This document shows, in pieces, positions 1 through 64,000 of a stretch of DNA of 64,000 bases. How positions within the stretch are numbered: position 1 is the first letter of the stretch; the number at the start of each line of letters is the position of its first letter. Below the pieces are notes generated by a model. That model ran no database searches. It was not told the DNA's origin and saw only the letters and a program-made list of their open reading frames with translations. The position numbers and the translations under genes were made by a program. The stretch is from Acidilutibacter cellobiosedens (GTDB lineage: Bacteria > Bacillota > Clostridia > Tissierellales > Acidilutibacteraceae): the NCBI RefSeq assembly GCF_004103715.1, contig NZ_CP035282.1, positions 2,966,673-3,030,672 of the forward strand. The letters run 5' to 3'.

Positions 1-122
1 TTATTAATAAAAAATAATGAAATTATAAATACAAAAGTCAAAATTATCTTAACTCTCGGATCTAATTTATGAATTATGGTTTCTCCCGGAAAATATTGCC
101 CTATGGTTATATCTTTAAGCAT
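1..122 (-). CDS. ecfT: EcfT transmembrane subunit of ECF transporter, N-terminal part only
   Basis: The first 40 codons of a protein running off the window edge. The translation begins [20 protein letters not shown] and goes on with LDPRVKI before a hydrophobic segment. This matches the start of EcfT/CbiQ, the membrane scaffold that joins the two ATPases to vitamin-specific S components. Its ATG overlaps the end of the upstream ATPase gene by 8 bp, as usual in ecfA1-ecfA2-ecfT operons. Only the N-terminus and the first membrane segment can be seen, so the Ala-Arg coupling motifs cannot be checked. Identity rests on context plus the N-terminal motif. Confidence 0.85.
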   Translation of the reverse strand, partial: MLKDITIGQYFPGETIIHKLDPRVKIILTFVFIISLFFIN

Positions 123-978
123 TGCCATTACTCCTTAAATATTTTAATATTTCATCTTTAGCCTCTTCTACAGTAAGTATATCATCTCTCACTTTGTGAC
201 CTCTTCTTTTATATTCTCTCATGAAATAAGTAATTTGAGGAACTCCAAGCCCTAATCTCTCCAATTCTTCTACTTTAGTAAATATTTCTCTTGTACTTCC
301 TTCCATTACTACCTTGCCTTTATGCATAACAACTACTTTATTTGCTAATTTTGCAATATCTTCCATACTGTGAGATACTAATATAATGGTAATTTTTTCC
401 TTTCTGTAAAGTTCCTGTATTTCTCCCAATATTTCATCTCTTCCTCCTGGGTCCAAACCTGCTGTAGGCTCATCCAGTACAAGTACTTTAGGCTTCATGG
501 ATAAAATCCCCGCGATTGCTACTCTTCTTTTCTGTCCTCCACTCAGTTCAAAGGGCGATCTGTCTTTCAACTGCTTAAAATCAAGGCCTACCAGTTCCAT
601 AGACTCCCTTATCCTTCTGTCGATTTCACTTTCCTCTAATCCTAAATTAGCAGGTCCGAAAGCAATATCCTTATATACGGTTTCTTCAAAAATTTGATGC
701 TCCGGATACTGAAATACAAGGCCTACTTTTTGTCTTATTTTTTTTAAATCCGCCTCTTTAGAGGTAATATCTTCTCCATCTATAAATATTTTCCCCGAAG
801 TAGGCTTAATCAATCCGTTAAAATGCTGAACAAGGGTTGATTTTCCGGAACCTGTATGCCCAATAAGTCCGATAAAATCCCCCTCTTCAAATTCTAAATT
901 TATATTATCCAATGCTTTAATTTCAAAAGGATTCCCTTGATTATATATATAACTTAAATTTTCCGTTTTTATTATCAT
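115..978 (-). CDS. ecfA2: ECF transporter ATPase EcfA2 (EcfA')
   Basis: ATP-binding subunit of the energy-coupling factor module that powers uptake of vitamins and other micronutrients. The 287-residue protein has a Walker A motif GHTGSGKST near residue 41, a Q-loop VFQYPEHQ, the signature LSGGQKRR near 145, Walker [13 protein letters not shown] and a switch His in VSHSMED. The C-terminal extension ending in LRSNGNA is typical of this subunit. Its ATG overlaps the stop of ecfA1 (ATGA-type junction), so translation is probably coupled. It forms a heterodimer with the neighbouring EcfA1. The substrate cannot be told because S components are encoded elsewhere. Confidence 0.95.
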
Positions 979-1805
979 AACGCTTCCACCAATTCTTCTA
1001 CAGTCAAAATATCCTTAGGAACATTTATTCCTTCCTGTCTTAATTCATATGCCAATTCCGTTACCTGAGGTACATCTAATCCGATCTTTTTAACTTTCTC
1101 AACTTCACTGAATATTTGCCTTGGGGTTCCATCCATTACAATATTTCCATCTTCCATTACTATTATTCTATCCGCTTCTACTGCTTCATCCATATAATGG
1201 GTTATCAATACTATAGTTTTATTTTCTGTTTTATTAAGTTTCTTAACAGTACTGATGACTTCTTTTCTCCCAATTGGATCAAGCATTGCTGTAGGTTCAT
1301 CTAAAATTATACATTCCGGATTCATTGCAAGGATACCTGCAATTGCAACTCTCTGTTTCTGTCCTCCTGACAGAAGATGAGGAGCATGCTTTTTATATTT
1401 ACTCATTTCTACCGTCTCTAAAGATTCGTCTACTCTTTTTCGTATTTCCTTTGGGGGAACTCCTTGATTTTCAGGTCCGAAGGCAACATCCTCTTCTACT
1501 ATTGTTGCTACTAATTGGTTATCAGGATTTTGAAAGACCATTCCCGCTGTTTGTCTGATATCCCAGACCTTACTTTCATCTCTGGTATCCATGCCATTTA
1601 CAAACACCCGTCCTGTTGTCGGTAGTAAAAGAGCATTCATCATCTTTGCAAGAGTAGATTTTCCTGAACCGTTATGTCCAAGTATGGCTAAAAATTCTCC
1701 TTTATATATATCCAAATCAACTCCCTTTAGCGCTTGAAATTTTTCCTCGTCATCTGATGTATATTCGTAAGTAACATCTTTCATTTCTATCATTATATTA
1801 GACAT
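975..1805 (-). CDS. ecfA1: ECF transporter ATPase EcfA1
   Basis: First ATPase of the ECF module, 276 residues. Walker [10 protein letters not shown] lies near residue 43, then Q-loop VFQNPDNQ, signature LLSGGQKQR, Walker [13 protein letters not shown] and switch His in ITHYMDE. The DNQ of the Q-loop and the TAMLDP box separate it from EcfA2, which has PEHQ and TAGLDP. The start has a GAGGG ribosome site 7 nt upstream. It follows rplQ, the usual position in Firmicutes, but a terminator lies between, so it probably has its own promoter; I could not fix that promoter with confidence. Confidence 0.95.
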
Positions 1806-1880
1806 TTTTATCCCTCATTTATATACAATTCCATTATTTAATAATAACACAAGGAAATCTCTAAATCAATCATAAAACCA

Positions 1881-1913
1881 CAAAAGGGACTAAGTTTTGA
1901 AAACTTAATCCCC
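1881..1913 (-). terminator. Terminator after rplQ
   Basis: On the minus strand a hairpin of the form GGGATTAAGTTT-loop-AAACTTAGTCCC is followed by TTTTGT. It starts a few bases after the rplQ stop and marks the end of the S10-spc-alpha ribosomal superoperon, separating it from the ECF genes. Confidence 0.8.
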
Positions 1914-1918
1914 CACTT

Positions 1919-2260
1919 TTATAGCAATTCTATTATAGCCATCTCTGCTCCGTCTCCATTTCGTGGCCCAATTCTTACTATCCTTGTATACCCTCCCTTT
2001 CTGTCGGAGTAATTAGGTGCAATTTCGTCAAAAAGTTTTTTAACTATATTTTCATTATATATATATGCTAAAGCTTGACGTCTTGCATGCAAATCTCCTC
2101 TTTTCCCAAGGGTAATCATTTTATCTGCCATTCTTTTTGTTTCTTTTGCTCTAGTAACTGTGGTCTCTATTTTACCATGTTCAAACAAGCTTGAAACTTG
2201 ATTTCTAAGCATTGCCTTTCTATGGGCAGTAGGACGACCAAGTTTTCTTAGTTCAGCCAT
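1919..2260 (-). CDS. rplQ: 50S ribosomal protein L17
   Basis: 113 residues, normal for the short bacterial L17. It contains the family core [16 protein letters not shown] near the N-terminus and the C-terminal [21 protein letters not shown]17 sits near the polypeptide exit tunnel of the large subunit. It is the last gene of the alpha operon, 24 bp after rpoA, and is followed by a terminator. The N-terminus MAELRKLG differs slightly from the common MAxYRKLG but remains in family range. Confidence 0.98.
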
Positions 2261-2284
2261 CTATTATCCCTCCTTCTTGCCTTG

Positions 2285-3232
2285 TTAATCATCATTCTTT
2301 CTGAGGGCTAAACCCAATTCGGATAATTTCCTTTGCACTTCTTCAAGGGATTTCTTGCCTAAGTTTCTAACCTTCATCATATCTTCTTCACTTTTCTGAG
2401 TTAATTCTTCCACGGTATTTATTCCTGCTCTCTTTAGGCAATTATAACTTCTAACAGATAAATCCAATTCTTCAACCGTCATTTCCAAAACTTTTTCTTT
2501 TTTATCTTCTTCTTTTTCTACCATTATTTCCACGTCATTTACATGCTCGGTAAGGCCAATAAATAGATTTAAATGTTCAGTAAGTATTTTAGCTCCCAAA
2601 GAAGTTGCTTCATCCGGCTTCATGGTACCATTAGTCCATACTTCTAATGTCAACTTATCATAATCCGTAATTTGACCTACTCTCGTATTTTCAACTTTAT
2701 AATTCACTTTACTAATCGGAGTAAAAATTGAATCTATGGGAATAACACCTATAGGCTGCCCTTCCTTTTTATTTTTTTCCGCTACTGTATATCCTCTTCC
2801 TTTAATCATTTCCAATTCCACATATAATTTTCCGTCTTGATTTACCGTAGCAATATGGAGATCCTTATTTACTATTTCAACATCAGGACCTGTAATTATA
2901 TCTCCTGCGGTAACTTCCTTAGGCCCTTCAACTTCAATTTTCAACATAACCGGTTCATCGGAATACATCTTCGCCGCAATGCCCTTTATATTAAGTATAA
3001 TTTCAGGGACATCTTCCAACACTCCCGGAATAGTAGTAAACTCGTGTAAAACTCCTTGAATTTTTATAGAAGATATGGCAGCACCAGGTAACGAGGAAAG
3101 CAATACCCTCCTCAAAGAATTCCCCAATGTCGTACCGTATCCTCTTTCCAAAGGTTCCACAACAAATTTTCCATAGGTATTGTCTTCACTCATTTCAACT
3201 ATTTCAATTTTAGGTTTTTCAATTTCCAACAT
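2285..3232 (-). CDS. rpoA: RNA polymerase alpha subunit
   Basis: 315 residues. The N-terminal dimerisation and assembly domain covers about residues 1-230 with the characteristic [21 protein letters not shown] linker rich in Glu and Lys (about 235-250) leads to the C-terminal domain, with [16 protein letters not shown] and the helix-hairpin-helix [12 protein letters not shown] that binds UP elements and activators. It lies between rpsD and rplQ, the standard alpha-operon order. Both domains are full length and no residue looks abnormal. Confidence 0.99.
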
Positions 3233-3291
3233 TCTAACCCTCCTTTAAATTAAATATTTTATTACTACGAGGGTAACTGATTCTTAAAATA

Positions 3292-3915
3292 TTACTTAGA
3301 ATATAACTCAACTATTAAATGCTCTTCTATAGGCAAATCTATGTCTTCTCTTGTCGGCTCGGAGACTACTCTACCCTTTAAATTTTCTAAGTCTATTTCA
3401 ATCCATCTGACTGTTGTTCCTCTGTGATTTTCTACAAGATCTTTAAATTTGGTAATACTCTTGCTTTTTTGTTTTACTTCTATTTGATCTCCCACTTTTA
3501 CTATATAAGATGGAATATCGACTTTTCTTCCATTCACTGTGAAATGGCCATGCATTACCAATTGTCTGGCTTCTGCCCTTGATGATGCAAATCCCATTCT
3601 GAATACTACATTGTCAAGTCTTAATTCCAATATCTTTAACAAATTTTCTCCTGTTATCCCTTTCATCTTATCCGCCATAGAAAAATATCTTCGCATTTGG
3701 GATTCCTGAATTCCATAATATCTACGAACTTTTTGTTTTTCTCTTAATTGAACTCCATATTCAGTCAATTTCTTTCTCGATTGACCATGTTGACCGGGAG
3801 CATATCTTCCCTTTGCTATTTGACATTTATCCGTATAACATTTATCTCCCTTTAAATAGAGCTTCTGTCCTTCTCTACGGCATAATCTACAAACAGCACC
3901 AGTATATCTTGCCAT
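3292..3915 (-). CDS. rpsD: 30S ribosomal protein S4
   Basis: 207 residues. Unlike many Bacillus S4 proteins it carries a Zn-type N-terminus: [18 protein letters not shown] followed by YTDKC, giving four cysteines. The S4 RNA-binding domain follows at about 95-160 with [23 protein letters not shown]4 nucleates 30S assembly. Here rpsD is inside the alpha operon (rpsM-rpsK-rpsD-rpoA-rplQ), as in Clostridia, rather than unlinked as in B. subtilis. S4 is a known translational autoregulator; no obvious pseudoknot was resolved by eye. Confidence 0.98.
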
Positions 3916-3934
3916 TCATTAAACACCTCCTATA

Positions 3935-4333
3935 TTATACTCTTCTGCGTTTTGGTGGTCTACAGCCATTATGTGGTATAGGCGTAACATCTTTTATTAG
4001 ACTGACCTCTAACCCAGCAGCTTGCAATGATCTTATTGCAGCTTCTCTGCCGGCACCAGGTCCTTTAACATAAACTTCTACAGACTTCAGTCCATGTTCC
4101 ATTGCTTTTTTCGCTGCTTCTTCGGCAGCCTGTTGTGCTGCGAAAGGAGTCGACTTTCTTGAGCCCCTGAAGCCTAATTGTCCTGCACTGGCCCATGATA
4201 ATACATTTCCTTGAGTATCGCTTAAAGTAACTATCGTATTATTAAAGGTTGACTGAATATGGGCTTGACCTCTTTCTATATTTTTACGTTCTCTTCTCTT
4301 AACACGAGTTTTAACACCTTTTTTTCCTGCCAA
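3935..4333 (-). CDS. rpsK: 30S ribosomal protein S11
   Basis: 132 residues, normal length. Family motifs include [44 protein letters not shown] and the C-terminal [17 protein letters not shown]11 forms part of the platform of the 30S subunit and contacts the mRNA exit region. It lies 19 bp after rpsM and 20 bp before rpsD, with a strong AGGAGG site before the ATG. Confidence 0.99.
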
Positions 4334-4351
4334 ATTAAATCCCTCCTTTAC

Positions 4352-4720
4352 CTACTTCTTACCTTTCTTTCCTGAAACTTTACTTGGACCTTTTCTTGTT
4401 CTGGCATTAGTCTTAGTTCTCTGGCCTCTTGTTGGTAAACCTTTTTTATGACGGATTCCTCTATAACAATTAATCTCTTTCAATCTTTTAATATTTAAAG
4501 CTACTTCTCTTCTTAAATCACCTTCAACATGATAAGAGTCTATTATACTTCTTAAGGAAGCAATTTCAGATTCAGTCAGATCTTTAACTCTGGTATCGGG
4601 ATTAATTGCAGCTTTTTTCAATATTTCATTTGACCTTGGCCTTCCGATTCCATATATATAAGTCAAACCAATTTCTACTCTCTTATCTCTTGGTAAGTCA
4701 ATACCGGCAATTCTCGCCAT
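4352..4720 (-). CDS. rpsM: 30S ribosomal protein S13
   Basis: 122 residues starting [18 protein letters not shown] four codons upstream is in frame but overlaps the AGGAGG ribosome site, so the ATG with 11-nt spacing is preferred. Motifs: [14 protein letters not shown] (helix-turn-helix region), [24 protein letters not shown] and a basic tail ending SGKKGKK that reaches the decoding-site tRNAs. S13 is in the 30S head. It follows rpmJ in the order infA-rpmJ-rpsM. Confidence 0.98.
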
Positions 4721-4765
4721 TGATGTTTGCACCTCCTAAAAATTACTTGTTACTACAAAATTAAA

Positions 4766-4879
4766 TTAACCTTGTCTTTGCTTATGTTTCGGGTTTTCAC
4801 AAATCACCATTACTTTCCCTTTTCTTTTAATTATCTTACACTTTTCGCACATCTTCTTAACAGATGGTCTAACTTTCAT
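4766..4879 (-). CDS. rpmJ: 50S ribosomal protein L36
   Basis: A 37-codon gene. The translation is [14 protein letters not shown] then [23 protein letters not shown]. The zinc ligands are Cys11, Cys14, Cys27 and His32, so this is the zinc-binding (C+) form. It sits between infA and rpsM, the standard place, with an AGGAGG site before the ATG. Only the C+ form was seen in this window. Confidence 0.97.
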
Positions 4880-4895
4880 CTAAATCCCTCCTAAA

Positions 4896-5114
4896 CTACT
4901 TATTACGCCATGTAATCCTACCTCTTGTCAAATCATATGGTGATAATTCGATAGTTACTTTATCTCCCGGAAGTATCTTAATATAATTCATCCTCAACTT
5001 TCCTGAAATATGAGCAAGTATTTCATGCCCATTTTCTAATTTTACCCTAAAAATAGCATTTGGTAAAGCATCTACTACAATACCTTCTACTTCAACAACA
5101 TCTTTCTTTGACAT
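4896..5114 (-). CDS. infA: Translation initiation factor IF-1
   Basis: 72 residues, the exact usual length. The OB-fold motifs [21 protein letters not shown], split here as VEGIVVDAL and [13 protein letters not shown], and GRITWRNK at the end are characteristic. IF-1 binds the A site of the 30S subunit during initiation and stimulates IF-2 and IF-3. It lies directly before rpmJ. The gene upstream is a KOW protein rather than map, which is odd for this operon. Confidence 0.99.
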
Positions 5115-5144
5115 GCACTTATCGAACCTCCTGTCGAAATAAAT

Positions 5145-5426
5145 TTACAACATTTTCTTGAAAGGTTCTAGCAATTTTCTAACATAAGCATTATTAATCT
5201 TTTCGCCGTTTTTTATCTTATCCTGAAATTCTATAAATACAGTATTATATATTATTAGATGATTAATTTTTTTCTTCTTGGGATTACTTATCTTCCTCAT
5301 TTCTCCATCAACAATATAAACGTACTTATAATCAATTATGCCCAATATTAGAAATATATTACCTTTGTCTCGACCAGCTCCAGACTTAACCACTTGACCA
5401 ATGGCTATGTCGCCAGTTCCCTCCAT
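5145..5426 (-). CDS. KOW domain RNA-binding protein, ribosomal L14e/L27e-like
   Basis: 93 residues starting MEGTGDIAIGQVVKSGAGRD. I chose this ATG because GGAGAGG lies 8 nt before it; the longer in-frame form adds 20 residues with no ribosome site. The N-terminal 50 residues form a KOW/SH3-like fold (GQVVKSGAGRDKGNIFLIL), followed by a lysine-rich turn NPKKKK and a short helical tail. Clostridia commonly carry such a protein between map and infA in the spc operon. Here map itself is absent and this gene follows adk directly. Its exact role is unknown; RNA or ribosome binding is inferred from the fold and context. Confidence 0.85.
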   Translation of the reverse strand: MEGTGDIAIGQVVKSGAGRDKGNIFLILGIIDYKYVYIVDGEMRKISNPKKKKINHLIIYNTVFIEFQDKIKNGEKINNAYVRKLLEPFKKML

Positions 5427-5502
5427 TAAATTCACCTCTCCGTGCTTATAGCCGACAATTAAGGGCTGCCGACCAAAAAGAAACATAATTATTTCTATAT
5501 CT

Positions 5503-6144
5503 CTATTTCAAAGAATTCATAATATCTTGGGAAACCTCATCTATACTCTTATTGCCATCAATGTTTAAAAGAAGTCCTTTATCAAAATAGTATTTAATAA
5601 GGGGTTTTGTTTGTTTCAAATAAACTTCTATTCTTTTTTCTACCACTTCTTCTGTATCATCATTTCTTTGAAAAAGCTCTCCATTGCATTTATCACATTT
5701 GCCTTTTACCTTAGGAGGGTTAAATTCAATATGATAGGCAGTTCCGCAATTTTTACAAATTCTTCTCCCCACAGCTCTTCTTATCAATTCCCCTTTATCT
5801 ACATCTATATTTATCACTTTGTCTAGCTTTTGTTTTAAATTTTTAAGCTCTATTTCTAAAGAATCGGCTTGACTTACTGTTCGAGGAAATCCGTCCAAGA
5901 GAAATCCTTCCTTACAATCCTCTTTAATAAGTCTGTCTTTTATAATCGAAACCATCAATTCATCTGGTACGAGTAATCCTTTATCCATATATGACTTTGC
6001 CTTTTCTCCCAACTGAGTTTTTTCTTTAATATTTGCTCTAAGTATATCTCCCGTTGATATATGGGGAATATTATATTTATAGCAAATATAATCTGCTTGA
6101 GTACCCTTTCCGGCCCCGGGAGGTCCCAATAATATTAATCTCAA
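5503..6144 (-). CDS. adk: Adenylate kinase
   Basis: Converts AMP and ATP to two ADP. With the preferred TTG start the protein is 213 residues beginning MRLILLGPPGAGKGTQADYI; the ATG nine bases upstream abuts the AGGGG ribosome site and is unlikely. Motifs: P-loop GPPGAGKGT, AMP-binding DGFPRTVSQAD, and a zinc-binding LID with CKNCGTAYH and CDKCNGEL, the Gram-positive form with four cysteines. It lies between secY and the KOW protein in the spc operon. Confidence 0.98.
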   Translation of the reverse strand: MRLILLGPPGAGKGTQADYICYKYNIPHISTGDILRANIKEKTQLGEKAKSYMDKGLLVPDELMVSIIKDRLIKEDCKEGFLLDGFPRTVSQADSLEIELKNLKQKLDKVINIDVDKGELIRRAVGRRICKNCGTAYHIEFNPPKVKGKCDKCNGELFQRNDDTEEVVEKRIEVYLKQTKPLIKYYFDKGLLLNIDGNKSIDEVSQDIMNSLK

Positions 6145-6161
6145 TAAAATCATCCCCTAAA

Positions 6162-7436
6162 TTATTTTAAGAAACCTTTATAGTGTCTCATCAACATTTG
6201 AGATTCTATTTGCTTAACTGTTTCGAGGGCAACTCCCACAACGATAATTAATGCTGTTCCTCCAAAATTAATGTTTAACTTAAATATAGAAGAAAGTACA
6301 ATTGGAAGAGATGCTATTAATGCTAAAGATATAGCTCCCACAAATGTTATTCTTGAAATAACCTTATTTAGATATTCTACCGTTGGTCTTCCTGGCCTTA
6401 TTCCCGGTATAAATCCACCATATTGTTGTAAATTCTTTGAATACTCTACAGTATTAAATTGAATCGCAGTATAGAAATAAGTGAAAAATATAATCAGTAA
6501 AGCATTCAATATCGTATATATCCATGTTCCAGCAGTTCCACTTACGGTTAGATACTTAGTTATCCATGCCGCTGCTTTCCCTTTGAAAAATAACGATAAT
6601 GTTTGAGGAAAAGCAAGTAATGATGTGGAGAATATTACCGGTATAACTCCTGCCATTGAAACTTTAATTGGTATGTGCGTACTTTGTCCGCCATACATCT
6701 TTCTCCCTACAACTCTCTTTGCATATTGTACCGGTATTTTTCTTTCTCCTTCTTGCAATGCAACTACTATTGCAATTATCGCTAAAGCAAATACTAAAAA
6801 TAATATCAAACCAATGACATTAAGAGTTCCTGCTTTGTATGCTTCATAAGTTCCTAATATTTGAGCGGGTAATCTGGAAATAATACCTATAAATATTATT
6901 AGAGATATTCCATTTCCTATACCATTTGAAGTAATTAAATCTCCTATCCACATCAAAAGAGATGTTCCGGCCGTCAGAGTAGTAACTACCACAGTTATAG
7001 ACAAGAAGCTCGTCGAAATTAACGCTTTATTGAAAAATCCAATAGCCATAGCTATAGACTGTATCAAAGACAATACTATGGTAGTATATTTGGTCCACTT
7101 GGCCATCTTCTTTCTTCCTTCTTCCCCCTCTTTAGCAACCTCCTCTAATCGCGGTATTGCTATAGTCAATAATTGAATAATTATAGATGCTGTTACATAA
7201 GGATAAATGTTTAGAGCAAATATACTGAAATTACTAAAAGTTCCTCCAGCCATTAGATCTAAAAATTGTAGCACTCCACCTTGCGACATCTGAAATATTT
7301 GCTTTATTACATCTTTATTTATAAAAGGAACTGGAATAAAGGAACCTAATCTAAAAACTAAAAGCATCCATAAAGTAAATATTATTTTCTTCCTAATGTC
7401 TGGAATTCTCCAAGCATTCCTTAAAGTTTTAAGCAT
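6162..7436 (-). CDS. secY: Preprotein translocase subunit SecY
   Basis: 424 residues with about ten membrane segments; the central pore of the Sec channel. Diagnostic stretches are the N-terminal LRNAWRIPDIRKKIIFT, plug-region QFLDLMAGGTFSNFSIFALN, GERKIPVQYAKRVVGRKMYGG in the cytoplasmic loop, and FIPGIRPGRPT before TM9. Partner SecE is encoded at about 32.4 kb. Its ATG follows the rplO stop directly, so translational coupling is likely. Confidence 0.99.
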   Translation of the reverse strand: MLKTLRNAWRIPDIRKKIIFTLWMLLVFRLGSFIPVPFINKDVIKQIFQMSQGGVLQFLDLMAGGTFSNFSIFALNIYPYVTASIIIQLLTIAIPRLEEVAKEGEEGRKKMAKWTKYTTIVLSLIQSIAMAIGFFNKALISTSFLSITVVVTTLTAGTSLLMWIGDLITSNGIGNGISLIIFIGIISRLPAQILGTYEAYKAGTLNVIGLILFLVFALAIIAIVVALQEGERKIPVQYAKRVVGRKMYGGQSTHIPIKVSMAGVIPVIFSTSLLAFPQTLSLFFKGKAAAWITKYLTVSGTAGTWIYTILNALLIIFFTYFYTAIQFNTVEYSKNLQQYGGFIPGIRPGRPTVEYLNKVISRITFVGAISLALIASLPIVLSSIFKLNINFGGTALIIVVGVALETVKQIESQMLMRHYKGFLK

Positions 7437-7886
7437 CTATATCACCTCTACCTTTCCCCCTGCGGCCTCAATTTTCTCAGCAGCGGTTTTACTAAATTTA
7501 TGTGCTTTAACAGTAAGTTTCTTATTTAAATCTCCATTACCTAATATTTTTACTCCATCTTTAGCCTTTCCATTCTTTACAATTCCTTCCGAAATCAAAA
7601 CTTCAGGCGTTACAACTGCTCCATCTTCAAATCTGTTTAATATCTCAATATTTATTTCTGCATATTCCTTTGCAAATATATTCGTAAAGCCTCTCTTTGG
7701 AAGTCTCCTGTACAAAGGCATCTGTCCGCCTTCAAACCCTGGCCTTGTTCCTCCACCTGAACGTGAATTTTGTCCTTTATGACCTCTGGTTGAAGTTTTT
7801 CCATGTCCCGAACCGGTACCTCTACCAACTCTTTTAGGTTTCTGACTTCCTCCCCCTTCATTGGGTCTTAAATCATGAAGTTTCAT
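7437..7886 (-). CDS. rplO: 50S ribosomal protein L15
   Basis: 149 residues. The N-terminus is [20 protein letters not shown] then [19 protein letters not shown], the extended glycine- and arginine-rich arm that threads into 23S r[23 protein letters not shown] follows and a globular C-terminus ends [10 protein letters not shown] late-assembly large-subunit protein. It stands between rpmD and secY, as in nearly all bacteria. Confidence 0.99.
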
Positions 7887-7912
7887 AGGTACACCTCCTC
7901 TTTTCTTCCGAA

Positions 7913-8089
7913 TTAATCTATAATCTTAACCATATAATCAACTTGATGTATCATACCTCTGATTTGAGGGGTATCTTCCTTTTCAACTACTTGACCGATT
8001 TTTTTGAGGCCAAGAGCTTGAATCGTCTTCCTGTGTAATTCCGGTGTGCCGATTTTGCTTTTAACCAATTTAATTTTTATCTTAGCCAT
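7913..8089 (-). CDS. rpmD: 50S ribosomal protein L30
   Basis: 58 codons translating as [20 protein letters not shown] and continuing [13 protein letters not shown] to the end DYMVKIID. This matches the short bacterial L30 with its ferredoxin-like fold. It lies 14 bp after rpsE and 27 bp before rplO. The start follows a purine-rich GGGGG ribosome site. Confidence 0.97.
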
Positions 8090-8103
8090 ATCTTCATTCC
8101 CCC

Positions 8104-8610
8104 CTAACCTAGTATTTCTTCTACAGTCTTTCCTCTAAGCTTAGCTACTTTTTCTACCTTTTTAAGATTCATTAATGCATTAAATGTTGCATTTACTACA
8201 TTTCTCGGATTACTTGATCCTAAAGATTTAGTCCTAATATCTTTTATGCCTGCCAGTTCACACACGGCACGAACTGCTCCGCCTGCTATAACTCCGGCTC
8301 CTTCCTGGGATGGTTTTAAAAGAACTCTTCCTGCTCCAAACTCCCCTACAATCTCATGAGGAATAGTAGTCCCTACTATGGGAACTTCAATTATATGTTT
8401 ATGAGCATCCTGAATAGCCTTTCTAATAGCTTCCGGTACTTCCAAAGCTTTTGCCATTCCAACGCCTACATGACCATTTTCATCTCCAACCACAACTAAT
8501 GCACTAAATCTAAAGTTTCTACCACCTTTAACTACTTTGGTTACACGATTGATGCTTACTACTCTTTCCTTTAGATCTAATTCTTTAGGATCTATAAATG
8601 AACGCTCCAT
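8104..8610 (-). CDS. rpsE: 30S ribosomal protein S5
   Basis: 168 residues. The N-terminal double-stranded-RNA-binding-like domain has [20 protein letters not shown] and [20 protein letters not shown]. The second domain has [21 protein letters not shown] and [12 protein letters not shown]5 lines the mRNA entry tunnel and influences fidelity; the spectinomycin loop (VVKGGRNF) looks unaltered. Position between rplR and rpmD is standard. Confidence 0.99.
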
Positions 8611-8627
8611 TTATTCCCCTCCTTTTC

Positions 8628-9005
8628 TTAAAATTTAAGCCCTGATTCTCTTGCTCCATCAGCAAGTTCCTTTACTCTTCCATGATATACATATCCGCCT
8701 CTATCGAAAACTACTTGATCTATTCCTTTTTCCACTGCCTTTTTACCTATTAATTTTCCGACAAACTTTGCAGCTTCTTTATTGCCTGTTGAATTTAATT
8801 TATCCTTTACTTCCTTATCAAGGGTTGAAGCGGATACAATTGTTATTCCCTTTGTATCATCTATTATTTGAGCATATATATTATTTAAACTTCTATATAT
8901 ATTCAATCTTGGCTTTTCAGGAGTTCCATCTACTTTTTGTCTGATTCTCATATGTCTTTTTTGTCTTTGTTCATTTCTCTTTATTTTCTTAAACACTTTA
9001 ATCAC
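8628..9005 (-). CDS. rplR: 50S ribosomal protein L18
   Basis: 125 residues. Basic N-terminus with [20 protein letters not shown], followed by [14 protein letters not shown] and the C-terminal [21 protein letters not shown]18 binds 5S rRNA with L5 and L25 in the central protuberance. It lies between rplF and rpsE with 6-bp and 17-bp gaps. Confidence 0.99.
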
Positions 9006-9011
9006 TCCCTC

Positions 9012-9551
9012 CTACTTACCAGTCTTGCCAACTTTTCTTCTGACAACTTCCCCGGAGTACCTTATTCCTTTTCCTTTGTATGGTTCAGGTGCTCTTAGAA
9101 ATCTAATATTAGCAGCATAATTTCCAACTCTTTGTTTATCAATCCCTTTAACTATAATCCTATTCGGTTGTGGTACTTCCGTCTCAATTCCTTCAGGATC
9201 CTCAATTTCTACAGGATGAGAAAATCCCAAGTTAAGGGAAAGTTTCTTACCTTGTTTTTGTGCACGGTATCCTGTTCCTTCGATTTCTAAGGTTTTTGAA
9301 TATCCATTTAAAACTCCTTCAATCATATTTGCTATTAATGTCCTGGTAAGGCCATGCAAAGATTTATGTTTTTTTGAATCCGAAGGTCTGCTAACTATAA
9401 TAACCGAATCTTCTATTTTAATATCCATTTCAGTACTTAATTGAAAATTTAAACTACCCTTAGGTCCTTTTACTTGCGCATAATTTTTATCATCTATCTT
9501 AACTTCAACTCCGTCTGGAATCGTTATTGGTTTTCGCCCTATTCTTGACAT
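9012..9551 (-). CDS. rplF: 50S ribosomal protein L6
   Basis: 179 residues, two copies of the L6 fold. Motifs: [15 protein letters not shown] at the start, [27 protein letters not shown], and the C-terminal signature [20 protein letters not shown]6 lies near the sarcin-ricin loop and factor-binding site. The gene lies between rpsH and rplR. Confidence 0.99.
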
Positions 9552-9587
9552 GAGTGCACCTCCTGTTCCTTTAATATCACCAAAAGT

Positions 9588-9983
9588 CTACCATACATAA
9601 CAGATTACTTCCCCACCAATACCGCTTTTTCTGGCATTCTTGTCAGTCATAATTCCCTTTGATGTAGAAAGTATTGCTATTCCTAATCCACCCAAAACTT
9701 TCGGTATTTCAGTATTATCTACATACACCCTAAGACCTGGCTTCGAAATTCTCTTTATCCCGCTAATAACTTTTTGATTGTCCTTTTCATATTTAAATTG
9801 GATTCTTATTATCCCTTGTTTTCCGTCATCGATTACATCAAATCCTTTGATAAAACCTTCATTAAGTAAAATTTTAGCTATTTCTTTCTTTATATTCGAT
9901 GCAGGCACATCCACAGTTTCATGCTTTGCATTATTACCATTTCTAATTCTGGTCAGCATATCTGCAATTGGATCAGTCATCAT
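9588..9983 (-). CDS. rpsH: 30S ribosomal protein S8
   Basis: 131 residues starting [17 protein letters not shown]. Two ATGs are adjacent; the first has better spacing (9 nt) from AAGGAGG. The C-terminal core [20 protein letters not shown] and EVICYVW is diagnostic. S8 binds the central domain of 16S rRNA and in some bacteria represses the spc operon by binding mRNA near rplE; no such site was resolved here by eye. Confidence 0.99.
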
Positions 9984-10013
9984 ATTTAGCTACCTCCTTT
10001 CATAACTTTCCTA

Positions 10014-10199
10014 CTACCAGCTAGCTTTTTTAACTCCCGGGATTTGACCCTTATATGCTAATTCTCTAAAGCATATACGGCATATACCGTATTTTCTTAA
10101 GTAGCCATGTGGTCTTCCACAAATCTTACATCTATTATGCTCTCTTGTACTGAATTTTTGATTTCTTTGCTGCTTATTAATCATTGATTTTTTTGCCAA
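10014..10199 (-). CDS. rpsZ: 30S ribosomal protein S14, zinc type
   Basis: 61 residues, the short form. Zinc ligands are in [20 protein letters not shown], two CxxC pairs. The end is [14 protein letters not shown], typical of rpsN1/rpsZ. It lies between rplE and rpsH, the primary S14 locus. A non-zinc paralogue used under zinc starvation in some Firmicutes is not seen here. Confidence 0.98.
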
Positions 10200-10217
10200 A
10201 TTTTTCTCCCTCCTTCT

Positions 10218-10760
10218 TTATTTTCTGAAAGGCATTCCCATTAGATCCAAAAACCCCTTGGCTTCTTCATCAGTTTTTGCTGTAGTAACAATTATTACAT
10301 CTAATCCTCTTATGGCATCGACCTTATCATACTCTATTTCAGGGAAAATCAATTGTTCTTTTATTCCTAACGCATAATTTCCTCTTCCATCAAAGGATGC
10401 TGGATTTGTTCCTCTAAAATCTCTTACCCTCGGAAGTGCTACGTTCATTAATTTATCTAAAAAATCATACATTCTTTCTCCTCTAAGAGTAACTTTTGCC
10501 CCTACCGACATTCCTTCACGAACTTTAAAATTTGCAATTGATTTTTTTGCTTTTGTAACAATTGGCCTTTGTCCAGAGATCATTGTCATTTCCTCTACTG
10601 CATTCTCCAAAGACTTAGGGTTTTCTCTGGCTTCTCCAATTCCCATGTTTAATACGATTTTTTCTAATTTTGGTACTTCCATTATATTTTTATATTGAAA
10701 TTTTTCCATCAATCCAGGAACAACATCATTTATATACTTTTCTTTAAGTCTGGAAGTCAT
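10218..10760 (-). CDS. rplE: 50S ribosomal protein L5
   Basis: 180 residues. Motifs: [50 protein letters not shown] and [16 protein letters not shown]5 binds 5S rRNA and the P-site tRNA elbow. It lies between rplX and rpsZ, with GGGAGG before the ATG. Confidence 0.99.
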
Positions 10761-10786
10761 CCTTATTACCTCCCTTCGATAATCAA

Positions 10787-11101
10787 CTATTTATCAATTA
10801 CTTCCCCACATTTTTTACAATATCTTACCTTTTTACCGTCTTCAAGGAATTTATGTCCTAATCTTACACCTTTTTTATCCTTATCACAAAAATACATCGC
10901 CTTTGAAGCATTTATAGGGCCTTCCTGATGAACAATTCCACCTTCTTGATTAGGTCCCTGAGCCTTTTTATGTTTAGTCAATACGTTTATACCTTCAACT
11001 ATAATTCTATTCTCTTTAGGCATAACCTTTAATATTTTTCCTTTTTTCCCTTTATCTTTTCCTGATACGATTACAACTGTATCTCCACTCTTAACATGCA
11101 T
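10787..11101 (-). CDS. rplX: 50S ribosomal protein L24
   Basis: 104 residues. A KOW domain at the N-terminus ([20 protein letters not shown]) and the family segment [20 protein letters not shown]. The C-terminal part carries [14 protein letters not shown] and [10 protein letters not shown]24 is an assembly initiator on 23S rRNA domain I. It lies between rplN and rplE. Confidence 0.99.
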
Positions 11102-11119
11102 ACTGTCTCACACCTCCTC

Positions 11120-11488
11120 CTATAATACTTCTGGTGCTAAAGATATAATCTTCATATAGTTTCCTTTCCTTAATTCTCTGGTTACAGGTCCAAAAATACG
11201 AGTGCCTACCGGTTGTTTATCATCTTTTATTATAACTGCTGCATTTTCATCAAATTTAATATAGCTTCCGTCGTTTCTTCTGACTCCTTGCTTAGTTCTT
11301 ACTATAACGGCTTTAACTACGTCTCCTTTTTTAACAACACCTCCAGGTGTTGCACTTTTAACCGCACACACTACCACATCTCCTACATAACCAAACTTTC
11401 TTTTTGAACCTCCCATAACTCTTATCACTAATAGCTCTTTCGCGCCTGAGTTATCCGCAACTTTAAGACGGCTTTCATTTTGTATCAT
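11120..11488 (-). CDS. rplN: 50S ribosomal protein L14
   Basis: 122 residues, exact usual length. Motifs: [20 protein letters not shown] at the N-terminus, [35 protein letters not shown] and the end [12 protein letters not shown]14 makes intersubunit bridges. It lies between rpsQ and rplX. Confidence 0.99.
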
Positions 11489-11516
11489 GAGAATACCTCC
11501 TTTCCAACAATCAGGA

Positions 11517-11771
11517 CTATTTTGCTTTTTCTACTATATCAACAACTCTCCATCTTTTTTCTTTGCTCAATGGTCTAGTTTCCATTATTCTCACAGTATC
11601 TCCGATTCCGCATTCATTATTTTCATCATGTGCTTTAAATTTGCTGGTTCTCTTTATTTGCTTTTTGTATAAAGGATGTTTAACAAGTGTTTCCACTGAA
11701 ACTACTACTGTTTTCTCCATCTTATCACTTACTACTTTTCCTATTTTTACTTTTCTGTTTTTTCTTTCCAT
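11517..11771 (-). CDS. rpsQ: 30S ribosomal protein S17
   Basis: 84 residues, OB-fold. Motifs: [39 protein letters not shown] and [21 protein letters not shown]17 is a primary binder of 16S rRNA. It lies between rpmC and rplN; AAAGGAGG precedes the ATG. Confidence 0.99.
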
Positions 11772-11778
11772 ATGAAGC

Positions 11779-11985
11779 CTAGACCTCCTTTCCTATTCCG
11801 AGTTCTCTTTCCCTCATCAATGTTTTAACTCTCGCTATATCCTTCCTAACAGCTTTAATCCTCATAGGATTATCCAACTGTCCTGTAGCTAATTGAAATC
11901 TTAAATTAAATAATTCACTTTTTAACTCCAACAATTTATTGTTTAACTCCTGACTAGTCAGTTGTCTAATTTCATTAGCTTTCAT
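11779..11985 (-). CDS. rpmC: 50S ribosomal protein L29
   Basis: 68 residues starting [16 protein letters not shown]. An in-frame extension of 14 codons lies wholly inside rplP and lacks a ribosome site, so the internal ATG is preferred; it overlaps the end of rplP by 11 bp. The segment [20 protein letters not shown] is the L29 signature. L29 lies beside the exit tunnel where trigger factor and SRP bind. Confidence 0.97.
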
Positions 11986-12418
11986 TAGCTTCACCACCCT
12001 TTTCCTGCACGTCTTCACGAGTGACAAATTTACATTTTATAGGCAACTTATTTGATGCTAACCTCATAGCCTCTTTTGCTGTATCTTCATCAATTCCGCC
12101 CATTTCAAACAATATTCTGCCTGGTTTTACAACCGCTACCCAATATTCTGGTGATCCTTTACCTGAACCCATACGAGTTTCAGCCGGCTTTTCCGTAACT
12201 GGTTTATCAGGAAATATTTTTATCCACACATTCCCGCCTCTTTTTATATATCTCGTCATTGCACGTCTCGCCGATTCTATTTGATTTGAAGTAATCCATG
12301 CCGGTTCAAGGGCTTGCAGACCATAATCTCCGTATGTTATTGTATTACCGCGAGTTGCTTTACCTTTCATTCTTCCTCTATGGACTCTACGAAATTTAAC
12401 TCTTTTTGGCATTAACAT
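11975..12418 (-). CDS. rplP: 50S ribosomal protein L16
   Basis: 147 residues. Starts [19 protein letters not shown], then [39 protein letters not shown] and [20 protein letters not shown]. The conserved Arg in the RMGSGKG loop, hydroxylated in some bacteria, is present. L16 organises the A-site tRNA region. It overlaps rpmC at its 3' end. Confidence 0.99.
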
Positions 12419-12451
12419 TATACTTTCCTCCTTCCTACAGCTATTATATAG

Positions 12452-13126
12452 CTATTTCCCAACATTTTCAGTTTGTACTTCTCCTTCTACTTTTTTAGTA
12501 GGAAGAACCTCTCCTTTATATAGCCATACTTTAACGCCCAGCTTTCCATAAGTAGTATTGGCCTCAGCAAAGCCATAATCAATATCCGCTCTTAAAGTTT
12601 GAAGAGGTATTGTTCCTTCACTGTATCCTTCTGTCCTTGCCATATCCGCACCACCAAGTCTTCCAGCTATAGCAGTCTTTATTCCTAATGCTCCTGATCT
12701 CATTGTTCTTGTAATAGCTTGCTTCATTGCTCTTCTAAAAGAAACCCTTTTTTCCAATTGAGCTGCAATATTTTCAGCAACGAGCTGTGCATCCAATTCA
12801 GGAATTTTTATTTCTTCGACATTTATTATTACGTTCTTTTCAGTCATCTTTTCTATATCTTTTCTTAACTCCTCTACTCCCTGACCGCCTTTGCCTATTA
12901 CCATACCTGGCTTTGATGTAAATACGGTTACTTTAACTCTGTTAGCCGCTCTTTCTATTTCAACTCTAGATATTCCTGATATATAAAGTTTCTCTTTTAC
13001 ATATTCACGAATATTGAAGTCCTCAATTAACAGATCGCTAAAATTTTTTTTATCAGCAAACCATTTTGAATCCCATTCTTTTATGATCCCAATTCTTAGA
13101 CCATGTGGGTTAACTTTTTGACCCAT
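12452..13126 (-). CDS. rpsC: 30S ribosomal protein S3
   Basis: 224 residues. The N-terminus is [20 protein letters not shown]; a KH domain carries [16 protein letters not shown], a slightly longer loop than the usual GxxG; the C-terminal domain has [20 protein letters not shown] and [20 protein letters not shown]3 helps unwind mRNA at the entry channel. It lies between rplV and rplP. Confidence 0.99.
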
Positions 13127-13143
13127 TAATCATCCCTCCTTTT

Positions 13144-13479
13144 CTATTCTTTTTCTTTTACCGTTACACCTATGTGACTGCTCCTCTTTAAAATAGGATA
13201 TGCCATTCCCTTAGCTCTCGGTCTCCATCTTTTTAAAGTAGGCCCATCATTTGCATAAGCCTCTGCTACATAAAGATTTTCTCTATCTAAATTAAAATTA
13301 TTTTCAGCATTAGCAACAGCAGATGTTAAAACCTTTTTTAATACTTTAGCGCCTCTTTTAGGAGTATATCTGAGAATAGCAAGAGCTTCATCTACTTGCT
13401 TCCCCCTAATTTCTTTACATATAAAATTAACCTTTAAAGGCGATATTCGCACATATTTAGCTATAGCCTTAGCTTCCAT
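13144..13479 (-). CDS. rplV: 50S ribosomal protein L22
   Basis: 111 residues starting [16 protein letters not shown], with GAAGGAGGGATT before the ATG; a six-codon extension includes this ribosome site and is rejected. Motifs: [33 protein letters not shown] and [18 protein letters not shown], the loop that lines the exit tunnel and contributes to macrolide sensitivity. It looks unaltered. Confidence 0.98.
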
Positions 13480-13500
13480 TGGGAATCCCTCCTTCACTCA

Positions 13501-13785
13501 TTATTTCAACGCAGTTGACTTTTCCGTTTTATTTCCATGTCCTCTGAAAGTTCTGGTAGGAACAAATTCACCAAGTTTATGTCCAACCATATCTTCGGTT
13601 ATATAAATAGGTACATGTTTTCTTCCATCATGAACAGCAATAGTATGACTAACCATTTGCGGAAAGATAGTTGAACGACGTGACCAAGTTTTTATAACCT
13701 TTTTGTCATTCTTCTTATTCAATTCCTCAACTTTTTTTAGAAGATGATCATCACAAAATGGTCCTTTCTTTAGAGATCTACTCAT
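13501..13785 (-). CDS. rpsS: 30S ribosomal protein S19
   Basis: 94 residues, usual length. Starts [19 protein letters not shown]; further motifs [40 protein letters not shown] and [12 protein letters not shown]19 sits in the 30S head with S13. It lies between rplB and rplV. Confidence 0.99.
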
Positions 13786-13812
13786 ATTTATCCTCCTTCC
13801 TACAAATAAGTC

Positions 13813-14643
13813 CTATTTAGTCCTTCTTCTTATAATATATTTATCAGATTTTTTCTTTTTATCCCTTGTTTTAAGTCCAAGAGCAGGTTTTCCCCAAGGA
13901 GTCACAGGCGAAGGCATTCCAATCGGAGCTTTTCCTTCTCCACCACCATGGGGGTGATCACAAGGATTCATAGCACTACCTCTTACTGTAGGTCTGATTC
14001 CCATATGTCTCTTTCTTCCTGCTTTCCCTATTTTTATATTTTCATGATCTAAGTTTCCTACTTGACCAATCGTAGCTCTACATTCTACTCTTACCATTCT
14101 AAATTCTCCGGAAGGTAATCTCAATTGTGCATAATTTCCTTCTTTACCCATAAGTTGAGCTACGGCTCCTGCCGAACGAACAATTTGCCCGCCCTTTCCT
14201 GCTTTAAGCTCTATATTGTGTATATTTGTACCTACCGGTATATTTTTTAACGGAAGAGTATTCCCAACTTTTATATCTGAATCAATACCTGATTCTATTG
14301 CATCTCCAACTTTTAAACCAAATGGAGCAAGGATATACCTTTTTTCGCCATCTACATAGTTTATAAGTGCAATATTTGCAGTTCTGTTTGGGTCGTATTC
14401 AATAGCAGCTACTTTGCCTGGAATTCCGTCTTTATTTCTTTTAAAATCTATCATTCTATATTTTCTTCTTGCACCGCCGCCTCTATGACGAATAGTAATT
14501 CTTCCTTGAGCATTTCTTCCACTATTCTTTTTTAAGCTTACCAATAACGATTTCTCCGGATCTTTTTCAGAAATTTCCTCAAAAGATGAAACGGTCATCT
14601 GTCTTATTGCTGGAGAAGTTGGTTTATATCCTTTTATACCCAT
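13813..14643 (-). CDS. rplB: 50S ribosomal protein L2
   Basis: 276 residues. Motifs: [40 protein letters not shown], the SH3-like central domain, and the C-terminal [20 protein letters not shown] then [20 protein letters not shown]. The conserved histidine of the PHGGGEG loop, near the peptidyl transferase centre, is present. The gene lies between rplW and rpsS. Confidence 0.99.
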
Positions 14644-14671
14644 TACTATTCCCTCCTTCTTTTAAAAATTT

Positions 14672-14965
14672 CTATTCCATTCCTTCGAAGAATTCAATCT
14701 TCTTACTGTCTTCAGTTAATTTAACTATGGCTTTCTTCCAGCTCGGCCTTCTACCTACATTAGAACCCATTCTTTTTTCTTTTCCAAGCATATTCATTGT
14801 ATTTACCTTTTTTACCTTCACTCCAAATATCGATTCCACAGCCTTTTTAATTTCAGATTTATTAGCTTTTTTATCTACTACAAAAGTATATTTTCCATCC
14901 GCCATATTATCCATACTCTGTTCAGTAATAATAGGTCTAATAATAATATCGTGTGGGATACGCAT
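14672..14965 (-). CDS. rplW: 50S ribosomal protein L23
   Basis: 97 residues. Starts [20 protein letters not shown]; the core [20 protein letters not shown] and [20 protein letters not shown] are typical. L23 docks trigger factor and SRP at the exit tunnel. Its ATG shares a base with the rplD stop (TAATG), which suggests coupled translation. Confidence 0.98.
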
Positions 14966-15588
14966 TATGCATACACCTCCTCCACTTTTCTTACTGCATC
15001 CTCTGTTATGATGAATAAATCATATTTAAGAACATCATATACATTTAATGTATTTACAGAAGTTGTCTCAACAGCAGGAATATTTCTTGCTGATCTCACT
15101 ATGTCTTCATCCTTTTCACTCATTACAATCAAAGCCTTTTTGTCTACTTTCAAATTGTTAAGAATTTTAGCCATTTCTTTTGTCTTTGGTTGGTCCAATA
15201 GCAACTCATTCAATACTATTATTTCATTATTTAAAACTTTCGAAGATAAAGCACTTTTTATTGCTGCCCTTCTAACCTTTTTGGGAACTCTATAGCTATA
15301 ATCCCTTGGTTTTGGTGGAAATACTATCCCGCCTTTTCTCCATTGAGGAGATCTTATGCTTCCCTGACGTGCTCTTCCAGTGCCTTTCTGTCTCCAAGGT
15401 TTTCTTCCTCCGCCTCTTACTTCAGCTCTTGTTTTAGCTGAATGAGTTCCTTGTCTTCTATTCGCAAGTTGGTTTTTAACTACTTCATATAGCACGTGTT
15501 GATTAATTTCTGCTCCAAACACATTTTCAGACAAATCAATTTCTCCAACTTGTTCTCCTGATATATTATAAACATTTACTTTTGGCAT
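14965..15588 (-). CDS. rplD: 50S ribosomal protein L4
   Basis: 207 residues. Starts [20 protein letters not shown]. The extended loop [20 protein letters not shown] reaches the exit tunnel and is the usual macrolide-resistance hot spot, here of normal sequence. L4 represses the S10 operon in E. coli by binding the leader; whether it does so here through the long rpsJ leader is unknown. Confidence 0.99.
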
Positions 15589-15605
15589 ACCATATCCTCC
15601 TTTCC

Positions 15606-16232
15606 TTAAGCTTTAACACTACTTTTTATCAATAGTAGTCCGCTTTTAGGTCCCGGTACCGCACCTTTGATAAGAATTAAATTCTTGTCCGCATCCACTT
15701 TCACAACTTCAAGATTTTGCACTGTCACTCTCTCATTTCCCATATGTCCAGACATCTTTTTCCCTTTTAAAACTCTGCCGGGATAAGTACCTGCAGACAT
15801 TCCACCTACTGCTCTGTGGTATTTAGAACCATGAGTTTCAGGACCTCTTCCATGCCCGTATCTTTTTATAGGACCTTGGGTTCCCTTACCTTTGGAAGTG
15901 CCTGCTACGTCTACTCTTTCTCCCGAAACAAATATATCGGCCTTTATTTCCTGACCAATTTCATATTCATCAATATTATCAACTCTAAACTCTCTTAAAA
16001 ATTTCTTAACTTCCACATGAGATTTAGCAAAATGCCCTTTTCTTGGTTTATTTGCTTTTCTCTCTTTTAAGGAAGAAAATCCTACTTGAATTGCATTATA
16101 CCCTTCTTTTTCAACCGTTTTCTTTTGAACAACAGTCAATGGTCCTGCTTCTACAACAGTAACCGGAACTACCGTTCCATCGTCCTGAAATATCTGAGTC
16201 ATACCTATTTTCTTACCCAATATCTTTTTCAT
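15606..16232 (-). CDS. rplC: 50S ribosomal protein L3
   Basis: 208 residues. Starts [20 protein letters not shown]; motifs [33 protein letters not shown] and [21 protein letters not shown]3 is an early assembly protein next to the peptidyl transferase centre. It is the second gene of the S10 operon, after rpsJ. Confidence 0.99.
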
Positions 16233-16292
16233 TTCTGCACCTCCTATTATCTTACAGCGGATTGTTTAATAAAAAACAATCATTCCAAGAAA

Positions 16293-16616
16293 TTATAGTT
16301 TTATCTCAATATCCACTCCAGCCGGCAAATTAAGTTTCATTAAAGCATCCACAGTCTTTTGATTTGGACTTAAGATATCAATTAATCTCTTATGGGTTCT
16401 CTGCTCAAATTGTTCCCTTGAATCTTTATACTTATGGACAGCTCTCAATATTGTTATAACTTCTCTCTCCGTTGGAAGGGGTACTGGTCCTGATACCTGA
16501 GCTCCAGTTCTTTTAGCGGTTTCAACAATCTTTTGAGCTGACGTGTCCAAAAGCTCATGATCATAAGCTTTTAACCTAATTCTAATTTTTTGTCTTTCAT
16601 CACTTTTACTTGACAT
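16293..16616 (-). CDS. rpsJ: 30S ribosomal protein S10
   Basis: 107 residues starting [21 protein letters not shown] 21-codon upstream extension is rejected because GGAGGG lies just before this ATG and the upstream part runs through a leader hairpin. Signatures: [33 protein letters not shown] and [17 protein letters not shown]10 is also NusE, an antitermination partner of NusB. First gene of the S10 operon, behind a long leader. Confidence 0.98.
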
Positions 16617-16812
16617 AAACTTCCCTCCTTCTATCGTATGTTGGATTTCACTACATACGACATGGAATTGCCCATACACTCATCCGTGCGTGTTGTGTTT
16701 TTGTTGAAACAGCAACTCCAGTCGCCCGATTCTTAACCGGACATTCTCAGCAAAAATTCCCTGTAAACAGCAACCTTTTGCTTCATCGCAATGCTAAAAA
16801 TTGCACACTTTA
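16617..16812 (-). promoter_or_regulatory. Structured leader of the S10 operon
   Basis: About 190 nt are transcribed before rpsJ. On the minus strand a highly structured segment (about 16715-16760) carries GAATGTCCGGTTAAGAATCG then GGCGACTGGAGTTGCTG. Just upstream of the ribosome site, TCGTATGT and ACATACGA pair around an 11-nt loop (about 16630-16660). GC content is clearly above the flanks. The length and structure suggest an autoregulatory ribosomal-protein leader, by analogy with L4 control of the S10 operon, but the ligand is not shown by the sequence. Confidence 0.6.
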
Positions 16813-16814
16813 TT

Positions 16815-16843
16815 ATTTTATAGCATATTTCAAAAAAACTCAA
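16815..16843 (-). promoter_or_regulatory. Promoter of the S10 operon
   Basis: Minus strand: -35 TTGAGT (16838-16843), 17-nt spacer, -10 TAAAAT (16815-16820). It lies after the tuf terminator and gives a leader of roughly 200 nt before rpsJ, so the S10 operon has its own promoter here. Confidence 0.7.
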
Positions 16844-16908
16844 GACCTTTTGTGATTTTTTTAAAATATTTTACGAGATATAAGATTTCAAATAGGAATT
16901 ATATAGAC

Positions 16909-16942
16909 ATTAAAAGAAGGGTTACTGCCCTTCCTTTAATGC
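16909..16942 (-). terminator. Terminator after fusA-linked tuf
   Basis: Minus strand hairpin ATTAAAGGAAGGG-loop-CCCTTCTTTTAAT starting about 20 nt after the tuf stop. The U-tract is short (TTTTAAT). It separates the str operon from the S10 operon promoter. Confidence 0.7.
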
Positions 16943-16961
16943 AATAAAGTTATATTAAATT

Positions 16962-18155
16962 TTATTCAATAATCTTGCTGACTACTCCAGCTCCAACTGT
17001 CTTTCCGCCTTCTCTGATTGCAAATCTTAATCCCTCTTCCATTGCTATCGGCGTTATTAATTCTATCTTGAAGTTCGCATGGTCTCCAGGCATTACCATC
17101 TCTACTCCTTCTTCCAACTCTATGTTCCCAGTTACATCCGTTGTCCTGAAGTAAAACTGAGGTCTATATCCGTTGAAAAATGGTGTATGCCTTCCTCCCT
17201 CTTCTTTCGTCAATACATATACTTGGGCGTTAAATTTTGTATGGGGTGTTATGCTCTTCGGTTTCGCCAATACTTGCCCTCTTTCTATTTCTGCTCTCTG
17301 TACTCCTCTTAATAATGCTCCTATATTATCTCCTGCCTGCGCTTCGTCCAATATCTTCCTGAACATCTCTAATCCTGTTACTACTACTGTCCTCGGCTCT
17401 GTCGACAATCCTACTATCTCTACATTGTCTCCTACTTTTAATACTCCTCTTTCTACTCTTCCTGTTGCTACTGTCCCTCTGCCTGTTATACTGAATATAT
17501 CTTCTACCGGCATTAAGAATGGTTTATCTGTTTCTCTCTTCGGCTGCGGTATCTCTTCATCTACTACATCCATTAATTCTATTATCTTGTCTCCCCATTT
17601 CCCGTCCGGATCTTCTAATGCTTTCAATGCTGACCCTACTACTATCTTCGTATTGTCTCCGTCAAATTCATATTCATTTAACAGGTCTCTTACTTCCATC
17701 TCTACTAATTCTATTAATTCAGGATCATCTACCATATCTGCTTTATTTAAAAATACTACTATCTTTGGTACTCCTACCTGTCTTGCCAGCAATATATGCT
17801 CCCTTGTCTGAGGCATTGGCCCGTCTGCTGCTGATACTACAAGTATTGCTCCGTCCATTTGAGCTGCTCCTGTTATCATATTCTTTATATAATCTGCATG
17901 TCCCGGACAGTCTACATGGGCATAATGGCGTTTCTTCGTCTCATACTCTACGTGTGCTGTTGAGATCGTTATTCCTCTTTCTCTTTCCTCTGGAGCTTTA
18001 TCTATGTTGTCGTATGTCATTACATTACCTAATCCGTATCTCTTATTCAACACCAATGTGATTGCTGCGGTAAGCGTCGTTTTACCATGATCTACGTGTC
18101 CTATTGTTCCTATATTTACGTGTGGCTTATTTCTTTCATAATGTTGCTTTGCCAT
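16962..18155 (-). CDS. tuf: Elongation factor Tu, copy 1 (str operon)
   Basis: 397 residues. GTPase motifs [14 protein letters not shown], switch and [12 protein letters not shown] with the catalytic His, and [10 protein letters not shown]. Domains 2 and 3 are complete, ending VSKIIE. It delivers aminoacyl-tRNA to the ribosome. It follows fusA by 28 bp, the standard str-operon place. The protein is identical to the second copy at 33.0-34.2 kb except Thr252 here versus Ala252 there; DNA differs at scattered third positions, so both are real genes held alike by gene conversion or selection. Confidence 0.99.
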
Positions 18156-18183
18156 CTCTTGATTCCTCCTTAAATCTTAAATA

Positions 18184-20253
18184 TTATTTATGACCTAATA
18201 TTTTCTCAGTAACACTATTTGGCACTGGTTCATAATGATCAAACAGCATCGTATACGTTCCTCTTCCTTGAGTCTTCGAGCGAAGGGTTGTCGCATATCC
18301 AAACATTTCTGCCAAAGGCACGAATCCTCTTATAATCTGTGCCCCGCCTCTCATTTCCATTCCTTCTATTTTTCCTCTTCTCGAATTTATGTCTCCAATT
18401 ACATCCCCCATGTACTCTTCGGGAACTATTACTTCTACTTTCATATGAGGTTCCAACAATACGGGCTTTGCTTTTTTAAAAGCTTCTCTAAATCCCATAG
18501 AACCCGCAATTTTAAATGCCATTTCAGAAGAGTCGACTTCATGGTAAGAACCATCATAAAGAGTAACTTTTACATCTATTACCGGATAACCTCCCAGTAT
18601 GCCGCTTGACATTGCTTCTCTTATTCCATTATCCACAGCTGGAATATATTCCTTTGGAATAACTCCACCTGTTATTGCATTTACAAATTCATATCCCGTC
18701 TCAGACTTCAATGGCTCTATTTTTAGTTTTACATGGCCATACTGTCCATGTCCGCCTGACTGTCTGATGTATTTGCCTTCTGCTTCAGCAGGAATAGTAA
18801 TAGATTCTTTATACGCAACCTGTGGAGTTCCTACATTTGCTTCAACTTTAAACTCTCTTAAAAGTCTATCTACTATTATTTCCAAATGCAATTCTCCCAT
18901 ACCTGCTATTATTGTCTGACCTGTCTCTTCGTCTGTATAAGTCTTAAATGTAGGATCTTCTTCAGATAATTTACTTAGTGCTGTAACCATCTTTTCCTGA
19001 CTCGCTTTTGTTTTAGGTTCTATAGCAACATCTATAACCGGTTCAGGAAATTCCATGGATTCCAATATTATAGGATTGTCTTCACTGCATAGAGTATCTC
19101 CTGTTGTTGTATCTCGTAGCCCCACTGCTGCCGCAATATCTCCCGTAAAGGCTTCTTCAACTTCTTTTCGTTTATTAGCATGCATTAAAAGAATTCTTCC
19201 TATTCTTTCTTTTTTCCCTTTAGTTGAATTCAAAATGTAGCTTCCGGCCTTCAAAGAACCTGAATAAACTCTAAAATATGCAAGTTTACCAACAAAGGGA
19301 TCAGATACAATTTTAAATGCCAATGCAGAAAACGGTTCATCATCGGAGGCAATCCTTTCCTCTTCCTCATCCGAATCAACACTCATTCCCTTTACCGGTG
19401 GTATATCAGCTGGTGAAGGCATAAAATTCACAATTGCATCAAGCAAAGGTTGAATGCCTTTATTTTTATAAGCAGAGCCACAAAGTACAGGGGTCATTTC
19501 AACCTTAGTTGTAGCCACCCTTATAACTTTGACTATTTCTTCGGGAGTTATCTCTTCTCCTTCAAGATATTTTCTCATTAATTCTTCATCATGATCCGAT
19601 AAAGACTCAAGCAACTTTTCCCTATATTCAGCAGCCAAATCTTTCATATCATCAGGAATTTCTGTTATTTCTATTTTTTCTCCCAATTCATCATGATATA
19701 TTCTGGCTTTCATATTAATTAAATCCACTACTCCTATAAAATTATCTTCTTTTCCTATAGGCAGCTCAATAGGAACCGGATGAGCCTTTAGCCTTTCTTT
19801 AATCATCCTTACAGCTCTATAAAAATCTGCACCAAGTATATCCATCTTATTTATAAAAGCTATCCTGGGTACATGATACTTATCTGCCTGATGCCATACA
19901 GCTTCCGATTGAGGTTCTACTCCTCCTTTAGCACAGAAAAGCGCAACCGCACCATCGAGAACACGAAGGGATCGTTCCACTTCCACCGTAAAGTCAACAT
20001 GCCCTGGTGTGTCTATAATATTAATTCTATGATCTTTCCAGTAGCAAGTAGTAGCAGCAGATGTAATTGTTATTCCTCTTTCCTGTTCTTGTTCCATCCA
20101 ATCCATTTGGGCAGCTCCATCATGAGTCTCCCCTATCTTGTGAATTTTCCCTGTATAAAAAAGCATTCTCTCCGTAGTGGTAGTTTTACCTGCATCTATA
20201 TGAGCCATTATTCCGATATTACGTGTTTTCTCTAAGGGTAATTCTCTAGGCAC
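18184..20253 (-). CDS. fusA: Elongation factor G
   Basis: 689 residues, all five domains. G1 [16 protein letters not shown]2 [11 protein letters not shown]3 [16 protein letters not shown] with the catalytic His, G4 NKMD. Domain IV has [14 protein letters not shown] and domain [13 protein letters not shown]. It drives translocation and, with RRF, ribosome recycling. It lies between rpsG and tuf. A second, divergent EF-G-like protein lies at 55.3-57.4 kb. Confidence 0.99.
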
Positions 20254-20310
20254 AGTATTCTCCTCCTTTCTGTAACTGATACCTTACTATTAACTATAAA
20301 CAAATTCACA

Positions 20311-20781
20311 TTACCAACGATAGTGAGCAAAAGCCTTGTTAGCTTCAGCCATCTTATGCATATCTTCTCTTTTCTTAACACTGGACCCTGTATTATTAGC
20401 CGCATCCATTATCTCTTTTGCCAGTCTTTCTATCATTGTTTTTTCTCCACGATTTCTTGAGTAAGAAACAAGCCATCGGATAGCTAATGTTTCTCTTCTA
20501 TCTTGCCTTACTTCTATTGGTACTTGATAAGTTGCACCACCAATACGCCTTGCCTTAACTTCCAATACAGGCATGATATTGTTCATGGCCTTATAAAATA
20601 TTTCCATAGGATCTTCTCCCGTCTTTTCTTTAATGTAATCAAAAGCTCCATAAACAATACCTTGGGCAACTCCTTTTTTCCCATCCAACATAACCTTATT
20701 TATCAATTTTGTTATAATAATGTCATTATATATTGGATCTGGCATTACTTCTTTCTTTGGAATATATCCTTTTCTTGGCAC
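20311..20781 (-). CDS. rpsG: 30S ribosomal protein S7
   Basis: 156 residues with a GTG start ([20 protein letters not shown]), preceded by GGAGGGAAGTTAAA. An upstream in-frame ATG would add 16 residues and include the ribosome site, so it is rejected. Motifs: [40 protein letters not shown] and [10 protein letters not shown] at the end. S7 organises the 30S head and is an mRNA-binding autoregulator in E. coli; a hairpin lies upstream. Confidence 0.97.
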
Positions 20782-20851
20782 TTTAACTTCCCTCCTTAAC
20801 CATAAAATAGTTGATTCATTGGTACTCAACAGTCAACCTGCTGACGTGCAC

Positions 20852-20896
20852 AAAAATGCATCTATATAAAAGGTATTCATACTACCTCTGCATTTT
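20852..20896 (-). promoter_or_regulatory. Hairpin in the rpsL-rpsG gap
   Basis: In the 123-bp gap on the minus strand, AAAATGCA pairs with TGCATTTT around a region that also contains GGTA/TACC, followed by TTTTTG. It may be a weak terminator or a translational operator. In E. coli S7 binds the rpsL-rpsG junction; the location is the same but no sequence proof is available. Confidence 0.45.
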
Positions 20897-20904
20897 AAGC
20901 ACAA

Positions 20905-21318
20905 TTATTTTTTGGGCTTTTTAGCTCCATACTTGGATCTGCCCTGCATTCTTTTATCCACTCCGGCTGTATCCAACGTTCCTCTTACAATATGGTACCT
21001 AACTCCAGGTAAATCCTTAACTCTTCCACCTCTTACAAGAACAACACTATGCTCCTGTAAATTATGACCTATTCCCGGAATATAAGCTGTTACTTCAATA
21101 CCATTTATAAGTCTTACTCTGGCAACCTTTCTCAATGCTGAGTTAGGCTTCTTAGGAGTAACCGTTTTAACAGCAGTGCAAACTCCTCTTCTTTGAGGCG
21201 AATTAACTACATTTGTTCTTTTATTTAAAGAATTGAAATTTACACTTAGCGCAGGAGATTTTGATTTATATTTAACATCTTCTCTGCCCTTTCTTATAAG
21301 TTGATTTATCGTAGGCAT
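20905..21318 (-). CDS. rpsL: 30S ribosomal protein S12
   Basis: 137 residues. Starts [20 protein letters not shown]; decoding-centre segments [17 protein letters not shown] and [20 protein letters not shown] then [10 protein letters not shown]. The lysines whose change gives streptomycin resistance are unmodified in sequence. It lies between the L7Ae-like gene and rpsG. Confidence 0.99.
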
Positions 21319-21343
21319 ATGAACACCTCCTTTTAATTAGAAT

Positions 21344-21586
21344 CTATTTAAGTAACGCAGCAACTGCTGCATTAACATCAATATTACATATTTCTCCTAA
21401 TTCTTTCATTGTATCTATATAAACAATGTCTATTTGCTTTTCTTTGCATAATATTTCTACAGGACTTGTTACTCTTTGTTCTGCATCTTTCGCAATATAT
21501 ACAGTTTGAACTTTATCAGAATTTAAAGCTCTTTTAACTTGTTTTATTCCTACAATTCTTTTATTCTGATTTAAATTCGCTGCCAT
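21344..21586 (-). CDS. L7Ae/L30e-family ribosomal-like protein (YbxF type)
   Basis: 80 residues starting MAANLNQNKRIVGIKQVKRA, with AGGAGG just before this ATG; a seven-codon extension is rejected. It has the L7Ae fold signature: KRALNSDKVQTVYIAKDAEQ then RVTSPVEILCKEKQIDIVYI. B. subtilis YbxF at the same locus (rpoC-ybxF-rpsL) binds kink-turn RNA. The cellular role is not settled. It may be part of the str operon. Confidence 0.9.
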   Translation of the reverse strand: MAANLNQNKRIVGIKQVKRALNSDKVQTVYIAKDAEQRVTSPVEILCKEKQIDIVYIDTMKELGEICNIDVNAAVAALLK

Positions 21587-21610
21587 AATATTCCTCCTTT
21601 TAAACATCTT

Positions 21611-21642
21611 AAAGATTATGTGGATAAATCCACATAATCTTT
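21611..21642 (-). other. Long hairpin between rpoC and the L7Ae-like gene
   Basis: A 15-bp inverted repeat, AAAGATTATGTGGAT and ATCCACATAATCTTT, separated by 2 nt, in the 102-bp gap. On the minus strand it is not followed by a T-run, so it is more likely an mRNA processing or stability element than a terminator. Confidence 0.6.
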
Positions 21643-21688
21643 AATGTAAAAGAATTCATCTTAAATTTAACACTAATACATTTTACCA

Positions 21689-24600
21689 TCAGTTAGTTTG
21701 GCTGTCAACAATATTTTCATCCACCATATTTTCATTTGTATTCGGAGATTCATCTACTTTCTCTTCAGTAGGTACTATCTCAATTTCTTTATACCTCTTC
21801 ATTCCAGTTCCTGCCGGTATCAATTTCCCTATTATTACATTCTCCTTAAGCCCTATGAGATGATCCTCTTTTCCTTTTATTGCAGCATCTGTTAGAACTC
21901 TTGTGGTCTCTTGGAAACTTGCAGCCGATAGGAAAGAATCCGTTGCCAATGAAGCTTTTGTGATTCCAAGTAAAGCTCGTTTTCCTGTGGCGGGTTTGCC
22001 TCCAAATTTCTCAGTATCATTATTGCTATTTTCAAATTCATGAATATTAACAAGACTTCCCGGTAACATATCCGTATCTCCTGAATCCTCAACTTTTACC
22101 TTATTAAGCATCTGCCTTACTATTATTTCAATATGCTTATCATTTATATCAACACCTTGAAGTCTGTATACTCTTTGAACTTCCTTTACCAGATAGTTTT
22201 CAACTCCCACAACTCCTTTTATTTTCAATATGTCATGAGGATTTAAACTTCCTTCTGTAATTTCATCTCCTGCCTCTAAGAAATCTCCCGTTCTTACCTT
22301 AAGCCTGGAACCATAAGGTATACTGTAAGCTTTGGTTGTGCCATCCTTGGATGTTACCACTGCTTCCTTTTTCTTCTTTGTTTCATTTATTGTTACCTCT
22401 CCGGATATCTCCGAAATTTGAGCTAATCCTTTCGGCTTTCTCGCCTCAAATAATTCTTCGACCCTTGGGAGACCTTGTGTAATATCTGCACCAGCAACTC
22501 CTCCCGTATGGAAAGTACGCATAGTAAGTTGGGTACCAGGCTCTCCTATAGACTGAGCCGCAACTATTCCTACGGATTCTCCGATATTCACCTCATTACC
22601 TGTGGCAAGGTTTCTTCCATAACATTTAGCACAAACTCCGTGACGTGTTTTACAACTGAGGACGGATCTTATTTTTACTTCTTCTAAACCACAATCTTGT
22701 ATTTTTTTCGCTGTACTTTCACTTATCATTTCATCTTTGCTTACTATTAGTTCTTTTGTAACGGGATCTAAGATATCTTCAAAGGAATATCTGCCAGTTA
22801 TTCTGTCCTTAAGGTCTTCAATAACTTCCTTTCCATCCTTGAAGGCTTTAGCTATTATATATTGATCTGTGCCGCAATCTTCCTCTCTTACTATAACGTC
22901 TTGGCTTACATCTACAAGTCTCCTTGTCAGATATCCAGAATCCGCAGTTCTAAGAGCTGTATCTGCCAATCCCTTTCTGGAACCATGGGTAGAAATAAAG
23001 AATTCCAACACACTGAGGCCCTCTCTAAAATTAGCCTTAATAGGTATCTCCACAGTTTTACCTGAAGCACTGGCCATAAGTCCTCTCATTCCCGCTAACT
23101 GTCTTATTTGATTTTTGCTTCCTCTTGCTCCTGAGTGAGCCATTATAAATATGTTATTCATTCTGTCCATACCATTCATTAATGCATCCGTTACGTCTTC
23201 TGTAGTTTTATTCCATACTTCTATTACCTTCTCATATCTTTCTTCTTCAGAAATAAGTCCTCTCCTATAGGATTTCTCAAGCTTATCTACTTCGGCTTCT
23301 GCTTTAGCAATTAATTCTTCCTTTTCCTTTGGCACTACTACGTCATCCATACCTACGCTAATAGCTCCTATAGTAGAATAATGAAAACCTACAGATTTTA
23401 TATGATCAAGGACCGTTGCGGTAACACTGTTTCCATGTTTTTCATAACATTTTTCAATAATACTGCCCAGTTTTTTCTTATCTACCAAAGTATCTAACTC
23501 CAAAGAATATTTATCCTTTGTCCTGTCTACGAAACCTAAATCTTGAGGTATGTGTTCATTAAATATGAACCTTCCTACGGTACTCTCTACTAATTTGCCT
23601 CTTTTATCTTCATCATTCAATCTCATTCTTACCTTAACTACAGCATGGATTCCCACATCTTTATTGAAATAAGCATGAATCATTTCATCATAATCTTTAA
23701 AGATTTTTCCTGTCCCTTTTTCTCCAGGGTTATCTACTGTCAAATAATAACTTCCAAGAACCATGTCCTGAGTAGGAATAGTTATAGGCTTACCATCTTT
23801 AGGAGCCAATATATTATTCACAGAAAGCATAAGAAGTCTTGCTTCTGCTTGAGCCTCTGTCGACAGCGGAACATGGACTGCCATTTGATCTCCGTCAAAA
23901 TCAGCATTATATGGTGTACATGCTAAAGGATGTAATTTAATAGCTTTTCCTTCCACGAGAACAGGTTCAAAAGCCTGAATTCCAAGCCTATGAAGAGTAG
24001 GAGCACGATTTAACAATACCGGATGATCTTTTATAACTGCATCCAATACATCCCATACTGCCGGTTTAACTCTTTCAACCATTCTTTTGGCACTTTTAAT
24101 ATTGTGAGCATATCCCTGCTCTACAAGTTCTTTCATAACAAAAGGTTTAAACAACTCTAAAGCCATTTTCTTGGGAAGTCCGCATTGATAGAATTTTAAT
24201 TCAGGCCCTACCACTATAACGCTTCTTCCTGAATAATCCACTCGTTTGCCTAAAAGGTTTTGTCTAAATCTTCCCTGTTTTCCTTTAAGCATATCCGAAA
24301 GGGACTTAAGAGGCCTGTTCCCAGGACCCGTTACCGGCCTTCCTCTTCTGCCATTATCAATTAAAGCATCGACTGCCTCTTGAAGCATTCTCTTTTCATT
24401 TCTTACTATAATATCGGGTGCACCCAAATCAAGAAGTCTTTTAAGCCTATTATTTCTGTTTATAACTCTTCTATACAAATCGTTTAAATCTGATGTTGCA
24501 AATCTTCCTCCGTCCAACTGAACCATCGGTCTCAAATCCGGAGGAATAACAGGTACAGCCTCAAGTATCATCCATTCAGGTCTGTTCCCTGATTTTCTAA

Positions 24601-25246
24601 AAGCCTCTACCACTTCCAGTCTCCTTATTATTCTGATTCTTTTTTGACCGGTAGCATCTTTAAGTTGAATTTTTAGCTCCTTAGATTCTTTATCCAAATC
24701 GATCTTCGAAAGAAGTTCTTCAATAGCTTCAGCTCCCATTAAAGCTTTAAATCTATTGCCATATTTCTCAAGAGCTTCTCTATATTCCACTTCTGTCAGC
24801 AATTGTTTTTCTGACAATGAAGTATCCCCCGGATTTACAACAATATATGCTGCAAAATATAGAACTTTTTCAAGAGCTCGCGGCGACATATCCAACATAA
24901 GCCCCATTCGGCTCGGAATCCCTTTAAAATACCAGATATGAGATACAGGAGCCGCCAGTTCAATATGTCCCATTCTTTCTCTTCTAACCTTTGATTTAGT
25001 TACTTCAACTCCACATCTGTCACAAACAACGCCTTTGTATCTTACTCTCTTATATTTACCGCAGTGACATTCCCAATCCTTTGTAGGACCAAATATCTTT
25101 TCACAAAACAGTCCTTCCTTTTCGGGTTTTAAAGTTCTGTAATTGATTGTCTCAGGCTTTTTAACCTCTCCCTTTGACCACTGTCTGATTTTATCCGGAG
25201 AAGCAAGACCAATTCTAATTGAGTCAAAATTATTTAATTCAAACAA
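21689..25246 (-). CDS. rpoC: RNA polymerase beta' subunit
   Basis: 1185 residues. The N-terminal zinc ribbon has [20 protein letters not shown]; the catalytic [14 protein letters not shown] with three Asp; the second zinc site has four Cys ending [17 protein letters not shown]; and the trigger-loop region [19 protein letters not shown]. No lineage-specific insertion is evident. It lies 63 bp after rpoB. The C-terminal tail is short and acidic. Confidence 0.99.
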
Positions 25247-25309
25247 GGAGCGATCTCTCCTTTCTATAATAAAGTTTAAAACTTTATATAAATTAATATA
25301 ATTGATAAA

Positions 25310-28300
25310 TTATATATTATTGTCATCATCAAAATCTAAAGAATAATCTTCATCATCGTCAAAATCCTCATCTTGTTCTTCTTCATCCTTAGCTATTTTA
25401 TCATCTTCAGTTACTTTATTTTCATCAATATCTTCTCCTATTAAATCCAAATCTTCTACATCATCATCTGTTGATTCCTTTATCTCTATCTCTTTATCTT
25501 CCTCAGTCAACACCTTTACATCTAAAGCTAAGCTTTGTAATTCTTTAATTAACACTTTAAAAGATTCAGGAACACCAGGTTCCGGAATATTTTCTCCTTT
25601 AACTATTGATTCATAAGTCTTGACACGCCCTACTACATCATCCGATTTTACAGTGAGTATTTCCTGCAAAGTATGAGATGCTCCGTAAGCTTCCAGTGCC
25701 CAAACTTCCATTTCTCCAAATCTTTGGCCTCCAAACTGAGCTTTTCCTCCAAGAGGTTGCTGTGTCACTAAAGAATAAGGTCCGGTAGATCTTGCATGAA
25801 TTTTATCATCAACAAGATGATGAAGTTTAAGCATATACATATAACCTACTGTTACGGGATTGTTAAAATATTCACCGGTTCTTCCATCTCTTAATAAAAT
25901 CTTCCCATTTTCAGGATAACCGGCTTTTACTAAAGCATCTATTATATCCTGCTCATTAGCTCCGTCAAAAACCGGAGTTGCTACCTTCCAGCCAAGTTTT
26001 TTAGCTGCAAGTCCCAGATGAACTTCCAGTACTTGCCCCAAATTCATACGAGAAGGAACTCCTAACGGATTAAGAACCACTTCAATAGGTGTACCATCGG
26101 GGAGATAAGGCATATCCTCTTCAGGAAGTATTCTTGAAATAACACCTTTATTTCCGTGTCTTCCACACATTTTATCTCCAACATTTATCTTTCTCTTTGT
26201 AGATATATAAACTCTAACCATTTGGTTTACTCCCGGAGATAGCTCATCGCCATTTTCTCTGGTAAATATTTTAACATCTAATATTATTCCTGTTTCACCA
26301 TGAGGTACTCTTAAGGAAGTATCTCTGACTTCTCTTGCCTTTTCTCCAAATATTGCTCTAAGAAGTCTTTCTTCGGCCGTTAACTCCGTTTCACCCTTAG
26401 GGGTTACTTTCCCCACTAATATATCTCCCGACTTAACTTCCGCTCCTATTCGGATTACTCCCCTTTCATCCAAATCCTTAAGCATATCTTCTCCAACATT
26501 TGGAATATCTCTTGTTATCTCTTCAGGACCAAGTTTTGTATCTCTTGCCTCTGTCTCATATTCTTCTATATGAATTGAGGTAAGAATGTCTTCCTTAACT
26601 AACTTTTCACTTACAAGAACGGCATCCTCATAGTTATATCCTTCCCACGTCATAAAAGCAACAAGAAGATTTTTTCCTAAAGCGATTTCGCCATTATCAG
26701 TACTTGGGCCATCAGCTATTACCTGACCTTTTCCTATCCTTTCATCCTGACAAACTATAGGTCGTTGATTAATACACGTCCCCTGATTAGAACGTTTAAA
26801 CTTCAACAGCTTATATCTGTCGACCTGGCCATCTTCGTCTCTTTTAATCAAAATTTCGTCTGAACTCGCCTTCGTGACAACACCTTTATGGCGAGCAATT
26901 GATACTACTCCGGAATCTCTTGCTGCCTTATATTCAATTCCCGTTCCTATTATAGGTGATTCGGTTTTTAATAGCGGAACAGCCTGACGCTGCATGTTCG
27001 CTCCCATCAGAGCCCTATTTGCATCATCATTTTCCAGGAAAGGAATCATGGCAGTTCCTACCGATACAATTTGCTTAGGAGATACATCCATGAAGTTTAC
27101 TTCACTACTTGGAAATATATCAATAACACCCATTTTGCCTCTGGCTATTACCCTCTTATTTACAAATCTGCCTTCTTCATCTAAAACTTCATTTGACTGA
27201 GCAATTATATATTCATCTTCTTCATCAGCGGTTAAATAAACTATTTCATCAGTAACTACTCCTCTTTTACTGTCCACTTTTCTGTAAGGAGCTTCTATAA
27301 AACCATATTCATTAATTCTGGCATAAGTAGTTAAAGATGTAATAAGTCCTATGTTAGGTCCTTCTGGAGTTTCTATAGGACACATTCTCCCATAATGAGA
27401 ATGATGAACATCTCTTACTTCAAATCCCGCTCTGTCCCTGCTAAGACCTCCCGGCCCTAATGCAGACATTCGCCTCTTATGAGTTAATTCCGCTAAAGGA
27501 TTAGTTTGGTCCATGAACTGGGATAATTGACTGCTTCCAAAAAACTCTTTAATCGAAGCTACTACGGGCCTTATATTGATTAACGCCTGAGGCGTGGCTA
27601 CATCTATATCTTGTATAGTCATTCTTTCTCTAACTACTCTTTCCATTCTGGAAAGCCCAATTCTAAACTGATTCTGAAGCAGCTCTCCAACGGAACGAAG
27701 TCTTCTATTGCCTAAATGGTCAATATCGTCAGTATTTCCTATTCCAAAGAATAAATTAAATTCATAACTTATACTTGCCAGTATGTCGTCAAAAGTAATA
27801 TGTTTTGGGGAAAGCTCTCTGTGTTTCTCCTCCATTGCCTGTTTCAATTCTGTAGGATCTTTATAATTATTCATAAGTTCTTTCATTGTGGTATAATGAA
27901 TTTTTCCTTTTAATCCAATATCATCAGTACTAAAGGGTAAATTAAATGCTTTTATATCTACAAAATTATTTCCCAAAACTCTTACCGGTCTTTCATCTTC
28001 GCTCATTATATCTACTTTATTTATTCCTCGGTTTTCTATCTCAATTGCTTTTTCCCTGTTAATCATTTCGCCTCTTCCGACGACTATTTCTCCCGTTTGA
28101 AAATCTATAACATTTTCAAAGGCTTTTCTTCCTGCAATACGATTGCGAAGAGCTAACTTTTTATTAAATTTATATCTTCCCACTTTGGCCAAGTCATATC
28201 TTTTGGAATCGAAAAACAAGTTGTTCAGCAATGTACTGGCACTTTCAACTGTCGGAGGTTCTCCCGGTCTTAACTTCTTATATATTTCTATTAATGCTTC

Positions 28301-28987
28301 TTCTTCAGATTTAGTATTATCCTTTTCAATTGTTCTCAAAACCTGTTCGGTTTCTCCAAGATATTCAATTATTTCCACATTGCTGTTAATCCCTAAAGCT
28401 CTTAAAAAAGTAGTAATAGGGAGCTTTCTCGTTCTATCAATTCTAACATATATAACGTCATTAGAATCTGTCTCATACTCAAGCCACGCTCCTCTGTTAG
28501 GTATAACAGTAGATGAATAAAGTTTTTTCCCTACTTTATCAAATTCATCTGCAAAATAAACTCCCGGAGATCTTACCAACTGACTAACTACAACTCTCTC
28601 GGCTCCATTAATAATAAACGTACCTTTTTCCGTCATCAACGGAAATTCACCCATGAATACTTCTTGTTCTTTAACTTCTCCTGTTTCTTTATTTATAAGC
28701 CTAACTTTTACTTTTAAAGGTATAGAATAATTTACATCCCTCTCTCTTGCTTCCTCTTCACTGTACTTAGGTTCTTCATCCATATCATAATCTACAAATT
28801 CAAGTATTAAATTACCTGTATAGTCCTGTATCGGAGAAATGTCCTCAAATACTTCCTTCAGCCCCTCTTTTAAAAACCACTCATAGGAGCTTCTTTGAAC
28901 CTCAATCAAATCTGGCAGTTCTAATACTTCCTTAATTCTTGAATAACTCATTCTTTCACACTTACCATATGTAACAGGACTTACCAT
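25310..28987 (-). CDS. rpoB: RNA polymerase beta subunit
   Basis: 1225 residues starting [20 protein letters not shown] with AAGGGGTG upstream; a 12-codon extension lacks a ribosome site. The rifampicin pocket reads [20 protein letters not shown] then [11 protein letters not shown], with the usual Asp, His and Ser, so it looks wild type. The C-terminus is long and very acidic (about 55 residues dominated by Asp and Glu), a feature of some Clostridia. It has its own promoter, separate from rplJ-rplL. Confidence 0.99.
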
Positions 28988-29128
28988 TAAATTTTCACCC
29001 CTTATTAAAACTAAAATAGCCAAAAGTATTGGTTACTTTTGGTAATCTGTGTTGAGAGTATATCTATTATAGTATTGACAAGTGCGTAATTATTTATACA
29101 ACCTATTTATTTTTTCGACTATTATGCA
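28988..29128 (-). promoter_or_regulatory. rpoB leader with hairpin
   Basis: About 140 nt of 5' untranslated RNA. On the minus strand CCAAAAGTA pairs with TACTTTTGG around a 5-nt loop (29020-29042), some 30 nt upstream of the rpoB start. It has no U-run directly after it, so its role is unclear; it may control rpoB translation or stability. Confidence 0.45.
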
Positions 29129-29135
29129 TCTTTTT

Positions 29136-29164
29136 ATATTACCACTATTAAGTAAAGATGTCAA
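29136..29164 (-). promoter_or_regulatory. Promoter of rpoB-rpoC
   Basis: Minus strand: -35 TTGACA (29159-29164), 17-nt spacer, -10 TAATAT (29136-29141). It lies downstream of a repeat and a palindromic terminator that follow rplL, so rpoBC can be transcribed on its own. Confidence 0.85.
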
Positions 29165-29192
29165 GTTGATTTATTCAATATTTTTGAACAAT

Positions 29193-29299
29193 AAAAAAGG
29201 CTTCTATATAAGCATTAATATATTTAGAAAGCCTTTTTTAAACTCATTTAACGGAAAATATACACTAAGGTATATATGATTCCCCTATGGGTTATAAAA
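29193..29299 (+). repeat. Dispersed repeat family, copy A (full length)
   Basis: Full-length member of a family with copies near 41.1, 47.8, 50.4, 55.2, 58.7 and 63.5 kb. The plus-strand left half is a hairpin AAAAAAGGCTTCTATATA ... AGAAAGCCTTTTTT; the right half runs from AAACTCATTT to CTATGGGTTATAAAA. It lies in the rplL-rpoB gap. The left hairpin has U-runs on both strands and can itself act as a terminator. Confidence 0.8.
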
Positions 29300-29325
29300 G
29301 AACTCTCAATATTGAGAGTTCTTTT
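29296..29325 (-). terminator. Perfect palindromic terminator after rplL
   Basis: A 30-nt perfect palindrome (each arm AAAAGAACTCTCAAT or its complement) 11 nt after the rplL stop, ending in TTTT on both strands. A terminator or attenuator between L7/L12 and RNA polymerase genes is known in E. coli; here it is followed by a separate rpoB promoter. Its U-tract joins the end of repeat copy A. Confidence 0.85.
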
Positions 29326-29335
29326 ATATAATAAT

Positions 29336-29719
29336 TTATTTTAACTCTACCGTAGCTCCTACTTCTTCTAACTTGGTCTTAATTTGTTCAGCCTCATCCT
29401 TCGCTACTCCTTCTTTAACCGGCTTTGGAGCACCATCTACCAAGTCCTTAGCTTCTTTTAATCCCAATCCAGTAATTTCTCTTACAACTTTTATAACTTT
29501 AATCTTTTGTGCTCCTATTTCGGAAAGAATTACATCAAATTCCGTCTTTTCTTCTGCTGCCGGAGCTGCTCCTCCTGCTGCCGGTGCGGCTGCAACTGCT
29601 ACCGGTGCGGCTGCACTTACTCCAAACTCCTCTTCCAATGCTTTAACTAATTCTGATAATTCTAAAACCGTAAGGTTTTTAACTTCCTCAATTAAATTTG
29701 ATACTTTTTCACTTGCCAT
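29336..29719 (-). CDS. rplL: 50S ribosomal protein L7/L12
   Basis: 127 residues. The N-terminal dimerisation domain is followed by an Ala/Pro hinge around residues 36-56 ([20 protein letters not shown]) and the C-terminal factor-binding domain with [20 protein letters not shown]. It forms the stalk that recruits EF-Tu and EF-G, bound through L10. It lies 36 bp after rplJ. Confidence 0.99.
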
Positions 29720-29754
29720 TTATATATTCCCTCCATCATAATTTTTTATTTAAT

Positions 29755-30291
29755 TTATGCACTTTGTTTTTCCTGTTCTTCCTTTATTGCATTTAAAGTA
29801 TATACAAGATTTCTAATATTTCCTTGAAGTACATTAACAAATCCCGTTATCGGAGCGTTAAATCCTCCAAGTACCTTTGAAATAAGTACCTCTTTTGATG
29901 GCAGAGTTGCTAAAGCTTTAATATCATCTGCCCCTATTATTTTGCCATCTAATATTCCGGCTTTTATTTCCAGATTATCATGATCCTTTGCAAAATCTTG
30001 AGTAACTTTTGCCGCCTGAACAGGATCTTCTAAACTGAAAACAACTCCATTAGGTCCATTTAAATATTGGTTAAATTCCTCATACCCTGTATCTTTAAAA
30101 GCAAATTTCATAAGAGTATTTTTATATACCTTATAATCCACTTTAGAGTCTCTGCAATTTTTTCTTAGCTGAGTAATTTCTTCAACATTTAATCCCCTAT
30201 AATTAACTATGACTATACTTTTGGCGTTATTAATTTTCCCTTTTATTTCTTCAACTATCTCTTTTTTCTTTTGAAGTACTTCTTCTTTCAT
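29755..30291 (-). CDS. rplJ: 50S ribosomal protein L10
   Basis: 178 residues starting MKEEVLQKKKEIVEEI, with GAGGAGG 8 nt before the ATG. The rRNA-binding domain has SIVIVNYRGLNVEEITQLRK and YKNTLMKFAF; the C-terminal helix ending KEEQEKQSA carries L7/L12 dimers. It is preceded by an L10-type leader, so the L10-L12 complex probably represses its own synthesis. Confidence 0.98.
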   Translation of the reverse strand: MKEEVLQKKKEIVEEIKGKINNAKSIVIVNYRGLNVEEITQLRKNCRDSKVDYKVYKNTLMKFAFKDTGYEEFNQYLNGPNGVVFSLEDPVQAAKVTQDFAKDHDNLEIKAGILDGKIIGADDIKALATLPSKEVLISKVLGGFNAPITGFVNVLQGNIRNLVYTLNAIKEEQEKQSA

Positions 30292-30319
30292 CTGTCTCAC
30301 CTCCTCAGAATCCGTTAAT

Positions 30320-30437
30320 CTTTAAAATAAAAAGGCCTCTTCGCAGATACGGAAGAGACCCTAATCTCACAGATCAGTTTATCTCACCTCGGTAGGATTT
30401 TTAAACCCATAAGTCCCTACTGTCTACGGCTTAAATA
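30320..30437 (-). promoter_or_regulatory. L10 (rplJL) leader RNA
   Basis: The minus strand carries the known motifs GCCGTAGACAGTAGG and CCTACCGAGGTGAGAT, which pair, followed by a hairpin GGTCTCTTC ... GAAGAGGCC with TTTTTATTTT. This is the established L10 leader of Firmicutes, in which the L10-L12 complex binds the first part and controls the downstream hairpin. Confidence 0.9.
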
Positions 30438-30474
30438 TTACATAATTATTAAGCTATATAAATTAAACAACAAA

Positions 30475-30503
30475 ATTGTATCAATAAGATACATTCCTGT
30501 CAA
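30475..30503 (-). promoter_or_regulatory. Promoter of rplJ-rplL
   Basis: Minus strand: -35 TTGACA (30498-30503), 17-nt spacer, -10 TACAAT (30475-30480). The -35 lies 4 bp after the rplA stop. It drives the L10 leader and rplJL. Confidence 0.85.
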
Positions 30504-30506
30504 TAG

Positions 30507-31205
30507 TTATTCCATAAATTTCTGAGTGTTTAACTTGATTCCAGGACCCATAGTGCTGGAAATAACAATACTTTTTAAATATCTTCCCTTTGATGCGGCA
30601 GGCTTTGCTTTAATAACAGCTTCCATTATAGCATCTAAATTCTCCTTCAACTTTTCATCTCCAAAGGATTTCTTTCCTATAGGAACATGAATAATACTTG
30701 TTTTATCAACTCTGTATTCTACCTTTCCGGCTTTAATCTCCTTCACTGCTTTTTCTATATCAAAAGTTACAGTTCCGGATTTTGGATTAGGCATTAAACC
30801 TTTCGGGCCTAATATCCTTCCTAGCCTTCCTACAACTCCCATCATGTCGGGAGTAGCTACTACCACATCATAGTCAAACCAATTTTCGTTTTGAATTTTA
30901 GCTACAAGTTCTTCTCCTCCAAAAAAGTCCGCTCCTGCTTCTTCTGCTTCTTTTAATTTTTCACCTTTAGCGAAAACTAATACTTTTTTAGTTTTTCCTG
31001 TCCCATGGGGAAGAACTACTGTTCCTCTTACCTGCTGATCAGCATGTCTTGGATCAACTCCCAATTTTATGGAAAGTTCAATGGTTTCATCAAACTTTGC
31101 TTTTGCAGTTTGTTGAACTAATTCTATAGCCTCTTTAGAATCATATAAATTAGTCCTGTCAATTATTTTTAAACTTTCTTGATAATTTTTACCTCTCTTT
31201 GGCAT
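30507..31205 (-). CDS. rplA: 50S ribosomal protein L1
   Basis: 232 residues starting [17 protein letters not shown], with AAGGAGGG before the ATG; a 13-codon extension starts inside an operator-like hairpin and is rejected. Motifs: [40 protein letters not shown] and the end [14 protein letters not shown]1 forms the mobile stalk at the E site and is a translational repressor in many bacteria. Confidence 0.98.
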
Positions 31206-31208
31206 AAT

Positions 31209-31246
31209 TTCCCTCCTTGTGGTATTAACGGAATCTCCTCCCACTG
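31209..31246 (-). promoter_or_regulatory. Candidate L1-binding operator before rplA
   Basis: Minus strand CAGTGGGAGGAGATTCCG then TTAATACCACAAGGAGGG. GTGG pairs with CCAC and an inner GGA pairs with TCC just before the ribosome site. The same pattern occurs before rplK, so this may be an L1 mimic of its rRNA site. Confidence 0.65.
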
Positions 31247-31247
31247 T

Positions 31248-31673
31248 TTATTCTTCTACAACTATACCCATACTTCTTGCGGTTCCTGCTACCATACTCA
31301 TTGCAGTTTCAATACTTCCTGCATTTAAATCAGGCATTTTAATTTCAGCGATTTCTTTTACTTTAGCCTTGGAAATCTTAGAAACTTTCTTTTTATTTGG
31401 TTCTCCTGAACCTGATTCAATTCCTACTGCCTTCTTTAATAGTACGGAAACAGGTGGGGTCTTTGTAATAAATGTAAAAGATCTATCTTGGTAAACCGTT
31501 AGAACAACCGGAATTATCATTCCTACTTGATCTGCAGTTCTTGCATTAAACTCTTTAGTGAAAGCCATTATATTCACACCATGAGGTCCTAATGCTGTAC
31601 CTACCGGCGGTGCTGGAGTTGCTTTCCCAGCAGGGATCTGAAGTTTCACTATAGCTATGACTTTCTTTGCCAT
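31248..31673 (-). CDS. rplK: 50S ribosomal protein L11
   Basis: 141 residues, exact usual length. Motifs: [38 protein letters not shown] and the C-terminal [13 protein letters not shown]11 binds the GTPase-associated region of 23S rRNA; the proline-rich N-terminal segment needed for thiostrepton binding is intact. It lies between nusG and rplA. Confidence 0.99.
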
Positions 31674-31694
31674 AAATTAACACCTCCTTATTTC

Positions 31695-31728
31695 CTTCGT
31701 GGTTTGTCGGGTAAACCCTCCCACTGTT
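31695..31728 (-). promoter_or_regulatory. Candidate L1-binding operator before rplK
   Basis: Minus strand CAGTGGGAGGGTTTACCCG then ACAAACCACGAAGG. GTGG/CCAC form the outer stem and GGG/CCC the inner. It shares CAGTGGGAGG and CCAC-AAGGA with the element before rplA. A weak terminator-like hairpin AAAAGCT-ATTA-AGCTTTTTT lies just upstream (31741-31762). Confidence 0.65.
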
Positions 31729-31770
31729 ATATATCTATCTAAAAAAGCTTAATAGCTTTTATAAGCAATT

Positions 31771-32328
31771 TTACAATTTTTCAATTTGATCAAAATCCAA
31801 TTCTACAAGAGTTTCCCTTCCAAACATCGAAATATAAACTTTGACTTTTCTCTTCTCTGCATTAATACTTTCTACAGTACCTATAAAACTTTCAAAGGGA
31901 CCTGCTATAACTTTAATTGCATCCTTGATTTTTAAATCAATGTCTGATACAACTATTTCTTGTACTCCCAACGCTCTTACTTCTTTGTCTGTCAGCGGTA
32001 CAGGTTTAGATCCTGGGCCTACAAATCCTGTAACTCCTCTTGTATTTCTTACAAGATACCAAGATTCATCATTTATTATCATTTTAACAATAACATAGCC
32101 CGGAAAAAGTTTTCTTTCTTTTACCTTTTTTGTCCCACTCTTTGATTCTACATACTCTTCCGTAGGCACAATAACTTCAAATATATCGTCTATTTTTCCT
32201 CTGTTTTCCACCATCTTTTCAATATTTGCCTTTACCTTATTTTCATAGCCGGAATAAGTATGTACTACATACCATTTAGCTTTTTTGACTCTCTCTTCTC
32301 TTGTTTCAGTCATATCAACCATAAGCAT
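31771..32328 (-). CDS. nusG: Transcription factor NusG
   Basis: 185 residues. The NGN domain begins AKWYVVHTYSGYENKVKANI and the KOW domain has GPFESFIGTVESINAEKRKV near the C-terminus. NusG keeps RNA polymerase processive and links it to Rho or the ribosome. The start is uncertain: two ATGs 6 nt apart follow AGAGG; the first is given. It follows secE, as in most bacteria. Confidence 0.97.
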   Translation of the reverse strand: MLMVDMTETREERVKKAKWYVVHTYSGYENKVKANIEKMVENRGKIDDIFEVIVPTEEYVESKSGTKKVKERKLFPGYVIVKMIINDESWYLVRNTRGVTGFVGPGSKPVPLTDKEVRALGVQEIVVSDIDLKIKDAIKVIAGPFESFIGTVESINAEKRKVKVYISMFGRETLVELDFDQIEKL

Positions 32329-32363
32329 AAGAACCTCTAAATTAGGCCCTTCCCTCCCTCATA

Positions 32364-32570
32364 TTACTTTACAATAAGTCCCAATAAACGATTTATCCCC
32401 AAATCCAAAAGCCATACTACAAAACTTACTATTAAACACATGAAAATTACTACTCCCGTGTAATTAATAAGCTCCTTTCTTGTAGGCCATATTACCTTTT
32501 TAGTTTCGGATTTAACTCCTCTGAAATATGCACGTAATTTACCCTTTTGAGCATCTGTTTGAGCAGCCAT
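32364..32570 (-). CDS. secE: Preprotein translocase subunit SecE
   Basis: 68 residues starting MAAQTDAQKGKLRAYFRGVK, with AAGGATG upstream; a three-codon extension is rejected. The conserved ETKKVIWPTRKELINYTGV amphipathic helix is followed by a single membrane helix. It clamps the SecY halves together. It lies between rpmG and nusG, the conserved order. Confidence 0.96.
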   Translation of the reverse strand: MAAQTDAQKGKLRAYFRGVKSETKKVIWPTRKELINYTGVVIFMCLIVSFVVWLLDLGINRLLGLIVK

Positions 32571-32601
32571 AAAATTCACATCCTTATTTTTATTCTTTTA
32601 T

Positions 32602-32751
32602 CTATTTGGTTTCCTTATGAACAGTATGAGTTTTACAGAATTTACAATACTTTTTAAGCTCCATTCTTTCAGGATTCTTCTTTTTATTTTTTGTTGTAGT
32701 ATAATTCCTTTGTTTACATTCTGTACATGCTAAAATAACCATATCCCTCAA
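32602..32751 (-). CDS. rpmG: 50S ribosomal protein L33
   Basis: A 49-codon gene with a TTG start: [20 protein letters not shown] then [20 protein letters not shown] to the end THTVHKETK. The start is chosen because GGAGG lies 8 nt upstream and the MRD form is usual. Two CxxC pairs make it the zinc form. It lies directly before secE. Confidence 0.95.
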
Positions 32752-32828
32752 TCCAGCCACCTCCTAAAACACTAAATATGCTATATGTTAAATATACAAA
32801 AACCCAATTTTACTGCATTACTTAATAT

Positions 32829-32857
32829 AAACTATCACAAATTAAATATTATGTCAA
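32829..32857 (-). promoter_or_regulatory. Promoter of rpmG-secE-nusG
   Basis: Minus strand: -35 TTGACA (32852-32857), 17-nt spacer, -10 TAGTTT (32829-32834), lying between the tuf terminator and rpmG. The -10 is weak, so the exact hexamer may differ. Confidence 0.6.
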
Positions 32858-32941
32858 TAAAAAATTAAAGTAAAAAAAACCTATCTTCACAAAAATATAC
32901 AGCATAAATATATTTTATCCTTATCTGTCTTTTTTAATCCT

Positions 32942-32977
32942 TTAAAAAAGACCAAGTCAAAAGACTTAGTCTTTCCT
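32942..32977 (-). terminator. Terminator after tuf copy 2
   Basis: Minus strand: AAAGACTAAGTC pairs with GACTTGGTCTTT around TTTT, followed by TTT. It lies about 18 nt after the tuf stop and ends the tRNA-Thr-tuf unit. Confidence 0.85.
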
Positions 32978-32995
32978 CTAAAGCTATATTAAATT

Positions 32996-34189
32996 TTATT
33001 CAATAATCTTGCTGACTACTCCAGCTCCAACTGTCTTTCCGCCTTCTCTGATTGCAAATCTTAATCCTTCTTCCATTGCTATCGGCGTTATTAATTCTAT
33101 CTTGAAGTTCGCATGGTCTCCCGGCATTACCATCTCTACTCCTTCTTCCAACTCTATGTTCCCAGTTACATCTGTTGTCCTGAAGTAAAACTGAGGTCTA
33201 TATCCGTTGAAAAATGGTGTATGCCTTCCTCCCTCTTCTTTCGTCAATACATATACTTGGGCATTAAATTTTGTATGGGGTGTTATGCTCTTCGGTTTCG
33301 CCAATACTTGCCCTCTTTCTATTTCTGCTCTCTGTACTCCTCTTAATAATGCTCCTATATTATCTCCTGCTTGCGCTTCGTCCAATATCTTCCTGAACAT
33401 CTCTAACCCTGTTACTACTACTGTCCTCGGCTCTGCCGACAATCCTACTATCTCTACATTGTCTCCTACTTTTAATACTCCTCTTTCTACTCTTCCTGTT
33501 GCTACTGTCCCTCTGCCTGTTATACTGAATATATCTTCTACCGGCATTAAGAATGGTTTATCTGTTTCTCTCTTCGGTTGCGGTATCTCTTCATCTACTA
33601 CATCCATTAATTCTATTATCTTGTCTCCCCATTTCCCGTCCGGATCTTCTAATGCCTTTAATGCTGACCCTACTACTATCTTCGTATTATCTCCGTCAAA
33701 TTCATATTCGTTTAACAGGTCTCTTACTTCCATCTCTACTAATTCTATTAATTCCGGATCATCTACCATATCTGCTTTATTTAAAAATACTACTATCTTT
33801 GGCACTCCTACCTGTCTTGCCAGCAATATATGCTCTCTTGTTTGTGGCATTGGCCCGTCTGCCGCTGATACTACAAGTATTGCCCCGTCCATTTGGGCTG
33901 CTCCTGTTATCATATTCTTTATATAATCTGCATGTCCCGGACAGTCTACATGGGCATAATGACGTTTCTTCGTCTCATACTCTACGTGAGCTGTTGAGAT
34001 CGTTATTCCTCTTTCTCTTTCCTCTGGGGCTTTATCTATGTTGTCGTATGTCATTACATTACCTAATCCGTATCTCTTATTCAATACCAATGTGATTGCT
34101 GCTGTCAACGTCGTTTTACCATGATCTACGTGTCCTATTGTTCCTATATTTACGTGAGGTTTATTTCTTTCATAATGTTGCTTTGCCAT
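32996..34189 (-). CDS. tuf: Elongation factor Tu, copy 2 (tRNA-Thr linked)
   Basis: 397 residues, identical to the copy at 17-18.2 kb except Ala252. All GTPase motifs are present ([21 protein letters not shown]). It has its own terminator and lies 78 bp after a tRNA-Thr gene with a strong promoter. The order tRNA-Thr, tuf, secE, nusG, rplK recalls the tufB locus of E. coli. DNA differences from copy 1 are mainly silent third-base changes. Confidence 0.99.
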
Positions 34190-34267
34190 CTCCTTGATTC
34201 CTCCTTAAACAATAATCTAATTAAATAAACTCCCCCGGGTGTTCCATAGCTGTAAAATAACACAAAT

Positions 34268-34343
34268 TGGAGCCCATGACCGGAATCGAACCGGTTACCT
34301 CTTGCTTACCATGCAAGTGCTCTGCCTATTGAGCTACATGGGC
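34268..34343 (-). tRNA. tRNA-Thr (anticodon GGT)
   Basis: 76 nt with encoded CCA. The acceptor stem GCCCATG pairs with CATGGGC. The anticodon arm is CTTGC-ATGGTAA-GCAAG, giving anticodon GGT (codon ACC/ACT). The T arm has CCGGTTCGATTCCGG. It is followed by tuf with no clear terminator between. Confidence 0.97.
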
Positions 34344-34362
34344 ATCTATAACCACCCTAAGT

Positions 34363-34391
34363 ATTTTACTACCTACATTCTTCCTTGTCAA
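34363..34391 (-). promoter_or_regulatory. Promoter of tRNA-Thr and tuf
   Basis: Minus strand: -35 TTGACA (34386-34391), 17-nt spacer, -10 TAAAAT (34363-34368), about 20 bp before the tRNA. It is near consensus and fits a highly expressed unit. Confidence 0.9.
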
Positions 34392-34403
34392 TACTAAATT
34401 AAT

Positions 34404-35051
34404 CTAATCTTCTTTGAGTTCCAGATATCTCTCTAACTTTCTTTTAACCCTCTGCAATGCATTATCTATACTCTTTACATGCCTGTCCAAATCCACTGCG
34501 ATTTCTTGATATGTTTTCCCATCCAAATATGATGTTAACACTTCCCACTCCAAATTACTGAGTATTTCTCCTATCTTTGATTCCATGTAGGACAATTCTT
34601 CTCTGCTGATTATAAGTTCTTCCGGATCCGTAACCTTAACTCCCGAAAGAACATCAAGTAAAGTTCTATCGGATTCGTCATCATATATAGGTTTGTTTAA
34701 AGATACATAGGAATTCAAAGGAATATGTTTCTGTCTTGTTGCAGTTTTAATCGCCGTTATTATTTGTCTTGTTATACATAACTCTGCAAACGCTTTGAAG
34801 GAAGTTAACTTATCCTTATTATAGTCTCTAATGGCTTTATAAAGTCCAATCATTCCTTCTTGAATAATATCTTCTCTATCCGCACCAATTAAAAAATAGC
34901 ATCTTGCTTTAGCTCTTACAAAATTTTTATATCTATTGATCAAATATTCTAAGGCCTGACGATTCCCTTTTTTTGCCTCTTCCACCACATCTTCATCTTC
35001 CATGCTGTTAAAGTAAGATAAGTTCAATTCATTGTATAAACCTAATCCCAC
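34404..35051 (-). CDS. sigH: RNA polymerase sigma factor SigH
   Basis: 215 residues with a GTG start behind GGAGGGG. Region 2 has YLINRYKNFVRAKARCYFLI then GADREDIIQEGMIGLYKAIR, and region 4 has SNLEWEVLTSYLDGKTYQEI with the helix-turn-helix HVKSIDNALQRVKRKLERYL. In B. subtilis this sigma-70 family factor directs transition-phase, competence and early sporulation genes. The locus rlmB-yacP-sigH-rpmG-secE is the standard Firmicutes one. Confidence 0.97.
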   Translation of the reverse strand: MGLGLYNELNLSYFNSMEDEDVVEEAKKGNRQALEYLINRYKNFVRAKARCYFLIGADREDIIQEGMIGLYKAIRDYNKDKLTSFKAFAELCITRQIITAIKTATRQKHIPLNSYVSLNKPIYDDESDRTLLDVLSGVKVTDPEELIISREELSYMESKIGEILSNLEWEVLTSYLDGKTYQEIAVDLDRHVKSIDNALQRVKRKLERYLELKED

Positions 35052-35104
35052 TAAGTATCCCCTCCAGAAAAGCCAATTATATTATTTCCGACTTAATTAA
35101 TTAA

Positions 35105-35133
35105 ATTATAAATAAATATCCGTCCATAGTCAA
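35105..35133 (-). promoter_or_regulatory. Promoter of sigH
   Basis: Minus strand: -35 TTGACT (35128-35133), 17-nt spacer, -10 TATAAT (35105-35110), in the gap after yacP. It is a near-consensus sigma-A type promoter. Confidence 0.8.
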
Positions 35134-35135
35134 GA

Positions 35136-35666
35136 TCATTCACAACTTTTCCACTTCTTCAATTTTTTAATTATCTCATCATCAAGTTTTCCCATAATCA
35201 AATTATTGGTTTCATTCTTCTTCTTTTCTCTGTTTTCCAAAAGCCTTTTTTGATCCAATATTTCCATTTCCAATTCTCTTGCCGATATTCTCGTCCCCCC
35301 TCTTCCTAAAATTACTTGTTGTTCCATCCAATCAGAAGTAGCTACCGTCACCTTCTTTATTCTACCTATTTCATCCAATGCTCTTTCTATATATTGATCG
35401 GCAGTTTCATATTCTTTTGTATATATGACATCTACTTCTTTTATCCTATTGCTTTCTCCCCCATTTCCCTTTACCAAGTGACCATCAAATACTATTATTA
35501 CTTTTATACCTGAATAATACTGATATTCCGCCATTACTTCAATAAGCTCTTCCCGCGCCATTTCTAAGCTCACTTCGCTCAAAGAGCGAAGTTTTTCCCA
35601 TGAATTTATAATATTATATCCATCAACAAACAAATACTCGTTAAACTTTTTCTCATCTTTTTTCAT
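35136..35666 (-). CDS. NYN-domain ribonuclease YacP (Rae1)
   Basis: 176 residues. PIN-like NYN fold: LFVDGYNIINSW with the first catalytic Asp, VIIVFDGHLVKGNGG, YETADQYIERALDEIG and VTVATSDWMEQQVILGRGG. In B. subtilis the homologue Rae1 cleaves mRNA in the ribosomal A site. The ATG overlaps the 3' end of rlmB by 14 bp. Function is from family knowledge; identity is secure by motif and position. Confidence 0.93.
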   Translation of the reverse strand: MKKDEKKFNEYLFVDGYNIINSWEKLRSLSEVSLEMAREELIEVMAEYQYYSGIKVIIVFDGHLVKGNGGESNRIKEVDVIYTKEYETADQYIERALDEIGRIKKVTVATSDWMEQQVILGRGGTRISARELEMEILDQKRLLENREKKKNETNNLIMGKLDDEIIKKLKKWKSCE

Positions 35667-36405
35667 TTTTCAAACTTCTCTGTCTCACAACTTCATATAT
35701 TAATACAGAAACAGCATTTGATGCATTTAAAGACGATATATGCCCAACCATAGGAATTTTAATAAGAAAATCGCAATTTTCTTTTACCAGCCTTGATAAT
35801 CCTTTACCTTCACTGCCTATAACCAATGCAATAGGCCCTTTTAAATCAGTTTCATAATAATAGTTTTCACCAGCCATATCTGCTCCAAATATCCATAGTC
35901 CTTTTTTCTTAAGGTATTGTATAGTAGCAGATATATTGGTTTCTCTTGCCACTTTAATCCATTCAATAGCTCCTGCTGAAGCCTTTGCAACAGCCTGAGT
36001 CAATGTTGCAGATCTGTGTTTTGGTATTATTATTCCATGGGCTCCTCCCGCTTCAGCCGTTCTTATTATTGCTCCCAAATTATGAGAATCTTCTATTCCA
36101 TCAAGTATTATAATAAAAGGTTCTTCTGACTTTTCTGCCGATGCATTCAAAATATCATCAACAGTTGAATATGCATAGGAACTAACTAATGCGGCAACTC
36201 CCTGATGAGGGATACTGCCCGATATTCCATCCAGCTTTCCTCTTTCTACATACTGAATGGGAATATGCCTATCCTTTGCCTCTCCTATTATTTTATTTAT
36301 GCTTCCTTTTAACTCGCCTTTAAGTATAAATATCTTATCAATTTCCCTATTAGATTTTAGTGCCTCAAAAATAGGATTTCTTCCTACTATATAATCTCCT
36401 TCCAT
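35653..36405 (-). CDS. rlmB: 23S rRNA (guanosine-2'-O)-methyltransferase RlmB
   Basis: 250 residues starting MEGDYIVGRNPIFEALKSNR, with GGGAGTG before the ATG; an 8-codon extension is rejected. The N-terminal substrate-binding domain is followed by the SpoU knot: DSHNLGAIIRTAEAGGAHGI, ALVIGSEGKGLSRLVKENCD and IPMVGHISSLNASNAVSVLI. It methylates a guanosine of the 23S peptidyl transferase loop (G2251 in E. coli). Confidence 0.94.
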   Translation of the reverse strand: MEGDYIVGRNPIFEALKSNREIDKIFILKGELKGSINKIIGEAKDRHIPIQYVERGKLDGISGSIPHQGVAALVSSYAYSTVDDILNASAEKSEEPFIIILDGIEDSHNLGAIIRTAEAGGAHGIIIPKHRSATLTQAVAKASAGAIEWIKVARETNISATIQYLKKKGLWIFGADMAGENYYYETDLKGPIALVIGSEGKGLSRLVKENCDFLIKIPMVGHISSLNASNAVSVLIYEVVRQRSLKNEKR

Positions 36406-36503
36406 ATTTTCACTCCCTATGCATCCCAAAAATTAACATATTTTAAATTTAAAAGATATTACATATATTATACATAAAAATTTGTATCAATACATACAAC
36501 TTA

Positions 36504-37274
36504 TTATAAATTTAAAAATTTTTCTCTCACTTCATTGATCTTTCCGCAGGTCATCTTTCCTTCAGGACAAGAACCCATAATACACTCAGGTCCCGCATTC
36601 TTAAATAAAGAAGGATATACCCCTTTAACCAATCTCAACATCTCGGTAGCTAACAGCCTTATCTCCCATTGTGCTCTATTACAACATCTGAGCCTGAAAA
36701 AATTAAATAAACTTCTGGTATTCATAGTAAATATTATCTTTGTTTCACAGGCATTGGGAAATACATATCTGGCATCTTCTATAGAAGATTTTTCAGCTTT
36801 ATTCCTTGCTGATTTTTCACTTTCTCCCATATCCATATACTTTTTCAAATAATCATTATACAACATTTCCGTAATTTGATTATAATATTGTTGATCTTCT
36901 TTCATTGCCTTTTGAAACATCTCTTTAGCTTCAGGAATATCTGCAATCGCCGGAGGAATTACATAATCAAAACCATCCAGTCTTACATATCTCTGAGACT
37001 GTTGAGAATAGCTCCCTATTCTATGCCTCACCAATTGATGGGAAAGAACTCTCGAAATACCTTCCACTCCAAAAGTGAAGGAAACATGTTCAATAGGAGA
37101 TTCATGCCCTAAATTCATGAGCATGTTAATAAAGTTGTCCACTTTTTTTTCATTCAAATCTTCTTCAATTTCTTCAATTGTTACAGAAGAATAACAGAGC
37201 TTTGCCGCCTGTGCCACTAATTTTTCACCGTCTAAGGTGTATCTTAATAATTTCACTTTTAAATTGCTCTCCAT
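36504..37274 (-). CDS. thyX: Flavin-dependent thymidylate synthase ThyX
   Basis: 256 residues starting [19 protein letters not shown], with TGGAGG upstream; a five-codon extension is rejected. The ThyX signature [14 protein letters not shown] is present, with [20 protein letters not shown] before it and the substrate-binding [20 protein letters not shown]. It makes dTMP using FAD and methylenetetrahydrofolate. It lies between mrnC and rlmB, a common clostridial arrangement. Confidence 0.97.
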
Positions 37275-37295
37275 AATCAAAACCTCCATATAACT

Positions 37296-37712
37296 CTATA
37301 CTATGAAAGAAAATAACTGTATGATTCTATCCTCCTGCCCTTTTAAATATAAATATCCAATTAAAGTTTCAAATCCTGTGGCATACTTATATTCCAAAAC
37401 GCTAAAATTTTTTGGATGGCTATTTATTTTAGCATTTCTCCCTCTTTTCACAATTCCCATTTCTTCTTCAGTTAAATACTTCTCCAATTTGTGTATAATA
37501 TCCGATTGAGCTTTGGCGCTTACAAATTCTGTAGCTTTCTGATGAAGTTCCTGAACCTTCAAATTTCTGTTTATATTTATAATATAAGTTCTGACTAACA
37601 GTTCGTATACCGCATCTCCTAAGTAAGCCAACTGTAGAGGAGACAAACTGTCTATCTCCTCTACAGTTATATTTTTTAATTTTCCTAATACGTTGTTATA
37701 TTCATTTTCCAT
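37296..37712 (-). CDS. mrnC: Mini-ribonuclease III
   Basis: 138 residues. A single RNase III domain without the dsRNA-binding domain: SPLQLAYLGDAVYELLVRTY with the catalytic acidic motif, and GRNAKINSHPKNFSVLEYKY then ATGFETLIGYLYLKGQEDRI. In B. subtilis it matures 23S rRNA. It begins 3 bp after the cysS stop, as in B. subtilis. Confidence 0.96.
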   Translation of the reverse strand: MENEYNNVLGKLKNITVEEIDSLSPLQLAYLGDAVYELLVRTYIININRNLKVQELHQKATEFVSAKAQSDIIHKLEKYLTEEEMGIVKRGRNAKINSHPKNFSVLEYKYATGFETLIGYLYLKGQEDRIIQLFSFIV

Positions 37713-37715
37713 TTT

Positions 37716-39113
37716 CTATACTCTTTTCCATTTGACTCCTTCCGATGTATCTTCCAGTATTATACCTTTTTCTTTTAATTCATCTCTAATTTTGTCCGCA
37801 AGCTTAAAATCCTTATTTCTCCTCGCTTCTGTTCTCTTTTCAATTAATTCCGTTATATCATTATCCAGCATTTCATCTTTTTTAGATAATATGCCCAGTA
37901 TATTTGTTAATTCCATTAAAGTGCTATATGCATATTGTACCACATTCTTCAACGAATTTTCATTTAAATTTGTGTTTGCCCATTTTATCAGTTCAAATAA
38001 AGCAGATACACTATCAGCAGTATTTATGTCATCTTCCATTGAGTTAATAAATTTTTCTTTAAATAGGTCAATTGCTTTTTTCATGGAATCAGCTTTTTCA
38101 TTAAATTCTACGGTAGTACATTTATTTAATAAATATTCTAAATTTTTCTTCCCGTTATATAATCTTTCTAATCCGTTTCCTGCCTGAAGGAGAAGTTCTT
38201 TATTGAAATTAACGGGACTTCTGTAATGAGACTGAAGGATAAAAAACCTCAAAACTTCCAGATCTACTACTTGCCCTATTTCCCTTACTGTAAAAAAGTT
38301 CAGTTTAGATTTAGACATTTTTACATTTTCCACATTTATCATGGCATTATGGAGCCAATAGTTGGCAAAGGGTTTTCCTGTTAAAGTCTCACTTTGGGCA
38401 ATTTCGTTTTCATGATGAGGAAACTGAAGGTCTTCCCCTCCCGCATGAATATCAATAGTATCCCCCAAAAACTCTCTTGCCATGGCGGAGCATTCAATAT
38501 GCCATCCAGGTCTGCCTTTCCCCCAGGGAGTTTCCCAATAAGGTTCTCCCTCCTTTGCCTTTTTCCAAAGAGCAAAATCCATAGGATTATGTTTTTCTTC
38601 ACTTACCTCAACTCTTGCTCCGCACATAAGTTCATCAATATTCTTCTTTGAGAGTTTGCCATAATCTTTATCCTTAGTTATATCAAAATATACATTTCCC
38701 TCCACGTTATAAGCACAGCCTTTATTAATAAGCTCCTGGACAAATTCAACGATTTCTTTTATATTGTCTGTAGCTTTAGGATGAAACGTATCCTCCTCCT
38801 CAATTAAAAGTCCTTTTGAATCTTTATAGTATTCGGCAATAAATTTATCCGCTATTTCTTTAACGGTTTTTCCTTCTTCCTTTGCTTTTTTTATCATCTT
38901 GTCGTCTATATCAGTAAAATTAACTAAAAATTTAACCTTGTAACCCTTGTATTTTAAATATCTCCTCAAAGTATCAAATATAACTAAAGGTCTGGCATTG
39001 CCCACATGAATATAATTATAAACTGTAGGGCCGCATACATAAATACTTACCTCTTTTTCCCTTATTGGGACAAATTTTTCCTTCCTTCTCGTTAAAGTAT
39101 TGTACAGTCTCAT
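37716..39113 (-). CDS. cysS: Cysteinyl-tRNA synthetase
   Basis: 465 residues. Class I: CGPTVYNYIHVGNARPLVIF (HIGH-type motif and zinc Cys), GRPGWHIECSAMAREFLGD and FPHHENEIAQSE as further zinc ligands, and KMSKSKLNFFTVRE. It is preceded by a T-box whose specifier is TGC, consistent with control by uncharged tRNA-Cys. The cysE gene found between gltX and cysS in B. subtilis is absent here. Confidence 0.99.
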   Translation of the reverse strand: MRLYNTLTRRKEKFVPIREKEVSIYVCGPTVYNYIHVGNARPLVIFDTLRRYLKYKGYKVKFLVNFTDIDDKMIKKAKEEGKTVKEIADKFIAEYYKDSKGLLIEEEDTFHPKATDNIKEIVEFVQELINKGCAYNVEGNVYFDITKDKDYGKLSKKNIDELMCGARVEVSEEKHNPMDFALWKKAKEGEPYWETPWGKGRPGWHIECSAMAREFLGDTIDIHAGGEDLQFPHHENEIAQSETLTGKPFANYWLHNAMINVENVKMSKSKLNFFTVREIGQVVDLEVLRFFILQSHYRSPVNFNKELLLQAGNGLERLYNGKKNLEYLLNKCTTVEFNEKADSMKKAIDLFKEKFINSMEDDINTADSVSALFELIKWANTNLNENSLKNVVQYAYSTLMELTNILGILSKKDEMLDNDITELIEKRTEARRNKDFKLADKIRDELKEKGIILEDTSEGVKWKRV

Positions 39114-39141
39114 ATTCTCATTCTCCTATCTTATTATATAT

Positions 39142-39365
39142 CAAAACACCGCCTCACATTACAGAGACGGTGTTATCGCGGTTCCACTCTGATTTGGTTT
39201 CATTAAAAAACCCAACTCAAAAATTGATAACGGTTAACACCGGAAATTCCTAATTAATTTCGGAACAACAGTTTAAAGGTGCACTTCAGCTAAACATTGG
39301 CCCGAAATTTTTTTCAGCCAAATCAAAAATCCCTCTCTAAGAGCATGTTGAGCTTACTCTCCTTT
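39142..39365 (-). promoter_or_regulatory. T-box riboswitch for cysS (Cys, specifier TGC)
   Basis: Minus strand: stem I begins around GGAGAGTAAGCTC; the specifier is TGC (39283-39281) in CTGAAGTGCACC. The T-box AGAGTGGAACCGCG lies at 39177-39190 and the terminator AACACCGTCTC ... GAGGCGGTGTTTT at 39142-39174. This is a standard transcription-attenuation T-box sensing uncharged tRNA-Cys. Confidence 0.95.
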
Positions 39366-39395
39366 TCAATACCTTTTAATATTTATTTGTTCTAT

Positions 39396-39424
39396 ATTTT
39401 ACAATAATATGATGACATTTTCAA
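39396..39424 (-). promoter_or_regulatory. Promoter of the cysS T-box transcript
   Basis: Minus strand: -35 TTGAAA (39419-39424), 17-nt spacer, -10 TAAAAT (39396-39401), directly after the gltX stop. Confidence 0.75.
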
Positions 39425-39427
39425 GGA

Positions 39428-40915
39428 CTATATTAAATATTTTTCTTTAATATATTTTATTCTGTCTGTTATTTTATCTTTCCCCAAAATATAAATAATG
39501 TTTACAAGTTCAGGGCCGTGCATATTTCCTGTTAAAGCAATTCTTATGGGCATATATAAATTTTTCCCTTTTATTCCTGTTTTCTTCTGAACTTTTTTCA
39601 TTATCCCCTTAGCAAATTCCTTGTCTATTTCATCTATATCTTCAAGTTCCGCTTCAAAAGCATCAAATAGCACATGGACTTGATCTCCTTTTAATACTTC
39701 TAATACCTCTTCCCCTTCCAAAGTTACTTTATCTTCAAAAAATATCTTTGTCTTATCAACAATATCCTTAATTGTAGATAAACTTTCTTGAACGGTTTCA
39801 ACTATAGTTTCTATCCAATCATACCTGTTCTTTACATCCTCTTTTGTTATATAATTTGCTTCTATCAAATAGGGTATCGAAAGATCCGTTATCCTTTTTA
39901 TGCTTGAACTTCTGATATAATGTCCGTTGACCCAATCCAATTTATCCTTATCAAATACTCCCCCGGTCTTTGCAACTCTTTCAAAAGAAAATTGCTTTAT
40001 CATTTCCTCCATGGATAAAATTTCTTCATTTCCTTCCGGACTCCATCCCACTAATGCAAGATAATTCACAAGTCCTTCCGGAAGATATCCGCTTTTTCTG
40101 AAATCCTCCACAGATACATCCCCTTGTCTTTTGCTTAATTTTTTTCTGTCCTTATTCAGTACCACGGGAAGATGAACATATTGAGGACTCTCCCAGCCAA
40201 ATGCTTCATAAAGATATACATGCTTCGGTGTAGATGCAAGCCACTCTTCTCCTCGGATAATATGAGTTATTTTCATTAAATGGTCATCTACCACTACCGC
40301 CAAATGATAAGTAGGAAAACCGTCTGATTTCATGAGAACCTGATCATCTAAATCATCTGTATTCATAACAATATCTCCTCTTACCAAATCGTGAAACTTT
40401 ATATCCTTATTATGAGGAAGCTTAAGTCTTATTACGTATTCTTCTCCATTGGCAATACGTTTCCTTGCCTCCTCCAATGAAATACTCCTGCAAAGGCCAT
40501 CGTACCTCGGAATAAGACCTTTTACCTTCTGTTCCTCCCTTACTTTCTCCAACCTTTCCTTAGAACAGAAACAATAATATGCGTAACCTTTTTCTATCAA
40601 CTCATTTATATATTTCTTGTAAATACTAAGCCTCTCTGATTGAATATACGGACCATATTCTCCTTTTTGAATAATATTGCCATTATCATCAAAGCAAACA
40701 CCTTCATCGATTTCAATTCCCGCCCAATTCAAAGACTTAATTAAATTTTCAATTGCTCCTTCTACAAATCTTGTCTGGTCAGTATCTTCTATCCTTAAAA
40801 TAAACTTTCCATTATTGCGTCTAGCATATAAATAGTTGTATAAAGCAGTCCTAATAGAACCTATATGTATAAAACCTGTTGGACTTGGAGCAAATCTTAA
40901 TCTTACTTCTTTCAA
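39428..40915 (-). CDS. gltX: Glutamyl-tRNA synthetase
   Basis: 495 residues with a TTG start: [26 protein letters not shown] lies 8 nt upstream of TTG; the GTG three codons before overlaps that site. Class I motifs: HIGS, and the KMSKS equivalent [16 protein letters not shown]. No T-box was seen upstream. It charges tRNA-Glu; whether it also charges tRNA-Gln depends on gatCAB, which is outside the window. Confidence 0.97.
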
Positions 40916-41056
40916 AACTGACACCTCCTGTTTAAGTCTAATTATAGTTATAATTATATACTACTCATAATAGAGTATCAACCTATGGGTGAAATCTTAT
41001 CCCGACAATTTAAAATAAAATTTATATGTACTTATGAATATAATCATAATATAATA

Positions 41057-41146
41057 AAATAAAAGGGTTTCTATTAAAACATTAACATATCAGAGAGATC
41101 TTTATAACCCATCCAAAGTGAATAAAATAGGTATGGGTTATAAAAA
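41057..41146 (+). repeat. Dispersed repeat family, copy B (diverged)
   Basis: Contains AAAAGGGTTTCTATTAAAAC, CATTAACATAT and the end GTATGGGTTATAAAAA. The inner arms TATAACCCAT and ATGGGTTATA form a perfect 10-bp stem. It lies in the divergent gap between gltX and the LiaF-like gene and does not abut a recognisable terminator. Confidence 0.65.
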
Positions 41147-41173
41147 TAATATCAAATATGAAGGGAGGAAAAT

Positions 41174-41848
41174 ATGAAAAACAATTACATTATAGGAATA
41201 ATATTAATATTACTCGGTGTTGGATTTCTCGTACAGCGGTTTCTGCCGGGATTCTATTTTAATAACATCATTCATACTTATTGGCCCTTAATCCTTATAA
41301 TTATAGGATTAGTCAAACTTTCGGATAAAAACAGTTCCAAAATCACAGGTATAATAATATTGTTAATAGGGGCTTATTTCCAATCATATAATTTAAATTT
41401 AATACATTTTAGCTTTTGGGATATATTCTGGCCTATTATCTTACTAATCATAGGCTTCAATCTTTTGATACCCAAAATGAGGAATTCAAAAAAATATCAG
41501 GTCGGTGAAGAGAACAGCAAAAGTACTATTGAATCCTTCTGTTTGTTTTCTGGGCTTCATACTTTAAATCAATCTTCATCTTTTAAGGGAGGAAATGTAA
41601 CAGTTTTGTTTGGAGGAGCAGACATCGATTTAAGGGGAGCAAACATTTCAGAAGGAGAAGCTTATTTAGAACTCAATGCTTTCTTTGGAGGGATAGATGT
41701 ATTTGTTCCTGAAAATTGGAGAGTGGAAGTTTCGGGCCTACCTATATTCGGAGGATGGTCCAATAAAACTCCAATAAATTCAGATCCAAATGCTCCTATC
41801 CTTAATATAACATGCTTAGCAGCTTTCGGTGGGATAGAAATAAAATAA
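41174..41848 (+). CDS. LiaF-like membrane protein, cell-wall stress type
   Basis: 224 residues on the plus strand. The N-terminus has about four membrane segments (IIGIILILLGVGFLVQRFL, WPLILIIIGLVKL and two more), then a C-terminal beta-rich domain with LFGGADIDLRG, FFGGIDVFVPENWRVEVSG and LAAFGGIEIK. This is the LiaF C-terminal fold (cell-wall-active antibiotic response). B. subtilis LiaF restrains the LiaRS system, but no sensor pair lies here, so the function is not known. It is convergent with proS. Confidence 0.8.
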   Translation: MKNNYIIGIILILLGVGFLVQRFLPGFYFNNIIHTYWPLILIIIGLVKLSDKNSSKITGIIILLIGAYFQSYNLNLIHFSFWDIFWPIILLIIGFNLLIPKMRNSKKYQVGEENSKSTIESFCLFSGLHTLNQSSSFKGGNVTVLFGGADIDLRGANISEGEAYLELNAFFGGIDVFVPENWRVEVSGLPIFGGWSNKTPINSDPNAPILNITCLAAFGGIEIK

Positions 41849-41898
41849 AAAGAAAGGATTTACTGATAAAAAATATAATCGGTAAATCCTTTTTCTTG
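41849..41898 (+). terminator. Bidirectional terminator between LiaF-like gene and proS
   Basis: The plus strand reads AAAGAAAGGATTTACTGAT, a short A-rich loop, then ATCGGTAAATCCTTTTTCTT. The arms AAAGGATTTAC and GTAAATCCTTT pair. It serves the convergent genes on both strands. Confidence 0.8.
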
Positions 41899-41901
41899 AT
41901 C

Positions 41902-43635
41902 TCATATCTCTTTTATATCTAAATCTTGATTTTTAAATTCTCTCTTTATATTTTCAATTATTTTATCCGTATTTATTTCCATATTGTCCTCTGATGCTCT
42001 TAAAGAATATTCCACTATATTTTCTTTTGCTCTTTTTCCTACAGTAATCCTAATAGGAATGCCTATTAAATCTCTGTCATTGAATTTAACTCCTGCTCTT
42101 TCGTTTCTGTCATCAAGGATCACTTCTAATCCTAATTTATCCAATTCTTTATATATTTTTTCTCCCAGGTCTGTCTGGGACTGATCCTTTACATTAATTA
42201 CTGTAATTATTACGTGATAGGGTGTCACTATTAATGGCCAAATTATCCCTTTATCATCATGACATTGTTCTACAATTGCTGCCGCAGTTCTTGATACTCC
42301 TATTCCATAAGAACCCATATAAAAATACTGTCCTTTTCCGTTTTCATCAAGATAAGTTGCGTTTAAACTTTTACTATATTTAGTACCTAATTGAAATATA
42401 TTCCCAACTTCTATTCCTCTGTCCATTTTTAAATGTTCTCCACACTTAGGGCATAAATCCCCTTCCTTTACAAGAAGAAGATCCTCTACGACTTCTCCCG
42501 AAAAATCCCTGTTATAATTTACATTTCTAAGATGATAGTTTGTTTCGTTTGCTCCTACTACGAAATTTTTCATCTTAGTAATTCTTGAATCCACAAGAAG
42601 CCTTACTCCTTTTTTTAGTCCTATAGGCCCTGAAAATCCCACACAAGCTCCGGTAATTTCTTTTATTACATCTTCATCTGCCAATTCAAGCTCATGTTCT
42701 GCAATACCTAAATAATGGCACAATTTTATTTCATTTAATTCCCTGTCCCCCGGTATCAAAGCAAATACTATTTCATCTTTTGCCTTATAAATTAGTGCCT
42801 TAGCAAAATTACATCCTTCAATTTTCAGAAAAGCCGACACTTCCTCTATGGTCCTTAAATCCGGAGTATAAACTTTTTCAACTTTTTTTTCTTCCTCATC
42901 CTTACATTTTAAGTCATAGGATACCTTAGCCTTCTCGTCTGTTGCCGCATACTCGCAATTATCGCAGTAAGCTATTCTTCCTTCCCCTACTTCCGATAAT
43001 GCAATAAATTCATGAGATTCGTTTCCTCCCATTGCTCCCGAATCTCCCTCTACTATTTTAAATTTCAGCCTAAGCTTTTTAAACACCTTTTCATAGGCAT
43101 CCCACATATTCTGATAGGCTGCCTTCATTCCTTGGAAATCCCTGTCAAAACTATAGGCATCTTTCATTATAAATTCTCTACTTCTTATAAGCCCAAACCT
43201 CGGCCTCTTTTCATCCCTGTATTTTGTTTGTATTTGATACAAATTCAGCGGCAATTGCTTATAAGATTTGATTTCATCTTTTATTAATGCAGTAAAATAT
43301 TCTTCATGAGTAGGCCCAAGGCAAAATTCTCTATTGTTTCTATCCTCTAATTTAAACATCTCAGGTCCATAATTTTCCCATCTTCCGCTTTCCACCCATA
43401 ATTCTTTAGGTTGTATAGCTGACATTAAAAGTTCTTGACAACCGGATTTATCCATTTCTTCTCTGACTATTTTCTCAATTTTTCTTATAACTCTATAGCC
43501 CAAAGGCAAATAGGAATATATTCCGGAAACCAGTTTTCTCATCATACCCGCTCTTAAAAGAAGTTGATGACTTGGTATTTCTGCTTCTGAAGGTATTTCC
43601 CTTAATGTTGGAACATATAATTCAGACATTTTCAT
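41902..43635 (-). CDS. proS: Prolyl-tRNA synthetase, bacterial type with editing domain
   Basis: 577 residues starting [20 protein letters not shown], with AAAGGAG 7 nt upstream; a six-codon extension is rejected. Class II motif 2 is near [19 protein letters not shown], motif 3 is [18 protein letters not shown], and the insertion editing domain spans about 230-400. It is preceded by a T-box with a CCC specifier. Confidence 0.98.
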
Positions 43636-43663
43636 TTTTCTATCTCCTTTCATTTGGTTTAAA

Positions 43664-43870
43664 CTAAAAAAACCTTCATCTCAGGAAGAGACGAAGGTTT
43701 GAAATCCGTGGTACCACTCTAATGGATTTAATTTTTATAAATCCTCTCATAAGTTTTAACGATACTATCGTTCAGACATACTAAATTCTGACTGAAAGCT
43801 CCGGAATGGGTTCGATTCTTAGAGGACTGAAAGTATTTCACCTTTGAACTTTCTCTCTAAAATCATAATC
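43664..43870 (-). promoter_or_regulatory. T-box riboswitch for proS (Pro, specifier CCC)
   Basis: Minus strand: stem I begins near TTAGAGAGAAAG; the specifier is CCC (43810-43808) in CGAACCCATTCC. The T-box AGAGTGGTACCACGG lies at 43706-43720 and the terminator AACCTTCGTCTC ... GATGAAGGTTTTTTT at 43664-43700. It should sense uncharged tRNA-Pro. Confidence 0.95.
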
Positions 43871-43909
43871 ATCTACTATTTTCCTTCAACGCAATATCTT
43901 GTTTTTTTT

Positions 43910-43938
43910 ATAATACTAAAAAAAATTCTCCTTGTCAA
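43910..43938 (-). promoter_or_regulatory. Promoter of the proS T-box transcript
   Basis: Minus strand: -35 TTGACA (43933-43938), 17-nt spacer, -10 TATTAT (43910-43915). It shows that proS is transcribed separately from ispF. Confidence 0.85.
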
Positions 43939-43991
43939 ATAATTTATATTAAATATACTGCTCTCTTTATCCAGAAATTAAATCCTCTGTT

Positions 43992-44468
43992 CTAAATCGG
44001 AATTAACAAACAAACGCTATAAGCGGAAATCCCTTCTTCTCTTCCTTCAAATCCCAAGTATTCAGTAGTCGTAGCCTTAATACCTATATTATCCTCTGAT
44101 ATATTCAATACATGAGATATATTGGCTTTCATTTTATCAATATATGAAGCAAGCTTTGGTCTTTGAGCCACAATAATACAATCCATATTTCCTATTCCAT
44201 ATCCCTTATCTTTAATTATATTATATACCCTTTTCAAAAGAATTAAGCTTGATATATCTTTATATTTCATATCGGTATCAGGAAAATATTTCCCTATATC
44301 TCCCAATGCCAAGGCTCCCAACATGGAATCCATTATAGCATGGATTAATACATCCGCATCTGAATGACCTTTTAAACCTTTTTCATGAGGAATTTCCACT
44401 CCTCCCAATATTAATTTCCTTTCTTCTGTCAGTTGGTGAGCATCATATCCTATTCCTATTCTCATCAT
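43992..44468 (-). CDS. ispF: 2-C-methyl-D-erythritol 2,4-cyclodiphosphate synthase
   Basis: About 158 residues; two adjacent ATGs are possible and the first after GGGTGATA is used. Signature GIGYDAHQL, then [20 protein letters not shown] and [11 protein letters not shown] (zinc Asp and His ligands), and the C-terminal [20 protein letters not shown]. It acts in the MEP isoprenoid route after IspD and IspE. It lies 7 bp after ispD. Confidence 0.97.
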
Positions 44469-44475
44469 TATCACC

Positions 44476-45213
44476 CTATCTGGTACGAAAAATTAAATTT
44501 TTCATATAAATAAAGTCTTTCTCTTTAACTATGGATTCTGCTATTATTAAATCTTCCGGAGTAGTTATTTTTATATTATTGTAATCTCCCATAATCATCT
44601 TTACTTTATATCCCAATCTTTCTACAAGCATACCGTCATCCGTACCTATAAATTGATCCTCTACAGCTTGCCTGTAAGCTTTCATTATAATATCATAAAA
44701 AAAACATTGAGGAGTCTGAGCAGCCCATATAAATCTTCTATCAGGAGTATTTTCTATAATACATTCATCCTTTATCAATTTGATAGTATCCTTAACGGGA
44801 ACTCCTATAATGCAGGCTCCGTTTTCTTCCACTCCCTTTATTCCCGCTTCAATGCTTTCTACTTTTACAAAAGGTCTGGCTCCGTCATGAATAAGAACCA
44901 TATCACATTTTTTATCTAATGCCATTAGCCCATTATATACCGAATCCTGCCTTTCCTTTCCTCCCTTTACAATTTTCATAACCTTTTTAAATCCATATTT
45001 CTTGACTATTTCTCTTCTGCAATATTCTATCTCTTCTTCTCTGCACACTACAACTATTTCATCTACAAATCTGTCTGTTTCAAATTTTTCTATTGCATGA
45101 GCTAATATCGGTTTACTATCTATATGTATAAATTGTTTATTTATTTTACTCCCCATTCTATTGCTCATTCCGGCTGCAGCTATTATGGCCGAAACAAAAT
45201 AGCTTTTATACAT
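44476..45213 (-). CDS. ispD: 2-C-methyl-D-erythritol 4-phosphate cytidylyltransferase
   Basis: 245 residues, slightly longer than usual because of a C-terminal tail. The nucleotide-binding motif is [19 protein letters not shown], with [11 protein letters not shown] and [13 protein letters not shown] further on. It makes CDP-methylerythritol in the MEP route. Coupled with ispF directly downstream; the PIN-TRAM gene upstream is separated by a terminator. Confidence 0.97.
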
Positions 45214-45297
45214 GGCTCTATCACCTCTTACACATTATAGCATAATAAAATACAACATGAAATATATTTCTACTATCTTACCCCAAAAATAAAAAAA

Positions 45298-45320
45298 TAT
45301 TAGGGTCTATATAGACCCTA
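45298..45320 (-). terminator. Terminator after the PIN-TRAM gene
   Basis: A perfect palindrome TTAGGGTCTATATAGACCCT(AA) followed on the minus strand by TATTTTTTTATTTTT. It overlaps the stop codon of the PIN-TRAM gene. Confidence 0.85.
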
Positions 45321-46415
45321 AACTGCTTTATCTACAAGATATTTGGGCTTTGCAAATATCATCCTACCTGCGGAAGTTTGTAGAACGGATGTAACTAAAA
45401 CACCGACTGTTTCACCTATATGCTTTTTGCCTCCTTCTACAACTATCATAGTTCCGTCATCTAAATACGCTAATCCTTGCCCTGATTCCTTTCCGTCTCT
45501 TATAACCTGAACTATCATTTCTTCTCCCGGCAATACTACAGGTTTAATGGCATTTGCTAATTCATTAATATTTAAAACCTCAATTCCTTGAACCTCTGCT
45601 ACTTTATTAAGGTTATAATCATTTGTTATAACCTTTCCCTTCAAATGTTGAGCAAGCTTTAAAAGTTTTGCATCAACCTCTTGAGCATTGTCTACCTTTT
45701 TATCGTATATAATTACTTCCATATCCAGCTCTTTCTGAATTCTATTTAAAATATCCAATCCTCTTCTTCCTCTATTCCTTTTTAATCCATCTGAAGAATC
45801 AGCTATATGCTGCAATTCTTCCAGCACAAAATCGGGTATTATAAGAGGCCCCTCTATGAACCCTGTCTTACACAGGTCTGCAATTCTGCCGTCAATTATT
45901 ACGCTTGTGTCAAGTATTTTAGCACATGATTTACTTGTTGTTTTAGTTTTTTCTTTTCCTATGTTTTTTCTTAAATTGCTAAATGTGCTAACAAAATCTT
46001 CCCTTTTTCTCGTTGCAACTTTTATACCTAAATACCCAAAAATCAAATAAAGAATTATAGATATTCCTACTCCTAAGTAAGGAATTTTCAGATTATAAAA
46101 AGGTTGACTCAAAAGATACGCTATTATCAATCCCACTATAAGTCCTATGGAACCCATCGCAATATCTGCAGCCGGAATTTTTTGAAGCTCTACCTCTAAG
46201 AATTGAATAAATTTCTCCTCTCCTTTTATAAATTTGGGAGCTAAAAGAAAAAATATGATTCCGAAGATTAAACTTACTCCTATATAAATTACTAAACCCA
46301 CCAAGCCTAAATCAGAAACATCTAATATATTTAGGCTTTTTAAAGCTGCCATAACTCCATATCCAATTAATATTCCTACTATGGTAATAATTCCTTTTAT
46401 AATTTTATCTACCAT
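45318..46415 (-). CDS. Membrane PIN-TRAM domain protein (YacL type)
   Basis: 365 residues. The N-terminal 130 residues hold four predicted membrane helices ([20 protein letters not shown] onwards). A PIN domain follows with [20 protein letters not shown] and a second acidic site near [20 protein letters not shown]; the TRAM-like C-terminus covers about 290-355. It is a putative membrane-bound RNase of the YacL family, adjacent to carD and ispD as in Bacillus. The RNA target is unknown. Confidence 0.9.
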
Positions 46416-46514
46416 ATAAACTTCACCTCCTCATTTATTATATTTATTTCCATTAAAATAAATTATATAACTCAATTTTAGTGAAAAATGTTTTTTATTA
46501 AAATTAAGTTATAT

Positions 46515-47000
46515 CTAATTTGAAAAATTAACTGCTTCTTCAATTAATTCTTCTGCCTCTTCAGGATCTCTCCCGACTACTAAAACAATTTCACTTATAA
46601 GCATTTGTTTTGCACTATTAAGCATCTTTCTTTCTCCCGTAGACAATCCCTTTTGTTTATCCCTTATCATTAGATTTCTCACAACAGATGCAATTTCAAA
46701 CACATTTCCACTTTTTATTTTATTCATATTAAGCCTATAACGTCTGTTCCAATTTTGAGGCATCTTCGTAATATTTCCTTTAAGAACATTAAAAACTTCT
46801 TTTATTTCCTTATCACTAATAATCTCTCTTATACCTATTTCCTCAATATTGTCTACCGGAATCATCACCCGCATATCTCCTATAGGCATTTTCATAATAT
46901 AGTACTTCCTCTTTTCTCCCAGTATTTCCTTCTCTTCTATTGCGATTATAATTCCAGCACCATGCATAGGATATACTATTTTATCCCCTATATTAAACAT
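46515..47000 (-). CDS. CarD/CdnL family transcription regulator
   Basis: 161 residues. The N-terminal RNA polymerase-interaction domain begins MFNIGDKIVYPMHGAGIIIA, with KYYIMKMPIGDMRVMIPVDN. The C-terminal helical domain has QNWNRRYRLNMNKIKSGNVF and the basic/Trp region for DNA binding. Homologues bind the RNA polymerase beta subunit and stabilise open complexes. The gene diverges from the small plus-strand gene at 47.25 kb and lies before the PIN-TRAM gene. Confidence 0.93.
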   Translation of the reverse strand: MFNIGDKIVYPMHGAGIIIAIEEKEILGEKRKYYIMKMPIGDMRVMIPVDNIEEIGIREIISDKEIKEVFNVLKGNITKMPQNWNRRYRLNMNKIKSGNVFEIASVVRNLMIRDKQKGLSTGERKMLNSAKQMLISEIVLVVGRDPEEAEELIEEAVNFSN

Positions 47001-47183
47001 AGTGACAACCTCCTATTATTAGCTTATTATATTTTTATTATACAGGATTAGGTAATGATTGTCAAATTTTTAATTTTACCACATTACTTATCAATTTGTC
47101 AACTTAATATTTTTTCTTTTTTCATATTTTTTTTCATATCTTTTCTTTTTTAAAAAAATTAATTAATATATTTCAAGAATTAT
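47001..47183. other. AT-rich divergent intergenic region
   Basis: About 180 bp between carD and the promoter of the plus-strand gene, with long T and A runs. It must contain the carD promoter, but I could not assign it confidently. No repeat or gene is visible. Confidence 0.5.
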
Positions 47184-47213
47184 TTGACAACAGCTTGTCT
47201 ACTTAAGTATAAT
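47184..47213 (+). promoter_or_regulatory. Promoter of the 47.25 kb plus-strand gene
   Basis: -35 TTGACA (47184-47189), 18-nt spacer, -10 TATAAT (47208-47213), 40 bp before the start codon. Both hexamers match sigma-A consensus exactly. Confidence 0.85.
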
Positions 47214-47253
47214 GAAATTATAGTATGAATCTTTTTGACTGAGGTGGGATTAT

Positions 47254-47670
47254 ATGGACAGAGCTACAGCAAATAATGATAAAAACGTAACATATTGCGA
47301 TTTTCAATGCAAGGTTGCAGAAGTAATCATCAGGCATAAAAGTATTTTGGATATAATCACTAAGTTAGACGAATGCAATTCACGAATCAACAGGGCAGTA
47401 GTTAAATCTGCCACATCTTGCGGTTGCATTTCCATTAAAGCTTCAAAACAAGAATATGATAAAAATACTCTTGATGAAGTTAGGCAAAGTTTAAAAAACC
47501 ATGTAGAGGGAAATCTGTGTGAAGTTTGCAAAGAAAAAATCGAAGAAGAAATGGGAGAATATATTTTCTACTTGGCTGCTTTATGCGATACTTTAAATAT
47601 AAGCCTAACCGATGTAATAAATACTGAATACAGAAATATAAAAACTTTGGGAATATACAATCTTAAGTAA
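47254..47670 (+). CDS. Conserved clostridial protein, MazG-like C-terminus
   Basis: 138 residues, start behind GAGGTGGGA. All-helical in appearance. The N-terminal half has DFQCKVAEVIIRHKSILDII, then a cysteine-rich turn SCGCISIKA and CEVCKEKIEEEMGEYIFYLA; the end (FYLAALCDTLNISLTDVINT) resembles the MazG-like NTP pyrophosphatase helices. Proteins of this type lie near radA-disA-carD in other Clostridia and, as I recall, are often labelled DUF1573; I cannot check this. It is the only plus-strand gene in this section and is convergent with disA. Function unknown. Confidence 0.75.
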   Translation: MDRATANNDKNVTYCDFQCKVAEVIIRHKSILDIITKLDECNSRINRAVVKSATSCGCISIKASKQEYDKNTLDEVRQSLKNHVEGNLCEVCKEKIEEEMGEYIFYLAALCDTLNISLTDVINTEYRNIKTLGIYNLK

Positions 47671-47699
47671 TGTCATGAAATATTTTACCTAGAATCTAT

Positions 47700-47780
47700 C
47701 TTATAAAGTCTTAGCCGAAATCTCCCAGTTTTAATTGTGGGATGAAGGTTTATAGATATGTGTTCAATGCTATCTTAATG
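47700..47780 (+). other. Gap with a short hairpin after the 47.25 kb gene
   Basis: The segment includes ATCTCCCAGTTTTAATTG then TGGGATGAAGG, in which TCCCA and TGGGA pair. It recalls ends of IS200/IS605 elements but no transposase or second end is present. A remnant is only a guess. Confidence 0.25.
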
Positions 47781-47818
47781 GATTGGTAGCAGTAGTTAGG
47801 AATATCAGAATTAGTATG

Positions 47819-47880
47819 AAAAAGGCTTCTATATAAAATCAAGAAGCCTTTTTTGAAATCCATTTTAGGTCAAGTATAAT
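47819..47880 (+). repeat. Dispersed repeat family, copy C (truncated)
   Basis: Contains the left hairpin AAAAAGGCTTCTATATAAAA ... GAAGCCTTTTTT with a shorter loop and the middle part GAAATCCATTTTAGGTCAAG; the right end with TATGGGTTATAAAA is missing. It lies between the convergent 47.25 kb gene and disA and may serve as their terminator. Confidence 0.75.
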
Positions 47881-47897
47881 TTTATTCTTCCTTACTT

Positions 47898-48977
47898 TTA
47901 TATTATATGTCGTTCTATAAATACTTGATCCTGATACCTTTTAAGTCCCTCTTTTATTATTTTCGCTCTTATTTCTCCTACTCCTTCTGCCAAATCCAAT
48001 TCTGATACAGAAGCTTTTAATATCCGTTGTAAAGATCCGAACATTTTTATCACATTTTCTAAAACTCCCGAAGAAATTCTGGGAATTTTGTTTAATATTC
48101 TATATCCTTTTGGATATATATTCACATCTAATGAATTATTATCGTTATCATAGCCAAAAATCCGAGCAATATTAGATAAATTTAGCAATTCTTCAGAAGA
48201 AAGATTCATTATTTCCTCATTTATTTTCTGATATGATTTTTCTTGATTATGATACCAGTAATCCTTTATTATATTCATCTTATCTTCCTTTACATTGCTC
48301 ATAATCTCTTCCATCTGCATAGTTATAAGTCTTCCTTCATTTCCTAACTCCAATATATATCTTTCAATTTCTTCTTCTATTCTTTCAATCATTTCAACTT
48401 TCTGTATAATCTTTGCTACATCATATACTGTAACCAGATCTTCAAATTCAAGAATAGTCAAATTGTTTATAGCTTGATTAAAGACGGTTTTATACTTTTC
48501 CAAAACTTGTATGGCTTGATTTGCTTTGTTTAGTACTTGATTCGTATCCCTTAAAACATATTTAATATTTCCTTTATATAATGTAATGATGTTCCTTCTT
48601 TGAGACACAGCTACAACTAAGGCTTTAGTTTGCTTAGATACTCTTTCAGCCGTTCTGTGCCTTATACCCGTTTCTTGTGAAAAAATATTTTGATCAGGCA
48701 GCAACTGAACATTAGCATAGAGAATCTTTTTACAATCTGACGATATAATAACCGCACCATCCATCTTTGCCAATTCATAAATATAATATGGAGTATAATC
48801 TTTATCGATAATAAATCCTCCATCTATAATTTTCAAAACGTCCTCTTCATTTCCAATTACAATTAAAGCTCCTGTTTTGGATCTCACAATATTGTCTATT
48901 CCTAATCTCAGTTCTGTACCAGGTGCTAACATTCTAAGAGAATTATATAGTTCTTGCTTTAAATTGTCATTTTTCAT
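47898..48977 (-). CDS. disA: DNA integrity scanning diadenylate cyclase DisA
   Basis: 359 residues. The diadenylate cyclase domain (about 10-145) has AKMDGAVIIS (DGA motif) and GIRHRTAERVSKQTKALVVA (RHR motif). A helical spine and a C-terminal helix-hairpin-helix domain (IPRISSGVLENVIKMFGSLQ and VGEIRAKIIKEGLKR) follow. It makes c-di-AMP and scans DNA. The ATG lies 3 bp after radA, so the two are co-transcribed. Confidence 0.98.
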   Translation of the reverse strand: MKNDNLKQELYNSLRMLAPGTELRLGIDNIVRSKTGALIVIGNEEDVLKIIDGGFIIDKDYTPYYIYELAKMDGAVIISSDCKKILYANVQLLPDQNIFSQETGIRHRTAERVSKQTKALVVAVSQRRNIITLYKGNIKYVLRDTNQVLNKANQAIQVLEKYKTVFNQAINNLTILEFEDLVTVYDVAKIIQKVEMIERIEEEIERYILELGNEGRLITMQMEEIMSNVKEDKMNIIKDYWYHNQEKSYQKINEEIMNLSSEELLNLSNIARIFGYDNDNNSLDVNIYPKGYRILNKIPRISSGVLENVIKMFGSLQRILKASVSELDLAEGVGEIRAKIIKEGLKRYQDQVFIERHII

Positions 48978-48980
48978 AAA

Positions 48981-50351
48981 TTATCCTCCGAAAACCATAT
49001 TCAATCCTTCTTCAACTGAAGATATCCCTATTATTTTTATCCCTTTAACATCTTTTATATCTTTTAAATTGGCCTTTGGAATCAATGCAGTATCAAATCC
49101 CAATTTAGCCGCTTCCTTAACTCTTCTCTCAACAAAGCTTACTGAACGTACTTCTCCTGCCAATCCTACTTCCCCCATAACCACGGTTCCCGGGGATATA
49201 AAAGCGTCTTTATAACTGGACGCAATAGATATAATTATTCCCAGATCCATAGATGGTTCTTTCGATTTTATTCCTCCTGCAATATTAATATACACATCAT
49301 AATTTTGAAGCTTATAGCCCATTTTCTTCTCCAAAACCGCTATCATAAGTATGACTTTATTATAGTCTATTCCCATGGCAACTCTTCGAGGTATTCCAAA
49401 AGGGGTAGAGCTTACAAGAGATTGAACTTCCACAAGCATAGGCCTTGTACCTTCTATACTTGGTACTACTACAGTACCTGATGTGTCCATAGGTCTTCCT
49501 GAAAGAAGAGCTGCAGATGGGTCTTCAATTTCTTCAAGTCCTTTATCTTTCATCTCAAACATTCCTATCTCATTTGTAGAGCCAAATCTATTTTTAACCG
49601 CTCTAAGTATCCTGTAACTATGGTACATCTCCCCCTCAAGATAAAGAACAGTATCTACCATATGTTCCAATACCTTAGGACCCGCAATTGAACCCTCTTT
49701 AGTCACATGGCCCACTATAAAAGTAGCTATGGCTTTTTCCTTGGCTATTTTCATCAACTTATAAGTTGACTCTCTCACCTGGCTAACACTTCCCGGAGCC
49801 GACATAATATCTGAACTATAAACCGTTTGAACGGAATCAATTATGAGTATGTCTGGTAAAATTTTATCTATTCCCTTTTCAATTATGTCCAAATTAGTTT
49901 CGGATATAATATATAGTTCTTGAGAATTTAAATTTAACCTTTCTGCTCTTATTTTTATTTGTTTGAAGGACTCTTCTCCCGATGCATATAAAATCTTTAA
50001 TCCCTTCTTGGACAGTTGATTTGCCATTTGAATTAAAAGAGTGGATTTTCCTATTCCCGGCTCACCTCCTACAAGAATAAGAGAGCCCTTCACTATTCCT
50101 CCTCCGAGAACCCTGTCAAATTCTTCGATCCCTATTTCAATTCTATCCTCTTCATCTATTTCTACATCAATTAGTCTCTCTATCTTTCTTTCAGATATGT
50201 TGTCAAGTGTGTTAATATGTGAAGTTTTTTCTTCCCTTTTTATTACTTCTTCGACAAATGAATTCCATGCATTACATGAAGGACATTTTCCCAACCATCG
50301 AAGAGTTTCATACCCACAATTTTGGCAAACATATTTCGTTTTTAATTTCAC
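48981..50351 (-). CDS. radA: DNA repair protein RadA
   Basis: 456 residues with a GTG start. N-terminal zinc finger CQNCGYETLRWLGKCPSCNA; RecA-like core with GEPGIGKST; the RadA-specific KNRFGSTNEIG; and a C-terminal Lon-like domain (YDVYINIAGGIKSKEPSMDL). In homologous recombination it promotes branch migration. It directly precedes disA and is separated from clpC by a terminator. Confidence 0.98.
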   Translation of the reverse strand: MKLKTKYVCQNCGYETLRWLGKCPSCNAWNSFVEEVIKREEKTSHINTLDNISERKIERLIDVEIDEEDRIEIGIEEFDRVLGGGIVKGSLILVGGEPGIGKSTLLIQMANQLSKKGLKILYASGEESFKQIKIRAERLNLNSQELYIISETNLDIIEKGIDKILPDILIIDSVQTVYSSDIMSAPGSVSQVRESTYKLMKIAKEKAIATFIVGHVTKEGSIAGPKVLEHMVDTVLYLEGEMYHSYRILRAVKNRFGSTNEIGMFEMKDKGLEEIEDPSAALLSGRPMDTSGTVVVPSIEGTRPMLVEVQSLVSSTPFGIPRRVAMGIDYNKVILMIAVLEKKMGYKLQNYDVYINIAGGIKSKEPSMDLGIIISIASSYKDAFISPGTVVMGEVGLAGEVRSVSFVERRVKEAAKLGFDTALIPKANLKDIKDVKGIKIIGISSVEEGLNMVFGG

Positions 50352-50381
50352 AAAATCTCCTCCAATTTTATTTTATCCATT

Positions 50382-50449
50382 ATAAAAAAGGCTTCTGTTA
50401 AAGCATTAATGAATTAAAGAAAATATGATTTTTCTATGGACTATAACAA
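50382..50449 (+). repeat. Dispersed repeat family, copy D (internally deleted)
   Basis: Has the left end AAAAAAGGCTTCTGTTAAAG, CATTAATGAATTAA, and the right end TTTCTATGGACTATAACAAAA, but the central part including the second arm of the left hairpin is missing. The right end joins the U-tract of the clpC terminator. Confidence 0.7.
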
Positions 50450-50495
50450 AAAACAGATACTCCTATTTTAAACAAGATAAAATAGGAATATCTGT
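50447..50495 (-). terminator. Terminator after clpC
   Basis: Minus strand: ACAGATA-TCCTATTTTA pairs with TAAAATAGGA-TATCTGT over about 17 bp, followed by TTTTTTG. Strong and directly after the clpC stop. It ends the ctsR-mcsA-mcsB-clpC operon. Confidence 0.9.
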
Positions 50496-50504
50496 AAAAT
50501 AATT

Positions 50505-52949
50505 TTATCTATTTAATACAGGTTCCTTATTAAATATCAATTTATCTCCATCATAATTAATTAATATATTATCTGTCTTAGACACATTACCTTTAAGAAT
50601 TTCCTCAGCCAGCTGATCCTCTATCATACTTCTTATAACCCTCTCCAAAGGTCTTGCCCCAAATTCAGGGTCAAATCCTTTCTTACTTATGAAGCTTCTT
50701 GTTTCATCGCTTATTTTCACATTGATATCCATTTTTTTGAGCCTCTTCTGCAGATTCTTAATCATTATATCCACAATTTCTTTTACCTGGGTTTCATTAA
50801 GAGAATGGAATATAATTATGTCATCAATTCTGTTCAAAAACTCAGGTCTGAATGTTCTTCTTAATTCTGCCTGTATAGTTTCCTTCATTTTTTCATATTC
50901 TTCCTTTTCCTCTGAAGACTGCCTTGTAAATCCGAGGACATTTTGCTTTTTAAGCAAAGTTGCCCCTACATTTGATGTCATAATTATCACCGTATTCTTG
51001 AAATCCACAGTCCTTCCCTTAGAATCCGTAAGTCTTCCGTCATCTAATATTTGAAGAAGAACATTAAATACATCCGGATGAGCCTTTTCTATTTCATCAA
51101 ACAATATTACGGAATAAGGTCTCCTTCTAACCATTTCCGTTAACTGTCCTCCTTCATCATATCCTACATACCCCGGAGGAGAACCTATTAATTTCGATAC
51201 AGAATATTTCTCCATATACTCCGACATATCAACCCTTATCATAGCATCTTCGTCGCCAAATAATGCCTCCGCTAAAGCTTTCGCAAGATAAGTTTTGCCC
51301 ACTCCTGTAGGCCCTACAAAGATAAAAGTTCCTATAGGCTTTTTAGGATCCTTAAGCCCTACTCTTGCTCTTCTAACAGCTCTTGAAACGGCTTCGACTG
51401 CTTTATCTTGCCCAACGACCTTTTCATGAAGAACTTTTTCTAAATTAAGAAGTCTTTGGCTTTCTTCCATTGTCATTTTATTCACAGGAATCCCAGTCCA
51501 GTTTGAAACTACAGCAGCTATTTCATCATATCCGACTTCTATATTAGAATCCTTCTTTTCTTTATCCCATTGAGATTTTTTGAATTCCATCTCTGCTTTT
51601 ATTTTTCTTTCCATATCTCTTACTTTCGCTGCTTTTTCATAATTTTGATTATTAATTGCTTCTTCTTTTTCCTGAGATAATTCTTCCAACTTATCTTCTA
51701 AGCTTTTCAAACCATTAGGAGTTGTTATTGATTTCAATCTCACCATGGAAGCAGCTTCATCCATTAAATCTATTGCCTTATCGGGAAGAAATCTATCTGT
51801 TATATATCTGGCCGAAAGCTCTACAGCAGCTTTTATTCCCTGGTCAGTTATTTTGACTCTATGATAAGCTTCATATCTATCTCTTAGCCCTTCAAGTATT
51901 TTAATTGTATCTTCTATTGTGGGTTCTTCAACCATTATGGGCTGAAATCTTCTCTCTAAAGCAGAATCCTTTTCTATATGTTTTCTATATTCATCAGTAG
52001 TTGTCGCACCTATTATTTGAAGTTCTCCCCGAGCCAAAACCGGTTTTAATATATTCGACGCATCTATCGCTCCTTCTGCTGCTCCCGCCCCAACTATGGT
52101 ATGGAGTTCATCAATAAACAATATAACGTCCTTAGATTCTTTCAGCTCCTTCATAACTGCTTTAAATCTTTCTTCAAATTCTCCTCTATATTTAGCTCCT
52201 GCAATCATGCTTGCCAAATCCAAGGATACAACTCTTTTATCCTTAATCATATCCGGAACTTTTCCTTCAATTATCTTTTGAGCTAATCCTTCTGCAATTG
52301 CTGTCTTTCCTACCCCCGGTTCTCCAATTAAGCATGGGTTATTCTTAGTTCTTCTGCTCAGCACCTGAATTACTCTCTCTATTTCTTTCGTTCTCCCTAT
52401 GACAGGATCTATTTTACCATCTTTTGCAAGCTTATTTAAATCAGAACTGTATTTATCGAGATTAGGAGTGCTGCTCCTACTTCTTCCGTCTCCCTGAGAT
52501 GCCTTCATATTATTTTCTGTAAGCATTTCTATAACATCTTCTCTTAGCTTTTCTACATCAACTCCTAAGCTTCTTAAGACAACTACAGCTACCCCTTCTC
52601 CTTCTTCCAATAATCCAAGAAGAATATGCTCAGTTCCTATATAATTATTTCCTAAGTTCCTTGCTTCCAAAAATCCCAATTCAAATACTCTTTTAGTCCT
52701 AGGAGTGAATCCTAATATATCCGTTTCATAACTGCCATATCCTACAGCCTTTATTATTTGTTCTCTTAAAATATCCACATTCAATCCTGCATTTTTCAAC
52801 GATTGGGCAGCAATACCTTCATCTTCTTCTAATAATCCCAAAAGCAGATGCTCCGTTCCTACATAATTATGTCTTAGCTTTTGAGCTTCTTGCTGAGCCA
52901 AGAGCATTACTTTTTGAGCACTTTCTGTAAATCTTCCAAACATTGCCAT
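50505..52949 (-). CDS. clpC: ATP-dependent Clp protease ATPase subunit ClpC
   Basis: 814 residues. Two Clp N repeats (about 1-145), first AAA module with GEPGVGKTAIAEGLAQ and FIDELHTIVGAGAAEG, a UVR/M-domain around 415-455, second module with GPTGVGKTYLAKALAE, and the ClpP-binding loop NVLGF. It degrades misfolded or arginine-phosphorylated proteins with ClpP and McsB. Last gene of the CtsR-controlled operon. Confidence 0.98.
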   Translation of the reverse strand: MAMFGRFTESAQKVMLLAQQEAQKLRHNYVGTEHLLLGLLEEDEGIAAQSLKNAGLNVDILREQIIKAVGYGSYETDILGFTPRTKRVFELGFLEARNLGNNYIGTEHILLGLLEEGEGVAVVVLRSLGVDVEKLREDVIEMLTENNMKASQGDGRSRSSTPNLDKYSSDLNKLAKDGKIDPVIGRTKEIERVIQVLSRRTKNNPCLIGEPGVGKTAIAEGLAQKIIEGKVPDMIKDKRVVSLDLASMIAGAKYRGEFEERFKAVMKELKESKDVILFIDELHTIVGAGAAEGAIDASNILKPVLARGELQIIGATTTDEYRKHIEKDSALERRFQPIMVEEPTIEDTIKILEGLRDRYEAYHRVKITDQGIKAAVELSARYITDRFLPDKAIDLMDEAASMVRLKSITTPNGLKSLEDKLEELSQEKEEAINNQNYEKAAKVRDMERKIKAEMEFKKSQWDKEKKDSNIEVGYDEIAAVVSNWTGIPVNKMTMEESQRLLNLEKVLHEKVVGQDKAVEAVSRAVRRARVGLKDPKKPIGTFIFVGPTGVGKTYLAKALAEALFGDEDAMIRVDMSEYMEKYSVSKLIGSPPGYVGYDEGGQLTEMVRRRPYSVILFDEIEKAHPDVFNVLLQILDDGRLTDSKGRTVDFKNTVIIMTSNVGATLLKKQNVLGFTRQSSEEKEEYEKMKETIQAELRRTFRPEFLNRIDDIIIFHSLNETQVKEIVDIMIKNLQKRLKKMDINVKISDETRSFISKKGFDPEFGARPLERVIRSMIEDQLAEEILKGNVSKTDNILINYDGDKLIFNKEPVLNR

Positions 52950-52963
52950 AATATCCCTCCTTC

Positions 52964-53977
52964 TTAAAACCTTTCTCGTATCAACTCAGCTCTTTTTATA
53001 TCTCTTTCTTCTGGAATCATATCTTTTCCGTAATATCTTTGTAAACTTGACGGTTGGCACAAAATCATCAGTTGATCTATATCCTTTAATTTTATATCTT
53101 TAATTATACCCATTTCTATACCCATCTTTATATCGGAAAATAATTTCATTGTCTCACTGGAAGTTATAACTCTTGAATATTTAAGCAGACCTAATGCGCG
53201 AAATACTCTATCTTCCATATCGATTTTTTGGGTTTCCAATAACTTTAATCTCAGATTTCTTTCTTTCTCAATGACCTCCAAAATTACACTTTTTAATTTC
53301 TGAACTATTTCTTCTTCCGTTTCTCCCAGTGTTGTCTGATTTGATATTTGAAATAAATTTCCTAATATTTGACTTCCTTCCCCATATATCCCTCTCACAG
53401 TGAGTCCTATTTGATTCAATGCAGAGATCAGACTATCTATATACCCCGTTAACACCAAACAAGGCAAATGAACCATACACGATATTCTCATGCCTGTTCC
53501 CACATTAGTTGGACAAGATGTAAGATAACCAAACTTTTCACTGTAAGCATAATCTATATTCTTTTCCAAGAAATCATCAATTTCAGAACAAAGTTTCCAT
53601 CCTTCCTCCAGATACAATCCGGGAAATAAGACCTGCATCCTCAAATGATCTTCTTCATTAATCATAATAGTAACCGCTTCATCTTCCCGTAAAAAAAAGC
53701 TTGATTTATCAGGAACTTCTATAAGTCCGGGACTTATGAGATGTTCTTCAACATATGCTCTTCTCTCTAAGGAAGATAAATCTTCTATTCTTTTAAAATT
53801 ATATTTCTCAGGCAGATTACTTTTTTCCATAGCATTTAAAATCTTCTCCGTAACAACCTGAGATTCGTTTAGACTCATTCGTTGGGGAAATTTTTCATCT
53901 CTTATATTTCTGGCAAGTCTCACTCTGCTGCTTACCACAACATCTTCATCTATACCTTCTCTATCGAGCCACTTCAC
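52964..53977 (-). CDS. mcsB: Protein arginine kinase McsB
   Basis: 337 residues with a GTG start (VKWLDREGIDEDVVVSSRVR) 10 nt after the mcsA stop and AGAGGTG upstream; the longer form overlaps mcsA. The phosphagen-kinase-like core shows VVVSSRVRLARNIRD and SCPTNVGTGMRISCMVHLP with the catalytic Cys. It phosphorylates arginines to mark proteins for ClpCP and inactivates CtsR. Confidence 0.95.
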   Translation of the reverse strand: MKWLDREGIDEDVVVSSRVRLARNIRDEKFPQRMSLNESQVVTEKILNAMEKSNLPEKYNFKRIEDLSSLERRAYVEEHLISPGLIEVPDKSSFFLREDEAVTIMINEEDHLRMQVLFPGLYLEEGWKLCSEIDDFLEKNIDYAYSEKFGYLTSCPTNVGTGMRISCMVHLPCLVLTGYIDSLISALNQIGLTVRGIYGEGSQILGNLFQISNQTTLGETEEEIVQKLKSVILEVIEKERNLRLKLLETQKIDMEDRVFRALGLLKYSRVITSSETMKLFSDIKMGIEMGIIKDIKLKDIDQLMILCQPSSLQRYYGKDMIPEERDIKRAELIRERF

Positions 53978-53987
53978 TATATCACCT

Positions 53988-54494
53988 CTATTTCTGTTCA
54001 ATATCCTTCTGAAGCTTCTTTATTTTATCCCTTATAACGGCCGCCCTTTCAAATTGCTCTTCTTTTACATAGTTATCCAGTTGAACTTTGAGCTTATCTA
54101 TTTCAGTTCTTATTCCTATGGTCCCTATAGATGCCTTAGGAATTTTCCCTATATGGTTATTATGACCATGAATTTCCGTTAATAAGGGAATCAATTTTTC
54201 TTTAAAAGATATATAACAATTTGGACATCCTAATTTTCCTGTCTGTTTAAATTCATTATAATCCATACCACAATAGGAACATTTTAAATCATATTTATTT
54301 TCCTTAACAGTTTCTCCTTGTATATTATCTATTAATCCCGTCAAAAATTTGTGAAAAGAAAAATTAGTATCAAAATCCAAATCCTTGTATTCTTTAGCAC
54401 ACTCGCTACAAAGATGAATCTCCGTCACCACTCCGTTAACTATTTTAGTATAATGCATAGTTGCTGGTCTTTTCTTGCATTGCTGACATAACAT
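53988..54494 (-). CDS. mcsA: McsA, zinc-finger activator of McsB
   Basis: 168 residues. Two zinc-finger pairs: MLCQQCKKRPATMHY with HLCSECAKEYK, and CSYCGMDYNEFKQTGKLGCP then NCYISF. The C-terminal UVR motif covers LKVQLDNYVKEEQFERAAVI then RDKIKKLQKDIE. It stimulates the McsB kinase. It lies between ctsR and mcsB in the usual order. Confidence 0.96.
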   Translation of the reverse strand: MLCQQCKKRPATMHYTKIVNGVVTEIHLCSECAKEYKDLDFDTNFSFHKFLTGLIDNIQGETVKENKYDLKCSYCGMDYNEFKQTGKLGCPNCYISFKEKLIPLLTEIHGHNNHIGKIPKASIGTIGIRTEIDKLKVQLDNYVKEEQFERAAVIRDKIKKLQKDIEQK

Positions 54495-54510
54495 GATCCT
54501 TCTACCCCCT

Positions 54511-54972
54511 TTATTCTCGTAACAATACTAAAAGCATATTTTTAAGTATATCTGCTCTCAATTCATTCCTATTGTCATAAACATTCTTAAGCGTTCTATC
54601 TCCAATTGCAATTTTCATCATATCTCCTTCTCTTTCAGTTACGATACCTTCCTCACTTAGTCTTTCAATAATACTATATGCTTTGGTTTTAGATATAGAT
54701 TGCCCTATAGTATTAACTAACAAATCATTAATATCACTATCTTCAGATATTCCCACCTTTACAATTTTTATATATCCTCCTCCGCCTCTCCTGCTTTCTA
54801 TATAATACCCTTTGTATGGAGTAAACCTCGTAGTAAGGACATAATTTATTTGTGAAGGAGCACAATCAAAATATTGTGCCAATTCATTTCTTTGAATTTC
54901 AACTACTCCGTTATCAGTTTCATCTAGTAAATTCTTGATAAATTCTTCAATTATGTTACTCAACCTCGGCAT
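54511..54972 (-). CDS. ctsR: Transcriptional repressor CtsR
   Basis: 153 residues starting MPRLSNIIEEFIKNLLDETD, with AGGGTGATAAAA upstream; a three-codon extension is rejected. The winged-helix DNA-binding region has LAQYFDCAPSQINYVLTTRF then TPYKGYYIESRRGGGGYIKI, whose glycine-rich wing senses heat. It represses clp genes. A matching operator lies just upstream. Confidence 0.97.
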   Translation of the reverse strand: MPRLSNIIEEFIKNLLDETDNGVVEIQRNELAQYFDCAPSQINYVLTTRFTPYKGYYIESRRGGGGYIKIVKVGISEDSDINDLLVNTIGQSISKTKAYSIIERLSEEGIVTEREGDMMKIAIGDRTLKNVYDNRNELRADILKNMLLVLLRE

Positions 54973-54990
54973 TTTTATCACCCTAATTTA

Positions 54991-55013
54991 TTTGACTTTG
55001 ACTTTCTTTGCCT
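54991..55013 (-). promoter_or_regulatory. CtsR operator
   Basis: Minus strand AGGCAAA-GAA-AGTCAAA followed at once by an overlapping AGTCAAA. The consensus is two RGTCAAA heptads 3 nt apart; the second is perfect and the first has one mismatch. It lies about 20 bp before the ctsR ATG, so CtsR probably represses its own operon. Confidence 0.85.
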
Positions 55014-55173
55014 TTCTATACTAATTTTCTCCTATATAATACTTTTTTTCAACATTCAATATAATTCATATATCCATAAAATATAATAATATCATCAGTA
55101 GATAAGCATTTATATGATATTATTTCAATATTTCTCCCATTTTCTCGTCTTAATCATAATAAATTCAAACATA
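55014..55173. other. Intergenic region with the unassigned ctsR promoter
   Basis: About 160 bp of AT-rich sequence before the CtsR operator, holding likely promoter elements that could not be placed with certainty (TATATA-like -10s are several). No gene is visible. Confidence 0.5.
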
Positions 55174-55280
55174 TAAAAAAATCTCTATTGAAATATTGAC
55201 ATATTAAGGAAACTTCTTTTATCCATTCAGGGCTAAATATGTACTAAGATAAATCGGGGTTTCTCTATGGGTTATAAAAA
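55174..55280 (+). repeat. Dispersed repeat family, copy E
   Basis: Reads AAAAAAATCTCTATTGAAAT, ATTGACATATTAAG, then the middle with ATCCATT and TACTAAGATAAAT, and ends CTCTATGGGTTATAAAAA. The right end joins the U-tract of the terminator that follows the EF-G-like gene. The left hairpin is degraded in this copy. Confidence 0.75.
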
Positions 55281-55314
55281 GGCCTTGGATTTTAATCAAA
55301 ATCCAAGGTCTTTT
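55276..55314 (-). terminator. Terminator after the EF-G-like gene
   Basis: Minus strand: AAAGACCTTGGATTTT pairs with AAAATCCAAGGCCTTTTT around GATT, followed by ATAACCC of repeat copy E. Strong. Confidence 0.9.
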
Positions 55315-55330
55315 ATATATCTGAAATTTT

Positions 55331-57388
55331 TTAATCCTTTTTGGATTCTTCAATTATTTTTTGACTTATATTTGCGGGAACTTCTTCATATCTTACAAAA
55401 TGCATTGTGAAACTTCCTCTTGCCTGAGTCATACTTCTTAAATCTATGGCATATTTAAACAACTCGGCCTGAGGAGCTTCAGCTATAACAAGCTGCATTC
55501 CATCTTCCTGTTGTTCCATCCCCAAAATTTTGCCTCTTCGTTTATTCATATCACCCATTATATCACCCATATAAGCATCAGGAATTAGTATTTCTACTCT
55601 CATTATAGGTTCCAGCAAAACAGGATTTGCTGCTTCCATACCCTTCTTAAAGGCTATAGATGCCGCTATTTTAAATGCCATTTCGTTAGAATCCACAGGA
55701 TGATAAGAACCGTCAAATAAAACAGCTTTAACATTAACTACGGGATATCCTGCTAGAACTCCCTTGTCTAAACATTCTCTCAGTCCCTTTTCAACTGCCG
55801 GTATATATTGTCTTGGAACCGCTCCTCCAAATACCTCTTCATCAAATATAAATTCTTCCTCCGTCGGTTCAAATCTTACGTGAACATCTCCATATTGTCC
55901 TGCTCCACCGGATTGTTTCTTATGTTTTCCCTGTACACTGGAGGTACCCTTTATGGTTTCCCTATAAGCAATCTTGGGATCAGCCATGTTTACATCTACT
56001 CCAAATGTATTCTTAAGCTTGTTCACTATAACTGACAACTGCATATTTCCTTGCCCGCCTATTAACAATTGTTTCGTTTCCTTATTTCTGTTTAATACAA
56101 AAGTAGGATCTTCTTCCGTAAGCCTCTGTAGAGAACTCCCTATTTTTTCCTCATCGCCTTTGGTTTTAGGTTCCACGGCCATAAACAAACAAGGTTCAGG
56201 ATATTGTATCTTTTCATATTGAATAGGATTTGATTTATCGCATAAAGTATCTCCTGTTTGAGTAAACTGCAGTTTTGAAGTTGCTCCTATATCTCCCGCA
56301 TCTATCTCCGATACTTCCAATTGAGTTTTTCCTCTTAATGCAAACAATCCTCCCAATTTTTCCGCACTATCTTTGTTGCTGTTAAATATTTCCTTATCCT
56401 TTGTAATCTTTCCGGATATCACTTTAAATACAGACAATTTACCAACAAACGGGTCAACTATTGTTTTAAACACGAGAGCAGAAAAAGGTTCCTTACTATC
56501 AACCTTTCTCGACATTTCCTTTTCTCCGCTCATTCCTTTATATTCTCCTACTTCGTTTGGAGCAGGGATATATCTTTCAATTAAATTTAACAATAAGTCA
56601 ATACTTATATCTTTATCAGCCGAACCAGGAATCAGAGGAACTAAATCTCCATTTTTAACAGCAATTTTAAGGCCCTTTCTTATTTCTTCCTCTGTAAATG
56701 ATTCTCCGTCAAAATATTTTTCCATTAAAGCTTCATCTGTCTCTGCTATCTTTTCTATTAAATCATCATTGATAGAGTTCATTTCTGATTGCAGTTCAGA
56801 AGGAATATCAACTGTTTTTACTTCTCGTCCATTATATTCCTTTGCTATTTTATCAATAACATCTACTACACCTTTAAAATCATCGGAACGGTATATAGGC
56901 AATCCAAAAGGTACAACCTTTTCCCCAAATTTATCTTTTATATCTGAAAGAAGTTTTTCAAAATTTATATTTTCTTTATCCATTTTGTTCATAAACATTA
57001 TTGTTGGAACTTTATTTTTTTGAGTATATTGCCACGCTTTTTCCGTACCAACTTCTATACCTGATGAAGCATCTATTACTATTACCGCTCCATCAGCCGC
57101 TCTAAGTGCTCCGTACATTTCTCCGATAAAATCAAAATATCCTGGGGTATCAAGAAAATTATATTTAATATCTTTTAATTCAATAGGTATAACTGATGTT
57201 CCAATTGAAATTTTCCTTGAGATTTCCTCTTTATCAAAATCGGAAGCAGTATTCCCATCATCTGTTCTTCCCTGTCTCTTAGTTACATCTGTAACATATA
57301 AGGCAGCTTCCGAGATTGTTGTTTTTCCACTACTGCCATGCCCTATCAAAGCAATATTTCTGACCTGACCAGTTTGATATTCTTTCAT
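55331..57388 (-). CDS. EF-G-like translational GTPase (EF-G2 type)
   Basis: 685 residues with the full five-domain EF-G layout. G1 IGHGSSGKTTISEAA, G4 MNKMDKENINF; domain IV has GGAGQYGDVHVRFEPTEEEF and domain V RSMTQARGSFTMHF. In G3 the usual DTPGH is DTPGY (DTPGYFDFIGEM), so the catalytic His is replaced by Tyr, as I recall for the EF-G2 branch. Its cellular role is not known. It is divergent from hisC, between ctsR and the liv genes. Confidence 0.9.
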   Translation of the reverse strand: MKEYQTGQVRNIALIGHGSSGKTTISEAALYVTDVTKRQGRTDDGNTASDFDKEEISRKISIGTSVIPIELKDIKYNFLDTPGYFDFIGEMYGALRAADGAVIVIDASSGIEVGTEKAWQYTQKNKVPTIMFMNKMDKENINFEKLLSDIKDKFGEKVVPFGLPIYRSDDFKGVVDVIDKIAKEYNGREVKTVDIPSELQSEMNSINDDLIEKIAETDEALMEKYFDGESFTEEEIRKGLKIAVKNGDLVPLIPGSADKDISIDLLLNLIERYIPAPNEVGEYKGMSGEKEMSRKVDSKEPFSALVFKTIVDPFVGKLSVFKVISGKITKDKEIFNSNKDSAEKLGGLFALRGKTQLEVSEIDAGDIGATSKLQFTQTGDTLCDKSNPIQYEKIQYPEPCLFMAVEPKTKGDEEKIGSSLQRLTEEDPTFVLNRNKETKQLLIGGQGNMQLSVIVNKLKNTFGVDVNMADPKIAYRETIKGTSSVQGKHKKQSGGAGQYGDVHVRFEPTEEEFIFDEEVFGGAVPRQYIPAVEKGLRECLDKGVLAGYPVVNVKAVLFDGSYHPVDSNEMAFKIAASIAFKKGMEAANPVLLEPIMRVEILIPDAYMGDIMGDMNKRRGKILGMEQQEDGMQLVIAEAPQAELFKYAIDLRSMTQARGSFTMHFVRYEEVPANISQKIIEESKKD

Positions 57389-57581
57389 TATATCTTTTCC
57401 CCCTTAACCAGCGTATTTGTTATTGGTAAGTATTCTACAAAGATTTTAAAATTCCTTTTAAAGCCTAATATTTTCCTACGGATAATATTTCCTACCACGC
57501 CGAAAATATGCAAAACACAATATTAAAACACTCTATTTTAAATTATAGCATGAAACATATAATTATCATAGTATTTTTTTG
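57389..57581. other. Divergent gap between EF-G-like gene and hisC
   Basis: About 190 bp, AT-rich. Presumably contains the promoter of the EF-G-like gene; I could not assign it. A short inverted repeat TTTTCCTACGG/CCTACCACGCCG region is not convincing. Confidence 0.4.
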
Positions 57582-57610
57582 TTGTCTATATCTATAATTA
57601 CTGATATACT
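57582..57610 (+). promoter_or_regulatory. Promoter of hisC
   Basis: -35 TTGTCT (57582-57587), 17-nt spacer, -10 TATACT (57605-57610), about 30 bp before the start codon. Confidence 0.7.
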
Positions 57611-57640
57611 AAATATGAAAAACTTTGAGAGGAGTTGGTT

Positions 57641-58726
57641 TTGTTGACATTATCTTATAGAAAAGAATTAAAGAATTTGATCCCTTATAAGCCGGGAAAA
57701 CCCATAGAAGATGTAAAAAGAGAATATGGGTTAGACAAGGTCATCAAATTGGCTTCAAATGAAAATCCTTTAGGTTGTTCTGAGAAGGTCAAAGAAGCGA
57801 TAACTCGTGCTTTAAATGACTTATCTATATATCCTGACGGAAATGCAACTTTACTTAAAGAAAGTATATCTAAAAAATACAACATTCCTGTAGATGAAAT
57901 CCTTCCCACCAGTGGCTCTGATGAAATGATAGATTTGATAGCAAAGACTTTTATTGAAAAAGATGATGAAGCAATAATGGCTGATATAACGTTCCCACGA
58001 TATGCCGCTACGACAAATATGATGGGAGGAGTACCTGTAATAGTTCCTCTGAAAAATTATACTCATGATTTAACGGCGATATTAAAAGCTATAACTCCCA
58101 AGACAAAAATTATATGGATATGCAATCCAAATAATCCGACCGGAACTATATGCTCGGAAGAAGAGGTAATAGATTTCTTAAACAAAGTACCTCAAAATGT
58201 AGCAGTTGCTTATGACATAGCTTATGGCGAATATGTGGAAAGAAAAGATTATCCTCGAAATAGTATCGATTTCATAAAAAAATATCCCAATGTTATGGTA
58301 ATGAAAACATTTTCTAAAGCATATGGCCTTGCCGGTCTAAGAGTTGCTTATACAATAGCAAACAAAGAAATTATCGAAAATATCAATAAAGTAAGAGGTC
58401 CCTTTAATGTAAACTCCTTGGCTCAAATAGCTGCGGTTGCGGCATTAAAAGATGAAGAATTTCTTAAAAAAACTTATAAAGCAAATATTGAAGGAAAAAA
58501 ATATTTATACCAGCAGTTTGATGATATGAAATTATCATATCCCCCTTCCGAAGCAAATCATATTTACGTAAATATAGAAAGGGATGCAAATGAAACATTC
58601 ATTGAACTTCAAAAAAGAGGAATAATAATCCGTCCTATGGGTGGAACATGGATAAGAGTTTCAATTGGTACCATGGAGGAAAACCGATTATTCATTAAAA
58701 ATTTAAAAGACATTCTAAATAAATAA
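57641..58726 (+). CDS. hisC: Histidinol-phosphate aminotransferase family protein
   Basis: 361 residues from a TTG start (TTG also at 57644) behind GAGAGGAG. PLP-fold type I: ASNENPLGCSEKVKEAI, GSDEMIDLIAKTF, CNPNNPTGTICSEEEV, and the PLP-binding Lys in FSKAYGLAGLRVAY. This branch includes HisC and related enzymes acting on aromatic or histidinol phosphate substrates. No other his gene lies nearby, so the true substrate is uncertain. The stop overlaps the start of repeat copy F. Confidence 0.88.
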   Translation: MLTLSYRKELKNLIPYKPGKPIEDVKREYGLDKVIKLASNENPLGCSEKVKEAITRALNDLSIYPDGNATLLKESISKKYNIPVDEILPTSGSDEMIDLIAKTFIEKDDEAIMADITFPRYAATTNMMGGVPVIVPLKNYTHDLTAILKAITPKTKIIWICNPNNPTGTICSEEEVIDFLNKVPQNVAVAYDIAYGEYVERKDYPRNSIDFIKKYPNVMVMKTFSKAYGLAGLRVAYTIANKEIIENINKVRGPFNVNSLAQIAAVAALKDEEFLKKTYKANIEGKKYLYQQFDDMKLSYPPSEANHIYVNIERDANETFIELQKRGIIIRPMGGTWIRVSIGTMEENRLFIKNLKDILNK

Positions 58727-58806
58727 AAAAGTTTCTATCTAAACATTAGCATATTAAAAACGCTTTTTTGAAACCCATTTTAAAACTTTCCTGTGGGTTA
58801 TAAAAA
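58725..58806 (+). repeat. Dispersed repeat family, copy F (shorter)
   Basis: Reads AAAAAAGTTTCTATCTAAAC, ATTAGCATATTAAAAACG, CTTTTTTGAAACCCATTT and CCTGTGGGTTATAAAAA. AACCCA pairs with TGGGTT. The central 20-25 bp seen in copies A, E and G is lacking. It lies directly after the hisC stop and its right end joins a minus-strand terminator. Confidence 0.75.
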
Positions 58807-58820
58807 TCCAGAGGTTCTGG
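58801..58820 (-). terminator. Short terminator after livF
   Basis: Minus strand: CCAGA-ACC-TCTGG followed by ATTTTTATAA. The stem has only 5 bp, so it may work with the preceding hairpin GGGGA-GGCAA ... TTGCC-TCCCC (58825-58858). Confidence 0.6.
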
Positions 58821-58824
58821 GGAC

Positions 58825-58858
58825 ATGGCAACATATAGATTGCCTTCCCCTATATGGC
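58825..58858 (-). other. Stable hairpin in the livF 3' region
   Basis: Minus strand: GGGGA and GGCAA pair in turn with TTGCC and TCCCC around a 8-nt loop, just after the livF stop. GC-rich in an AT-rich setting; likely mRNA 3' end protection or part of the terminator. Confidence 0.55.
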
Positions 58859-58866
58859 CTCAAATA

Positions 58867-59571
58867 TTATCCTCCAAGGTAAGCTTTCTTTACCTTTTCA
58901 TCATTTAAAAGGCTTGCCGCGTCTCCTTCCATATCAATTACCCCATTTCTGATTATATAGGCTCTATTCGTATATTTAAGGGCCATATTAGCATTCTGTT
59001 CAACCAATAAGATTGTAGTGCCATTTTCATTTATATCTTGTATAATCGAAAAAATTTCTTTAACAATTATAGGTGCCAATCCCATGGACGGTTCGTCCAA
59101 TAACAATATGTTCGGTCTCGAAAGAAGTGCTCTGCCAATAGAAAGCATCTGCTGCTCCCCTCCGGATAAATTACCTGCATATTGATTTTTCCTTTCATAA
59201 AGTTTTGGAAATAAAGAAAATACTTTATCCATATCCTTTTTTATTTGGGGTTTATCAGTCCTTGTAAAGGCTCCCATTTCAATATTTTCAAGAACGGACA
59301 TAGTCGAAAATACCCTTCTTCCTTCCGGCACATGCGATATTCCCATCTTAACAATATCCGAAGCAGAATATTTGCTTATATCCCGGCCATCATATTCTAT
59401 ACTTCCGGACTTCAATTTTTTAATTCCCGATATGGTACGCAATGTTGTAGTCTTACCGGCCCCATTAGAACCAATTAATGTTACTATTTCTCCCTTGTTT
59501 ACCTTTAAGCTTACATCTTTCAAAACATGAATGGCTCCATAGTAAACATTCAAATTATGCAATTCAAGCAT
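58867..59571 (-). CDS. livF: Branched-chain amino acid ABC transporter ATPase LivF
   Basis: 234 residues starting MLELHNLNVYYGAIHVLKDV, with GGAGGTG upstream; the five-codon extension is rejected. Walker A LIGSNGAGKTTTLRTI, signature LSGGEQQMLSIGRAL, Walker B ILLLDEPSMGLAPIIV and the LVEQN switch. The EQQMLSIGRAL and EPSMGLAP forms are typical of LivF. It powers the importer with LivG. It overlaps livG's end closely (2-bp gap). Confidence 0.97.
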   Translation of the reverse strand: MLELHNLNVYYGAIHVLKDVSLKVNKGEIVTLIGSNGAGKTTTLRTISGIKKLKSGSIEYDGRDISKYSASDIVKMGISHVPEGRRVFSTMSVLENIEMGAFTRTDKPQIKKDMDKVFSLFPKLYERKNQYAGNLSGGEQQMLSIGRALLSRPNILLLDEPSMGLAPIIVKEIFSIIQDINENGTTILLVEQNANMALKYTNRAYIIRNGVIDMEGDAASLLNDEKVKKAYLGG

Positions 59572-59572
59572 A

Positions 59573-60343
59573 TTATTCACCTCCAAGATATGCTTTAATT
59601 ACTTGTGGATTAGTCTGAATTTCCTGAGGAGTTCCGTCCGCTATTAACGTTCCATAGTCAAATACAAATATTTTATTACAAATTTCCATAACTAAAGACA
59701 TATCATGTTCTATAAGAATTATAGTAAGACTGAATTCATCTTTGATCCAATTAATTAATTTTGTTAATTCCTTTGTCTCATTTGTATTCATTCCGGCGGC
59801 CGGTTCATCTAAAAGGAGTACTTTAGGCTTAGCAGCCAAAGCTCTTGCAATTTCTACTTTTCTTTGTTCTCCATAGGGAAGATTCTTTGCTAATTCATCT
59901 TTCTTATCATAAATATTGAATATCTTCAGCAGTTCAACTGCTTTCTCATATGCCTCTTTTTCATTCCTATAAAAAGATGGCAGTCTAAATAAAGAAGGTA
60001 ATATTCCATAATTCAGATTACAGTGATATCCAATGAGAATATTATCAAGTACACTCATATTTTTAAAAAGCCTTATGTTCTGAAAAGTTCTTGATACTCC
60101 GTATTTAGGCATTTTAAAAGGTTTAAAATCTTTTGATAAAATTTTCTTTTTAAAATTATATGTTATATCGCCGGAACTGGGACTATAAATGCCTGTTAGG
60201 AGATTAAAAAAAGTTGTTTTCCCTGCGCCATTTGGTCCGATTACTCCTACTATCTCTCCTTCTTCAATCGACATGCTTATATTTGAAATAGCTTTTACTC
60301 CTCCAAAAGATTTACAAAGATTATTTACTGTGAGTACATCCAT
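59573..60343 (-). CDS. livG: Branched-chain amino acid ABC transporter ATPase LivG
   Basis: 256 residues. Walker A VIGPNGAGKTTFFNLLTGIY, signature NLPYGEQRKVEIARALA (the LivG-type YGEQRKVEIARAL), Walker B VLLLDEPAAGMNTNET and IEHDMS switch. RTFQNIRLFKNMSVLDNILI is the Q-loop region typical of LivG. The ATG lies inside the end of livM (23-bp overlap), so translation is coupled. Confidence 0.97.
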   Translation of the reverse strand: MDVLTVNNLCKSFGGVKAISNISMSIEEGEIVGVIGPNGAGKTTFFNLLTGIYSPSSGDITYNFKKKILSKDFKPFKMPKYGVSRTFQNIRLFKNMSVLDNILIGYHCNLNYGILPSLFRLPSFYRNEKEAYEKAVELLKIFNIYDKKDELAKNLPYGEQRKVEIARALAAKPKVLLLDEPAAGMNTNETKELTKLINWIKDEFSLTIILIEHDMSLVMEICNKIFVFDYGTLIADGTPQEIQTNPQVIKAYLGGE

Positions 60344-61271
60344 TTAAAACACCTCTCTTTTTAAACAACCTTAAGTCGTTTTTCCCTATCAGTCCTTGTG
60401 GTCTATAAACCATTATCAGGAATAAAATAACTGAATATACGACCATTCTCAATTCCGGAATATTCTGAAGGAAAACAGATATAATGGAAAGCATAACGGC
60501 TCCGACAACTGAACCTAAGACACTTCCAATGCCTCCAAATACTACTATAACCAATATATCTATTGATTTCATGAATCCAAAGGAATCAGGCCTTATAAAA
60601 TAAAAATAATTTGCATATAGTGCACCTGCAATACCTGCAAAAAAAGCTCCCATTGTAAAAACCAATATTTTATAATATGTCGTATTTACTCCCATAGTTT
60701 CAGATGCAATTTCGTCCTCTCTGATGGATATACATGCCCTTCCGTTATAGGATTTTATAAAATTATTGATAATTATTATAGTTATCACCACACAAAAATA
60801 TATCCACGTCCAATTTGTATATTGAGGAATATCATTAAGTCCTGTAGCGCCCCCAATATAATCATTATTAAGTCCAATGATCTTTATTATCTCACCAAAT
60901 CCTAATGTCGCTATTGCAAGATAGTCCCCTTTAAGCCTTAAGGTAGGTATCCCAATTATAATTCCTGCTAATGAAGCAGATAAAGCTGCTGCTATAATTC
61001 CGACAATAAAGGGTTGGCCCAGCTTTGCCGTCATTATAGCTGAAGCATAAGCTCCAATAGACATAAATGCCGCATGGCCAAGAGAAAATTGCCCCGTAAT
61101 TCCCGTTATGAGATTCAGACTTACTGCAAGTATTATATTTACACCTATTACAACAATATTCAATATTATATAGGAATCTATAATACCCCTATTTATCAAA
61201 AATTCAACTATAAAGTAAATACTTAAAATTAATATCAGATTAAAAATATTTTTTTTGTTCAGAAATTTCAT
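60321..61271 (-). CDS. livM: Branched-chain amino acid ABC transporter permease LivM
   Basis: 316 residues, about nine to ten membrane segments. The LivM signature GQFSLGHAAFMSIGAYASAI is near residue 60, and the ATPase-coupling region is ISIREDEIASETMGVNTTYY then KILVFTMGAFFAGIAGALYA. It forms the membrane channel with LivH. The start follows GAGGGTGAT. Confidence 0.97.
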   Translation of the reverse strand: MKFLNKKNIFNLILILSIYFIVEFLINRGIIDSYIILNIVVIGVNIILAVSLNLITGITGQFSLGHAAFMSIGAYASAIMTAKLGQPFIVGIIAAALSASLAGIIIGIPTLRLKGDYLAIATLGFGEIIKIIGLNNDYIGGATGLNDIPQYTNWTWIYFCVVITIIIINNFIKSYNGRACISIREDEIASETMGVNTTYYKILVFTMGAFFAGIAGALYANYFYFIRPDSFGFMKSIDILVIVVFGGIGSVLGSVVGAVMLSIISVFLQNIPELRMVVYSVILFLIMVYRPQGLIGKNDLRLFKKRGVLNGCTHSK

Positions 61272-61287
61272 ATCATCACCCTCAGTT

Positions 61288-62172
61288 CTAAACTTTTTCT
61301 TTTATATTTTTACCAAGTAATCCGTTAGGTCTTACTAAAAGGACTATTATTAGTATTGCAAAAGCAACTGCATCTTTATAAAGGGAACCACCTGCTGCAC
61401 TTATGACAGTTTCCGTAATTCCTAAGAAAAAGCCTCCAAAAACAGCTCCCGGAATAACTCCTATACCTCCTATAACTGCTGCAACAAATGCCTTGAGTCC
61501 CGGCAGTACTCCCATAAGAGGATTGATTGAATTGTAATATACTCCGACTAACACCCCTGCCGCTCCTGCAAGAGCCGAACCTATAGCAAAGGTACTTGAT
61601 ATCGTCTTGTCTATATTAATTCCCATCAGTTGTGCAGCATCACTGTCTAAAGATACTGCCCTCATTGCCTTACCAATTTTTGTTTTATAAATCACATATT
61701 GAAGAATGAGCATTAAAGAAATTGTTATAACTATTATGGAAAGATTTTTAAAATCCAAAACTGCATTTGTATTAAATATATGAATCTTCTTATCCGGTAA
61801 AAGTTCCGGAAAAGTTCTGGTCTCAGGCTTTACAAAATACATCATTCCATACTCTAAAAATAGTGAAACACTTATGGCCGTTATTAATGCAGCTATCCTT
61901 GTAGAATTTCTCACAGGCTTATAAGCTACCTTCTCAATCAACACACCAAGAATACTACACAGCAGCATAGATATTATAAGTGATGACAAAAAATTTAATT
62001 TAAAAAATGTTGTCAGTGCAAATCCAATATATGCTCCAATCATATAAATATCCCCGTGAGCAAAATTTATCAAATTTATTATTCCATAGACCATAGTATA
62101 TCCGAGGGCTATCAACGCATAAATGCTGCCAAGGGATATCCCGTTTATTACTTGCTGAATTATCTGTTCCAA
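61288..62172 (-). CDS. livH: Branched-chain amino acid ABC transporter permease LivH
   Basis: 294 residues with a TTG start giving MEQIIQQVINGISLGSIYAL, the usual LivH N-terminus; GGGGTGAT lies at proper distance and the ATG upstream falls inside that site. Signature INFAHGDIYMIGAYIGFA and coupling loop AVSLDSDAAQLMGINIDKTI. The C-terminus LVRPNGLLGK is typical. Confidence 0.94.
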   Translation of the reverse strand: MEQIIQQVINGISLGSIYALIALGYTMVYGIINLINFAHGDIYMIGAYIGFALTTFFKLNFLSSLIISMLLCSILGVLIEKVAYKPVRNSTRIAALITAISVSLFLEYGMMYFVKPETRTFPELLPDKKIHIFNTNAVLDFKNLSIIVITISLMLILQYVIYKTKIGKAMRAVSLDSDAAQLMGINIDKTISSTFAIGSALAGAAGVLVGVYYNSINPLMGVLPGLKAFVAAVIGGIGVIPGAVFGGFFLGITETVISAAGGSLYKDAVAFAILIIVLLVRPNGLLGKNIKEKV

Positions 62173-62258
62173 AATCATCACCCCATTGATTTATTAACAT
62201 ATAACAAATATCTATCACAGAGGCAAATAATCTTCCCTCTGTGGTAGATCTATAATAA

Positions 62259-63419
62259 TTATGGCTCTAATTTTTTAACAAAGGAAGGTTGTCCGTCTTT
62301 TAATTGAAGTATTGTAATTGACTTTACAGGATTATGATTTTCATCCATAGAAAATGTTCCTGTTATACCCTTAAAATCCTTAGTGTCTGCTAAAGCATCC
62401 TTAATTTTTTCAGGGTCTGCCTCTCCTGCTCTTTTTATAGCATCAGCTACAAAATATCCCATATCATAACCTAATGCACTGAACGCATCCGGTTCGCTTC
62501 CATTCTTTTTCTTAAATGATTCTCTAAATTTTACAACATCAGATGCATCGTCCATAGATGAATAATGGTTTGTATAATAAACATTTTCTAATGATTTCTT
62601 ATCAGCAATTTCTGCTAATTTCGGTGAATCGTATCCGTCGGCTCCAAGTATTGGTATGTTAATGCCTAATTCTCTGGCTTGTTTTATAATCAGCCCTACT
62701 TCTTCATAATAACCCGGAACATATAATACATCCGGATTGGTTCCTTTAATATTTGTCAAAACAGCTTTATAATCTGTATCCTTAGATTGATATGCTTCTT
62801 CTGTCAAAATTTCTCCGCCAAGTTTTTCAAATGTCTCCTTAAAATTCTTTCCTATTCCTTTACTGTAGTCACTTGTATTATCAATAAGAATTGCCGCTTT
62901 TTTTGCCTTTAAATCACTGAATGCAAAATTTGCCATGGTTATACCTTGAAATGAATCATTAAAACATGTCCTAAAGATATAATCTCTAACCTTTCCATTG
63001 CTATCAACGGTAAAATCGTCCGAAGTAGCTGAAGAGGATATAAGCGGAATTTTATTCTGCATTGCTGCCGGAGATGCCGCTTTTGCATCCCCTGATGTTG
63101 CCGGCCCTAATATTACCACAACTTTATCTCTTGTAGCTAACTTTGTCGAAACATTAGCAGCTTCTGCACTGTCTGACTTATTATCAACTTTTACAAGTTC
63201 TATCTGTTTACCAAGAACTCCGCCGGCTTTATTTATTTCATCAATTGCAAATTCTATACCTTTTACCGAACTTTGCCCATAAGTTGCAACATTTCCAGAT
63301 AATTCATAATTTAATCCTATTTTTATATTTTCAGAACTTTCTCCTGATTTTGAATCACATCCTACTAATAAAGTAGATATCAATAAAACCGTCATAACTA
63401 AAGTAATTGCTCTTTTCAC
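62259..63419 (-). CDS. livK: Branched-chain amino acid-binding lipoprotein LivK
   Basis: 386 residues with a GTG start behind GGGAGAG. Signal peptide with lipobox LLVGC, cysteine at residue 21, followed by a Ser/Glu-rich linker. The periplasmic-binding fold type I begins IKIGLNYELSGNVATYGQSS; VILGPATSGDAKAASPAAMQ is the ligand-binding region. It captures Leu/Ile/Val or similar acids outside the membrane. It follows a Leu/Ile T-box, which supports branched-chain specificity. Confidence 0.95.
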   Translation of the reverse strand: MKRAITLVMTVLLISTLLVGCDSKSGESSENIKIGLNYELSGNVATYGQSSVKGIEFAIDEINKAGGVLGKQIELVKVDNKSDSAEAANVSTKLATRDKVVVILGPATSGDAKAASPAAMQNKIPLISSSATSDDFTVDSNGKVRDYIFRTCFNDSFQGITMANFAFSDLKAKKAAILIDNTSDYSKGIGKNFKETFEKLGGEILTEEAYQSKDTDYKAVLTNIKGTNPDVLYVPGYYEEVGLIIKQARELGINIPILGADGYDSPKLAEIADKKSLENVYYTNHYSSMDDASDVVKFRESFKKKNGSEPDAFSALGYDMGYFVADAIKRAGEADPEKIKDALADTKDFKGITGTFSMDENHNPVKSITILQLKDGQPSFVKKLEP

Positions 63420-63494
63420 TTATTCATCTCTCCCTTAATGTAATATAGTTTTTATTTCAAATTTAAAAGCCGGCAAAAACCACCTCCACCAAAT
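63420..63494 (-). other. Leader segment between repeat G and livK
   Basis: About 75 nt after the repeat and before livK, with a GGTGGAGGTGGTTTTTGCCGG stretch (minus strand, near 63462-63488). No promoter assigned; presumably read through from the T-box. Confidence 0.4.
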
Positions 63495-63605
63495 TAAAAA
63501 AGGCTTTTATCGGAATATTGATATATTAATAAAGCCTTTTTTGAAACTCACTTAAAGTCAAATACAAATTAATGTAAATAGAGTTTCCCATAGATTATAA
63601 AAAAA
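63495..63605 (+). repeat. Dispersed repeat family, copy G (full length)
   Basis: Left hairpin AAAAAAGGCTTTTATCGGAA ... ATAAAGCCTTTTTT, middle GAAACTCACTTAAAGTCAAA then TACAAATTAATGTAAATAG, right end TTTCCCATAGATTATAAAAA. It lies between the T-box terminator and livK. The right end merges with the T-tract of that terminator. Confidence 0.8.
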
Positions 63606-63825
63606 AGCCTCTATTACGTATATATACGTAATAGAGGCACGTTAGCACGGTACCACTCTAAATCATAATATCCTCACGAATACTATCTCAGTAGGTTCAA
63701 TCAAACCTTCTCCTTATAACGTAGGATCCATTCGTCATCGCTTACTTAGTTCAGCTATGAAACTCAGAAGTGATTTATTATCTACTAAACCAATGCCGAT
63801 TCTCACCATCTTCGGCTCTCTGTAA
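63599..63825 (-). promoter_or_regulatory. T-box, Ile module with intact antiterminator/terminator (specifier ATC)
   Basis: Minus strand: stem I begins AGAGAGCCGAAGATGGTGAG; the specifier is ATC (63774-63772) in AATAAATCACTTC. The T-box TAGAGTGGTACCGTGC lies at 63645-63660, and the terminator is a long palindrome GCCTCTATTACGTATA and complement (63607-63638) followed by TTTTTTTT. It should raise livK-H-M-G-F expression when tRNA-Ile is uncharged. Confidence 0.9.
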
Positions 63826-64000
63826 TTAGTTAAAAAATAGTTTTTCTCTTCATCATAGTTTTTGATATAGTAAAGCATCAACAGGTTCAATCAAACCCTT
63901 CCCTTATAACGTAGGGGAACGTTACAGCCTACTTATTCAGCGGCACAACTCTGAAGTGAGTTATTATCTATTTTTTCAATCCCGATTTCCACCATACTCG
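63826..64000 (-). promoter_or_regulatory. T-box, upstream Leu module (specifier CTC), 5' end outside window
   Basis: A second stem I, similar to the first: AATAACTCACTTC gives specifier CTC (63960-63958); CCTACGTTATAAGGG and TTTGATTGAACCT are shared with the Ile module. The T-box and terminator are not intact: the corresponding place (63829-63857) reads TATGATGAAGAGAAAAACTA, with no TGG-ACC core. The module runs off the window end. Confidence 0.8.

Follow-up and report, generated by a model that had tools for sequence, protein, structure and literature searches.

The stretch of DNA analysed here (the window; 64 000 nt, positions 2966673-3030672 of the single 3.74-Mb contig of the host genome, Acidilutibacter cellobiosedens) raises the question of what an upstream amino acid sensor can do in a leader whose only transcriptional switch follows a second sensor. 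Two T-box decoding modules are located in one leader before an intact livJHMGF-type importer operon; all leader and operon features described below are on the minus strand. In the order of the transcript, the leader contains a promoter-like site, module 1 with the specifier CUC, a 17-nt linker, module 2 with the specifier AUC, Stem III, the T-box, the terminator and livJ. By its anatomy the leader is a T-box; it is not a full tandem T-box. The locus is also numbered as L024, with window position equal to L024 position plus 62258.

Module 1 is the Leu decoding domain; it contains Stem I, Stem II, IIA/B and the hairpin X1, and occupies 63882..64000 of the window. Its 5′ end, at ∼64051, extends 51 nt beyond the window edge, and the module was completed from the genome sequence. 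The Rfam model RF00230 matches it at 63893-64051 (L024 1635-1793) with 66.4 bits (E 8.1e-14); the match skips the model positions for Stem III and the antiterminator. The specifier CUC (63958..63960) is found in the context AATAA-CTC-A-CTTC, at the same position as the specifiers of all relatives. Downstream of it, the Stem II and IIA/B pseudoknot region (63900..63951) shows compensatory double changes and covarying conserved helices. Hairpin X1 (GGGTTTGATTGAACCT, 63882..63899) could also pair end to end with its counterpart X2 in module 2. The 17-nt linker between the modules (63865..63881) contains no terminator, T-box or U-run.

Module 2 matches the full RF00230 model at 63630-63865, with 87.7 bits (E 2.6e-19). 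Its Ile decoding domain (63709..63865), which is composed of Stem I, Stem II and IIA/B, carries the specifier AUC (63772..63774) in the context AATAA-ATC-A-CTTC; like that of module 1, this specifier is followed by an A and then by the CUUC arm. The copy X2 (AGGTTTGATTGAACCT, 63692..63709) comes next, followed by the parts that exist as single copies. Stem III (63662..63687) is an AT-rich hairpin just 5′ of the T-box, placed by its Rfam alignment position and as a predicted hairpin in the fold. The T-box itself, AGAGUGGUACCG (= AGAGTGGTACCG), was located by the Rfam alignment at 63648-63659, with the UGGU bulge at 63652-63655. The intrinsic terminator and its U-run (63599..63638, stem 63607-63638) were called by the terminator scan; the stem has 14 pairs and is followed by eight U, the segment has a predicted energy of -23.2 kcal/mol, and shuffled sequences yield 0.2 terminator-like sites.

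The first-pass annotation had read two homologous stem I regions here, CTC (Leu) upstream and ATC (Ile) downstream, with the T-box core and terminator after the second only. Both readings hold: Rfam matches both modules, the specifiers are in place, and the leader scan gave one T-box and one terminator. Its description of the repeat as stem I was correct for what it named but too narrow, as Stem II, IIA/B and the extra hairpin are also duplicated, and module 1 is cut by the window edge. Over 177 aligned nt, modules 1 and 2 are 79% identical (E 2e-40). The duplicated unit consists of Stem I, Stem II, the IIA/B pseudoknot and a family-specific extra hairpin X (GGTTTGATTGAACC); it ends before Stem III, and the discriminator is not copied at all. 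Since the repeat stops before Stem III, the decoding half is present twice and the discriminator half once. In T-boxes the decoding half holds the anticodon and the discriminator half tests the 3′ end of the tRNA; in these terms, the copied unit ends at a clean domain boundary. Stem I with its conserved motifs and the specifier codon are present in both modules, whereas the T-box with its UGGN bulge and the antiterminator competing with the terminator occur once, 3′ of module 2, and are absent after module 1.

Both modules score under the curated Rfam cut-off of 93 bits, and were therefore missed by the whole-window gathering scan. Among the single T-boxes that precede livJ in relatives, several also stay below 93 bits with all features present; the low score thus reflects model fit and is not a defining feature of the mechanism. 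Elsewhere in the window there are two other single T-boxes, at 43684-43898 (126.4 bits) and 39160-39378 (106.4 bits).

The first gene of the operon encodes a livJ-type branched-chain amino acid binding protein (62259..63419; Pfam PF13458, E 2.9e-70; NCBIfam PRK15404, E 3.8e-52, under cut-off). It is followed by the livH-type permease (61288..62181; PF02653; NCBIfam LivH as best match, E 1.3e-74, under cut-off), the livM-type permease (60321..61271; PF02653; best match LivM), the livG-type ATPase (59573..60343; PF00005 and PF12399; best match LivG) and the livF-type ATPase (58867..59586; PF00005; best match LivF, E 1.9e-85). We named the operon livJHMGF-type because the best named matches of all five genes are NCBIfam Liv models, each below its curated cut-off. 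These Pfam and NCBIfam matches support the earlier placement of the leader before a branched-chain amino acid importer, a location that fits both specifiers. On the other side of the leader, ∼1.3 kb upstream and outside the window, there is a DDE transposase-like gene (PF13610; L024 3100-4554, window ∼65358-66812); a LytR-CpsA-Psr gene is located between the two.

With the livJ protein as query, 47 loci were retrieved from named genomes, and 113 of 150 related genomes contained a match; the nearest livJ relatives belong to Tissierellia. The T-boxes found before the same livJ gene in other Tissierellales are single and complete. At the equivalent position, most of them carry the specifier AUC; CUC is found in L034, L036, L086, L092, L096 and L100, and GUC (Val) in two, L089 and L101, so that the orthologous specifiers differ in the first base only. 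As the same gene is under an Ile, Leu or Val T-box in different species, both inputs of the host leader are sensible for the importer. In a tree of the decoding region that includes the same-gene T-boxes of other species, modules 1 and 2 are sisters with 93% bootstrap support; the duplication therefore most likely occurred in this lineage. The host genus is represented by one species in the genome set, and the double module by one genome.

We also looked for a second case. Junction model R1, a sequence profile without base pairs that joins the tail of one decoding module to the head of the next, was run over 249 genomes of the order; with few candidates scored per genome, a full-length match was obtained in the host genome only. 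With a looser threshold in 41 relatives, ∼150 T-box heads were listed, and the junction was spanned by the host leader and by L211 only. L211, located before an asparaginyl-tRNA synthetase-like gene, was rejected, being a single T-box whose upstream match arose by chance; this survey, limited in depth, thus gave no second real double-module case among the ∼150 heads listed from the 41 related genomes. The pattern CCGTTA...AGAGAG...GGTG, searched over 391 genomes of the class, matched 55 genomes; the reversed control also matched many, and the inspected matches were chance-like. This pattern would miss the host leader, which has ACGTTA.

Is the Leu module maintained, or is it a leftover? A Leu module that controls nothing could remain from a tandem duplication, or from a full tandem whose first platform was lost; the leader would then work as a plain Ile T-box. 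The occurrence of the double module in only one genome would fit such a history, and so would a module 1 that has no platform of its own, the longer branch (0.209, compared to 0.127 for module 2), and the loss of two pairs, one in Stem I and one at the end of Stem II. Of the 39 decoding-helix pairs, 36 are formed in module 1 and 37 in module 2. In the 16 sequences compared, 16 pairs have changed on both sides, compared to a shuffle mean of 6.5, and slid structures drop to 3-5. Differences between the two modules fall on 4 of the 67 columns that are conserved among relatives and on 34 of 94 columns elsewhere (p 4e-6); for the changes assigned to module 1 alone, the numbers are 2 of 67 and 12 of 94 (p 0.044). 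Along the branch leading to module 1, both partners of two Stem II pairs were exchanged with pairing retained (C-G to U-A and U-A to C-G), an outcome reached in 0.3-0.5% of simulations; the ancestral states behind these branch assignments are based on four near relatives and are approximate. The total pairing retained on this branch is not unusual (P 0.33), and only the double changes are. The IIA/B pseudoknot is also kept in module 1, its pair 162-177 being C-G in one module and U-A in the other, and the specifier of module 1 is a proper Leu codon for which a tRNA is encoded. With its conserved core kept and two compensatory changes in Stem II, module 1 does not look like decaying debris; taken together, the conservation evidence favours a maintained tRNA-binding module. 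Among the two options offered by the first-pass annotation, a leftover is thus the less likely, and we consider it somewhat unlikely overall; a sensor that feeds into a common antiterminator appears better supported.

The tRNA genes were inspected for the two putative ligands. tRNA-Leu(GAG) is encoded in the genome; its gene ends with ...CTTCCGCA, which gives the discriminator base A73, and owing to this base its A73-CCA end is compatible with the single UGGU bulge. Four kinds of search gave no tRNA-Ile(GAU) in the assembly, which is given as 98% complete. Because AUC and AUU codons need this tRNA, its absence is probably an assembly gap. Each of the two rRNA operons found has a single tRNA, tRNA-Ala, between 16S and 23S. 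Three tRNA genes with the anticodon CAT have 81% identity to an isoleucine tRNA query composed for this search; they may encode the AUA-reading tRNA.

From the anatomy and ancestry of the leader, the signs of constraint on module 1 and the compatible tRNA-Leu gene, we infer, with moderate confidence, a partly tandem transcriptional T-box with a duplicated decoding half and a single discriminator, where either uncharged tRNA would stabilize the shared antiterminator in an OR-like manner. This reading ranks first, the leftover next, and a modulating role of module 1, discussed below, after it. In the proposed course, duplication of the decoding half in this lineage was followed by divergence at the first specifier base (CUC and AUC), with Stem III, antiterminator and terminator staying single. 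Leu shortage would let uncharged tRNA-Leu(GAG) dock on module 1, and Ile shortage would do the same for uncharged tRNA-Ile and module 2. Whichever of these tRNAs is present uncharged would pair with the single UGGU bulge through its 3′ end, the single antiterminator would be stabilized, and RNA polymerase would read into the importer operon. The logic would be OR-like, different from the AND-like logic of a full tandem of two T-boxes. Full tandem T-boxes are expected to need both tRNAs (PMC12452182), and with a single platform this need would be removed; for an importer serving several amino acids, either-or control would presumably be more useful. Counting against the OR model, module 1 is the far module, and it would need to reach over ∼190 nt.

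The identical hairpins X1 and X2 might provide a route for this far module, by opening and pairing with each other. They can form a helix of 16 pairs, predicted at -19.7 kcal/mol, compared to -4.5 and -5.0 kcal/mol for the separate hairpins X1 and X2. The X1-X2 helix would loop out the Ile module and bring the Leu module beside Stem III and the antiterminator. In a fold predicted for the transcript as far as the antiterminator, calculated without tRNA and pseudoknots, the probability of the exchange is ∼0.96. However, cotranscriptional folding favours X1 forming first, which counts against the exchange. Self-pairing of X hairpins is also possible in species with a single T-box; it therefore did not arise through the duplication, nor was it selected for exchange. 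The identity of X1 and X2 was rejected as a proof of exchange, as longer identical stretches are found elsewhere in the modules. We propose only tentatively the fuller version of the OR-like sensor, a natural two-input RNA OR gate with two tRNAs, two decoders and one antiterminator, in which X1/X2 exchange would choose the module that faces the platform.

The same pairing could serve a different end. A tRNA on the Leu module might alter the folding of the Ile module, for example by blocking X1-X2 pairing, so that Leu status would tune the Ile response in an AND-like manner, with no action through the shared bulge. Without tRNA, X1 and X2 are predicted to pair and to enclose the Ile module, and occupancy of module 1 could in this way affect module 2; however, X1-X2 exchange as predicted would enclose the Ile decoding module without unfolding it, and the fold also ignores the order of transcription. 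We regard such a modulator as improbable.

The third alternative, that module 1 is a complete T-box with an overlooked platform or part of a separate transcript, is largely refuted and has very little probability left: it could point to a weak promoter-like site (9/12) at the junction, but shuffles of the inter-module stretch average 4.4 such sites, which places it at background, Rfam skips the antiterminator at module 1, the gap is 17 nt, and the terminator and promoter scans and Rfam gave no T-box, no terminator and no promoter-like site above 9/12 between the modules. The best promoter-like site, TTGACA-17-TATTGT (10/12; L024 1865-1837), is located upstream of module 1, outside the window.

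Several known systems resemble the host leader in part. Single T-boxes of the same gene (for example those of Tissierella creatinophila, L025, and T. praeacuta, L028) contain the same Stem I, Stem II, IIA/B, extra hairpin, Stem III, T-box and terminator; the single livJ T-boxes of Tissierellales, with their Ile, Leu or Val specifier at the equivalent place, have one decoding module, compared to two here. Vitreschak and colleagues reportedly described, in 2008, partially tandem T-boxes with duplicated terminator-antiterminator parts; partial repetition would be common to both, but there the platform is said to be repeated, whereas the host leader combines a repeated decoding half with one platform. 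In the two-codon T-box of Clostridium acetobutylicum, reportedly described by Saad and colleagues in 2013, overlapping codons in one Stem I are said to let one platform answer two tRNAs; the host leader instead has two complete decoding modules. Partially tandem T-boxes are also mentioned, without detail, in PMC7583486.

Like the host leader, full tandem T-boxes (such as L197 and L198, from the same order, and the class of PMC12452182) have repeated T-box parts in one leader. Different from it, each copy has its own antiterminator and terminator, the paired specifier regions look alike, and both copies must be satisfied. T-boxes are enriched as complete tandem units (PMC12452182); together with L197 and L198, this agrees with the earlier remark that known tandem T-boxes usually repeat the whole unit. 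From the reading of their translated starts, the genes after L197 and L198 look like serA and serC. The tandem glycine riboswitch (PMC9481103) also places two sensors before one platform; its two aptamers bind the same ligand, whereas the host leader would bind two different tRNAs. In the sense of PMC12452182, the anatomy is that of an adjacent-sensor riboswitch, with two sensors and one platform after the last; the Rfam matches are 27 nt apart, beyond the operational cut-off of that study (<20 nt between aptamer matches). The literature examined, which does not include key T-box papers, gave no description of a leader that joins two different decoding modules to a single platform, and TBDB names tandem T-boxes as future work (PMC7778990).

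OR is listed among the two-input riboswitch functions not observed in nature, and two interacting ON switches have been proposed as a way to it (PMC9481103). If the Leu module works, the leader would be a natural example of this logic among tandem riboswitches; it would also indicate that one discriminator domain can serve two decoding domains, and hence the modularity of the T-box halves. The evolutionary side is of interest as well, as the same importer gene is controlled through AUC, CUC or GUC in relatives and the host lineage has two of the three. One short leader and two tRNAs make the working of partly tandem T-boxes testable.

Some other elements were observed around the livJ leaders. 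A palindrome around AGATTGCAATCT, located between the -10 region and the livJ T-box in L026, L027, L028, L029, L030, L031, L032 and L062 and absent from the host leader, is perhaps an operator. In the host, a second hairpin, AAAAAAGGCTTT...AAAGCCTTTTTT with a U-run (window 63496-63542; predicted -12.9 kcal/mol), lies downstream of the T-box terminator and upstream of livJ; the terminator scan did not call it, and it was not seen in the inspected leaders of relatives. In the same interval, several Tissierellia (L026, L028, L029, L033, L034 and L035) contain short open reading frames, of which the window has none; on reading their sequences, these share the motif (D)EDGI or a similar one, as in MIINIDEDGIRIK and MINIDQDEDGIRLKGYYLKNYN, and possibly represent a conserved leader peptide.
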